A stretch of 47,894 nucleotides of DNA from Patescibacteria group bacterium (GTDB lineage Bacteria > Patescibacteriota > Dojkabacteria > JAKAPS01): NCBI GenBank assembly GCA_025450075.1, contig JANWIC010000004.1, forward strand, positions 1-47,894. Reading direction: 5' to 3'. The position numbers and the translations under genes are program-made. The notes under the pieces are model-generated. The model was not told where the DNA came from. It did no database searches and saw only the letters and a list, made by a program, of their open reading frames with translations. Shown piece by piece: positions 1-47,894 of this stretch. Position 1 is the first letter of the stretch, and each line of letters starts with the position of its first letter.

Positions 1-308
1 GGAGCTTTTATAAAATTTAGTAGCCAGGTAAGGATTCTTGAAGCGCCATTTTTATCTGCACTGGCAAGATGAAGAATGGCAAGAGGAATGCCATGCGCAC
101 TGTTTGTATGGTCAGGATACATGTATGAAATATGGTTCTCTTCCAGAATTGTCGTAATAAGTGAAATCATACTGGATTTTCCTGAACTTCCTGTAACTAC
201 CAATACCCTTTTTTTCGATCGTAGAAGGGTGATCTTTGCAAAAAAAGAAAAATAGCTGACTGTAGGAAAATATAGATTTTTTCGAATTGTTTCTTGTATA
301 TCAATCAT
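1..308 (-). CDS. Mur ligase-like protein (MurF-like), N-terminal part, runs off the left window edge
   Basis: Manual translation of the reverse strand: MIDIQETIRKNLYFPTVSYFSFFAKITLLRSKKRVLVVTGSSGKSSMISLITTIL...NSAHGIPLAILHLAS; P-loop GSSGKSS followed by a MurF-like N-x-x-G-I/V-P-L motif. Not in the ORF track because it is partial. Confidence 0.6.
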   Translation of the reverse strand, partial: MIDIQETIRKNLYFPTVSYFSFFAKITLLRSKKRVLVVTGSSGKSSMISLITTILEENHISYMYPDHTNSAHGIPLAILHLASADKNGASRILTWLLNFIKA

Positions 309-364
309 GTATCTAATACAACGTGTGTTTATGATATAATATCACAGTTAGCACGATTATACCT

Positions 365-1768
365 ATGCAGTCTCAAAAGAATTCAATTAAAAAAGAAGAA
401 TATACCTACGGTTTCCATGATAAAGAATCAAAATTCGGTAAACCGTTAAAGGGATTATCAAAAGAAGTTATTCACATGATTTCAGATAGAAAAAATGAGC
501 CGGATTGGATGCGTGAGATACGGCTTCGGGCATATGATATTTTCTTATCAAAATCGCTTCCCGACTGGGGTGCAGATCTTAGCGAAATTGATTTTAATGA
601 TATCTATTACTATATCGTTCCGGATGAAAAGCTGAAAAGGAATTGGGATGAAGTACCGGTAAAAGTAAAACAGACATTTGAGCGACTTGGTATTCCTGAA
701 GCAGAAAGAAAATTTCTTGCAGGAGTAGAAGCGCAATATGATTCAGAAAGTGTCTATTCTTCATTAAAAGAAGAATGGATTAATCTTGGTGTCATTTTTA
801 TGTCTACTGATGAAGCAGTACAAAAATATCCGGATATTGTGAAACAATATTTTGGAACTGTCATTCCCTCTGCTGATAATAAATTTGCTGCATTAAATAC
901 AGCAGTATGGAGCGGGGGTAGTTTTGTATATATCCCAGAAGGGGTTGAAGTGAAAATTCCATTACAAGCATATTTTCGAATTAATGCAAAAAGTATGGGA
1001 CAATTTGAACGGACACTGATCATTGCAGAAAAAGGATCTATTGCACAATATGTAGAAGGATGTACCTCCCCTATTTATGAGATAAATTCACTGCACAGTG
1101 CCGTTGTAGAAATTATTGTAAACGAAGGAGCACGTATAAGGTATACCACAATTCAAAACTGGTCAAAGAATGTATATAATTTAGTAACAAAACGAGCTGC
1201 AGCATATAAAAATGCAACGATGGAATGGGTCGATGCAAACTTAGGTTCATACAAAACAATGAAATACCCATCGGTTTATCTTTTAGAAGAAGGAGCTAGA
1301 GGTGAAGTATTATCCATAGCATTTGCAACTGACGGACAGCATATTGATTCAGGTGCAAAGATGATCCATGCTGCACCCAATACAAGTTCCCTTATTACCT
1401 CCAAATCAATATCCCAAGGAACAGGACGCGCAACGTACCGGGGACTTGTCAAAGTACATCCTGTAGCAAATAATACAAAAGTAAATGTAACATGTGATGC
1501 TCTGCTTCTTGATAAAACTTCACGGAGTGATACTTATCCGGATATGCAAATTGATAATGCTGATACTGCAGTGCAGCATGAAGCTGCAGTGAGTAAGGTT
1601 TCAGAAGAACAACTTTTTTATGTCATGAGCCGTGGATTAAAAGGAGATGATGCAATGGCAATGATCGTCAATGGATTTATTGAACCAATTGCAAAACTTC
1701 TTCCTCTGGAATATGCTATTGAACTAAACCGTCTCATACAATTAGAAATGGAAGGATCAGTCGGATAA
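365..1768 (+). CDS. sufB: Fe-S cluster assembly scaffold SufB
   Basis: 467 aa; characteristic SufB N-terminus (KSISxEVIxxIS..KxEPxWMxxxRLxAxxxF-like), SGGSFVYIPEGV, VEGCTSPIY, and the C-terminal SRGL...A..MIVNGFIEP block. Confidence 0.95.
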   Translation: MQSQKNSIKKEEYTYGFHDKESKFGKPLKGLSKEVIHMISDRKNEPDWMREIRLRAYDIFLSKSLPDWGADLSEIDFNDIYYYIVPDEKLKRNWDEVPVKVKQTFERLGIPEAERKFLAGVEAQYDSESVYSSLKEEWINLGVIFMSTDEAVQKYPDIVKQYFGTVIPSADNKFAALNTAVWSGGSFVYIPEGVEVKIPLQAYFRINAKSMGQFERTLIIAEKGSIAQYVEGCTSPIYEINSLHSAVVEIIVNEGARIRYTTIQNWSKNVYNLVTKRAAAYKNATMEWVDANLGSYKTMKYPSVYLLEEGARGEVLSIAFATDGQHIDSGAKMIHAAPNTSSLITSKSISQGTGRATYRGLVKVHPVANNTKVNVTCDALLLDKTSRSDTYPDMQIDNADTAVQHEAAVSKVSEEQLFYVMSRGLKGDDAMAMIVNGFIEPIAKLLPLEYAIELNRLIQLEMEGSVG

Positions 1769-2067
1769 TGGAATATATTGCTGATGAATCACAACTTATC
1801 CTCCATACTCCATTCAAAGCGACATATAAAGAGAAACCAATCGTTCTTTTCAAGACAAATAAAGGAATTTTTGCAATGGAAGATCGCTGTTCACATGAAG
1901 ATTTTCCATTATCTGAATCATTATCATCTGACACGGAAGTCTCATGTCAATTACATGGTTCAACATTTGATTTAGCTTCCGGGAAACCGAAATCACTTCC
2001 TGCACTTTTTCCGGTAAAAACATACCAGGTAACAATTACAGAAGGAAAAATATTTGTTTCAGATTAA
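1768..2067 (+). CDS. Rieske-type [2Fe-2S] ferredoxin
   Basis: 99 aa; CSH ... CQLHGSTFDLASGKP Rieske ligands (C-x-H, C-x2-H); start overlaps the sufB stop (TAATG). Confidence 0.9.
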   Translation: MEYIADESQLILHTPFKATYKEKPIVLFKTNKGIFAMEDRCSHEDFPLSESLSSDTEVSCQLHGSTFDLASGKPKSLPALFPVKTYQVTITEGKIFVSD

Positions 2068-2462
2068 GCTTTTATCTTCATCATTACGTGTTGGAGATCT
2101 TCTTCTGAAGCCGGTTCTTGGGGACCAAAAACGTTAATATCTTCCGTATCCCCTTGGAACATCGGATATATCTTTATATGGAAATGATTCACACCAAGAC
2201 CTTGGATAAGGATAAATGATCTCTCATATCCAAGCTTTTCTTGAAGAATTTTTGCAGTTTTTTGAGCAGTAAGAAGCGTTTCACTTACTGTGTGAGAATC
2301 AACATCAGTAAAATTTGATGGAAAATGTTTTTTGGGAAAAATGACTGTTTGCCCTTCTTTTGTAGGAAAAATATCAAGTATGGCTAAACTATTCTCATCT
2401 TCATATACTACATGAGATGGTATTTCTTTATTTACGATTTTACAAAATATACAGTTATCCAT
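2064..2462 (-). CDS. HIT family (histidine triad-like) hydrolase
   Basis: 132 aa; CIFCKIVNKEIPSHVVYEDE..LAILDI.P...GQTVIFPKKH; HIT site reads HFHIK (third His replaced by Lys). Confidence 0.85.
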   Translation of the reverse strand: MDNCIFCKIVNKEIPSHVVYEDENSLAILDIFPTKEGQTVIFPKKHFPSNFTDVDSHTVSETLLTAQKTAKILQEKLGYERSFILIQGLGVNHFHIKIYPMFQGDTEDINVFGPQEPASEEDLQHVMMKIKA

Positions 2463-2497
2463 ATGAGTATGTAATATATGATTAATATAGCAAAATA

Positions 2498-2743
2498 TTA
2501 GATGGGTGTAACATATCGTAAATCAGGCGTTAATGGTTGTCCTGGAAAGAGATGGTTTATGAGTTGTGGACCAAAGTAAATTTCAAGAAAAAGGATGATA
2601 AAAGTAATGAGCAGGCAGATGCTAGCTTCCATATAGTCTTTGCGATAGAAGAAAAATTTAAAGGCGTAAAAAAGTCCGAATGGGCAAAGTAATAAACTGA
2701 TAATATATGCCTTTAAGTAAAGAGCATAATCTTTTTCTTGCAT
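2498..2743 (-). CDS. small hypothetical membrane protein
   Basis: 81 aa ORF with two hydrophobic segments; intact ORF between neighbours. Confidence 0.5.
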   Translation of the reverse strand: MQEKDYALYLKAYIISLLLCPFGLFYAFKFFFYRKDYMEASICLLITFIILFLEIYFGPQLINHLFPGQPLTPDLRYVTPI

Positions 2744-2784
2744 AAGACAATTACAAAGCTTTTTACATTATAGCATGTCTTTTC

Positions 2785-5340
2785 TTATGCAAGAAGTTTT
2801 TTTAAATCATTTTGTGTAAATTCACCATGAAATCCTACTGGTGAAAAACCAAATGAATTATCCGGATTCACTGACCAATTCCAAATGAGTTCACCAGTAT
2901 ATCCCATCGTTTTGGTCTTTGTAATAATGGATTTAAGATAGGTCAGTGGAGAAGATCCTTCAATCTGAGATTGTTTTGATATCCCAAGCTCTTCTATGAA
3001 TATTGGCTTTTGGTCATTTTTTACCCTTACTACCTCATTCTTTAATTTTTGTCCAATTTCTGCTGAAGAATATACAGTTATATCATCAGGCGCGTTTAAG
3101 TAGGTATGGATTGAACAAATATCAATAGATGGAATAGCACATAAATCTATTTGATTCATTGAAATATCCTGTGTTCCGATTGTAACTAAATGGTTTTGAT
3201 CAAGCTGCTTTAGGTATGATGTCATTTGTTCAGTCCAGGTATATACGGATGTATCGGGTTGAGGTTCATTCATCAAATCCCATGCTAGAATTGTGGAATC
3301 TTTTGCATATGGAATATGTGTATAAGTATTGATACGATTTACTACTTTGTTTATATAGTTTTTCATAAGATTTTGGGTATCGGGATTTGTATAGAATAAG
3401 TCAGGATTAGATAAAGGATCTTTACCTACCCAGGATACATATTGATTTTTTCCTCCATAGTCAGTCCAATTATTCACAAGAACTGGAATTAGCCTGATGT
3501 GATATTTTTTTGCAGTTGTAATAATTTCATCTGCTTGAAGAAATCTATTTTCATTCATGATTCCCGGTAGAGGTTGGAACCCGTCGGTTGTCCCTTCACC
3601 AAAAAGCCAGAACCTAACCACATTCACATTTGATTTGGAAAGCTGTGAAAAAGTATATTCTATTTGGCTATTTGTTTGGTAAGCAAGATCATATGCATTA
3701 ACACCATGAATGGTAAAAGCGGCATCATTTACCTTGAGTGTTGATCGCTCTCTTATTATAAAGAGATCATTAGATCCTTTTTTCTCATACACATTTGCGT
3801 GTTTACCAGAAAAGGCGAGTTTATAATATTGTAAAAAGCCTTTTTTCTCTTTATCCATGAGTGCAGTATAGACACTATCCCCAATATCTCCATTTGGCAT
3901 AACAATCCAAGTTGCGTATGGAGCTGGATCATATATTGCTTTTTTCCATAACGCTGATACTCCTTCATGGATAAGCTGGTTGAGTCGGATACCACTTTGG
4001 AATGCAACCGGATTGAAATATGAAGTAGACATAAGGATAGTATCAGAAGGTCCTACTTTTTGCTTGAGGAAATTTGCAATATCAGAGTTTGTAAAACTGC
4101 TCGAACCAGTTTGCCCGTCAATCACTGTTGTTACTCCTGTATGGATGAAATATATCCCTTGAGCAAAAATGATAACCCATGCTATAGTTACCGTTTCGAA
4201 TAGAAAACGGGAAGTTTGTGGGACAAGCATTGCTGCAAAAAATGAAACAGCAGGTAATGCAAGGATTGCGTATCGGACATTAAACCATTGTGTAACTAGC
4301 GGAGTTGTATACAAATGCAATTGCGGAGTATCGAGAGATGTAAACCCCAGCACCAAAGCAATGATATTGAAGATGATTGGTGATAATAGCATGAGTGCAA
4401 TGAGTATTCTTTGAGTATAATAGAATTCAATATTTTTTTTGAAGAAAAATAGTATCATGCCGATACAGCTAAACAGTAAAATAGGAATTCCAATTGTATC
4501 AATTACTGCTGATCCATAGGCAAGAAGCGACATCCCAATATTGCCTTTTGTTGCAAGCCCGCTATTAACAAGGATTAAGGTTTGTTGAGAATGTGCAGAA
4601 TATGGACCTAAGATGAAATACAATGGATTTTTAAATATTACCATGTTCCATAATATCCATATTCCCATTCCAAAAAGAACCGGCATTATGAAAAAGAGTA
4701 AAAGTCCAAATATTTGAAGCAATGTATGTCTTCTTAAGTAGATTTCATAAAAGATAATGAGAAGCATTTCTATAAATACAACAAACCATCCATCATATCT
4801 GATTAATACCTGACAAAAACCACATAATCCTAGGAATAAAAGAAAGTTAGGTTTATCTTGCTGTAACCAAGCTATGAGGCAATAGGTTGAGAGAATAAAA
4901 AAAACTAAAAAAAGAGGTTCGGTAAGCGGTGTGCTTTGAAGGTATAGCATATTTACATTTAAAGCAAATACTCCTGCTCCGATGAAAGCAATGAATTTTT
5001 TTCTAATTGACATTTTAATAATTGCATACATTCCCCAAACTGATATGACAAAACTGATCATGGAAAATATACTTCCTGCAAAACCCGAATGCCATGCCCA
5101 GTTATTCCAGATAAGAAGGAGATCTAACATATGATTGAGTGGAAGCCAAACTCCACCAAGTTGAGAAAATCCTGGTTGTAAATTATCAATAATTAATCTT
5201 GAAATATTCAAATGGGACATTGCATCGTTATATATTACACTTAATCCGGAAAAATACGTAATAAGCCACGCGATAACAGAGATACTAACTACCCCAAGTA
5301 TCGGCAGATATCGTTTTGTCCAGAGTAATATTCTCTTCAT
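2785..5340 (-). CDS. membrane glycosyltransferase (GT39/ArnT-like) fused to extracytoplasmic GH5 (mannanase-like) domain
   Basis: 851 aa; N-terminal ~450 aa multi-TM PMT-like region (YNDAMSHLNISR, WLPLNHM); C-terminal GH5: GVNAYDLAYQTN, NVVRFWLFGEG, LAWDLMNEPQPD (acid/base Glu), IHTYLN, IFIEELGIS (nucleophile Glu). Confidence 0.85.
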   Translation of the reverse strand: MKRILLWTKRYLPILGVVSISVIAWLITYFSGLSVIYNDAMSHLNISRLIIDNLQPGFSQLGGVWLPLNHMLDLLLIWNNWAWHSGFAGSIFSMISFVISVWGMYAIIKMSIRKKFIAFIGAGVFALNVNMLYLQSTPLTEPLFLVFFILSTYCLIAWLQQDKPNFLLFLGLCGFCQVLIRYDGWFVVFIEMLLIIFYEIYLRRHTLLQIFGLLLFFIMPVLFGMGIWILWNMVIFKNPLYFILGPYSAHSQQTLILVNSGLATKGNIGMSLLAYGSAVIDTIGIPILLFSCIGMILFFFKKNIEFYYTQRILIALMLLSPIIFNIIALVLGFTSLDTPQLHLYTTPLVTQWFNVRYAILALPAVSFFAAMLVPQTSRFLFETVTIAWVIIFAQGIYFIHTGVTTVIDGQTGSSSFTNSDIANFLKQKVGPSDTILMSTSYFNPVAFQSGIRLNQLIHEGVSALWKKAIYDPAPYATWIVMPNGDIGDSVYTALMDKEKKGFLQYYKLAFSGKHANVYEKKGSNDLFIIRERSTLKVNDAAFTIHGVNAYDLAYQTNSQIEYTFSQLSKSNVNVVRFWLFGEGTTDGFQPLPGIMNENRFLQADEIITTAKKYHIRLIPVLVNNWTDYGGKNQYVSWVGKDPLSNPDLFYTNPDTQNLMKNYINKVVNRINTYTHIPYAKDSTILAWDLMNEPQPDTSVYTWTEQMTSYLKQLDQNHLVTIGTQDISMNQIDLCAIPSIDICSIHTYLNAPDDITVYSSAEIGQKLKNEVVRVKNDQKPIFIEELGISKQSQIEGSSPLTYLKSIITKTKTMGYTGELIWNWSVNPDNSFGFSPVGFHGEFTQNDLKKLLA

Positions 5341-7544
5341 TACTGAGAGTGTGTTAGCGGATATTGCTGCAAAGCTACATGCTGTGAAGTTTGCAGATAA
5401 AGTCCATGTTTCGTTTTATTCCAATGATGCAGGTTAAATATGAATTCTTTACAAGCCTGTAGACAGGCGATACTCATGAAAAACCAATAGAACGGAACAA
5501 GGAGAGTAAAGGGAATGAGATCCCATTGCCCCCTTTTTACCAATCCAAGAGTGTATGAATACAGATACAAGAAATTACCGAAAACAAATGTTATAACAGC
5601 AATATATAATATTGGTCCGGGAAAAAGCGTATGAATAAAATTGTGAAGAGACCCTCTATCAATAATATATATTGATGTCATGATCCACATTGCAAGATTC
5701 GCAAGTGTTGCAAACACTTTTCCGCCTATCATGAGTTGGAACAGAAAAAACCCTTTACCAAAAAAATCTTTCGGGTTTCGCATATGCACGAAATATGTCT
5801 GCATATAACCTTTCATCCATCTTGCCCTTTGATTTCTCCAATTCTTTAATTTGCAATTTGCTTCCTCAAGCGTATATGAGTCAATAATAGCAGTATGATA
5901 TCCCCTCTTTGCAATTCTCATTCCTAGATCCGCATCTTCTGTGACGTTAAACGGATCCCAACCGCTTAATTTTTTTAAATCGTTTAATTTGAAATGATTT
6001 GATGTCCCTCCTAATGGAATTGGAGCCTGGAGATATTGTAATCCGGTTAATATTAATTCAAACCATACTGCATATTCTGCTGTAAACAATCTTGTTAATA
6101 GATTTTGCTTTGCATTATAGTAATTCAGTTTTGCCTGAATGCATACAACTGACTTATCCATTGTTTGAAATGCAATAATTGCCTTTTTTAACTGGTCAGG
6201 ATCAGGAATATCTTCTGCATCATAAATGACGGCATATTCCCCTCTTGCTTTTTCCAAAGCATAATTTAGAGCTTTGGGTTTTGTTTTTGGAAATGAATGC
6301 GGAACAATATGAATGGAAAAGTTTTCTGGCAAATGCATCATACTAATTTGCTCTATTGTTTCAGGATCATTTTCTTCCAGTAGAAGCATGATATCCAATT
6401 TTTCTTGCGGATAATCTAGATTTTGCATAGCTTCAATAAATTGACCAACTATCTCTGATTCTTTATATAATGGACAAAATATTGTATAGATCGGGTAATC
6501 AAATGTTTTTTTTGTTCGTGTAGATGAGATATGAAGAATTGGTGAAACTAAAAAGCTCAAAGATACAAGTAGTGTATTACACACCAAATCGACAAAATAC
6601 AAAACAGTTATTGTTGCAATAAAAATAATAAGCGTTACATGCCAATTCAAAAGAATAAAAAGACTTATTGTACAAAAGATGAGAAGAATAGTTGTCTTTT
6701 GCCATCTTGTGAAATGAGTAAGTGCTAATTCATAAAAAGGTAATGATGAATAATGAGTAAATTCCTTTCCTTTGTAGTGGAACCCGTTATGAGATGAATT
6801 TTGGATTGGTTGTCTTTTTTTCAATTTCAGCTTTATCGCCTCTCTTGCAATTTGCAATGAATCGCTAAACAAATGAATTTTTGAAATGCCTTTTGTGCGG
6901 GGAGAAAAAGTAATGGGAATAGTTGAGAGCAGAAAACCTGCATCAAGCGCTTTTACCAAAAATTCCAAATCAAACGACCATGGACGTGGATGGATAGTGA
7001 TCTGTTCTAATATTTCTTTTCGAAAAAGCTTCAAACCGGATTGAGCATCGCATGGGATGTGATGAAGCACTTTTACAAAGATAAAATTAAATGTCTTACT
7101 AAAAATTCTTCGGTACCAAACTAATTGAGATTCATTCCTGTTTGCAACGACAATATCAACTTTCCTTTCTTGAAGTATTTCATACATTTCATTAATTGCT
7201 TCAGGGGGGTATTGTAAATCAGCGTCAATAAAGCCGATAATCTCCCCTGACGCATGAGTAAATCCTTCTAATAAGGAAAAAGCTTTCCCTTTTTCTCCTT
7301 TTTTTGAATATATCTTTACATGAAAGCGATTCTTTTTCTTTCTAACTAAACTCAGAGTCCTATCAGTTGAGTGATCATCAACTATAATAACCTCATAAGG
7401 GATATGGGATCGTTTACAGCTTTGATCAATTCGCTCAAGTAAACGGATAATATTTCCCTCTTCATTTAATGTAGGTATGACAATTGAAATCATAAATAAG
7501 CCTTTCTTAGGGGGTAGCATAAAATACATCAATATTGTAATCAA
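5340..7544 (-). CDS. bifunctional GT2-GT2 fusion: DPM1-like glycosyltransferase plus processive cellulose/mannan synthase-like glycosyltransferase
   Basis: 734 aa; N-terminal SIVIPTLNEEGNI, IIVDDHSTDRT, GFIDADLQYPPE (DPM1-like); C-terminal YDAEDIPDPDQL, VTEDADLGMRI, NQRARWMKGYMQTY plus TM helices. A more likely start is the internal MISIVIPTLNEEGN Met. Confidence 0.85.
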   Translation of the reverse strand: MITILMYFMLPPKKGLFMISIVIPTLNEEGNIIRLLERIDQSCKRSHIPYEVIIVDDHSTDRTLSLVRKKKNRFHVKIYSKKGEKGKAFSLLEGFTHASGEIIGFIDADLQYPPEAINEMYEILQERKVDIVVANRNESQLVWYRRIFSKTFNFIFVKVLHHIPCDAQSGLKLFRKEILEQITIHPRPWSFDLEFLVKALDAGFLLSTIPITFSPRTKGISKIHLFSDSLQIAREAIKLKLKKRQPIQNSSHNGFHYKGKEFTHYSSLPFYELALTHFTRWQKTTILLIFCTISLFILLNWHVTLIIFIATITVLYFVDLVCNTLLVSLSFLVSPILHISSTRTKKTFDYPIYTIFCPLYKESEIVGQFIEAMQNLDYPQEKLDIMLLLEENDPETIEQISMMHLPENFSIHIVPHSFPKTKPKALNYALEKARGEYAVIYDAEDIPDPDQLKKAIIAFQTMDKSVVCIQAKLNYYNAKQNLLTRLFTAEYAVWFELILTGLQYLQAPIPLGGTSNHFKLNDLKKLSGWDPFNVTEDADLGMRIAKRGYHTAIIDSYTLEEANCKLKNWRNQRARWMKGYMQTYFVHMRNPKDFFGKGFFLFQLMIGGKVFATLANLAMWIMTSIYIIDRGSLHNFIHTLFPGPILYIAVITFVFGNFLYLYSYTLGLVKRGQWDLIPFTLLVPFYWFFMSIACLQACKEFIFNLHHWNKTKHGLYLQTSQHVALQQYPLTHSQ

Positions 7545-7620
7545 GGTTATAGATGCTGACTGTAATTAAAATAACAATACTATGAGCTAATATATTGAAT
7601 TAAAGCAGGAAATAATATAG

Positions 7621-7639
7621 GATATAGATGATCTATATC
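7621..7639. repeat. perfect palindrome GATATAGAT-G-ATCTATATC in a divergent intergenic region
   Basis: 9-bp arms, 1-nt centre, between genes at 7544(-) and 7680(+). Confidence 0.8.
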
Positions 7640-7679
7640 ACATCCTTCCCAATATTTCATTTTGTATTAGACAATTCTT

Positions 7680-8162
7680 ATGATTCAATTCATATCCGGC
7701 ATATCACCATTAATTCAACGCGCCGAAGAAGTTTTGCAATGGTGTATTAATAGTGGGATAGATGAAAGCGAATGCAGTGTTATGTATGTCGCAAAATACC
7801 ATGATGTTTCTGATAAAACATATCCATTGATTTATAGTATTCTTGGAATTGCATACAACAGTTTACCTATTCCATCTGACATAGGTGTATTATATATCGG
7901 AGGACCTCTAGCTGCATCTCTTGCTGTAACTGAAACATCGCGATCTACAGGTCCGCTTGTTGGAGGAATAGTGAATGCATGCATGGATATTGGATTTCCT
8001 GAAAATGATGCTAAGAAGATTTTTCATGCGATGCAACATGGCACTGTACTTATTGGTGCAAATATAGAAGATGAAAAGACGGAAGAAATCATGAAACTAT
8101 TCTCAGATCATGAAATCTTCCCTGTCTTTGCAATTGCATTAGAAGATATCTTCATTCCTTAA
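7680..8162 (+). CDS. hypothetical protein
   Basis: 160 aa intact ORF; weak resemblance of FPENDAKKIFHAMQHGTVLIGANIEDEKTEEI to YflT/stress-protein-like repeats. Confidence 0.5.
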   Translation: MIQFISGISPLIQRAEEVLQWCINSGIDESECSVMYVAKYHDVSDKTYPLIYSILGIAYNSLPIPSDIGVLYIGGPLAASLAVTETSRSTGPLVGGIVNACMDIGFPENDAKKIFHAMQHGTVLIGANIEDEKTEEIMKLFSDHEIFPVFAIALEDIFIP

Positions 8163-9871
8163 TGCGAAATATAGATAGCAACTGATGTTGAAGAAATTAC
8201 ATTCCCATTTAGATCTTTTGCAGTAAATGTCAGCATATATGGGCCGTTTCCTCTCCAATTCCATCCTGAAAGATCAACAAGTGATTCTTTATGGTCTGTT
8301 GCATTCTGCATTAGATTGAATTGACCATTATCTACTTGCCAGTACATATTGTATGAAGATAATGATGCGCCATTCAAGACAGCTTTAAATGGTTGTGTCC
8401 CTGATACTGTTACTTTATTTGTCGGCCACCATACGGAAACAGTTGAACCTGTCGGAGTAGGTGTTGGTGACTGACCCACCGTTATATTTATTATGCTATT
8501 GTTCCAGTAGTAGAGTGTTGACCATGTGCTGTTAAATACTCCTAATTTTACCTGGTATACCCCTGCTGATTGAGGAGTCCAGTTTATCGTATAATTTTGT
8601 GCCTGATTTGTACTAAATGATTGGTTTTGGAAATACTGTTGAAACACTTTTGTGCTCCCGGCGTATATTTCCATATCGGTGATAATGCCGCTTGTATTTC
8701 CTCCCGTATCTTTTATTCCAGTTGAAATAGTTGCCTGCTGATTAACCGAAGGAGATGATGGTGACACAGATGTCGGCTGCATGGAGAATGCAGGTTGTGT
8801 TCCTCCTCCACCACTTCCTCCGCCTTGTGAAAACCAGGTTATCAAAACTTGCTGAGCTGATTTGTTTTGAACAGTATACCCGTTATCATTTGGACCACCA
8901 GCATTTGGATCTACTGACCATTGCCATATTTGAACACCAATCATCCAGGGATAATTGCTCCAATAATCAAAAAGTGCAGTATAGTCATTTGCCTGTTCGG
9001 TTTGGTCTGCAGGACCTCCCATACTGTAATTCCATGGTTGTGTATTAGCGCCTTTTACGCTTCTGTATCCTATTTCTGTAAAAAGCACGGGTTTTTGGTA
9101 TGTATTACTGAGCGATTGAATATTGGAAATGTATCCTCCCCAAGCTCCTTCAAGTTGTGATACAGAAGCGTCAGCCTGGCTTGTCAGATTAAAATATGCA
9201 GATATACCAATATAGTCCAATATATTCCAAAATGCGATATGGTCTTTCTCGTCAACAAAACCTGAAGGACCCCAATTTGAACTATAGGTAAGTTTTCCCG
9301 AAAAAATACTTCGAATTTTTGAAATGAGTGTATCCCAATATCCAGTATTTGCAGATGATGAAGTGTATGTTGATAGTGTAATCAATTCACTTCCAATACA
9401 AATCTCTTCAACATTATGTGCTTGTGCTATAGTTGCAAGATGGGACATGATCTGTCCATAATTGGAAAACCATCCTGCCTTATCTGATGGGTTAATGTAT
9501 GCTCGCCAATCTCCAGTTGTCGGATCAATATGAGGAGCAAGCATAACATGAAGACCTATACTATGTGCATAATCTATTCCTGCAATTAGTGAGGCGTCTG
9601 TAGGAGTGTTGTACCCGCCTTGAATGGAACTTGTGTATAAATCAGACTGATAGTATGGAATGATAAGTGTGACATAGTTTGCTCCAGTTGCTTGTAAGTT
9701 TTTAAGAGAAGTTTGAAAAGAACTTGAATCATAATCAGTTGTATTTGTCGGCACTATTGTCTCTCCTTTTTGCCAATTAGCCAAGCTTCCTGCTGCGTGA
9801 GTTGATCTTGGTAAAAAAGCAAAAAAGATGGAAAAAAGAAGAAGGATTAGTAATACTGATAGTCGTTTCAT
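8159..9871 (-). CDS. secreted GH113-like glycoside hydrolase with two C-terminal Ig-like domains
   Basis: 570 aa; signal peptide MKRLSVLLILLLFSIFFAFLPRSTHA; EEICIGSELITL, PVLFTEIGYRSVKGA, GVQIWQWSVDPNAGGPNDNGYTVQNKSA; Gly-rich linker then beta-sandwich-like domains. Confidence 0.8.
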   Translation of the reverse strand: MKRLSVLLILLLFSIFFAFLPRSTHAAGSLANWQKGETIVPTNTTDYDSSSFQTSLKNLQATGANYVTLIIPYYQSDLYTSSIQGGYNTPTDASLIAGIDYAHSIGLHVMLAPHIDPTTGDWRAYINPSDKAGWFSNYGQIMSHLATIAQAHNVEEICIGSELITLSTYTSSSANTGYWDTLISKIRSIFSGKLTYSSNWGPSGFVDEKDHIAFWNILDYIGISAYFNLTSQADASVSQLEGAWGGYISNIQSLSNTYQKPVLFTEIGYRSVKGANTQPWNYSMGGPADQTEQANDYTALFDYWSNYPWMIGVQIWQWSVDPNAGGPNDNGYTVQNKSAQQVLITWFSQGGGSGGGGTQPAFSMQPTSVSPSSPSVNQQATISTGIKDTGGNTSGIITDMEIYAGSTKVFQQYFQNQSFSTNQAQNYTINWTPQSAGVYQVKLGVFNSTWSTLYYWNNSIINITVGQSPTPTPTGSTVSVWWPTNKVTVSGTQPFKAVLNGASLSSYNMYWQVDNGQFNLMQNATDHKESLVDLSGWNWRGNGPYMLTFTAKDLNGNVISSTSVAIYISH

Positions 9872-10054
9872 ATAGGTATAAAAGATATATTGGAATTATC
9901 GTACCGTTAATGCTTGATGAATTCAGTTAGAACACTTACCAAAGACATGCATACCTTCTAACAATATAGGTTATGTAGATATGGGAAATGTATGAAGTAA
10001 TCCTTTTATAACAATATTAAAATTTAATCCAGTCATGTATATTACATTTCCTGC

Positions 10055-10068
10055 GTAAGGATCCTTAC
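10055..10068. repeat. perfect palindrome GTAAGGATCCTTAC in the GH113/GH8 divergent intergenic region
   Basis: 14-bp perfect palindrome between 9871(-) and 10122(+). Confidence 0.75.
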
Positions 10069-10121
10069 TGCCTATAGCTTTCATGATACATATACTAATC
10101 CCAGTATTTCATCGGATTTGA

Positions 10122-11324
10122 ATGGCACGATTCACCCGAAAACAAAAGACCGCAGCAGGAATAATTCTACTTGGGGTTATAGCGACTTTTTTTATTGTTC
10201 ACATTGGAAAATCAACTCCTACTCCTCAGGTGAATATCCAATACACTGATGTATTATCCAATGCCTGGCAATATTACAAAAAAACATATATCCAAGCAGA
10301 TGGAAGAGTTATTGATGTAACATCTCCTAATTTGCAAAGCACATCAGAAGGACAATCTTATGCAATGCTGCAAGCAGTTCAAGAACAGGACCATGACTAT
10401 TTTGATCGAGTATATCAATGGACACTCTCAAACTTGGCTGTTCGGCATGATGGTTTGTTTGCATGGTTATGGGGAAGAAAACCTGATGGTTCATGGGGGG
10501 TAATCCAGGAAAATGGAGGAATGAACAGCGCAACTGATGGAGATGAACAAACAGCTGTAGCATTAATTAATGCCTACAATACCTGGAAAGAGCAAAAATA
10601 TCTTACAGAAGCAATGTCTTTGATGAAAAGCATTTATGCATCCGATACTGCTTCTTACAATAACCAGAAATATGTTGTTGCAGGAAATTGGGCAAATGAC
10701 AGTATTGCAAATCCCGAACCTATTCTTTTTATAAACCCCTCATATTTGCAGTTAACAGATTACAGGCTTTTTAGCAGATATGATAATGCAGATAATTGGA
10801 ATGGTATCATCAATACTTCTTTTGATGTATTAAATAACTGTACTTTTGATAGTTCGAATATTGCGATGCTTCCCCCAAATTGGTGTTTAATCAACACCGA
10901 TAGATTCAATATTAATTATACAAATCCATCCTTTCCACCTGTATATAGCTATGACGCTTTTCGAACAATGTATAACGTAGCACTTGATTACAAAATATAC
11001 AAAGATCCAAGAGATTTATCATATTTACAAAAAACGAGTAATTCACTTTATAAATTTTATCAACAAAATTCCAGTGGTGAAGCATACAACATATTAACTG
11101 ATCAGACAATAAGTGGTGGGTCATATATTATCAGTTCTGGGACTGCAGCTAATTTCTATTTCACCCACCCAAATGAAGCTGATTCAGTTTTTATGGACAA
11201 TATTTACCGACAATATGAATCTGAAAGTGGAAAATTTGGAAATGGATATTATGATTCAAACTGGAATTGGTTTATGACTTATCTATATTCAAATCAAGTA
11301 GAAAACAATATTCCAGTCGTATAG
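10122..11324 (+). CDS. membrane-anchored GH8 family hydrolase (BcsZ-like)
   Basis: 400 aa; N-terminal TM; TSEGQSYAMLQAV, ATDGDEQTAVALINAY, YSYDAFRTMYNVALDY are GH8 hallmarks. Confidence 0.88.
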   Translation: MARFTRKQKTAAGIILLGVIATFFIVHIGKSTPTPQVNIQYTDVLSNAWQYYKKTYIQADGRVIDVTSPNLQSTSEGQSYAMLQAVQEQDHDYFDRVYQWTLSNLAVRHDGLFAWLWGRKPDGSWGVIQENGGMNSATDGDEQTAVALINAYNTWKEQKYLTEAMSLMKSIYASDTASYNNQKYVVAGNWANDSIANPEPILFINPSYLQLTDYRLFSRYDNADNWNGIINTSFDVLNNCTFDSSNIAMLPPNWCLINTDRFNINYTNPSFPPVYSYDAFRTMYNVALDYKIYKDPRDLSYLQKTSNSLYKFYQQNSSGEAYNILTDQTISGGSYIISSGTAANFYFTHPNEADSVFMDNIYRQYESESGKFGNGYYDSNWNWFMTYLYSNQVENNIPVV

Positions 11325-11327
11325 CAT

Positions 11328-12908
11328 ATGAAGAATAAATTTAAATTCAAACAATCACATATTAAAAAACCTTTGATTATCCTTGCCTGGATTGCTTCCA
11401 TTGTATATATTTACTGGTGGCTACAATTCTCCAATGTTGGAAATATCTATTTATATATTATACTACTTATCAGTGAAATATATTTTCTTTTGATGACTTG
11501 GGGATACTGGTTTACTGTATGGGATACTTCTTTTACTAAAAAAAGATCTATTCATACATTCCCGAGTATTGATATTTATATTCCGGTATGTGGAGAACCA
11601 TTGGCAATCATTACTAATACCCTTACAGCAATTCTAAGAATGAAATATAAAGAAGGTTTCGTAGCCGATTATCCGGAGTTGGTACATATCTTTATCCTGA
11701 ATGATGGGTTTGTAGCAAAAAAAGAAAATTGGAAAGATGTTGATGATTTAGCTTTGCGATATCCCGTCACAGTAATTACTAGAGAAATTGGTGGAGGTGC
11801 AAAAGCCGGGAATATTAATAATGCTATGAAACAAACGTGGGGAGAGTATATTGTTATTTTTGATGCAGATATGAATCCTCTTCCTGATTTTTTAACAGAA
11901 ACAATAGGATTTTTTAGAAAAAATTCAGTTGCATTTGTCCAAACCCCTCAATATTACAGCAACAAAAAAAGAAATTTTGTAACAGACGGAGCATGGGCAC
12001 AGCAGGAGTTATTCTTCGGTCCTATTTGCAGGGGAAAAAATAGGGTAAATGCAGCATTTTGCTGCGGGACTAATGTCATAATCCGAAGGAAAGCGCTTGA
12101 GGCAATAAACGGGTTTGATACGGATAACATAGCAGAAGACTTTTCTACTTCAGTACGAATACATGCGCAGGGATGGAAAACAATCTATTACCCACATGTT
12201 CTTGCACATGGACTAGCTCCAATGAATATTGAGGAATATTACTCTCAGCAGCTTCGTTGGGCGAAAGGATCAATCGATGTTTTCTTTAAAAACAACCCGA
12301 TTTTTAAACGGCATTTAACACTTGCTCAGCGAATCCAATACCTTTTGTCTTTGGGATATTATTTCATGGGATTTTTCATGATACTCGATGCTTTTATTCC
12401 CGTTATTTTTCTCGTAACAGGAATTGTCCCGGTAAAAGGAACTTCAACCACATATATTCTGCTTTTCATGCCATATATTCTTTTTATTATCTATATCCTT
12501 TCTGCTTCAACCGGAGGAAGCTTGAATTACAAAGCATTGCAATTTTCTATCGGTTCTTTCTATATCCAAATAATTGCAATATTTTCATCGATATTTCACA
12601 GAAAAATTGGATTTAAAGTGACAAGCAAAGAAGTAGGAAAAGAAAAGAACTTCTATTTCAAACTTGTTTGGCCGCATATACTATATATAATAATAGGTTT
12701 CATATCCATCGGTATTGGGGTGTTTCGTGAGGGATTCAGTCCAGCAATCATCACGAATATGTCATGGATTATATTTAATATGACAATGATATCTGCACAT
12801 GTGTATGCAGCAATGCCGGGATTACAGGCATGGCTAAAAAAGATTTTTCCTACAGAATCATTTGGGTATGATGAAACTCCTGAAGTATATATCAATATAA
12901 TTCATTAA
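11328..12908 (+). CDS. cellulose synthase catalytic subunit-like GT2 (BcsA-like, no PilZ domain)
   Basis: 526 aa; IDIYIPVCGEP, IVIFDADMNPLPDF, CCGTNVIIRRKAL, IAEDFSTSVRIHAQGW, QQLRWAKGSIDVF plus TM helices; no PilZ domain. Confidence 0.9.
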   Translation: MKNKFKFKQSHIKKPLIILAWIASIVYIYWWLQFSNVGNIYLYIILLISEIYFLLMTWGYWFTVWDTSFTKKRSIHTFPSIDIYIPVCGEPLAIITNTLTAILRMKYKEGFVADYPELVHIFILNDGFVAKKENWKDVDDLALRYPVTVITREIGGGAKAGNINNAMKQTWGEYIVIFDADMNPLPDFLTETIGFFRKNSVAFVQTPQYYSNKKRNFVTDGAWAQQELFFGPICRGKNRVNAAFCCGTNVIIRRKALEAINGFDTDNIAEDFSTSVRIHAQGWKTIYYPHVLAHGLAPMNIEEYYSQQLRWAKGSIDVFFKNNPIFKRHLTLAQRIQYLLSLGYYFMGFFMILDAFIPVIFLVTGIVPVKGTSTTYILLFMPYILFIIYILSASTGGSLNYKALQFSIGSFYIQIIAIFSSIFHRKIGFKVTSKEVGKEKNFYFKLVWPHILYIIIGFISIGIGVFREGFSPAIITNMSWIIFNMTMISAHVYAAMPGLQAWLKKIFPTESFGYDETPEVYINIIH

Positions 12909-14384
12909 ATGAAGGACTTTCGTGTTTCAGTTGTTACAACTCTGGTTATCCTTGTCTGTATAGCAGTTGGTCTATTGCTTCGGTTACATTTCATTTCCTC
13001 TTTAAGCATATCGCTAGATGAGGCACAAAGCATTTGGCAGGCACAACATACCTTATGGGGATCTGATAGTATATTTGTAGTAATGGCAAAAGACATACAT
13101 CCTCCGCTATTTGTCTTAATGCTCCATTTTTGGATTCAACAATTCGGACAAGGTGCTTTTATAGATAGAATACTTCCCCTCATATTCGGAATGCTTTCCA
13201 TTCCTCCCTTTTACTTTCTTGTCAAAGAGGTATATACAAGAAAAGAAGGTATCTTTGCTGTTGCGATTGCTGGATGTGGCCCATTATGGATATGGTATTC
13301 AATAGATATAAAAAACTATTCATTATTAATATTTGGAACGATATTATCTCTTTTGTCATTTTTTAAAATTGTGCATAACAATCATCCACGCACATGGATG
13401 ATTTTCTTTTTTCTATCACAAATATTGGGTATGTATTCCCATTATTTTTTCTTTCTAATAATTTTGCTGGAATTTATTGGAGCATTTATTTACAAAAAAA
13501 AGAGCATTATCATCCTCTCACTTTTATCAGCGATATTCTTCATTCCATGGGGATATGAATTTTTGCTCTTTCACTCCAGTTCTACACAACCAAGTCTTGG
13601 ACAGGTAAACCTGTTTAATATTCTCCTGACAATTTTTGAATTGGTGCTAGGGTATCACAGCACCGATTTTTATAAAGCATCGATTGCCCTGTGGCCGCTT
13701 GTTATCCTATTTTTCTTTGTCTATATTAAAGCGTTCCGGAAAGTGAATAAAGATAGTATGCTATTATTGATAGCGATCATTTTACCAATTGCTGGAACCT
13801 TTATTGTATCGCAAATTAGTGTAACGATATTTCTCACGCGTTATCTTCTGTTTGTTTCCATTTTCTTATACATGGTGATTAGCAGAAGCATATTCTCTGC
13901 AAAATATGTTCCGTATCGTTTAGTCGGAACAGTAGGCTTTTTAATACTACTTCTTTTTATGACATATACACAATTTAGCGATCCGTTGAACATTTCCGTT
14001 GAGGATTACAAAGATTCAGTTGCCTATGTTGAACAATATGCTACTCCTCACTCGCTCATTATAGTTTCTGCTCCATTTACTATTTATCCATTTGAATATT
14101 ATTACTCAGGAAATGCTCCATATGTAACATTGCCTTTATGGGACAGGAAGCATCCGATTAACTTTGCACCTACTCCCGGTCAGATGGCAGCATTAGTTTC
14201 ATCTTCTGAAAAAACTTACTCAAAAATTTTTTTGATAGAAAGCTATGATCAGGGACATAACAATGAGACAGTGAGCTGGTTTAATAATAAGTTTAAAATT
14301 ATCAGGCAGGAAAATTTCGGATACAATGTATCAGTGCATGAGTATCAAATTTCATATGATACTCATGCACTTGCAAATCGTTAA
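12909..14384 (+). CDS. membrane glycosyltransferase, PMT/GT39 family
   Basis: 491 aa; SISLDEAQSIWQAQHT, DIHPPLFVLMLHFW, multi-TM. Confidence 0.82.
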   Translation: MKDFRVSVVTTLVILVCIAVGLLLRLHFISSLSISLDEAQSIWQAQHTLWGSDSIFVVMAKDIHPPLFVLMLHFWIQQFGQGAFIDRILPLIFGMLSIPPFYFLVKEVYTRKEGIFAVAIAGCGPLWIWYSIDIKNYSLLIFGTILSLLSFFKIVHNNHPRTWMIFFFLSQILGMYSHYFFFLIILLEFIGAFIYKKKSIIILSLLSAIFFIPWGYEFLLFHSSSTQPSLGQVNLFNILLTIFELVLGYHSTDFYKASIALWPLVILFFFVYIKAFRKVNKDSMLLLIAIILPIAGTFIVSQISVTIFLTRYLLFVSIFLYMVISRSIFSAKYVPYRLVGTVGFLILLLFMTYTQFSDPLNISVEDYKDSVAYVEQYATPHSLIIVSAPFTIYPFEYYYSGNAPYVTLPLWDRKHPINFAPTPGQMAALVSSSEKTYSKIFLIESYDQGHNNETVSWFNNKFKIIRQENFGYNVSVHEYQISYDTHALANR

Positions 14385-15952
14385 TTTATTGTGATTGTTC
14401 CCACATGTGTTGCCCATGAATATTCATGTGACCAATCGGGTGAAAATATTCCTACCTCTATGGAATAGACTCCTTTTGCAAAACCCGAAGGAACATTCCA
14501 TTTGACAGGAATTGTTATATCGGTTCCTTTTTGGTTTTGATTATCGGTAATAATTTGTGCAACTTTTTGTCCTGTATTATTTTTCATTTCGGTATCAACA
14601 AGATATGTTGCATCAGTTACTTCTAATGTATCAAGATGCAGATTAATGGTATATGCGAGTGAAATGTTCGCACTAACCCCTTTACTTGCTGTTTGAGCTA
14701 GAGTAGTTGGAGTAACAGGTGAACTTGTTGGAAGTAAAGGTTGGTTGGAGCTATAGAGATTAGTAATATTTCCATTTCCCATCATCAATCCGAATGCAGC
14801 CCAGTTATTTCCATAATAATTGGTTGAATTGCTTGCAAAATATGCATAGCCATTATTATATATATAGTCTTTTTCAATTTTTTGTTCGATGCCTGATACT
14901 ATGGCAGGGTCTGATTTCATAAATACTGCGAGATCCCCTCCGTAAATTGCTGAGGATTCGTAACTATTTTTTACCGTTCCATCATGGTTGTACTCTGCGT
15001 AAATCTTTCCTAGGCTATTCCATTGGTCAAGCATGAAGGTATGAATTGCGCCTCCAAGAATTGCCGATGCTCGTGGTTCGTTAAACCAGAGATAATCTTC
15101 TGCAACTCGGAAAGTTGTTCTGAATGCATCATAAGTATAGGCATTCGTTCTATCGTTCCCATTTGGCTGGTTAAGAGTAAGGCTTGTTAGGTCAAGTATT
15201 CCCCAGTTTGGGAAAAGACCAGCATTTGTTGCAAGTATTCCTGTTGTTGATTTATTTAACAAATCATATGAAGTATCTACAACACTATTCCATTTTGTGT
15301 TTCCACTGCTTTGTGCAAATAATTTGTAATATGCAGGAGCTAAGTATGAAAGGTTGATGTCTACATTATTCCCTTGATATCGGGTATATGTCCCGCCAGT
15401 TATATATAGCCTACCATCAGACCCTTTAGCTGTCTCTTTTGACAGGATATCTGCAATAATTGCATTCGCTTGTTGTGTATATGAATTTTGTCCCCATTGT
15501 TTTCCTGCAAAAAGCAGTGCTGTTGCAATATCTTCATCTGCATCTGTTGCTCCTGTCCAATCAAGCACAGCATTGTTATAATGCCAGGCAAAAAGATTAT
15601 CTCGATTACTTTGATCTGAATTATTCATTCGAGACAAATTTTGTTTTGTCCAGTTCCAAATACTATCAAATGTTGTCTGATCGTTCATATATACAGAACG
15701 TAGCATTCCGTATCCCTGGCCTTCAGAAACAACATCATATCCCTGGTCAGGTCGTACGACTTTGCCATTATCTATATAATACTTTTTATACCCATTCCAT
15801 GATGAAGTAAGCATGGCGGAAATATCTTGTGAGGGAGTTTGTGTGATTTGTGAATGCACAGATTGAGAATGAAATGTTTGATACAAGAAACTGGAAACGA
15901 CGGACAAAACGACAACAAAAATAATACTGAAAGACTTTTTATTGTTTTTCAT
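14381..15952 (-). CDS. secreted/anchored GH8 family hydrolase with C-terminal beta-sandwich domain
   Basis: ORF track gives 15994; the signal-anchor-like N-terminus MKNNKKSFSIIFVVVLSVVSSFLY supports a start at 15952. VSEGQGYGMLRSVYM, ATDADEDIATALLFAG, YTYDAFRTTFRVAEDYLW. Confidence 0.85.
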   Translation of the reverse strand: MKNNKKSFSIIFVVVLSVVSSFLYQTFHSQSVHSQITQTPSQDISAMLTSSWNGYKKYYIDNGKVVRPDQGYDVVSEGQGYGMLRSVYMNDQTTFDSIWNWTKQNLSRMNNSDQSNRDNLFAWHYNNAVLDWTGATDADEDIATALLFAGKQWGQNSYTQQANAIIADILSKETAKGSDGRLYITGGTYTRYQGNNVDINLSYLAPAYYKLFAQSSGNTKWNSVVDTSYDLLNKSTTGILATNAGLFPNWGILDLTSLTLNQPNGNDRTNAYTYDAFRTTFRVAEDYLWFNEPRASAILGGAIHTFMLDQWNSLGKIYAEYNHDGTVKNSYESSAIYGGDLAVFMKSDPAIVSGIEQKIEKDYIYNNGYAYFASNSTNYYGNNWAAFGLMMGNGNITNLYSSNQPLLPTSSPVTPTTLAQTASKGVSANISLAYTINLHLDTLEVTDATYLVDTEMKNNTGQKVAQIITDNQNQKGTDITIPVKWNVPSGFAKGVYSIEVGIFSPDWSHEYSWATHVGTITIN

Positions 15953-16034
15953 GGTGTTATATTTATTACACATAAAGTGTAAATAATGTAACATTCATGA
16001 AGGCTAAGTGCAAGCACAACTACAACTTATCCCA

Positions 16035-17006
16035 TTATTCTAAGAAATCAATATCAAGAAAATTGCGATTGATTGGTTGGTGGGGATGGATATATCTTTG
16101 TAAATAGGTAATGTAGGGTTTTGCTTTTTGAAAATTATGATGTATTAGCCATGAGCTTTTTACAATTGCAATTATAAGAGAAAACACATCAATTTTTTCA
16201 TGAAATAACTTTGGATCAGATAAATCAATATCAATTTCTTCTCTCCACCCTTTGATTAGATATTCTGATAATCCTGGATGCAGCATATGAAAATTTGCTA
16301 TATCCCAAACTGGATCCATACTCATCTTATTTCCGAAATCAATCATTCCGCTATACCCATATTTTGCCGCAAAAATATGAAGCAAATCATAATCACCATG
16401 CACTAACCTTCCTTGTTTGAGAGAATGGACAGAAGGATGTGAAGCAATATATGTTTTTATCCATTCTGCTTCTGAGTTCGTTATGATATTTGCATTACAT
16501 AATAAAGGCAAGTGTTCATGGAGAGCATTATGGAGTACAGTTTGCAGATCATCATCATATCCGCAAACAATTCTGTATTTTCTACTCAATTCATTTGAAC
16601 ACCATCCAAAACCTCTTGTATGGATATGGTGCATCCGAGCCAAATCCTTACCCGCTCTAGTGATGATAAATGCTTGCTCACTTTTAGCTAATGAAAGCGT
16701 TGAAAATGGTTGGCCATCAATTGCAGTAATAACAAAAAAGGGATATTGAAAAGTGATCTCAGAATCATCATATATGACAGGACGGGGTACTCGTACATTT
16801 TTTTCAGCTAAATGTTCAATCACCCATTTTTCCGTATAGAAAGGAATGTGGTCAAGTGAAATTTTGATATAGTAATATCTGACATCTGTTTTAAATCTCC
16901 ATACCTCATTTGGTGGCTGTGATTTTACCTGTTCAATTTCATAAACTTTTCGCTTCAGATAGGTTTGTAATAGGTTGTCGATATCTGTTTTTGTAATTTT
17001 TTCCAT
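16035..17006 (-). CDS. APH/choline kinase-like phosphotransferase
   Basis: 323 aa; VHGDYDLLHIFA (Brenner-like motif), GMIDFGNKMSMDPVWDIANF. Confidence 0.8.
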   Translation of the reverse strand: MEKITKTDIDNLLQTYLKRKVYEIEQVKSQPPNEVWRFKTDVRYYYIKISLDHIPFYTEKWVIEHLAEKNVRVPRPVIYDDSEITFQYPFFVITAIDGQPFSTLSLAKSEQAFIITRAGKDLARMHHIHTRGFGWCSNELSRKYRIVCGYDDDLQTVLHNALHEHLPLLCNANIITNSEAEWIKTYIASHPSVHSLKQGRLVHGDYDLLHIFAAKYGYSGMIDFGNKMSMDPVWDIANFHMLHPGLSEYLIKGWREEIDIDLSDPKLFHEKIDVFSLIIAIVKSSWLIHHNFQKAKPYITYLQRYIHPHQPINRNFLDIDFLE

Positions 17007-17069
17007 AGGAAAATAATACCCATTCAGTTATATCGAAATTGCTCCCTATACACTGTTAGAAAAGTGACA

Positions 17070-17627
17070 CTAACGAGCAAAGATGGCGTAGTAATGGTAA
17101 AAGTAAAATCCAATAGCGAGAATGAGAAGAGGAAGAACTATAACAAATTCAATAATCCCTCCAGTTTTAATCCGAAGTGCCTTGATTGGAGGAATTCCGA
17201 ATTTAAACCCGAAAGGAAAAAACAAAGGAATACCTTCTGTAGTCATCGCATCAAGAATAAAATGAGATGCAATACCAATTAAATATGCATACCAAATTAG
17301 TTGTAATTGAAGACCTGGAAGTTGTGGCAAAAGGAATAGTAATTTATGTGAAAGATAAGTAAATGCTGCAAAACCTAGTATTGAATGAGAGATATGCCTG
17401 TGTCCTCCTATAAATATCGGATTTATAATATGACCAATAAGAGATCCAGCAGGAATCTTTTTGTATATGATACTCGTTGGCTTATCAAGATCAGGTGTAA
17501 GAGCTCCAATTATGCTGACGAGTAAGCATGCAAGAGCAGTTGGAGAATTCGTATGAATGCCACCATATGCAGTATCAGTTGCAAGAAGTGCAACAACACC
17601 TCCTAATTCATGTGTTCTTCCAAGCAT
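17070..17627 (-). CDS. YdjM-like membrane-bound metal-dependent hydrolase
   Basis: 185 aa; GALTPDLDKPTS, HRHISHSILGF, HFILDAMTTEGIPLFFPF. Confidence 0.8.
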   Translation of the reverse strand: MLGRTHELGGVVALLATDTAYGGIHTNSPTALACLLVSIIGALTPDLDKPTSIIYKKIPAGSLIGHIINPIFIGGHRHISHSILGFAAFTYLSHKLLFLLPQLPGLQLQLIWYAYLIGIASHFILDAMTTEGIPLFFPFGFKFGIPPIKALRIKTGGIIEFVIVLPLLILAIGFYFYHYYAIFAR

Positions 17628-18517
17628 TGGGGCATATGATAACGTGATTTTTCTTTACATGCATCGCAGCACGCACTTTGATGAGATTGTTGACAAGCTT
17701 CGCATGAAACATATTGTTTGTTGCATGCAGCATTACAACAGTTAATATATCGATCTGTCGGAGTATGGCAATAATAGCAGGAAGATATGATTTTCCTCCT
17801 TTCTTCCGAGTTAATTTGTACAGCAACCCGTGAATCAAATACATAACATGATCCTTCATATCCTTCATCCGGATACTTATTCCCATAAGTTACAATTCCT
17901 CCATGCAATTGTGATACATCTTCAAAACCTTGTTGGATGAGATAAGCGCTTGCCTTTTCGCATCTAATACCACCGGTGCATACCGTAACAATTTTCTTCT
18001 TTTTCAAATGTTCAATGTCTTTAATCCCATCTGGAAGTTCACGGAAATTTTTTATCGGTAAAGGAATTGAATTTTTAAATTTACCAATATATGTTTCATA
18101 ATCATTTCGAACATCAACAATGTAATATTCTTCATCTGATTGCATAAGTGCGTACAAATCTTCAGGTTCAATATATTTCCCTCGCTTGACATTATCTCTT
18201 GTTATATCAAGAGCTGTCTTTAAAGAAACAATTTCTTCTCTTACTTTAATCTTTAACTTGGGAAAAACTTGTGATTCAGCCGAACTTTCTTTGAAAACGA
18301 TATCAAAAAAAAGCGGATGATTTTTCATGTAAGTTTTGTATGCCTGTATTGCATAAGGTGTTCCTGCTACTGTTCCATTTATTCCTTCATTTGCAATAAT
18401 TATCCTACCTTTAATTCCCAGTTTATCGCATAAGGCTCTGTGGGTTTTCACCTCACGAATAGGGTTTTGTATTTCTATATATTTGTAGTATAACAGCACA
18501 TTGTACATATAGTTCAT
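17603..18517 (-). CDS. trhO: tRNA uridine(34) hydroxylase / rhodanese-domain protein
   Basis: 304 aa; GRIIIANEGINGTVAGT, YIVDVRNDYE, VTVCTGGIRCEKASAYL, C-terminal Cys-rich region. Confidence 0.93.
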   Translation of the reverse strand: MNYMYNVLLYYKYIEIQNPIREVKTHRALCDKLGIKGRIIIANEGINGTVAGTPYAIQAYKTYMKNHPLFFDIVFKESSAESQVFPKLKIKVREEIVSLKTALDITRDNVKRGKYIEPEDLYALMQSDEEYYIVDVRNDYETYIGKFKNSIPLPIKNFRELPDGIKDIEHLKKKKIVTVCTGGIRCEKASAYLIQQGFEDVSQLHGGIVTYGNKYPDEGYEGSCYVFDSRVAVQINSEERRKIISSCYYCHTPTDRYINCCNAACNKQYVSCEACQQSHQSACCDACKEKSRYHMPQCLEEHMN

Positions 18518-18551
18518 ACTTAATCCAGCTGATTATACTATACTTCGGGGA

Positions 18552-19205
18552 TTAGATGTAAGCCTCGTCACGAAGTTTATCTACATCTTTCACGACAATT
18601 CTGCGACCTTTGTACTTAATAATACCTTTTTTCTCTAACTTTTTAATCTCAAGACTTGTAGTTTCTCTTGCAATTCCAGCTGAGAATGAAATATGTTGAT
18701 GGGTAATCGGCATCTTTAGCATCACCTCATCTCCTTTTCTTACTCCAAGCAACTTTGAATAAACCCAAATAATGGATGCAACAGTTGTGTTTGCTTTACC
18801 GAGAATAATGTGCTGCATGCGATAAATAAGAGCACTTAACTGGATTAAAATTTGTTCAGTTATATGCATAAGGATGTCAACATCAGATTTTACAAATTGC
18901 CTAAAATCTTCTGCAGGTGCTTTATATACATCAACAGGTGTAATTGATTCAAACCAATATATATTTGGCGCATCTTTAATAACAAGAGTAAGCGGAAAAA
19001 TTTCTTTGGGAGTTAAAATGATAGCAGTCAGTTCTTTTCCTTCTGTTGAATAAATATGAAGACGAACATATCCTTTTTTAATGTAAAAAACATGGGAGGC
19101 ATTGTCATCATCGTCTCTTCTTAAAATCGTTTCCCCTTTTTTATATGTTATCAGTTTATATTTTTTGAAAAAGGATTCGATTTCAGCGGAAATTTTATCT
19201 CCCAT
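18552..19205 (-). CDS. Crp/Fnr family transcriptional regulator
   Basis: 217 aa; N-terminal cyclic-nucleotide-binding-like beta roll and C-terminal winged helix (MPITHQHISFSAGIARETTSLEIKKLEKKGIIKYKGRRIVVKD). Confidence 0.88.
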   Translation of the reverse strand: MGDKISAEIESFFKKYKLITYKKGETILRRDDDDNASHVFYIKKGYVRLHIYSTEGKELTAIILTPKEIFPLTLVIKDAPNIYWFESITPVDVYKAPAEDFRQFVKSDVDILMHITEQILIQLSALIYRMQHIILGKANTTVASIIWVYSKLLGVRKGDEVMLKMPITHQHISFSAGIARETTSLEIKKLEKKGIIKYKGRRIVVKDVDKLRDEAYI

Positions 19206-19226
19206 ATAATAACAATAATAATGTAA

Positions 19227-19250
19227 GATATATCATAAACAATATATCAT
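19227..19250. repeat. GATATAT-N8-ATATATC inverted repeat overlapping two ATATATCAT direct repeats, upstream of the Crp/Fnr gene
   Basis: Read directly: GATATATCATAAACAATATATCAT; direct repeat period 14 nt. Confidence 0.6.
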
Positions 19251-19337
19251 TCCTATGAGGCTGTGTTTGTAATGATTCTCACAGGTGGGGAGTGAATTAT
19301 ATTACTATTATAGCATATTTTAAGATACAATGGTGAA

Positions 19338-19814
19338 ATGCTGTGTAGGTATGATATAGTAGGTGGTATGAAACCGTCTCATGATGAAATCCTACAAGCG
19401 ATAGAAATTGCTAGAAAAGCCGGGGAAAATTCTTTCAATTTTATCTCCGGAAATTCCATTGGAGCATGTATTATTGCATCAGACGGGAAAATGTTTGGAG
19501 GATGTATTGTAGAAAATGATATATCAGGACTTGGGGTATGTGCTGAACGAAGTGCAATTTTCCATGCAGTTGTTGAAGGTTATTATACATTTAAAGCAAT
19601 TGTAGTCGCCAATCATGAAATGATATTTCCTTGCGGAGCCTGTCTGCAAAACCTTACTCTTTTTTCTCTCATTACCGATGAACCAATTTATGTCATATCT
19701 GCAACATTTGATGGAAATTATGAAATCCATGAATTAAGCGAATTGCTTCCAAAAGGTTACAAAACAAACCATAATCTGGATGCAATTAAAAGTTTTAAAA
19801 AGCATTCAACCTAA
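19338..19814 (+). CDS. cdd: cytidine deaminase
   Basis: 158 aa; GVCAERSAIFHAV and PCGACLQNL zinc/catalytic motifs. The start may instead be the Met at 19368 (MKPSHDEILQAIEIARKAGEN). Confidence 0.88.
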   Translation: MLCRYDIVGGMKPSHDEILQAIEIARKAGENSFNFISGNSIGACIIASDGKMFGGCIVENDISGLGVCAERSAIFHAVVEGYYTFKAIVVANHEMIFPCGACLQNLTLFSLITDEPIYVISATFDGNYEIHELSELLPKGYKTNHNLDAIKSFKKHST

Positions 19815-20320
19815 TGCAAACTATCACCATTTCCGGAGATATTGGAACAGGTAAAACTACTCTAGCTCGTTGGCTTGCCTCATATATCAGGTGGGACTAT
19901 ATCAATGCTGCAGATATATATTTCCAGTTGCAAAAAAGTATCCAAGTTATTGCGACACTTAATAGGGAAGTTGATGAGAATATCCGCACTATGGCAAAAA
20001 CTGCTCATCATCTTATCATTGATGGCCATTACCAGGGATGGAATTTAAGAGAAATGGATTCTGTGTATAGGATTCTTGTAGTATGTGATCCGGAAATTCT
20101 GAATGCAAGAATTGCAATAAGATGTGGAAACGATAGCGAAAAGATCAAAAACGAAGAAGAAAGAAAATACAAATTATTTGCAGATTTCAAACAAACATAT
20201 GGGGATATCGATTATCTGAATGAATCTTACTATTCTCTCATTGTAATAAATGATGGTTCAGAAGTAAGTATGTATACAGAGGTATACAAAAAAGTTGAAA
20301 AGGATGTTTTATCTAAATGA
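19814..20320 (+). CDS. cytidylate kinase-like P-loop kinase
   Basis: 168 aa; ITISGDIGTGKTTLARWLASYIRWDYINAADIY; overlaps the cdd stop by TAATG. Confidence 0.7.
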   Translation: MQTITISGDIGTGKTTLARWLASYIRWDYINAADIYFQLQKSIQVIATLNREVDENIRTMAKTAHHLIIDGHYQGWNLREMDSVYRILVVCDPEILNARIAIRCGNDSEKIKNEEERKYKLFADFKQTYGDIDYLNESYYSLIVINDGSEVSMYTEVYKKVEKDVLSK

Positions 20321-21238
20321 TGTTCCTGAAAGTCTAAATTTATTCCTTTCTCTTTCAACAATACCTACTCTGTCATGGCCCATTGTAACTGGATGATGAA
20401 TTGTCTGTTCAAGCCACAATTTTTGTCTCAACATTTCCATGATTCTTGCAGAATCTGGATCTTTCATTGCTGCTAATGTCCCTACAGTTGGAGCAGAAAA
20501 ATTTAAAGAAGTAAGTAGCGCTAATTTCATCCTACTTCGCCATTTTTTTGCATTTCTTTCATACGGTTGTAAAGAAGGCCTTATTCTGAAAATATTAAAA
20601 TAGATAAACTTAGCTAAAGTTCCTGATCCTGCAACAATATTAAGTGGATTTTCCAATTTTATAAAGAATTGGAATAAAGCTGGGCTATATATGGCTGAAT
20701 AATATAGAATAAATGGGGTTAATATAAATCCAGTAAAAATTGTTAATCCTAACGTATCGTATGCAATTGCCCGTAAAATTTCTTTGATCTTTGGGTCATT
20801 TGGAATATATCCTAATTGCATATATCGATCTTTTAAAATCTGTGCTAAATCATCAGGAGAATGTTGATCATTCCTTTGAGAATAAGAATTCAATAATTCA
20901 GTGTCACTACGAATGGCTCCTCTAAGTGTTTCTTGAGAAATGTTTCCATCTTTAATCAATTGGTCTAATAAACCTGCACGATAGGCTATCCTTACAACAG
21001 TTGCACGGAAATCATCCATATTTTCAGATGGAGTTTCGTATGTTTGTTCTAAAGTATATGCAAGAGTGGTAGCGATTGTACTATCAGGACGGGTTTGGAA
21101 CCATAAAGCGAATCTTTCTGGTGAAGTGATAATAGTATTCCTAAGTTCAATTAGTTTTTCAACTATAATACCCCTTTTTTCAGGATTCAATTCTGCCTCT
21201 TGGGAAACTAAATCTTCTACTGCTAAAGATCTACTCAT
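20309..21238 (-). CDS. hypothetical membrane protein
   Basis: 309 aa intact ORF with central hydrophobic segment; no family recognised. Confidence 0.6.
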   Translation of the reverse strand: MSRSLAVEDLVSQEAELNPEKRGIIVEKLIELRNTIITSPERFALWFQTRPDSTIATTLAYTLEQTYETPSENMDDFRATVVRIAYRAGLLDQLIKDGNISQETLRGAIRSDTELLNSYSQRNDQHSPDDLAQILKDRYMQLGYIPNDPKIKEILRAIAYDTLGLTIFTGFILTPFILYYSAIYSPALFQFFIKLENPLNIVAGSGTLAKFIYFNIFRIRPSLQPYERNAKKWRSRMKLALLTSLNFSAPTVGTLAAMKDPDSARIMEMLRQKLWLEQTIHHPVTMGHDRVGIVERERNKFRLSGTSFR

Positions 21239-21290
21239 ATTATGAAAGTAAAAGAACTATATTATACCATATCTTTCTCATCAATATGCA

Positions 21291-22958
21291 TTACAGATGA
21301 CTAAAAATTGTTTGCCAGAACGATACAATAAGCTTAAAAAGCCGGACAAAGATATTGTCTGATTGTCTCGTTGGGGATGGTGAGGGTGTGACTTGTGTGA
21401 ACATGGATGGAGTTGGATTTGTATGGGAAAAAGTCGGAGAAACTGAAGTTATATGTCCAGCTGGTAATGTTGTTGTCGTCGGATTTGAGTGCCATGTAAC
21501 GACCGGAGGTGTAACAGTCGGATAGGTTCGATTTGTTGATGTCACAGCCGGGTTTGTTGGAGTTGCAGTTATCTGATGGGTGGGCATAGATGTTGGAGAC
21601 ATGGTAGGATTTTGGGTTGGCGTTGGTGTAGAAGTTATTACAGTTCCTAGCGATACTGCACCTTGTGCATAATAAATGCCTAGTTGTTGATCAAAAAATC
21701 CTCCATCATCATCTGCAGATAGTGATGTTCCAGAATTTCCATTAATTGCTGGAGGGTTTGTAATACCATCTTTTGCAGCATCACAATTACAAGTTGTTCC
21801 ATCTGCACCTCTTCCAAAAAGTATTGCAACTACTCCTGATTGAATATATGAAGCAATATTTTGCCGAGACGGATCGTCAAGAAAATACTCAACATGGGTA
21901 TCTTGGAAGTGATCCCATGTATTATTCTCAGCGAGCATTTTTGTGTTTCCGTATGGGGCCTGCCATAAAACAATACGCTTTTGGGTAATTTGAGAGAAAG
22001 TAGAATAGAACAAGGAGAATCGGGCATAATCTGCAGGAGCGAAGTACGTATTTGGGTCTCCATTGATTACCTGTTTAAAACCAGCATCTCTATCTGTTTG
22101 GTCAGTAAAAACAATATCGAAATTTGCCTGTAGAGATTGATAAAATGCTGCTGCTTGATCAGCAAGTGATACAACAGTTTGGTCAGACGGCTTGGAATGA
22201 ATGATATCATTCCCGGTTCCCCATACACTCATATGGTATGCAAGAACAACATTTGGGGCATAAAGGTCGCGCAAATGAACAATTGCCTGTGCAAAACCTG
22301 CAGCATTATTTGCATATCCTGATACATCACTCATCCCTGAGGATGAGACTGCAGCAGCAACAGTACTTGCATTATTTCCGCTTGTCTTTTGTTCAATATA
22401 TCCCCATAAGTCAGGTTCAATATGTACAACGACCATTGCAGGTTTAAAAGCTCCTGCTTTTTGGAATAGCACCTTTAAGTCGGTATAATATGCATTCATG
22501 GTTGAAGGATTTGCCAGGTTTGCATAATCTCCTCCCGGTTCTCCCTGTGAGCTTCCTGGGTTTGATGCAAGCATCATATAGTAGGAAAAGACTGGAATGA
22601 GATTATTCTTTTGAGCATCTTGGATATAGTAGGTGGGAAAGTCGGCATTTGCATCCCAATTTTCCCAGTTATACCCTGTATTTACACCGCCAGTTAAATA
22701 TTGATAAATGAAAGAGAAATTGTTAATTGCTTTCATTGGACCAGCAGATCCGAGTCCACCTGATTGACCAATTTCAAATGTATGTGGCCATTGAGAAGGA
22801 AGTGGTGGCTGGAGTGTACTTGCTTTTGTTGTGAGAGGATGATATGTATCAATTCCTGAATTAAACACATAAACCAGGGCAATGAGGGTAGAGGTCAGTA
22901 ATACAAGAAGCACTAATGCAAGTTGGTATTTTTTATGTATAATTGCAGGCAGTCGCAT
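21291..22958 (-). CDS. secreted TIM-barrel glycoside hydrolase-like protein with Thr/Pro-rich stalk
   Basis: 555 aa; N-terminal signal anchor LALVLLVLLTSTLIALVYVF; VVVHIEPDLWGYIEQ, IVLWQAPYG, VVAILFGRG; TPTPTQNPTMSPTSMPTHQITATPTNP linker; strong promoter immediately upstream. Confidence 0.65.
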   Translation of the reverse strand: MRLPAIIHKKYQLALVLLVLLTSTLIALVYVFNSGIDTYHPLTTKASTLQPPLPSQWPHTFEIGQSGGLGSAGPMKAINNFSFIYQYLTGGVNTGYNWENWDANADFPTYYIQDAQKNNLIPVFSYYMMLASNPGSSQGEPGGDYANLANPSTMNAYYTDLKVLFQKAGAFKPAMVVVHIEPDLWGYIEQKTSGNNASTVAAAVSSSGMSDVSGYANNAAGFAQAIVHLRDLYAPNVVLAYHMSVWGTGNDIIHSKPSDQTVVSLADQAAAFYQSLQANFDIVFTDQTDRDAGFKQVINGDPNTYFAPADYARFSLFYSTFSQITQKRIVLWQAPYGNTKMLAENNTWDHFQDTHVEYFLDDPSRQNIASYIQSGVVAILFGRGADGTTCNCDAAKDGITNPPAINGNSGTSLSADDDGGFFDQQLGIYYAQGAVSLGTVITSTPTPTQNPTMSPTSMPTHQITATPTNPAVTSTNRTYPTVTPPVVTWHSNPTTTTLPAGHITSVSPTFSHTNPTPSMFTQVTPSPSPTRQSDNIFVRLFKLIVSFWQTIFSHL

Positions 22959-22964
22959 AGTTAA

Positions 22965-22993
22965 ACTATATCGGCATTTCCTATCAATGTCAA
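22965..22993 (-). promoter_or_regulatory. sigma70-type promoter TTGACA-17-TATAGT, -10 box 6 nt before ATG at 22958
   Basis: Reverse strand: TTGACA TTGATAGGAAATGCCGA TATAGT TTAACT ATG. Confidence 0.75.
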
Positions 22994-22994
22994 T

Positions 22995-25301
22995 TTATGG
23001 AGTAGGCCGTGCCATTCTTCCAAGATGCCTTCTTCTTTCCAACGGTAAAAATGCCATTTGCCAATTTTGCGCTTTATATATGACTGTTTGTGGAAGCTTT
23101 GAGATAGTAATTGAAGTGATAGTTTTGGTGGTAATTTCTGGTTGTGAAATGGGTACAGATTGATCAACATTTCCTTGCCCTACTTGTGTTGCAAATACGG
23201 TTGCATGGGAACCATTTATCTGTGCCACTTCAGCATATGTGGCGCGAAGGCTTTCATGTTGATCAACAAATATATTCCATAAAGGACTAGATCTTGTGAT
23301 AATTGCATTCCCGTCTGCATTTACCGGAACTGCATACGTATGCAAGTTTCCATTTTTATCAGCATAGCTTAAAAGGACAGATATCTGATGACTTTGCACT
23401 AATTCCGGTACATTGTATGAAGTATGACCGATAAACGAACCATTTTGTGACATATGAAGTGACCATACAACAGTATTTTGGTCCTGTGATGTGTAATCAA
23501 GTCCTAATTCATTCATATCAGGAGTTTGTGAGTTATTCGTGACCCACGTACGAGATGCAATTGCTGTTTCATGTATATTTTGCTGGGAAAGGTACTCATT
23601 TGTTGGAATAGAAAAATTCTTTGTGGTCATAATGGTATGGGATATTTCTTTACTGGATCCTGTATATCCTAGCTCATGAAGCTGTGTGATAGCATGAGGA
23701 TCAACTGTATTCCCAATGATTGCATGAGGAATGACATGTGTCCCAACCTGCAGATCATATGTCGAATTTCCTATCTGGATAACATGTACATCTTGAGGAG
23801 CTGTAATATGAAACCCGTTAGTAAGGGTGAAGGTTCTTGACGTATTTGATATCGGTTGTGTTTCTGTTTTAGGATGCGAAATGGGTATAGGCTGAAAATC
23901 CCGATGGAAGAGTTCGCTCAACCCAAATTGTACGCCCTCTCCAAGGATTATGCCGCTTACGGCTGCAAATAAAGCAACTTTCCCTGGATTTTTTCGAAGA
24001 GACATGGTCCTATATAATATTTTTTCGCATCTTGCAATATCTAAGTGCAGAAATTGGATATATTCTGCCTTTTTAGTTTGTATCTCTGCAATAACTTGAT
24101 CAATATATGGGTTCCCCTCTCTTTTATATGAATTTAGAAGGTCTTCTATCTGAGATGTATGCATATCAAGTTCTAGTCTTTCTCGTGCAATATTCTCAAA
24201 TGATGAAAACTTTATAAGGTCAATATGTTGTTCATCACTGACTTCCTGATAGGCAAGATAGCGTGCATATTCTGAAGCATCTGCAAGCGAAAATGTATTT
24301 GCTAAGTTTGCTCCTATTATGAGGTTAAACTTCTTTTGCAGGAGAAATGTAAGTGTCTTATTTGCATCTAACATATTTGGTGTCATTACATCCATCTGAA
24401 CTCTACCCATATCATGCGGGTCAAATGTGTGACTAATTGCAGATCTTCTGACATGTTGAACCCATTCTCGCTGTATTGCATATTTTTCCCGAAGTGCGGC
24501 AAGACCTGCAGATACGCTTCCTACTCCCAGTAATCCAAGAAGAGAGAAAGCACTTCCTGTAAGTATTTTCTTTGCAGCAAATACTGATACAGCAAACACA
24601 AGGGGATGGGTCAGGATGTCAAATTTACTTTCCCGAATTGTCCGTACCAATTTATCTAACGGACTTCCTTCATATATTGTCCTTTGTCCTTCAACAATTG
24701 CTGCTGCTTTAATCCGAAGTTGTGGCGTATAGTTCAGACCTGGTGGATGTTCGGCACGCATTGCTTCAACAACACTCCATGCATTATTCACCGTAATTAT
24801 TTTTCTTCTGGATGAGGGTGAGAGTTCAAGCAAGATTCCTCTCATTCTTCTTTCAAATTCATCTCGATCCTGTAATCCTCTATTTTGTAAAAATTCCTGC
24901 ATTAGTTGCTGAATATTAGTTAAAACAGATTGTTGTATAATAATTTCTGATTCTCCAACCGTTCGATGTAAATGTGAAAATTCTACACGCTTGAGAATAG
25001 CATCATTTGCTGCTTCCTTTTGAAGTTCATTCATTCCGGAAAATTCGTAAAAATCATTCATTTTCACCATCATATTTAAAATTTTCCTTTTTTCATTCTG
25101 AAGAAGATAGGTTTCGGTAAAACTTCTGGATAATCTCCGAATCACGGATGAGCGCATTGCTTCGTCATGGGAGAATGCTGCAATTGTTTCTGCCTGTTCT
25201 GTTGGGTTTATAAGGGCAATTTCAATAGCATATGGAACCGGATTATTATTTCTTGTAATTACAAAAGGTCTATTATCTTGTATCGGTCCAGATGTTGTCA
25301 T
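22995..25301 (-). CDS. large hypothetical membrane protein
   Basis: 768 aa; cytoplasmic-looking helical N-terminus, hydrophobic segments near residues 230-270 and 430-450, beta-rich C-terminus. Confidence 0.65.
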   Translation of the reverse strand: MTTSGPIQDNRPFVITRNNNPVPYAIEIALINPTEQAETIAAFSHDEAMRSSVIRRLSRSFTETYLLQNEKRKILNMMVKMNDFYEFSGMNELQKEAANDAILKRVEFSHLHRTVGESEIIIQQSVLTNIQQLMQEFLQNRGLQDRDEFERRMRGILLELSPSSRRKIITVNNAWSVVEAMRAEHPPGLNYTPQLRIKAAAIVEGQRTIYEGSPLDKLVRTIRESKFDILTHPLVFAVSVFAAKKILTGSAFSLLGLLGVGSVSAGLAALREKYAIQREWVQHVRRSAISHTFDPHDMGRVQMDVMTPNMLDANKTLTFLLQKKFNLIIGANLANTFSLADASEYARYLAYQEVSDEQHIDLIKFSSFENIARERLELDMHTSQIEDLLNSYKREGNPYIDQVIAEIQTKKAEYIQFLHLDIARCEKILYRTMSLRKNPGKVALFAAVSGIILGEGVQFGLSELFHRDFQPIPISHPKTETQPISNTSRTFTLTNGFHITAPQDVHVIQIGNSTYDLQVGTHVIPHAIIGNTVDPHAITQLHELGYTGSSKEISHTIMTTKNFSIPTNEYLSQQNIHETAIASRTWVTNNSQTPDMNELGLDYTSQDQNTVVWSLHMSQNGSFIGHTSYNVPELVQSHQISVLLSYADKNGNLHTYAVPVNADGNAIITRSSPLWNIFVDQHESLRATYAEVAQINGSHATVFATQVGQGNVDQSVPISQPEITTKTITSITISKLPQTVIYKAQNWQMAFLPLERRRHLGRMARPTP

Positions 25302-25303
25302 AG

Positions 25304-25630
25304 TTACTCTAACTGATCTTGTAGATAAATATCTTTAAAATCTAATAAGGCTTGTCGAACCGCGTCATGAAAATCCGGAATATGTAATTTATAGAAGTGC
25401 TCAATTTGCTTTTCAGTTGGTGAGCTATCCAATAGGATTGAAAATTCTTGGAGTTTTGAAATTGGGATTTGTTCTATTATTCTCATGTTTAAATATTCCA
25501 TGAGTTTATCAATAATTTCATTTACTGTTTGGTCAAGGACTCGCACATCGTAAAGTTCGATCCCTTTTTCAGCGATAAGAGACAGTGCAAATATTTCCAG
25601 ATAATTTGTTCCATGTTCTTCACCATTCAT
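25304..25630 (-). CDS. DUF5663-like small protein
   Basis: ORF track starts at 25651 with a TTG codon; the ATG at 25630 (MNGEEHGTN) is more likely. Pattern VNEIIDKLMEYLNMRI...KLQEFSILLDSSPTEKQIEHFYKLHIPDFHDAVRQALLDFK. Confidence 0.55.
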   Translation of the reverse strand: MNGEEHGTNYLEIFALSLIAEKGIELYDVRVLDQTVNEIIDKLMEYLNMRIIEQIPISKLQEFSILLDSSPTEKQIEHFYKLHIPDFHDAVRQALLDFKDIYLQDQLE

Positions 25631-25688
25631 AAGTATGGCTAGTATAGCCAAAATGAATGGAAAAAGATGTCATTTTTATGACAAGAGG

Positions 25689-26558
25689 TTAGAACATAAT
25701 GACAAGCATGCCGAGGATGGCAATGAGGGAGCAAATGATTTTTGTATCTACCCTTGTCCTCTCATGAAGGAAAATGATTGCACAAATGGTTACTGTTATG
25801 GTTGAGAATGAATTAACAGCAATGACCTGCGTGATGTTACCAATTGTGAAGCAAACGAGATAAAGTAAAAAACTCATAGTTAAAAGAGCACTGGAAAGAA
25901 GCAGTAAATCTCCGGTAACCATAAATTCATGTTTCAACTCATAAAGTGGAGTCCTTAAGATGATTGCGTGACTAATAATTGCCTGAATGAAATACAGCAA
26001 CGCAAGGAAAAATGGCGGAGAGAAATAGGTAAGCATGCTTCCTGCCAGACCCACTGCGAATCCCAAAAAAACAGCGCTTATTATGGCGTAAACTATTCCT
26101 TTGCTTAACTGCAGTTTTTTATGGGAAAAACCGATAAGAATAGAGGAAAGAAGGATGATTGCAAGTCCGATGCCGGTATTGGTATAGAATGATTTATTAA
26201 AAAAAAAGATGCTTATGAGAATTGCGAATATATTATTTAAAGGAAATATTGCGCTTAATACACTCGCTTCTTCATATTTAAAAGAATCAAATCGAAAGAA
26301 ATTGCTTATTGCATAAGCAATGATAGCAACAAATAACAAAATAATTGTTTGTGTCCTTACTTGCGAAATATTCCCTAGTCCAAAGAGCGGTAAAAAGATG
26401 AGAGCTATTATTCCGCATAAATATTCAGAGATTACAGTATATGCACGAGGATAGGTAGTCTGTTCAAGACCGATCCTGGTGAGGATTGAAAATATTGTAA
26501 AAAATATTATGGATATAGCGAGATAAAAGATCCAAAGCATAGGCAAGTAACTAAGCAT
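25689..26558 (-). CDS. EamA/DMT superfamily transporter-like membrane protein
   Basis: 289 aa, about 10 TM helices; FSTITVTICAIIFLHERTRVDTKIICSLIAILGMLVIMF is typical of EamA C-terminal repeats. Confidence 0.75.
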   Translation of the reverse strand: MLSYLPMLWIFYLAISIIFFTIFSILTRIGLEQTTYPRAYTVISEYLCGIIALIFLPLFGLGNISQVRTQTIILLFVAIIAYAISNFFRFDSFKYEEASVLSAIFPLNNIFAILISIFFFNKSFYTNTGIGLAIILLSSILIGFSHKKLQLSKGIVYAIISAVFLGFAVGLAGSMLTYFSPPFFLALLYFIQAIISHAIILRTPLYELKHEFMVTGDLLLLSSALLTMSFLLYLVCFTIGNITQVIAVNSFSTITVTICAIIFLHERTRVDTKIICSLIAILGMLVIMF

Positions 26559-26570
26559 TAGTATTATACC

Positions 26571-27548
26571 CTACTCCTGGTCTTTTACAATATCTTCCTG
26601 ATATCTGTATCCCTTAACAATTCTCTCGACTTCCTTTGTAGTTTTTGTCTGCATAAGCTGCATGCGAAGATCGCTTGCTCCAGGAAAATCTTTAATATAT
26701 GCTTTATAGAATTTTTTTAAAATATCCATTTGTTTTGTATCATGCCACACTTCTTCAAATAGCTGAGTATGCTCGATAAGTTTTTGCATATGTTCTTCAA
26801 AACCATGTTGCTTTTTATTATTCTCAAAAAACCAGATGTCCTGAAAGATTCCTCTACCCACCATTATGCCATCTACTCCATATGTCTTATGCATTTCAAT
26901 TCCTTGTTCTCTGGACATAATATCTCCGTTTCCAATAATTGGAGTTGTAAGTCCTAAAGAATCACGAAGCTTTACTGCTTCCCCAATAGCATCCCAATGT
27001 GCAGGTACTTTTGACATTTCTTTTGTTGTTCTTCCATGGATAGTTAATGCATCAATATCTTGTTGAAGTAATAAGCCTATCCAATCTTCAACAAGTATAT
27101 TATAAAAGCCAAGACGTGTTTTTACACTTACAGGCAGATTACCTGCACCCTCTTTTGTTGCTTTGATAATTTTAGCTGCACGTTCAGGTGTTCTTATAAG
27201 GCCGGAACATGCTCCATGTCCAACAATACTTTTATCTGGGCATCCCATATTAATATCAATTCCATCAAAACCCATATTTGCTACAAGTTTTGCAGATTCA
27301 TAGAATTGTTCGGGAACAGTTCCCCAAATCTGTGCTATTAAAGGACGTTCAGTTTCAGTAAAATACAGACGTTTCAGTACCTTATCTTTTCCTGGTGAAC
27401 ATAATCCTCCCGTACTGGTAAATTCGGTAAAAAAAACATCGGGTTTTCCAGTTGATGCAACAATTCGTCTGAATACAGTATCAGTCACATTCTCCATAGG
27501 AGCAAGGACAAAAAAAGGCCGTGGAAGTTGTTTCCAAAAATCTTTCAT
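26571..27548 (-). CDS. dus: tRNA-dihydrouridine synthase
   Basis: 325 aa; LAPMENVTDTVFRRI, GIDINMGCPDKSIVGHGACSGLI, VSVKTRLGF, ALTIHGRTTKEMSK, GNGDI, GVDGIMVGRG. Confidence 0.95.
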   Translation of the reverse strand: MKDFWKQLPRPFFVLAPMENVTDTVFRRIVASTGKPDVFFTEFTSTGGLCSPGKDKVLKRLYFTETERPLIAQIWGTVPEQFYESAKLVANMGFDGIDINMGCPDKSIVGHGACSGLIRTPERAAKIIKATKEGAGNLPVSVKTRLGFYNILVEDWIGLLLQQDIDALTIHGRTTKEMSKVPAHWDAIGEAVKLRDSLGLTTPIIGNGDIMSREQGIEMHKTYGVDGIMVGRGIFQDIWFFENNKKQHGFEEHMQKLIEHTQLFEEVWHDTKQMDILKKFYKAYIKDFPGASDLRMQLMQTKTTKEVERIVKGYRYQEDIVKDQE

Positions 27549-27606
27549 AAGTAAATTATATCGTAGGTATTATATGATACGGGAATGTGCAAGATCAATT
27601 TTATTC

Positions 27607-28563
27607 TTATCTCCAATTTCCGATTGCTTTTCCTAAACTATATGCTTTGACAATATCACCTTTCATTCTTAATTTATAGATATTCCAAGCAGCATTCCAT
27701 AGATGGAGTTCAATTGGTGTCAATACTTTAGGTTCTTCTGGAAAATATTGTTCACTTAAATCATCGGGATGTGGAATTATATTCCTTGTAGTTCTAATAA
27801 TTAAATTTGCCCCGTGTTTATGAGCTCCCGTGAAATGTAGAATAATTGCAGGTAATAATGCGACATGCATTATTCGATGTAATACAAATTCAGAAAAATT
27901 ATGAGCAGATAAATGAAAAGTATGAGAATGAACTGAATCTGATATTGCCATATGTGAATGCATTTTTGACGAATCTAGAGTATCTCTAGCTTGCCTTCTT
28001 AAGCGTTGACCCAATTTCCCATGTCTAATTTCTTCTATTATTAGTTTTGCTTTATCGAAAAGTGCTGTTGGTGTTTCAACTTCATCAGCTTGAAAACTTT
28101 CTAAAACTCCTGTTAATAAGCTTACATCAGTTTGAGAAAATAAATTTTGTAAAATGTATGCTAAAACTTGCTCTTGAGAATAATGCTCACTTAGCTCTAA
28201 TGATCTTATATATAGTCTAAAATCATTATTAAATAAACTTGCAAGACCATTATAAATTATTCTATAACCCGGATCTGCATTCGGCATATCAAATAATTCC
28301 TGAAATCTATGTTGAATTCCTGGATCAGTAAATTTTAGCAAAACTTGTAAACTTTCAGATCGTCGAGTAACATCGTCCAGTTCAATTTCTGCATCTTTGG
28401 AATATTCCTCTGGCATATCTTTTTTTAATTGATTGCCAACAAATGCATGTAATGTTCCTGCTAAAGCAGCAAAGATAACAGCATTTCTTTCTTCGCCTTC
28501 CTTTTGTTCAAGTAAGGCTAATAATTCTTGATATGCATTTGGTTCTGAAGTCATCAGCTCCAT
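27607..28563 (-). CDS. hypothetical protein
   Basis: 318 aa intact helical ORF; no family recognised. Confidence 0.6.
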   Translation of the reverse strand: MELMTSEPNAYQELLALLEQKEGEERNAVIFAALAGTLHAFVGNQLKKDMPEEYSKDAEIELDDVTRRSESLQVLLKFTDPGIQHRFQELFDMPNADPGYRIIYNGLASLFNNDFRLYIRSLELSEHYSQEQVLAYILQNLFSQTDVSLLTGVLESFQADEVETPTALFDKAKLIIEEIRHGKLGQRLRRQARDTLDSSKMHSHMAISDSVHSHTFHLSAHNFSEFVLHRIMHVALLPAIILHFTGAHKHGANLIIRTTRNIIPHPDDLSEQYFPEEPKVLTPIELHLWNAAWNIYKLRMKGDIVKAYSLGKAIGNWR

Positions 28564-28618
28564 AGCTCATAGTTATAATACTCTTGTATTATATCCCATA
28601 TCTACTGATGAGGCAATG

Positions 28619-29686
28619 TTAAAAGAAGTATTCCTTACCTTTTACCCACAATAATTTGAGAAAAACCTGAATAAGCCCGGCAATTGGAGCTGCAAAAAGA
28701 GCTCCTGTAATACCGAATAATCTGGTTCCGACGATTACTGCAAATAAAGATACAGCAGGATGAATGCCGATTGCTTTTCCAACAATCCGAGGGCCGATAA
28801 CATCTCCCTCAATGATATGCACACCGACAAAGTATAATAGAACTGCAACTGCGCTTAGTATTCCATTACTTAAGGCAAAAAGGGTACAAATGACTCCAGA
28901 AGTTATTGTTCCAAGAACTGGAACAAATTCAAATAGGAATGCAATTAATCCAAGTAAAGCTGAAAATGGTACATGAAGGATAGTCATACCAATACCAACC
29001 AGTGCTCCAATGAGCGCGGAGAGAAGCAGTTGACCTCGAATATATCCTCCAATGATATAGCTGAAAGTATCAATGACAAAAGCCACATCTTTATGGAATC
29101 GCTTTGGGAGGTTTGCATAAATCCATGTAATGATTTTACCCCCATCCATAAGTAAATAGATACTAAGAACTACAATCAAGATAAAATCTAAAAGTGCGCT
29201 TACTACGTTGCTAATAAAAGGGATAATGGAATTTGCGATATTTTGTAATTGGCCAAGAATTTGTCCGCTTATCCCATTTATTTGAGAGGTTAACCCTAAG
29301 CTTTTTAAAAATGAGAATTGATTTGGGATAGTAATGATGTCACTAAGACTTTTATGTCCGAGTGTTTGTTGCAAAAAACTGATGAAGAGTAAAAACTGGG
29401 TAATGATGACATTAATAATGAAATAGAATATTAATCCAATGCCGATAAGAACAATTAAGTAGGTAAATAATATGGCAAGAAAACGAGGCATTTTCTTTTC
29501 AAAAAAAGTCACAAGTGGATTTAATACATATGCTAAAGCAACAGATATAACAAGGACAATGATGACTTCAATGATTTTTTGAACTAAATACAAAAGAATA
29601 ATAGCAACTCCTGTCCATAAGAGAATGATCAGGGGTATATCTCTCAGCTTTGTATAATCAATTGTTTGTATCTTCTTTTCTGCCAT
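28619..29686 (-). CDS. AI-2E family transporter
   Basis: Multi-TM; SVALAYVLNPLV, YIIGGYIRGQLLLSALIGALVGIG, EGDVIGPRIVGKAIGIHPAVSLFAVIVGTRLFGITGALFAAP. ORF track start 29713 is probably 9 codons too long (see findings). Confidence 0.92.
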   Translation of the reverse strand: MAEKKIQTIDYTKLRDIPLIILLWTGVAIILLYLVQKIIEVIIVLVISVALAYVLNPLVTFFEKKMPRFLAILFTYLIVLIGIGLIFYFIINVIITQFLLFISFLQQTLGHKSLSDIITIPNQFSFLKSLGLTSQINGISGQILGQLQNIANSIIPFISNVVSALLDFILIVVLSIYLLMDGGKIITWIYANLPKRFHKDVAFVIDTFSYIIGGYIRGQLLLSALIGALVGIGMTILHVPFSALLGLIAFLFEFVPVLGTITSGVICTLFALSNGILSAVAVLLYFVGVHIIEGDVIGPRIVGKAIGIHPAVSLFAVIVGTRLFGITGALFAAPIAGLIQVFLKLLWVKGKEYFF

Positions 29687-29800
29687 ATCCTGATTATACT
29701 GGAAAGAAGGCATTTTATGTACTATTCCCCGATTCTATATATTCTAAAGCATTTTCATCCAAATCATTTCGCTGTATAATTATAATATTACATATATTGC

Positions 29801-32197
29801 ATGCAAATACGATCCTATACCCTTCATTTCATCCTTGATCCACAAAAGGGCTCATTTAGAGGCGATACTCTTATTCAAATTGATGGTATGGATGATGGAT
29901 GTGTACTGGATGCTGTTGGACTAAAGATCGAAAATGTAGAAGTAGACGATAAAATTGCTCAATTTCGCTATGATGAATCAAAGGGAAAACTTTCAATTAA
30001 CACATCCGGTTCCAGGATACACATTCTATATGAAGGCAGTATTGACTCGGGAATGGTGGGGATGTATGCAGCAGGATATAAAGAAGTGAAAATGCTTTCG
30101 ACTCAACTAGAAGCAGTTGGTGCTCGACGTTTGTTTCCATGTATTGATAATCCTGAACATAAGGCAACATTTAATGTATCTGTAAGCGTTCCTAAACGGT
30201 ATGATGTCATATCAAATACTGATCCGATCAGAATAGAAGAACAATTAACTTCAAAAATTGTTGTCTTTGATGAAACGCCAATAATGTCTACCTATCTATT
30301 ATATATAGGTGTTGCAGAATTTCAGGATATTGAAGATCATGCAGGAAAAACAATTGTTCGGGTAAAAACCACGAAGAATGCAAATATTGAGCATGCGGAA
30401 CAAACTCTTTCATACGGAATAGAATTTTTACAATGGCTTGAATCATACTTTGGAATGCCATATGTTTTAGCAAAACTTGATCTTATTGCAGTACCACAGT
30501 TTTCATCCGGTGCTATGGAAAATTGGGGAGCAATAACTTTTCGAGAAATGTATGTCATTGCTGATAAATCATCTTCAACAATTGTTAAACGCCGGATAGC
30601 AGAAGTAACTGCACATGAGATCGTCCATCAATGGTTTGGTAATCTTGTAACCATGAAATGGTGGGATGACTTATGGCTCAATGAAAGCTTTGCAACATTT
30701 ATGGCATATAAAGCAGTTGATGCAATATATCCTGATTGGAATTATTGGGATGATTTTTTGATGCAGGAGACGGGAAGTGCATTGCAAGAAGATAGTTTGC
30801 AAGAGACTCATCCAGTTGAAGCACATGTGAAAGACCCAAATGAAATTGAACAGATATTTGATCATATTAGCTATGGAAAAGGCGGCAGTATTTTGCGGAT
30901 GATTGAGCATTATATCGGATTCAATGCCTTTCAAGATGGACTTCATTCCTATCTTACAAAATATGCATATAAGAATGCGGAAGGTGAAGATTTATGGAAA
31001 GCATTAGAAGAATCCTCAGGAAAAAATATTTCTGCAATCATGCGAACATGGGTTAAGCAGGAGGGGCATCCATTTGTGGAAGCAAAACTCATCAATGGTC
31101 AATTGTTTTTGCAACAAAAGCGATTCTCACTAGCCGGACAAGCGTCAGATATTTTATGGCCGATTCCTTTGGTATATTGTCTTGATGGAAAAGAATATCG
31201 GCAGCTTTTTGATCAAAAACAATTGACCATAGAAGTGAAAAACTCAAAAAGAATTGAAATAAACAGCGATAGAAGTGGCTTTTATGAGGTTCTGTATGAT
31301 GAACAACTACTAGTAACCTTACTGGAAAATATACAAGAGTTAAATAGCTATGCTGTCTGGGGGTTACTTTTTGATTATTCGCTTTTTCTTGAAGCCGGTA
31401 TGATATGCCTTGATACCTATCTTGATATTATTCAAGCAGCAAAATCCTGCAGTGATGCAATGATTGTACGCTTTATTGCATCCTCTCTGAAGGGACTCTA
31501 TACAATTCTTGGTGAGAATGTGAAATTGCAAAATATAGCCCTTCCATATTTTCAATATCAGATTGAAAGGATTGGAATGAAAGCTAATGAAAATGAAGAT
31601 TCAGTACTTAGTCTCATTAGAGGAAGCATTCTTGAAGGACTTGTCCTGATGGACCCATCGTTTAGTACAACGCTATTAAAAATATATTCTGATTATGATC
31701 AGACTCCAGCAGATATTCGAACAGCAGTATCCCTTGCACTTGTTGCACAAGCGAAAGAAAATGCTTTTGAAACAATGCTTACACTTTTCCATGGTGCATC
31801 AATTGATGAAGACAAAATTCGAATTATCAGATCAGTTTTTTCATCTAACTTTCCTACTGTGCAAAAAAAAGGTTTGGATTTTGTCCTTGGTGGTGAGGTA
31901 AAAAAGCAAGATATCCCTTTGTTATTGATACGAGCATCAGCTTTTAAATCATCTCATAAAATGCTGAGAGAATGGATGCAATCGTCTTTTGTATCTTTTG
32001 CAAAAAACTATGATGCTGGCGCAACTCGATGGCCAGCTGAAATGATAGAAGCAATGACCCCATACATTGGTATGGAAGAAAGTGATAAAATTTTTTCCAT
32101 TTACTCTGAACCTTTTTTTGCAGATATGAAATATGCTATTGAAAAAGGAAAAGAAATGCTTGATATTAATCTAAAGCTTCTACATGCTGCTGAATAA
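29801..32197 (+). CDS. M1 family aminopeptidase
   Basis: 798 aa; SGAMENWGAITFRE and HEIVHQWFGNLVTMKWWDDLWLNESFA (HEXXH-x18-E). Confidence 0.96.
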   Translation: MQIRSYTLHFILDPQKGSFRGDTLIQIDGMDDGCVLDAVGLKIENVEVDDKIAQFRYDESKGKLSINTSGSRIHILYEGSIDSGMVGMYAAGYKEVKMLSTQLEAVGARRLFPCIDNPEHKATFNVSVSVPKRYDVISNTDPIRIEEQLTSKIVVFDETPIMSTYLLYIGVAEFQDIEDHAGKTIVRVKTTKNANIEHAEQTLSYGIEFLQWLESYFGMPYVLAKLDLIAVPQFSSGAMENWGAITFREMYVIADKSSSTIVKRRIAEVTAHEIVHQWFGNLVTMKWWDDLWLNESFATFMAYKAVDAIYPDWNYWDDFLMQETGSALQEDSLQETHPVEAHVKDPNEIEQIFDHISYGKGGSILRMIEHYIGFNAFQDGLHSYLTKYAYKNAEGEDLWKALEESSGKNISAIMRTWVKQEGHPFVEAKLINGQLFLQQKRFSLAGQASDILWPIPLVYCLDGKEYRQLFDQKQLTIEVKNSKRIEINSDRSGFYEVLYDEQLLVTLLENIQELNSYAVWGLLFDYSLFLEAGMICLDTYLDIIQAAKSCSDAMIVRFIASSLKGLYTILGENVKLQNIALPYFQYQIERIGMKANENEDSVLSLIRGSILEGLVLMDPSFSTTLLKIYSDYDQTPADIRTAVSLALVAQAKENAFETMLTLFHGASIDEDKIRIIRSVFSSNFPTVQKKGLDFVLGGEVKKQDIPLLLIRASAFKSSHKMLREWMQSSFVSFAKNYDAGATRWPAEMIEAMTPYIGMEESDKIFSIYSEPFFADMKYAIEKGKEMLDINLKLLHAAE

Positions 32198-33026
32198 TCT
32201 TTCTTCTGTTTTTTGCAATGATAATTGCCTGAATTAGAGTAACGAATCCTAAAATGAGGAAAGCAAGAACAGAGATAGGAAAAAGCTGATTGAGGAATGA
32301 AGATAATGGCAGATGCCGTTGGGGAAGCGCAATATCAGGAATAGTTAAGATGAAGTTATATGAAAAATGAAACAGATATCCATACCAAAATCCCAAATGC
32401 ATCCTGATATATGCCAGGAAAGCTCCTACTATTGTTTGCGGCAAGACGAGAACAGGTAAAAGTATCGCTGGAAATCCCTGGAAACTAGTAAAATTGGTGA
32501 AGTGCAGCAGTCCAAACAATAATACTAATCCATAAAGTATCCATCTGAAATGCTTTACAAAAAAAGTATGTACTGCATCGTTTCGTAGAAAAACAAACAT
32601 GGAAACAAAATAGGTACATATGATTGCCAATACCAATTGTATCTGCGGAATATCTGCGATAAATTTTGGGAAAAGCAAAATCATAAAAGGAATAACATAA
32701 CTAAAATACAAAAATTCCCATAGAATTGCTGTCCATTTATTAAAGCGAAGAGGTAGTCTAAATAAGATTTCTTCAAAAAGTGGGACAAAAAATAGAATAA
32801 AAAAAAGGTCATTAGTTGGAACATAATTTTGTAATGAGTTTTTTACACCTGATCCGAACATGACATTTATTGGCAAATATATAAAGAAAATTACAATATA
32901 TACCAGTGAAATTAATAATAGAACTGAAAAAAGCTTCTTTCTAATTGATTCCTTTTCATTTTTTTGCGAATAAATTGGATGACGGAAATAGTCAAATACG
33001 TTGAGTAATATACTTTGATTATGCAT
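32166..33026 (-). CDS. CPBP family intramembrane metalloprotease
   Basis: 286 aa; VPLFEEILFRLPLRF (EExxxR), GLLHFTNFTSF and HFSYNFI motifs; multi-TM. Confidence 0.8.
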   Translation of the reverse strand: MHNQSILLNVFDYFRHPIYSQKNEKESIRKKLFSVLLLISLVYIVIFFIYLPINVMFGSGVKNSLQNYVPTNDLFFILFFVPLFEEILFRLPLRFNKWTAILWEFLYFSYVIPFMILLFPKFIADIPQIQLVLAIICTYFVSMFVFLRNDAVHTFFVKHFRWILYGLVLLFGLLHFTNFTSFQGFPAILLPVLVLPQTIVGAFLAYIRMHLGFWYGYLFHFSYNFILTIPDIALPQRHLPLSSFLNQLFPISVLAFLILGFVTLIQAIIIAKNRRKIIQQHVEALD

Positions 33027-33060
33027 GCAGGTGTGTCAATTTTCCCCATTATAACAAAAT

Positions 33061-33076
33061 TTATCTATATAGATAA
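33061..33076. repeat. perfect palindrome TTATCTATATAGATAA in the CPBP/surface-protein divergent intergenic region
   Basis: 16-bp perfect palindrome between 33026(-) and 33148(+). Confidence 0.75.
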
Positions 33077-33147
33077 GTGAGAAACTTTATATATTTCTGT
33101 TAGCAAAATAATATATTTTCTTTCCTGCTAAGACTAAAATATATACT

Positions 33148-34218
33148 ATGCACATACCAGATGCACAAAATCCAGAACTATTAAGAACTGATGAATATGC
33201 GACTCCTAATTTTTCATTAAATCGTCAGTTAGTATTGGCGCGATTACGAAGATTAAATCCTTTTAACCGAATTCGTCAGCTTCCTCCACCAGGAAGAAAA
33301 ACAGGATGTGCATTAGGTGCGGTGGCCATAGGTTTAGTAACTCTTCTATGTGCGGAAACATCATGTAACAGCATCCAACATCTATTATCAAGAAATGATG
33401 AGGATACCCCTACTCCAACACTTGTTTCATTACCCCCATCAAATCCAAGTTATACAATACCTACAGATACTCCTGAAGTTCCAACTGAAGTTCCTTCTCC
33501 TACTCCTACAGAAACACCATTACCAACAACGGTGACTTTAACCCCTACTGAAGTTGAAATACCTTCACCCTCTCCGACAGAAGGTGAACCTACACCAGTA
33601 AGCACACCTACACAAGTTCCCTCGGCAGTCTTTACCTATACTGGCACATATTGTACAGATACTACAAACTTTGAAATACCTCCTGCAGCATTAGAAACAA
33701 CCTTTTATACCTGCGATTCAAATGGAAGCTTGGAAGTATCAAATAACCTGCAATTGGAGGCATCTCCAACAGGAACTGTTGTATTCCTAAATCCTGATGC
33801 TGGAGATTTTAATGGCCAAACTTCAACAATTACAGCAACCGCTACGACATCATTTAGTGAGGCAGTAGATCTAGAGCAAAGCGTTGCAACATATGCCGGT
33901 GTCTCTTTATTAGATTCACAAGATGGCAGTTCACAATATGGATTAGTAGTGGATATGAACGGCGTATGGCAATTATTACATATGCAAAATGGCAAAAATA
34001 CACTCCTTGCTACAGGTATGGTTGGTATTAATCAACAAAGTATTGATCTAACTCTTTCATATCATCAAGGAGTCCTTACAGGTAGTATTGATCAAGCAAC
34101 TGTCGTTATTGGACAGGGTGCAAATAATATATATGCATATGCAGGCATGATAGTGAACCAAAATGACGGTTCTACTGGTACTGCATTATTTACCAACTTC
34201 AGGTATCAGCAAGGATAG
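33148..34218 (+). CDS. membrane-anchored surface protein with Thr/Pro-rich stalk and LamG/concanavalin-like domain
   Basis: 356 aa; single TM near N-terminus; TPTPTETPLPTTVTLTPTEVEIPSPSPTEG; C-terminal domain paralogous to the next gene. Confidence 0.65.
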   Translation: MHIPDAQNPELLRTDEYATPNFSLNRQLVLARLRRLNPFNRIRQLPPPGRKTGCALGAVAIGLVTLLCAETSCNSIQHLLSRNDEDTPTPTLVSLPPSNPSYTIPTDTPEVPTEVPSPTPTETPLPTTVTLTPTEVEIPSPSPTEGEPTPVSTPTQVPSAVFTYTGTYCTDTTNFEIPPAALETTFYTCDSNGSLEVSNNLQLEASPTGTVVFLNPDAGDFNGQTSTITATATTSFSEAVDLEQSVATYAGVSLLDSQDGSSQYGLVVDMNGVWQLLHMQNGKNTLLATGMVGINQQSIDLTLSYHQGVLTGSIDQATVVIGQGANNIYAYAGMIVNQNDGSTGTALFTNFRYQQG

Positions 34219-34237
34219 CAGCCTATAGACAATCATA

Positions 34238-34266
34238 TTTACATAGCACATAAAGATTGCTATAAT
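34238..34266 (+). promoter_or_regulatory. promoter TTTACA-17-TATAAT between the tandem surface-protein paralogs
   Basis: TTTACA tagcacataaagattgc TATAAT, 22 nt before the ATG at 34289. Confidence 0.6.
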
Positions 34267-34288
34267 CCAATGGCATTATTAAACCTAA

Positions 34289-35338
34289 ATGAGTGATACT
34301 CTACCAGAGGACTGGGCAGATGGAATGGATAATTATGGTCGCGATCCTTTTAATACTTCATCTGGATGGGAAAATGATATGCCAACAGGTGAAAGAGATA
34401 CTCCGGTCGGGGATGGGGTAAGAGCTGCAGTTATGTCAAGAGTTAAAGATAGAATTAGAAGAAATGAAGAAACTGCAAGAATATTAGCCCTTGCTATAGC
34501 TGTATGTATAACAACTGGTACCACTTCTTTTTTATTAGTGAGTCAAGTAAGAGGATCAGGTCCTACTAGAAGTTCAAAAAGTGCGTCTAATATAGGAGTA
34601 GCTATAGCTCCAACTGAGCAACCTACCCCTACTTCAAGTATAGTATTCCAAACGCCAGTTGCAACTGAGACGGTAACTGTAACTCCTGTTCCAGAAGCTA
34701 CCCCAACAGTAATACCTTCCCCAACTGCTACAAGTGTTCCAACAGTATACAAAATAAATGCTGGCGATTATTGTACCAATGTAAACGGGTGGCAAATTGC
34801 TAACACATGGAATATGACAACTGAATATGTTTGTGATGGAAATAATGCTGTTGAGCAAGATAATACTCAAATTCAAGCTCATGCTCCTATTGCATTGCTA
34901 GTCTTTAATAATCCTGATTCAGGACAATTCAATGGAAGAACTACAACAATAACAGCAAATGTTACTGGAACATATAAAAATGCGGTTGAATATCAACAGA
35001 CTGTTAATTCATATAGCGGAATTGCACTACTTGATTCTCCAGATGGTAGTTCCTTCTATTCCATGAGTGTAAATATGCAGGGTCACTGGATGCTGTTACA
35101 TATTCAAAATGGGGAAGTTAACGTGATTAGTCAAGGAGACACTACCATCAATCAACAAGGTTTTGATCTTGGAATCACCTACCAAAACGGACAAATACAA
35201 GGAAGTATAAATGGAAAAACGCTTGTACAGCAGGCTGCTTCAGGAATTTATGCTCTACCAGGAACGGTTCTTTACCAAACAGATGGAATACCTGGTGCAG
35301 CAGAATTCGGTAACCTTATATACCAACAACAAGGTTAG
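34289..35338 (+). CDS. membrane-anchored surface protein, tandem paralog of the preceding gene
   Basis: 349 aa; shared blocks VFNNPDSGQFNGRTTTITA, SYSGIALLDSPDGSSFYSMSVNMQGHWMLLHIQNG, INQQGFDLGITYQNGQIQGSI. Confidence 0.65.
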   Translation: MSDTLPEDWADGMDNYGRDPFNTSSGWENDMPTGERDTPVGDGVRAAVMSRVKDRIRRNEETARILALAIAVCITTGTTSFLLVSQVRGSGPTRSSKSASNIGVAIAPTEQPTPTSSIVFQTPVATETVTVTPVPEATPTVIPSPTATSVPTVYKINAGDYCTNVNGWQIANTWNMTTEYVCDGNNAVEQDNTQIQAHAPIALLVFNNPDSGQFNGRTTTITANVTGTYKNAVEYQQTVNSYSGIALLDSPDGSSFYSMSVNMQGHWMLLHIQNGEVNVISQGDTTINQQGFDLGITYQNGQIQGSINGKTLVQQAASGIYALPGTVLYQTDGIPGAAEFGNLIYQQQG

Positions 35339-35723
35339 TTCTTTGTGATAATCCAAATATCTTTCTCACATCAACTCCTTCTTTCGGCTGTGTCCCATAT
35401 TTGTTATCATGATCTTCTCCAGGATATAACAGAAGAAAGATGAGGAGGATAAAGAATACGAGTGTATATGGAATTAGGATGATAAGGCTAATCCATCCAT
35501 TTAAGTTAATATCCTGCAGCCTTCTCCATAAAAGAGAGATATTAAACAAAAGAAGGATAATGTATACAATAGTTCCTAAAACATTTGGATGAATGAATAA
35601 AGGATTAAAGATCGAATTTACAATGCTTAACAAAACAAATCCTAACGAAAGTTCTAGTCTATTTAATCTATGGGCAAAGTATCTTTGGTAAAGGTCTTTA
35701 GGAAGATGTGTGATGTCATTCAT
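35316..35723 (-). CDS. DUF805 family membrane protein
   Basis: LWRRLQDINLNGWISLIILIP and NKYGTQP; ORF track start 35732 is a GTG codon, ATG at 35723 is preferred from promoter position. Confidence 0.75.
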   Translation of the reverse strand: MNDITHLPKDLYQRYFAHRLNRLELSLGFVLLSIVNSIFNPLFIHPNVLGTIVYIILLLFNISLLWRRLQDINLNGWISLIILIPYTLVFFILLIFLLLYPGEDHDNKYGTQPKEGVDVRKIFGLSQRTNLVVGI

Positions 35724-35730
35724 ATCACAC

Positions 35731-35759
35731 ACTATACCAAATTCATGAATGAATGTACA
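35731..35759 (-). promoter_or_regulatory. promoter TGTACA-17-TATAGT, 7 nt before ATG at 35723
   Basis: Reverse strand: TGTACA TTCATTCATGAATTTGG TATAGT GTGTGAT ATG. Confidence 0.55.
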
Positions 35760-35777
35760 TAAACTTGAGGTTTTTAT

Positions 35778-36275
35778 CTATTCCCATTTATCATCCGAAT
35801 CGTTATCCTTATCGAAGTGGTGTTTTCGGTTTCCGGATATGGTAAATGTTGCAGAGGTGTGATTTACTGAGGATGTAAAGATCACTTCATACTTCCCCCC
35901 ACTCACTTGCTTTCCGTTATTATCTTTCTGGTTCCAGGTAACAATATATAGACTAGGCATTTGCTGGACTGATGATCCAGAATATATACCTTGATAAATA
36001 ACTTTTCCTGAATTGAGCTTCACAATCTCCCAAGGTAATGATTGTCCTGGCTGGAGAAACAAAGGGTTCCGGGTGTTATTTATGAGACAAAATATAACAG
36101 TTTTACCTTTTTTGAATTTCGCTTTTTCCAATTGCACGAAATATCCCATTTTGGAAGGAGGTTGACAAAAAGAAGAGGAACCTACAGTTTGAGCAAAGCT
36201 TGCGCTGCTTCCTAGGGGCAAAAGAAATAATAACGAGGAGATAAAAACAATAACACTAGATAGTATCTTTTTCAT
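35778..36275 (-). CDS. secreted BsuPI-like (FlgD/Ig-like) domain protein
   Basis: 165 aa; signal peptide MKKILSSVIVFISSLLFLLPLGSSASFA; WNQKDNNGKQVSGGKYEVIFTS. Confidence 0.65.
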   Translation of the reverse strand: MKKILSSVIVFISSLLFLLPLGSSASFAQTVGSSSFCQPPSKMGYFVQLEKAKFKKGKTVIFCLINNTRNPLFLQPGQSLPWEIVKLNSGKVIYQGIYSGSSVQQMPSLYIVTWNQKDNNGKQVSGGKYEVIFTSSVNHTSATFTISGNRKHHFDKDNDSDDKWE

Positions 36276-36347
36276 ACAGAATATTATGATATGTACAGCC
36301 TACAATACACCAATAGGGATATATTCTCAGTTTAAAATATTACAGGC

Positions 36348-36378
36348 TTGACATTGACCTAACGTTATTGTCTATACT
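36348..36378 (+). promoter_or_regulatory. MerR-type promoter TTGACA-19-TATACT with central TAACGTTA dyad, 6 nt before ATG at 36385
   Basis: TTGACA TTGACCTAACGTTATTGTC TATACT CTTCCT ATG; the 19-bp spacer is characteristic of MerR-activated promoters. Confidence 0.75.
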
Positions 36379-36384
36379 CTTCCT

Positions 36385-37143
36385 ATGAAAAAGAAATATA
36401 CAGTGCAACAAGTAGCTTCCATTGCCCATATAACACCAAGAACTTTACGATATTATGACAGTTTTGGACTTTTAGTCCCCTCTACAATTGGAGAGAATGG
36501 TTATCGGTATTATACCTTTGAAGATCTTTTACATTTGCAACACATTTTATTTTTTAAAGAATTGAGGTTTCCATTAAGAAAGATTAAGGAGATTATGCAA
36601 AATCCAGATTTTGATATCTTACAGGTTCTGCAATCACACAAGCAAATACTTGAACATGACAAAGAACGAATTGAAAAAATAATTGCAGCAATGCAAGAAG
36701 CAATACAAATGAAAGGAGGTGAAAGTAGTATGTCAACAGATGATATGTTTGCAGGATTTAACAAAAAAGAGCTTGAAGAATACAAAATAGAATCAGAAAA
36801 AAGATGGGGACACACTGATTCATACAAGCAGTCTCAAGAAAGAGTGAAAAACTTTTCAAAAGAAGATTGGGAAAAGATGAATACGGAAAGGGATGAAATC
36901 CTTACAAGCCTTTGTAAAGAAATGCATGCAGGGTATGATGATCCCGAGGTACAGAAGTTAATAGATGCATATTTTCAATATATGCAGCATTTCTATGATT
37001 GCAATTATGAAATATTCAAAGGATTAGGTGAAATGTATGTACAGGATGAGCGGTTTGCAAAAAATTTCAGAATATATGATGAGCACTTACCTGAATTTCT
37101 ACGAAATGCCATTACTTACTATTGTAATTCTCGTCAGAAATAG
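36385..37143 (+). CDS. MerR family regulator with TipAS-like ligand-binding domain
   Basis: 252 aa; YTVQQVASIAHITPRTLRYYDSFGLLVPS..GYRYYTFEDLLHLQHILFFKELRFPL and C-terminal TipAS-like segment HAGYDDPEVQKLIDAYFQYMQHFYDCNYEIFKGLGEMYVQDERFAKNF. Confidence 0.92.
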   Translation: MKKKYTVQQVASIAHITPRTLRYYDSFGLLVPSTIGENGYRYYTFEDLLHLQHILFFKELRFPLRKIKEIMQNPDFDILQVLQSHKQILEHDKERIEKIIAAMQEAIQMKGGESSMSTDDMFAGFNKKELEEYKIESEKRWGHTDSYKQSQERVKNFSKEDWEKMNTERDEILTSLCKEMHAGYDDPEVQKLIDAYFQYMQHFYDCNYEIFKGLGEMYVQDERFAKNFRIYDEHLPEFLRNAITYYCNSRQK

Positions 37144-37147
37144 CGGG

Positions 37148-37171
37148 AAGTCTTGCAGCGAGGCAAGACTT
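37148..37171 (+). terminator. hairpin downstream of the merR/tipA-like gene (terminator-like)
   Basis: Perfect 9-bp inverted repeat AAGTCTTGC-agcgag-GCAAGACTT starting 5 nt after the stop codon; only a short T run follows (TTTATCC). Confidence 0.6.
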
Positions 37172-37232
37172 TATCCTACATATTTTGTTAAAATGTTGTA
37201 CATGATACAATACATATGATCACCTTACAAAT

Positions 37233-38063
37233 ATGTATATAGCGATTGATATTGGAGGAACTACAATTCGAATTGCCTCAGCAAGAGACACTTCTATTCC
37301 CCACTTTGATGAAATTCAAAAATTTGAAATTGAGAATAACTATGAGAATGATCTCTCTCACATTGTTACCGCCATACATGAATTGTCACATGCCGAAATG
37401 CTTACCGCAATCGGATGTGGTTTTCCTGGCACGTTATCCGATGATAAACTTACAATACATTTAGCACCAAATCTTCCGGATTGGAATGGTAAATCGTTTG
37501 GCAAAGATTTAGAAAATGAGTTTCATACAACCGTGAAAATTGAAAATGATGATATGGTGGCCTCATTGGGTGAGGCTGCTTTTGGAAATGGAATCGGGTT
37601 AAATTTCACATATATCACCTGGGGAACTGGGATTGGTGCTGCTTTTGTAAGCCGCGATAATGGTCACATCTATATAAAACAGGTGGAGGCAGGGCACCAT
37701 ATTATAGTATGGCAAGATGGAAGGCCTTGCGGTTGCGGACAATATGGATGTGCTGAAGCATATATAGGTGGAGGAAATATAGAAAAGCATTATGGTAAAA
37801 GTGCAGGAGAATTAAACAATGAAGAATGGCATGAGATATGCGAATATGCTTCACAAGCGATTTTAAATATTATAGTTTTTAATCCAGTTTCTCGGGTAAT
37901 TATTGGAGGAGGGGTTGGAATTCATCAGAAAGAAAATATACAATATATATCAGAAGTAGTACACAGCCGATTACAGATTCAACCGATGCCTGAAATAGTA
38001 GAAGCAAAACTTGGTGATGATGCTGGGTTGTTTGGTTCACTTGCAATCCACACTTTACATTGA
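37233..38063 (+). CDS. ROK family sugar kinase/regulator-like protein
   Basis: 276 aa; MYIAIDIGGTTIRIA, GTGIGAAFV, CGCGQYGCAEAYIGG (ROK zinc motif). Confidence 0.88.
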   Translation: MYIAIDIGGTTIRIASARDTSIPHFDEIQKFEIENNYENDLSHIVTAIHELSHAEMLTAIGCGFPGTLSDDKLTIHLAPNLPDWNGKSFGKDLENEFHTTVKIENDDMVASLGEAAFGNGIGLNFTYITWGTGIGAAFVSRDNGHIYIKQVEAGHHIIVWQDGRPCGCGQYGCAEAYIGGGNIEKHYGKSAGELNNEEWHEICEYASQAILNIIVFNPVSRVIIGGGVGIHQKENIQYISEVVHSRLQIQPMPEIVEAKLGDDAGLFGSLAIHTLH

Positions 38064-38430
38064 ATTACGATTAATTCTTCCTTCCCCATTTTTAATACAG
38101 TCTATAATCTTATCCCAAGTCTGAGTAGGAGATAATAAAATATTATCAATTTGAAATGAATATTGGATATTTGTATTTCGTATTTGCTCATTTACCTGTT
38201 CTAATTCTTCTAAAGATTTAAATCCTTGTTGATGATTTTTGATTCTTTTTTGAATTTCATCGATTTGCGGATCGAGAGTAAAATGGAATATTTCGCAATT
38301 GCATTTTACACCATCTATTATCTCTTGAAGTTGTGTATTCAAATACAAGGCATTTCCTTCAAAAATAACAAATGTAAAATTTGAATTGAAAAATGAATCA
38401 ATTAATACACATGCTGAAAATAATTAAAGT
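38055..38430 (-). pseudogene. N-terminally truncated P-loop kinase-like remnant
   Basis: Reading frame continues upstream of the ORF-track start as ..ACVLIDSFFNSNFTFVIFEGNALYLNTQLQEIIDG..; resembles the part of a small kinase downstream of Walker A; no P-loop and no good start codon. Confidence 0.4.
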
Positions 38431-38449
38431 TTGCATCATATGAAATGAG

Positions 38450-39064
38450 TTACAATATCATCAATTCCATTAAATGAAATCTCTTCAAAGTCTTAAAATT
38501 TTCTGATGGTAATCTCATCCTTCTATCTTTCACAGCTTTTCCCTGGCGTTCCATCCAATATTCTCCATTTGGAATAAAGCCTAATTTTTCCATAATATGC
38601 AATGAGGGGATATTATCAGACCAAGCGCCAAGATATGCTTCTCGTGCGTGAAGCTTCCCAAAACCAAATGAAAGTATTGCCTGAGTACTTTCAGTTGCTA
38701 ATCCATTACCTTGATGATCACTTCCAATCCAATATCCGCAACCAAATCCTCTAGCAACGGGAAATCGCTTTGCAAAAAGAGTAACCATTCCAATTGCGTT
38801 ATTATCAAAAAAAATTGTAAATGGTATATGCCAATCATTTTTATCCCAATTAGCAATACATCCTTCAATATCTTTTTGAAACTTCATCTCTAATTCTTCC
38901 TTCGACTTATCATAAAGTGCATCTTCTTGAAAATGCGGTTGGTTTTCAGGCTGAATTCCGTTTGATGCAGTAATTGCAAGCAATGATATCTCATCTATTT
39001 GAGGAATTTTCAGCAATAATCTTTTTGTTTGAATTGAAATAGAGTATAACCAATCATTTTGCAT
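38450..39064 (-). CDS. GNAT family N-acetyltransferase (RimJ/RimL-like)
   Basis: IQTKRLLLKIPQ, RGFGCGYWIGSDHQGNGLATESTQAILSFGFGKLHAREAYLGAWSDNIPSLHIMEKLGF; ATG at 39064 preferred over ORF-track 39085. Confidence 0.9.
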   Translation of the reverse strand: MQNDWLYSISIQTKRLLLKIPQIDEISLLAITASNGIQPENQPHFQEDALYDKSKEELEMKFQKDIEGCIANWDKNDWHIPFTIFFDNNAIGMVTLFAKRFPVARGFGCGYWIGSDHQGNGLATESTQAILSFGFGKLHAREAYLGAWSDNIPSLHIMEKLGFIPNGEYWMERQGKAVKDRRMRLPSENFKTLKRFHLMELMIL

Positions 39065-39109
39065 ATTTGTAGTATAACATATCAATTATATGTAAAAGAA
39101 ATGATGAGA

Positions 39110-39841
39110 TTACAATCCGAAGAGATGAGGAACAATTGATCCAAGGACATAGCCGCCTAAAGCTGAAATGATTCCAACAATGACAATTTCTAATATGCTT
39201 TGTGCCATATTAATCTGAGCAAGTTTACCTTTTATTATGCCAACAATTACAAGAGCTAAGATGGTTAATAATAATGATATAAAGATTGCTGTGTGTACGG
39301 GAAAAAAGAAATATGCAATAAGTGGAAAAATTGATCCAACGATATATGAAATTCCAATTGTTATCGCTTCGGGGTATTGGACAGTTTGCGGGTCTACATT
39401 AATTCCTAATTCCTTTTCTACCATTGTCTTTTTGTATGAATGGTCATATTTATTCAATATTCCAGAAATCGTTGCTGCATCATCCGGTTGTATTCCTTCA
39501 AGTTCAAATAAGTATGCCATTTCTTTTAATTCATAAACAGGATCATTTTTAATCTCTAAAAATTCTTTTTGCACTTCTTTTTGATGTACTTGTGCCTCAG
39601 ATCTTCCGGAAATGAATTCTCCTGCACCCATAGATAATGCTCCAGCAAATGCTTCTGCAAGTCCAGCAACTATAACTGCGCGTGTATTCCCAGTTCCTCC
39701 TGCAACCGCACTTACCACTCCAACTGGTACAAGTAGACCATCCAAAGTCCCAAAAACAAATTCACGAATTCTACTAAGTCGTTCAATTCTTCCCTTTTCT
39801 GCAAATATTTTTTCTTTATGTATTTCGATGATCTTATCCAT
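39110..39841 (-). CDS. VIT1/CCC1 family transporter
   Basis: 243 aa; FVFGTLDGLLVPVGVVSAVAGGTGN, LAEAFAGALSMGAGEFISGRSEAQVHQKE. Confidence 0.9.
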   Translation of the reverse strand: MDKIIEIHKEKIFAEKGRIERLSRIREFVFGTLDGLLVPVGVVSAVAGGTGNTRAVIVAGLAEAFAGALSMGAGEFISGRSEAQVHQKEVQKEFLEIKNDPVYELKEMAYLFELEGIQPDDAATISGILNKYDHSYKKTMVEKELGINVDPQTVQYPEAITIGISYIVGSIFPLIAYFFFPVHTAIFISLLLTILALVIVGIIKGKLAQINMAQSILEIVIVGIISALGGYVLGSIVPHLFGL

Positions 39842-39865
39842 TAAACTTAGTATACTAAAATGATC

Positions 39866-40290
39866 CTAAATCTTTTGTAATTTAGTTTGAGTTATCTTAG
39901 TAAGCACCCTTCTATTCTGAAGAAGGTAGATAGTTGCAATAATAGCACCAAAAAAGTTTAAATCTCCAATCATAAAAATTATCCAGAGTATCCAATCTTT
40001 TGTATGCAATAAATGGAAAAGAAATCCATATCCAAAAAGCATTAAAAATATTTCATTTCGGGCATAGAAGATAATTTGGATAAGGAAAAAAGATAAAAGA
40101 ATATAATAACCTGATTTGGTTTTATACAATAGGAAAAACCACCTAAAAACCAGATAAGTGTAGCAAGAAGGAGAAACAATCCGGAAATATTGATATGTGT
40201 TCCATACAAATGCAGGTTATATGGTAATTGAGCGATATAGTTTGCAATAACCGTTATATATGCAATTGTTAAAGGAACTGACTTTTTCAT
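39866..40290 (-). pseudogene. frameshifted small multi-TM membrane protein
   Basis: Two overlapping ORFs in different frames (40042..40290 and 39866..40129) join into one TM protein: ..LATLIWFLGG / WFFLLYKTKSGYYILLSFFLIQIIFYARNEIFLMLF..; shift near 40132-40143 (GGTGGTTTTTCC). Confidence 0.65.
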
Positions 40291-40300
40291 AAATATTTTC

Positions 40301-40920
40301 TCATTTTATCATATTAAATTCATGTAACAACGCTTTACTTGATTCTTCTCTATGCTTTGGGTCGTAGAGGAAAGTTTGCCAACCATGCTTTTTAGCCCTA
40401 TCAATATGTTTTGTGTGTTTTCCACATACAATATTTGCTGTGGTGCAACATTAGCATTTACTGTTGCTAAATCGAATAGTTCGTCTTGTAGTTTAGTTAG
40501 TCCAACTTCACTTGAATCAAGAATTACATCCCAATCTACTTCTGGAAGAATTCCTGCATGTTTCATTGAAGCATACATGCCAGGATAAATCATAGTGAGC
40601 ACACCGACTTTGCAATTTGTATGCATTTCATTAATTACTGGCCAAATAGATGGATTCTTTTCAAATCTTGATACAAATCCATTCATTAATGAATATTCAT
40701 GAGGAATGTGTAAATTTAAACGATGATTCAATACTTCCTTAAAATGTTCAATATCCATATTTGTACATATACGCTGGTCGTACTCAGCATATATTGCATC
40801 GAACTTAGGATAATCCTCCGGATTTACTCCCAGTTCTTTCTTTAAATCTTCCCAACCATTGTTACCACTAAAGTCAATTTCAATTACTCCTCCTAAATCA
40901 AAATATACAAAAGAAATCAT
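40301..40920 (-). pseudogene. HAD-like hydrolase with C-terminal frameshift
   Basis: MISFVYFDLGGVIEIDF...QQILYVEN; after GGAAAACACACAA (40411-40423) homology continues in another frame: HTKHIDRAKKHGWQTFLYDPKHREESSKALLHEFNMIK*. The ORF-track stop at 40309 is in the shifted frame. Confidence 0.75.
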
Positions 40921-41029
40921 ATTTGTACTGTAATATCTCAACAATTATATATCATTTTGAAAAGATATAGATATATTCTAAAAATTTTGATACAGTTGGG
41001 TTACAATCGGTTATATCAATCAATATCTA

Positions 41030-42042
41030 TGATACATGTCGGCATTATTGGAACAGGTTTTGGATATACTCAAGCTTCTGTGTTTTCACAGTTAAAGAAT
41101 TGTATTGTTGAAGGAATTTGTGGAAATGATTATGAAAAAACATTAAAAATTGCAAAAGAGCTGGGAATCAAGAAGGTGTATAGGGAGTATATTTCCATAC
41201 TTGAAGATAAAGATATAGATCTTGTATGCATTGCAAGCCCGAACATACTTCATGAAGAAATGTTTTACCAAGCATTAAAGTCGCATAAGCACATTATTCT
41301 AGAAAAACCTCCTGCAATAACATCAGAAAGAATTAAAAGAATGAAAGATGCTGCTGTTGGCTATGATAAGCTGATTATTGTTGATCATGAGATGCGATTC
41401 AACCCTATCATCACAAAAATGAAAGAGTTAATTGTGCGAATTGGAGATATTTCATATCTCCAGATTTCCCAATATACGAATAAGGGAAGTGATCCAAATG
41501 TATCTTATTCCTGGATGAACCAAGCAGAAGCAGGAGGTGGACAAATTTTACTAATGGGTACCCATCTTATCGATTTATCTCGATACATACTTGATATGCC
41601 TCATGTGATAAATGGAAAAATCTATACCCATATTTTGACGCCTGAAAGGGTTGATAATCAAAATATGATACATGCGATAACGGCTGAAGAACAATTTGAA
41701 GCAATGATGGTCACCGATATGCAATGCGTCATTTCGCTAACAAACACAACTTACAGCTTTGGTTACAAGGATTTTGAAATAAAGATATTGGGTAAGAATG
41801 GTATAATCATGTATAGCGATCAATTAGGACTTATCTATTCTCAATCAAATGACAAAATCGAGAATATTTTGATAGATGATGAACTCTCTCATATCAAGGC
41901 TGGCGGATCTTTCGTATCAAAATCATTTAAGTATTTTGCAGATAGTGTTATTAAATATTTGAATAAAGAATTAATATTTCTTCCTGGATGTTCACTGCAA
42001 GAAGCTGAAGAGAACTTGCGAATTCTAGAATCTTTATCTTAA
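41030..42042 (+). CDS. Gfo/Idh/MocA family NAD(P)-dependent oxidoreductase
   Basis: MIHVGIIGTGFGYTQASVF, CIASPNILHEEMFYQALKSHKHIILEKPPA; ORF-track start 40957 is probably too early; the Rossmann N-terminus begins at the ATG at 41030. Confidence 0.88.
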
Positions 42043-44012
42043 TTTGAATGATTTCCTATAAACCTTCGAAATACGTCATTAATAATTTGAGTATTACCTG
42101 AATTTGAAGGAACATTAATAACTTCTGGAGAAACAAATACCAATCTTATAATTCTCCCCTTAGGAGACCTTCCAGGAGTAAAGTTGATCATATAATTATC
42201 ACGAGAGTCACATCCAGCATTGTATATTACTAGATTATTCTGCTCTTCAGTAAATGTTACTTTGGCATATTCATCTAATGTATAAAGATGTGGTCCTTGT
42301 CGTATTATTGCACTATGGGTAGATGCATTATATAAACCTGTACTCAACCTGCAATATGCCGCATCAAAAACCCATGGAGCAAACGCGAATTCAAGACAAA
42401 TAGCATACCCATGTGGAATATTTGGATTACTAACTATATAAACATCTTCTGCTTCAGGTGTATGGTCTTCATCAGTTTTAGGATGTGCAAGATTGGATAA
42501 GATCATTCCAAAAGGAGTGTTGCGATCCAACTTCATGTCTATTTGCTCAAATGGGATTGCTTGAGTTTTACCCTTAGAGGACTGGGTTAGAACTTCGTGT
42601 AAAGTTCTCATCATTCTTTCGATTGATACGCCACTTGGGGATATATCAATTTCTTGTTGATTTGCTGCTGCTTGTTTACGAAGGTCATTTACAAGTCTAT
42701 CAAGAACAATTCTTAATGGTGATTCAGGAGGTAAGATATCATATGTAAAAGGATTATCCCCCTCAAACAATTCTTTTAGCAAATGGACCGATATAACATC
42801 AGGCGTGCCGCTTACAAATCCTGAAGCATTTATGTTGTAATGCCCCATATCCTCTCCTCTCACGGCTGTCTTTTCATCACGCAAAGGGTCAACATAATCT
42901 CCTTTTAATTCTCTATCAATTTCTGCATTCATCCTTTCTCTCGCGACCACTAGATCTTCTCTTTGTGATAACCAGCTATCAGATGTATCCTCATCTCGAG
43001 GATTATTTAATGAACTTCTTCTAAGCAATCTAGATAAAACAGAAGGTCTTATATCGCGTTCATGAGGTTCAAATAGTTGAGCTCTTTCTCTCCAAAAAAT
43101 AGTATGCTTCTCTTCGAATTTTCGTACAATATTTTCTTCTTCCCTTGTTAAATATCGTGTTCTGGGGTCTTTCATTAATTCAATAATACTTCTTTGTTCC
43201 TCAGATAATTCGTTTTGAAGATCATTCGAATCGGTCTCTATCCTTCTATACATTCGCTTAATAACAACAGATCCATTTTCATCTGTCTCGACAACAACGG
43301 CTTTAGTTTTACCTTTAGTTGCCTTATCCTTTTCTTTTTCTGTATAACCTAATTGTTCTATTGGTTTACTTGAATCTTTAAAATCAGTACTGACTAAAAG
43401 ATAATGGCCATCATTTATCCTTCTCATTCCTAATTGTCTCTCAGGCTTTTTAAAATCAACTTCTTCGCTTTGATTCATTTTAATTGCCATTAATTCCATG
43501 CAAAATGCAGTAGGATTATGTCTGGTTCTTAATAATTGAGCTAGCTCTGTTGATTTAGCTTTTACTCCATATTCTGTAGCCATTTCACGAATAAATGAGG
43601 CAATAGTAGGTTCCTCATGACCGACTCTAAGTGCATTATTTTTAATACGATATAATTTTCTCTTAACAGAAGAATTTTCTATATCCCTTATCATTCTTGT
43701 AAATATGTTTCTCATTGGTCCGCCAAAGTACCCCTCAACTTCAAATTCTTGACCGATTTTGGATAATGTTGAAGTTATGTTAAGGATGAAAGGAATATCT
43801 ACTCTATCTTTTGGATCTAGCTTGCCAACTTCAAATAATTCATTATAGAGTTCTTCTGCTTCTATTAAATATGTTGATAATGGTTCACCATTAAGCGTAA
43901 ATCTTCTTCTTGTTCTACCTCCATCCGTATATGTTTCACGTTGAAGTCTACCATCTAATGATGTTTCAATGTTACTTAGGTGTTCGCCAGATTCTATAGT
44001 TCTGTCAGTCAT
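42039..44012 (-). CDS. large hypothetical protein
   Basis: 657 aa intact ORF, highly charged, no TM segment; no family recognised. Confidence 0.6.
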   Translation of the reverse strand: MTDRTIESGEHLSNIETSLDGRLQRETYTDGGRTRRRFTLNGEPLSTYLIEAEELYNELFEVGKLDPKDRVDIPFILNITSTLSKIGQEFEVEGYFGGPMRNIFTRMIRDIENSSVKRKLYRIKNNALRVGHEEPTIASFIREMATEYGVKAKSTELAQLLRTRHNPTAFCMELMAIKMNQSEEVDFKKPERQLGMRRINDGHYLLVSTDFKDSSKPIEQLGYTEKEKDKATKGKTKAVVVETDENGSVVIKRMYRRIETDSNDLQNELSEEQRSIIELMKDPRTRYLTREEENIVRKFEEKHTIFWRERAQLFEPHERDIRPSVLSRLLRRSSLNNPRDEDTSDSWLSQREDLVVARERMNAEIDRELKGDYVDPLRDEKTAVRGEDMGHYNINASGFVSGTPDVISVHLLKELFEGDNPFTYDILPPESPLRIVLDRLVNDLRKQAAANQQEIDISPSGVSIERMMRTLHEVLTQSSKGKTQAIPFEQIDMKLDRNTPFGMILSNLAHPKTDEDHTPEAEDVYIVSNPNIPHGYAICLEFAFAPWVFDAAYCRLSTGLYNASTHSAIIRQGPHLYTLDEYAKVTFTEEQNNLVIYNAGCDSRDNYMINFTPGRSPKGRIIRLVFVSPEVINVPSNSGNTQIINDVFRRFIGNHSN

Positions 44013-44097
44013 ATAAATTAATGATTAATTATAACTATATCGTAATTAATTGTTGAAATCAAATTATCAATTCAAAATTGCAAATATTATTTTATAT

Positions 44098-44546
44098 TCA
44101 ATTCTCCAAATTAAAGAATCTCACTATCTTTTCTCCAGAATCAAGTTCAGGTTTTTGTTTCCATGTGCAGTTTCTGGCAATAAATGTATAAACAAACCAA
44201 TCTATCTTGAGAACTGGACTGGTTTCATTCCAAAACACCCAATCATTTAATACATAACCTGTTTTTTCAAGCAACTCTCTTTTAATTACATCTAATGGCT
44301 CTTCATTCTCATTAAATCTTCCTCCCGGAATTGAGGGTATTGTTTTATCCATTTGCGGTTGCTTCTCTTCTTGTATAAGTATTTTATCTCCTACTGCGGC
44401 AATAACTTGTGCTGTATTTGGCCTTTTTAGTTTCTCAAAAATAGCAGTAGATCCATCAAACATTTGCTGTTCCCATTGCCAAACTTCAAATAATTTTCCT
44501 TGAAATACTTCTGAAAGTTATTTTTTGGTAGAGCTCTTTTTTCCAT
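44098..44546 (-). pseudogene. NUDIX hydrolase with N-terminal frameshift
   Basis: NUDIX box GGRFNENEEPLDVIKRELLEKTGY. MEKRALPKNNF in one frame (ATG at 44546) continues in another as SEVFQGKLFEVWQWEQQMFDGSTAIFEKLKR; shift at TTTCAG (44511-44516). Confidence 0.75.
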
Positions 44547-44548
44547 TA

Positions 44549-45472
44549 TTATTTGTCGCTAGGATAGAGTTCATCAAAACTATTTGGAAGGGAAAATATT
44601 GATGTTCCAGAGTTTTCAACAAACCAGTCAATATGTTGCATTTGATAATTCGGAACTTTAAAATTATCAAGCTGTTCCAAATCTTTTACATCCATTGAAA
44701 AATCAAGTGATGCAATATTTTCATCAATATGAGTAATTGTCTCCGATTTTATTAGTGGTAAATAGCCTTTTGAAACCAACCAATTTAAAATTATTTGATT
44801 TTGTGTCTTCCCATATTTATTTGCAAGAAATTCAATTAAAGGCCAATTTCTTTGTGCAGTTCTATTTCTTCTTAAGGGTTGATATATGACATTTTTAATA
44901 TTGTTTTTACTTGCGTATGCAAGTATACCTAAATATTCATTATCCCTTATTTCAAAACTGTAGTGGACTTCATGTGAATATAACTTATCTTTGAATATAT
45001 TATGAAATTTTTGCAAATATTCAAGATTTGCATTTGTCAGACTGGTATATCTTACTTTTCCTGATGATATATGCTTTGACACTAAATCGACAATGTATTT
45101 AAATCCATATTGGTTTATGGCAGAAAGTGGAAATTCAAGAGTATCTATGTAGTCAGTTTGAAATATTTTGAAAAACTTTTCGATTTCTTTTTTTACATCA
45201 TCTAATGTTGGATTAGTATAGTTATATATAACTAAAGATAAGAACATCTCTTCACGTTTTTTAATTGATTTGACTAATGCTTTTTGAATAATGTCTACCG
45301 AATGGCCTTCAGCGTTCCAGAAGTTAATTTCTGCATAATTTAAGCCTTGATTAATAGCGTAAGTAATTGAGTCGATTTGTTTTGTATCACTAATGTTCGG
45401 ATCAAATGTCGCTAAACCTCCAATACCCCATCCTCCAATACCAATTTTAGAAATATCCTGAAGTTGTATCAT
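44549..45472 (-). CDS. aldo/keto reductase family protein
   Basis: 307 aa; IGIGGWGIGG, AINQGLNYAEINFWNAEGHS, LNWLVSKGYLPLIKSETITHIDENIASLDF. Confidence 0.82.
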   Translation of the reverse strand: MIQLQDISKIGIGGWGIGGLATFDPNISDTKQIDSITYAINQGLNYAEINFWNAEGHSVDIIQKALVKSIKKREEMFLSLVIYNYTNPTLDDVKKEIEKFFKIFQTDYIDTLEFPLSAINQYGFKYIVDLVSKHISSGKVRYTSLTNANLEYLQKFHNIFKDKLYSHEVHYSFEIRDNEYLGILAYASKNNIKNVIYQPLRRNRTAQRNWPLIEFLANKYGKTQNQIILNWLVSKGYLPLIKSETITHIDENIASLDFSMDVKDLEQLDNFKVPNYQMQHIDWFVENSGTSIFSLPNSFDELYPSDK

Positions 45473-45497
45473 ATTGCTTACTCTTTGTTATGTATCT

Positions 45498-46247
45498 TTA
45501 TTTTATATGACCTCCACCATCCACGTATATGATATTGCCATTTAAATAATTTGTATCATCTTCAACCAACATATATGCAGCCTTTGCAATATATTCCGTA
45601 GAACTCAATTTACCTAATGGGTTCTCTTTAGCGAGACCATCCCAAAGATCTTGGGTATTTCCTAGTTGAGCCCAATATTTATTATTTGTCTTTGTAGCTC
45701 CAGGCGAAATTGCATTTGTTCTGATCCCATATTTGGAAAGAGATTTTACCATCGCTTTCATGAAATTGATGGTTCCTGCCGTGGCGACAGAATATGCTAT
45801 ATCATTCTCATCTGGATAATCACCCAGATCAGAGGTAATTATGATAAGATTTGCATTTGTAGCCTTCTTTAGTAATGGAATAAAATATTTAGTGCAAAGG
45901 AAATTACCATCTAATTTGGTCCGAGTAATTGTTTGCCAATCTTCAAAACTGCAAGTTTCAATTGGTGTCATCCAATCAACTGCAGCATTATTAACTAATA
46001 CATCTAATTTTCCAAACTTTTCTTCAACTTGTCTTGCAAGTTCTTTTACGCTTTCCTCATTTGTAACGTCTAATTGATATAAGCTTGCATTTGTTCCACT
46101 TGCTTCAATATCAGCGCAAACCTTTTCTCCATCAGATTTATTGTTTGCATAGGTAACTATTACTTTATATCCTTTTAATCCAAAATATCTTGCAATCCCT
46201 GCTCCAATTCCATTCGATGAACCCGTAATTAAAATTGATTTATCCAT
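45498..46247 (-). CDS. short-chain dehydrogenase/reductase-like protein with YxxxT in place of YxxxK
   Basis: 249 aa; ILITGSSNGIGAGIARYF, VLVNNAAVDW, IITSDLGDYPDENDIAYSVATAGTINFMKAM, RTNAISPGATKT. Confidence 0.9.
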   Translation of the reverse strand: MDKSILITGSSNGIGAGIARYFGLKGYKVIVTYANNKSDGEKVCADIEASGTNASLYQLDVTNEESVKELARQVEEKFGKLDVLVNNAAVDWMTPIETCSFEDWQTITRTKLDGNFLCTKYFIPLLKKATNANLIIITSDLGDYPDENDIAYSVATAGTINFMKAMVKSLSKYGIRTNAISPGATKTNNKYWAQLGNTQDLWDGLAKENPLGKLSSTEYIAKAAYMLVEDDTNYLNGNIIYVDGGGHIK

Positions 46248-46335
46248 AAATATTACTTAATTGATCCGATTATATCGCTTTTAAGCAGATCAAGGAAGTG
46301 ATACAATCAATTTATTATCATATCAAAAATTAAAG

Positions 46336-47301
46336 ATGAAAATAGCAATTTTGTCAGAAGCTTTTACTTTTAATCCAATTCTGGATGATTTAAAAAAACT
46401 AGGAGACGTAATTTCCTATGATGATACCACCACTGAAGAAAGCATGATTGAAAGATGCTTTGGAGTTGATATTGCATTATTGAATTGCTGGGTCTCTCCA
46501 CTTACCCATAACGTAATTGATGGCCTTACAACTGTTAAACTTATTGTCACGAATACTACAGGATATGAACAGATCGATACGTCATATGCAAGGAGCAAGG
46601 GGATTTCAATAGCGAATGTGCCAGGGTTTGGCACTGAAAGTGTTGCTGAAATGGTTATCGGATTAATGCTTGCAATTGATAGGATGATTCCATTAGGAGA
46701 TAATCAAATGAAAAAACAGCCTTTTTGGGTAGATCCCCAAAATGAAGAAATGAAGATTTTTAAAGGATTTAATTTGAATGATAAAACATTGGGAATAATT
46801 GGTTTAGGGGCAATCGGAATGAGAGTTGCACAATTAGGGAATGCTTTTGGAATGCATGTGATTGGATACAATAGGACAACTAAAGATATTCCTTTTGTAA
46901 AAATGATGCCATTAGAAGATCTCTTAAAAGAGTCGGATATTGTTTCAATTAATGTTGCCTCAACATCAGAAACAATAGGAATCATTAATGAGAAGACATT
47001 ATCTTTAATGAAATCTAATGCAATCCTTGTTAATACCGCAAGAGATAATCTTATTGATGTCGATGCACTTTATTCTGCTTTAAAGAATGGAAAAATTAGA
47101 GGAGCGGGGTTAGATGGAATTGGATTGTCTTCTTCAGATCATCCAATTTTAAAACTAAACAATCTAATACTGACACCTCATATAGGGTGGTATACTGAGG
47201 AATCAGGGCTTAATATTGCACATATCATTCTAGATATTGTAAAGGCTTTTCTAGCTGGAAAAAATCTTCATATTGTGAATTTAAAAGCAAATTTAAGTTA
47301 A
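46336..47301 (+). CDS. D-isomer-specific 2-hydroxyacid dehydrogenase
   Basis: 321 aa; LGIIGLGAIGMRVAQLGNAFGMHVIGYNR, LVNTARDNLIDVDALYSALKNGKIRGAGLDG, LTPHIGWYTEES. Confidence 0.93.
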   Translation: MKIAILSEAFTFNPILDDLKKLGDVISYDDTTTEESMIERCFGVDIALLNCWVSPLTHNVIDGLTTVKLIVTNTTGYEQIDTSYARSKGISIANVPGFGTESVAEMVIGLMLAIDRMIPLGDNQMKKQPFWVDPQNEEMKIFKGFNLNDKTLGIIGLGAIGMRVAQLGNAFGMHVIGYNRTTKDIPFVKMMPLEDLLKESDIVSINVASTSETIGIINEKTLSLMKSNAILVNTARDNLIDVDALYSALKNGKIRGAGLDGIGLSSSDHPILKLNNLILTPHIGWYTEESGLNIAHIILDIVKAFLAGKNLHIVNLKANLS

Positions 47302-47303
47302 AA

Positions 47304-47894
47304 CTATCTTTTGAGAACGATCAATTCGGATAAGATAAGAAGTGTATCATAAATTGCCTCTTCAGTATTTTTATCTCTATTTCCTCTTTTTATCGCTATA
47401 GCAACAATTAAATCCATAAGATATGGATTTAATACTAAGATGTACCTAATTATCTCTTGTGCATATTTACCACGAATAGAAGTTATTGGTTTGTCAGTTA
47501 AATTAGTAACTTGTTGATTAATATAATCATTCACTCTATGTATAATAGAATAAAATGAATCTTGCTTAACAATTAATGGATTAAACTGAGGTGATTGTCT
47601 CAATGCTTTTGCATATTGGATATCCTCAAGTGAAAGTATTGCTAACATATCAATAACAGCTTCTACAATTACTTTTCTATCAACTCTTGGAGTATGTGGG
47701 AATTTCAAGTCAATTATTCTAGATATATAATTTAAAACATCTGAATCAGTTTCTGATTGAAGTTCAATATTTTTGAATCTTTCACGAAGTTTTGCAAATT
47801 CTGAATCCATATCAATTGTATTTTCATCCGAAAAATATCTACTTACCATTCTCGCATGAAGGACCGGAACATGTGTTGTAGTATACTCTTGATA
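47304..47894 (-). CDS. hypothetical protein, possibly 5'-partial at the right window edge
   Basis: ORF of 181 aa from ATG 47849, but the frame stays open to the window edge (YQEYTTTHVPVLHARMVSRYFSDEN..); true start unresolved. Confidence 0.45.
   Translation of the reverse strand, partial: YQEYTTTHVPVLHARMVSRYFSDENTIDMDSEFAKLRERFKNIELQSETDSDVLNYISRIIDLKFPHTPRVDRKVIVEAVIDMLAILSLEDIQYAKALRQSPQFNPLIVKQDSFYSIIHRVNDYINQQVTNLTDKPITSIRGKYAQEIIRYILVLNPYLMDLIVAIAIKRGNRDKNTEEAIYDTLLILSELIVLKR

Follow-up and report, generated by a model that had tools for sequence, protein, structure and literature searches.

Seven glycosyltransferase (GT) and glycoside hydrolase (GH) genes of a small-genome Patescibacterium fall into two separately conserved modules and satellite hydrolases. 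The first, a three-gene unit that we call module A, probably constitutes a complete stand-alone machinery for a cellulose-like beta-1,4-glycan, and the second, module B, a further unit directed to mannan. The window, by which we mean the whole stretch of DNA analysed, is a complete contig of 47,894 bases (C4 of genome G000) from a 1.11-Mb, 25-contig, 93.5%-complete assembly. Profile searches placed all seven proteins in the families that an earlier note had read from the sequence, with E-values down to 7.7e-86 for the match of the synthase P6 to the NCBIfam BcsA profile TIGR03030, and none was reassigned to an unrelated GH family. That note had described one compact locus. The seven genes are indeed there, but not as a single run: four lie on the minus and three on the plus strand, and an unrelated 160-aa gene intervenes. 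Module B (2785-7544, minus strand) consists of two overlapping genes encoding P1 and P2; module A (10122-14384, plus strand) encodes P5, P6 and P7, with intergenic gaps of 3 and 0 bases. The proposal that all seven genes form one conserved system was ruled out, as modules A and B are conserved separately, with satellite hydrolases, and the closest relatives hold at most module B.

The synthase of module A, P6 (11328-12908, plus strand, 526 aa), is a BcsA-type processive GT2. It matched BcsA entries in the PDB at 1.9e-52, and its AF2 model (pLDDT 86) returned bacterial BcsA as the top PDB fold matches, with a TM score of 0.82 over the query, followed by plant CesA. The catalytic D, DxD, ED and QQxRW motifs were all in place in the alignment, and the gating loop FxVTxK, conserved across the clade described below, read FKVTSKE at residues 429-435. 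P6 also carries substitutions relative to canonical BcsA (AED for TED, LND for LDD and CGTN for FCGS), given which its linkage or donor could differ from that of cellulose. The protein ends at residue 526 with no PilZ domain, and neither PilZ nor GGDEF matched anywhere in the 93.5%-complete assembly, in which the controls did match. BcsB (PF03170) was absent from the whole assembly and from ten other genomes holding relatives, and the locus has no BcsC gene. The absence of BcsB and PilZ pointed out in the earlier note thus extends to the genome, and to GGDEF as well. In the Gram-positive BcsA-like synthase RiGT2, deletion of PilZ abolishes activity (PMC10374906), so P6, which has no PilZ, must differ in its control; by analogy, the missing domain could imply a different partner or product.

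We looked for P6 homologues in named genome contigs and in 380 genomes sampled from the phylum. The named contigs yielded nine loci with close homologues (39-45% identity across most of the protein length), and the phylum sample a further 13, one of them from the same genome as a named locus, giving 21 distinct loci besides the window. Wherever the contig reached far enough, a GH8 gene lay directly upstream of the synthase (20 of 20 other loci) and a P7-type GT39 gene directly downstream (19 of 19), and in the checkable loci the genes always kept the same order and strand. This cassette is spread over WWE3, Blackburn-, Taylor-, Kaiser-, Parcu- and Saccharibacteria; more distant BcsA-like proteins among the loci were without the GH8/synthase/GT39 arrangement. 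The 21 cassette synthases placed in a tree, that of the window included, formed one clade (bootstrap 100, SH-aLRT 97) apart from canonical BcsA and from a group of GH81/HlyD-linked synthases, and window P6 was its first branch, deep in the clade. The clade signature comprises LNDG for LDDG, CGTN for FCGS, mostly AED for TED, and QQxRW (or QHxRW) for QRxRW, while FxVTxK or FxITxK is kept. No strong P6 homologue was found in the one same-family genome or in the eight same-order genomes. The comparison of neighbourhoods in related genomes, which the earlier note had offered as a check, therefore failed among close relatives and succeeded in distant classes; since the cassette is kept in the latter though missing from the former, a test confined to close relatives would have misled. 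The claim of a c-di-GMP-independent, BcsB-less beta-glycan locus in a small-genome Patescibacterium is supported, and it now has a conserved core.

The neighbours of the cassette in other genomes bear on its product. GH6 cellulases act on beta-1,4-glucan, and a GH6 protein adjoins six cassettes. The N-terminal Ig-like domain of this protein is homologous to the last Ig-like domain of the window hydrolase P4. DPM1-like GT2s directly flank the cassette at two loci (L029 and L030), where they would supply the donor that P7 would need. On a 3.9-kb contig binned as Actinomycetota (L034:3-2912), BcsA-like and GT39-like domains are joined in one 969-aa protein; its placement in the tree is weak (62/0). 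In the cassette of Microsaccharimonas sossegonensis (L071:9881-11509), one of the nine named loci, the synthase is split over three reading frames, which reflects either a broken gene or sequencing errors.

The genes flanking the synthase in the window encode a hydrolase and a GT-C enzyme. P5 (10122-11324, plus strand, 400 aa) is a membrane-anchored, BcsZ-like GH8 with a transmembrane segment at residues 11-29; it matched PF01270 at 1.1e-42 and the BcsZ profile NF008305, also at 1.1e-42 and there below the equivalog cut-off, and by eye we located its catalytic residues in SEGQSYAML, ATDGDE and YDAFR. P7 (12909-14384, plus strand, 491 aa) matched PF13231 (also recorded as PMT_2) at 3.2e-8. Its AF2 model (pLDDT 74) matched OST, ArnT, PMT and ALG9 in Foldseek, placing it in the GT-C fold, and it carries the DE of the first outer loop and the DxHPPL motif of GT39 (PMT-type GT-C) enzymes, residues that were invariant in seven homologues. 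Fold and motifs together lead us to expect that P7 uses a lipid-linked sugar at the outer face. Because P7 always travels with P6, the emerging chain would be its likeliest acceptor, although the acceptor could instead be a protein or a lipid. Convergent with module A and overlapping it by 4 bases lies the gene of a second secreted GH8, P8 (14381-15994, minus strand, 537 aa), which has a C-terminal Ig-like domain. P8 matched PF01270 at 5.2e-44 and the endoglucanase 1cem at 3.8e-31, with equivalents of E95, D152 and D278 aligned; its PDB matches also include xylanases and chitosanases. We considered whether the C-terminal domain of P8 is a copy of the first Ig-like domain of P4 and rejected this, as the score (76, with shuffled sequences reaching 66) was too weak.

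Module A falls within the broad class of synthase-dependent beta-glycan machineries, but two features that define Bcs, BcsB and PilZ, are missing from it, and it corresponds to neither Ccs nor Csl. With the Gram-negative BcsA-BcsB-BcsZ-BcsC system it shares a BcsA-like GT2, the channel fold, the FxVTxK loop and a GH8 in the operon with the synthase. It differs in having neither BcsB nor PilZ in a genome without GGDEF, in placing the GH8 upstream of the synthase and a GT-C enzyme after it, and in the altered TED, FCGS and LDDG motifs and separate clade of its synthase. The clostridial CcsZABHI system likewise combines a synthase and a hydrolase without BcsB or BcsC homologues, but its CcsA has a PilZ domain, and its CcsZ, CcsH and CcsI are GH5_25, MBOAT and DHHW proteins, respectively (PMC7710045); here the hydrolase is a GH8, and neither CcsB, CcsH (MBOAT) nor CcsI (DHHW) was among the window neighbours scanned. 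Streptomyces CslA-GlxA-CslZ also joins a GT2 with FxVTxK to a non-homologous partner and a hydrolase; there the partner, GlxA, is a copper oxidase, of which none was found among the window neighbours, and CslA activity depends on c-di-GMP (PMC11022532), whereas the partner here would be a GT-C enzyme. In Bcs, Ccs and Streptomyces Csl, the synthase is invariably joined by a second, non-homologous protein (PMC11022532); P7 would take that place in module A. The Romboutsia mixed-linkage glucan synthase RiGT2 resembles P6 as a BcsB-less, BcsA-like enzyme of a non-Gram-negative cell, but has and needs a PilZ domain (PMC10374906).

BcsA-like GT2s, including short forms without PilZ, also occur in Patescibacteria beside HlyD and GH81, a beta-1,3-glucanase family (L015:3922-11019, L016:6334-10581 and L037:3379-7624; HlyD only at L035:9869-12194), and these GH81/HlyD-linked synthases share one clade with Actinomycetota synthases. 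They are possibly a curdlan-like system. As these BcsA-like proteins next to GH81 and HlyD include some of the same class, we considered the same reading for module A and ruled it out on the tree and the gating loop: P6 lies in the other clade, the GH81/HlyD-linked synthases are without FxVTxK, and the P6 locus has no HlyD or GH81 neighbours.

Module B pairs a GT39-hydrolase fusion with a fusion of two GT2s. P1 (2785-5340, minus strand, 851 aa) has a GT39-like (GT-C) part at about residues 1-530, with some ten hydrophobic segments in residues 1-400, and a mannanase-type GH5 part at 531-851. The GT39 part had no Pfam match of its own and was recognised as GT39-like through its homologues. The GH5 part matched PF00150 (2.7e-12 at 544-824) and retains the catalytic NEP Glu; its nearest relatives are plant and microbial endo-beta-mannanases, nearly all of its 16 PDB matches being named mannanases or mannosidases, and the best of them is the tomato endo-beta-mannanase 1rh9 (2.9e-42). 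P2 (5340-7544, minus strand, 734 aa) joins a DPM1-like GT2 (PF00535, 2.7e-43) to a membrane GT2 (PF13641, 2.1e-32) with TED and QRARW motifs; its annotated start is a TTG, but translation more likely begins at the ATG of codon 17. GT2-GT2 fusions of this type also occur in four other genomes (G242, G138, G337 and G346), and homologues of the membrane half were found in 25 of 380 genomes, in many of which a GT39-like gene stands before or after.

The hydrolase of module B is exchanged between genomes. A GT39-GH5 fusion of P1 type is present in a genome of the same family (G001, locus L214) and in G242 (L203), the latter holding both module B genes in the fused forms of the window. Altogether GT39 is fused to GH5 in three genomes and to GH8 in six (G004, G160, G161, G186, G197 and G346); G346 adds a GH113 and so reproduces the arrangement of the window with GH8 instead of GH5. 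This exchange beside a constant GT2/GT-C pair marks the hydrolase as interchangeable. Other homologues of the P2 membrane half are proteins of 1,340-1,600 aa, fused to a GT4 domain in at least one and perhaps several genomes, and a single 1531-aa chain at L199:7846-12441 holds GT2, GT2 and GT4 domains. The genome itself has a second P2-type gene (L198:6560-11938, on contig C1), 55% identical in the membrane half, which is followed by two GT39-like genes and no hydrolase and adjoins a DUF2079/LPG_synthase-like protein. The GT4-fused homologues and the copy without a hydrolase imply that the module B GT2 need not make a polymer everywhere, and the membrane half of P2 may have a role other than polymer synthase.

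Between the modules lies P4 (8159-9871, minus strand, 570 aa), a secreted or anchored GH113 with an N-terminal transmembrane or signal segment (residues 3-21) and two C-terminal Ig-like domains. It matched the GH113 profile PF22612 at 5.6e-53 and PDB mannanases at 1e-29, with both catalytic Glu residues aligned. With the GH5 of P1, it bears out the presence of mannanase-type families, and the two point to a beta-mannan or glucomannan as the product of module B. Several GH113 members are without mannan activity (PMC9032380), so the GH113 match need not make P4 a mannanase. The earlier suggestion that the polymer may contain mannose thus fits module B and GH113, while module A looks glucan-directed, judging from its GH8, the GH6 neighbours of its relatives and the FxVTxK loop. 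A divergent intergenic region of 250 bp (9872-10121) separates the GH113 gene from module A; a promoter scan of this region returned fewer sites than shuffled sequence did. P3 (7680-8162, plus strand, 160 aa), between P2 and P4, overlaps the end of the GH113 gene by 4 bases, had zero Pfam or NCBIfam matches and was not seen adjoining the modules in other loci; it is probably outside the system.

In the mechanism that we propose for module A, P6 would polymerise a hexose from a cytoplasmic nucleotide sugar and extrude the chain outwards through its own transmembrane channel, requiring neither BcsB nor c-di-GMP. At the outer face, P7 would decorate the emerging chain from a polyprenyl-phosphate sugar donor or, alternatively, act as an obligatory synthase partner in the position of BcsB, CcsB or GlxA. 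P5 would trim or release the chain, and P8 would be a second, secreted trimmer. In module B, the DPM1-like half of P2 would make the polyprenyl-phosphate hexose and its membrane GT2 half a second glycan, with P1 contributing a GT-C domain and a GH5 mannanase on the outside; the two modules may serve one envelope layer. The source of the donor sugar is less apparent. PMM/PGM, a WcaJ-like transferase, MurC, MurE, MraY and Ddl are present in the assembly, which indicates that nucleotide sugars are used. Yet PF00483 (NTP_transferase) had zero matches in an assembly in which all 14 controls matched, queries with E. coli GalU, RfbA, ManC, GlmU and GlmS had no useful match in the 1.07 Mb covered, and a pyrophosphorylase motif search with positive controls came back empty, leaving the donor without a visible source. 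Nucleotide sugars may be host-derived, an enzyme that escaped recognition may make them, or the gene may lie in the missing 6.5%.

The product of module A could be another beta-glycan, such as a mixed-linkage beta-1,3/1,4-glucan, a glucomannan or a mannan, with the GH8 and GH113 as matching hydrolases. We regard this as rather unlikely, though it draws on several observations: the changed signature of P6, the PilZ-bearing Gram-positive BcsA-like enzyme that makes mixed-linkage glucan (PMC10374906), and the several beta-1,4-glycans covered by GH8, as in the xylanase and chitosanase matches of P8. It draws also on co-occurrence. Of the 380 genomes, 17 contained GH113 and 14 a P6 homologue; both occurred together in eight, which belong to six families (8 of 14 against 9 of the 366 others; Fisher p=6e-9, ancestry not corrected for), a tie that counts for the favoured reading of the locus too. 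Against this, GH113 adjoins module A only at L025/L142 and in the window, whereas GH6 cellulases adjoin six cassettes, and the gating loop and nearest fold of P6 are those of cellulose synthases.

DPM1-like domains supply Dol-P-Man-like donors in protein O-mannosylation pathways. The GT39-like proteins might accordingly O-mannosylate surface proteins, served by P2, leaving only P5 and P6 to make polymer. The GT39/PMT motifs and GT-C fold, the DPM1-like domain of P2 and the genome's second P2 copy with two GT39s and no GH are all compatible with this, but P7 always adjoins P6, at L034 a GT39-like enzyme and a P6-like synthase form a single protein, and P1-type GT39s are fused to beta-glycanases of two families; we consider it improbable. 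A feeding locus, in which the GH8, GH5 and GH113 enzymes degrade plant or host beta-glycans beside unrelated GTs, would suit CPR bacteria as usually described, namely as cellulose and starch degraders (PMC12153355), and the Ig-like domains of the secreted hydrolases. The conserved order of the GH8-GT operon and the fusion of hydrolases to GT-C domains in nine genomes already make this very unlikely, and profile searches of the locus proteins found no sugar transporter or exo-glycosidase. There is hardly any chance that the locus reflects a contig chimera or a recent mobile acquisition: same-order relatives do lack a strong P6 homologue, but the GC content of the locus equals that of the genome (both 35.3%), module B recurs in G001, a genome of the same family, and the branch of P6 lies deep within its clade.

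We therefore favour module A as a cellulose-like unit beside a mannan-directed module B. More tentatively, and as a view that we hold to be doubtful, the cassette might represent a phylum-wide class of cellulose-synthase-like systems in which a GT-C enzyme in the BcsB position decorates the chain to give a branched or substituted beta-1,4-glycan, while the swappable GH5 or GH8 of the sister unit reads out backbones that include a bacterial beta-mannan. We found no description of the cassette in the open-access papers searched (subscription papers and preprints lay outside the search). Patescibacteria are discussed mainly as carbohydrate degraders and as attached symbionts with unknown surface chemistry, and in several lineages, Saccharibacteria among them, the conserved three-gene unit is a compact and testable candidate for a surface or attachment polymer. 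It would add a BcsB-free, c-di-GMP-free, GT-C-partnered solution beside Bcs, Ccs and Csl, and in the GT-C/glycanase fusions, where hydrolases are swapped, the chemistry of the backbone could be predicted from the specificity of the hydrolase.

Adjoining the locus, at 16035-17006 on the minus strand of the window, is a gene for an APH-family phosphotransferase (PF01636, 1.1e-13), which matches APH(3') weakly and is most likely a general kinase.
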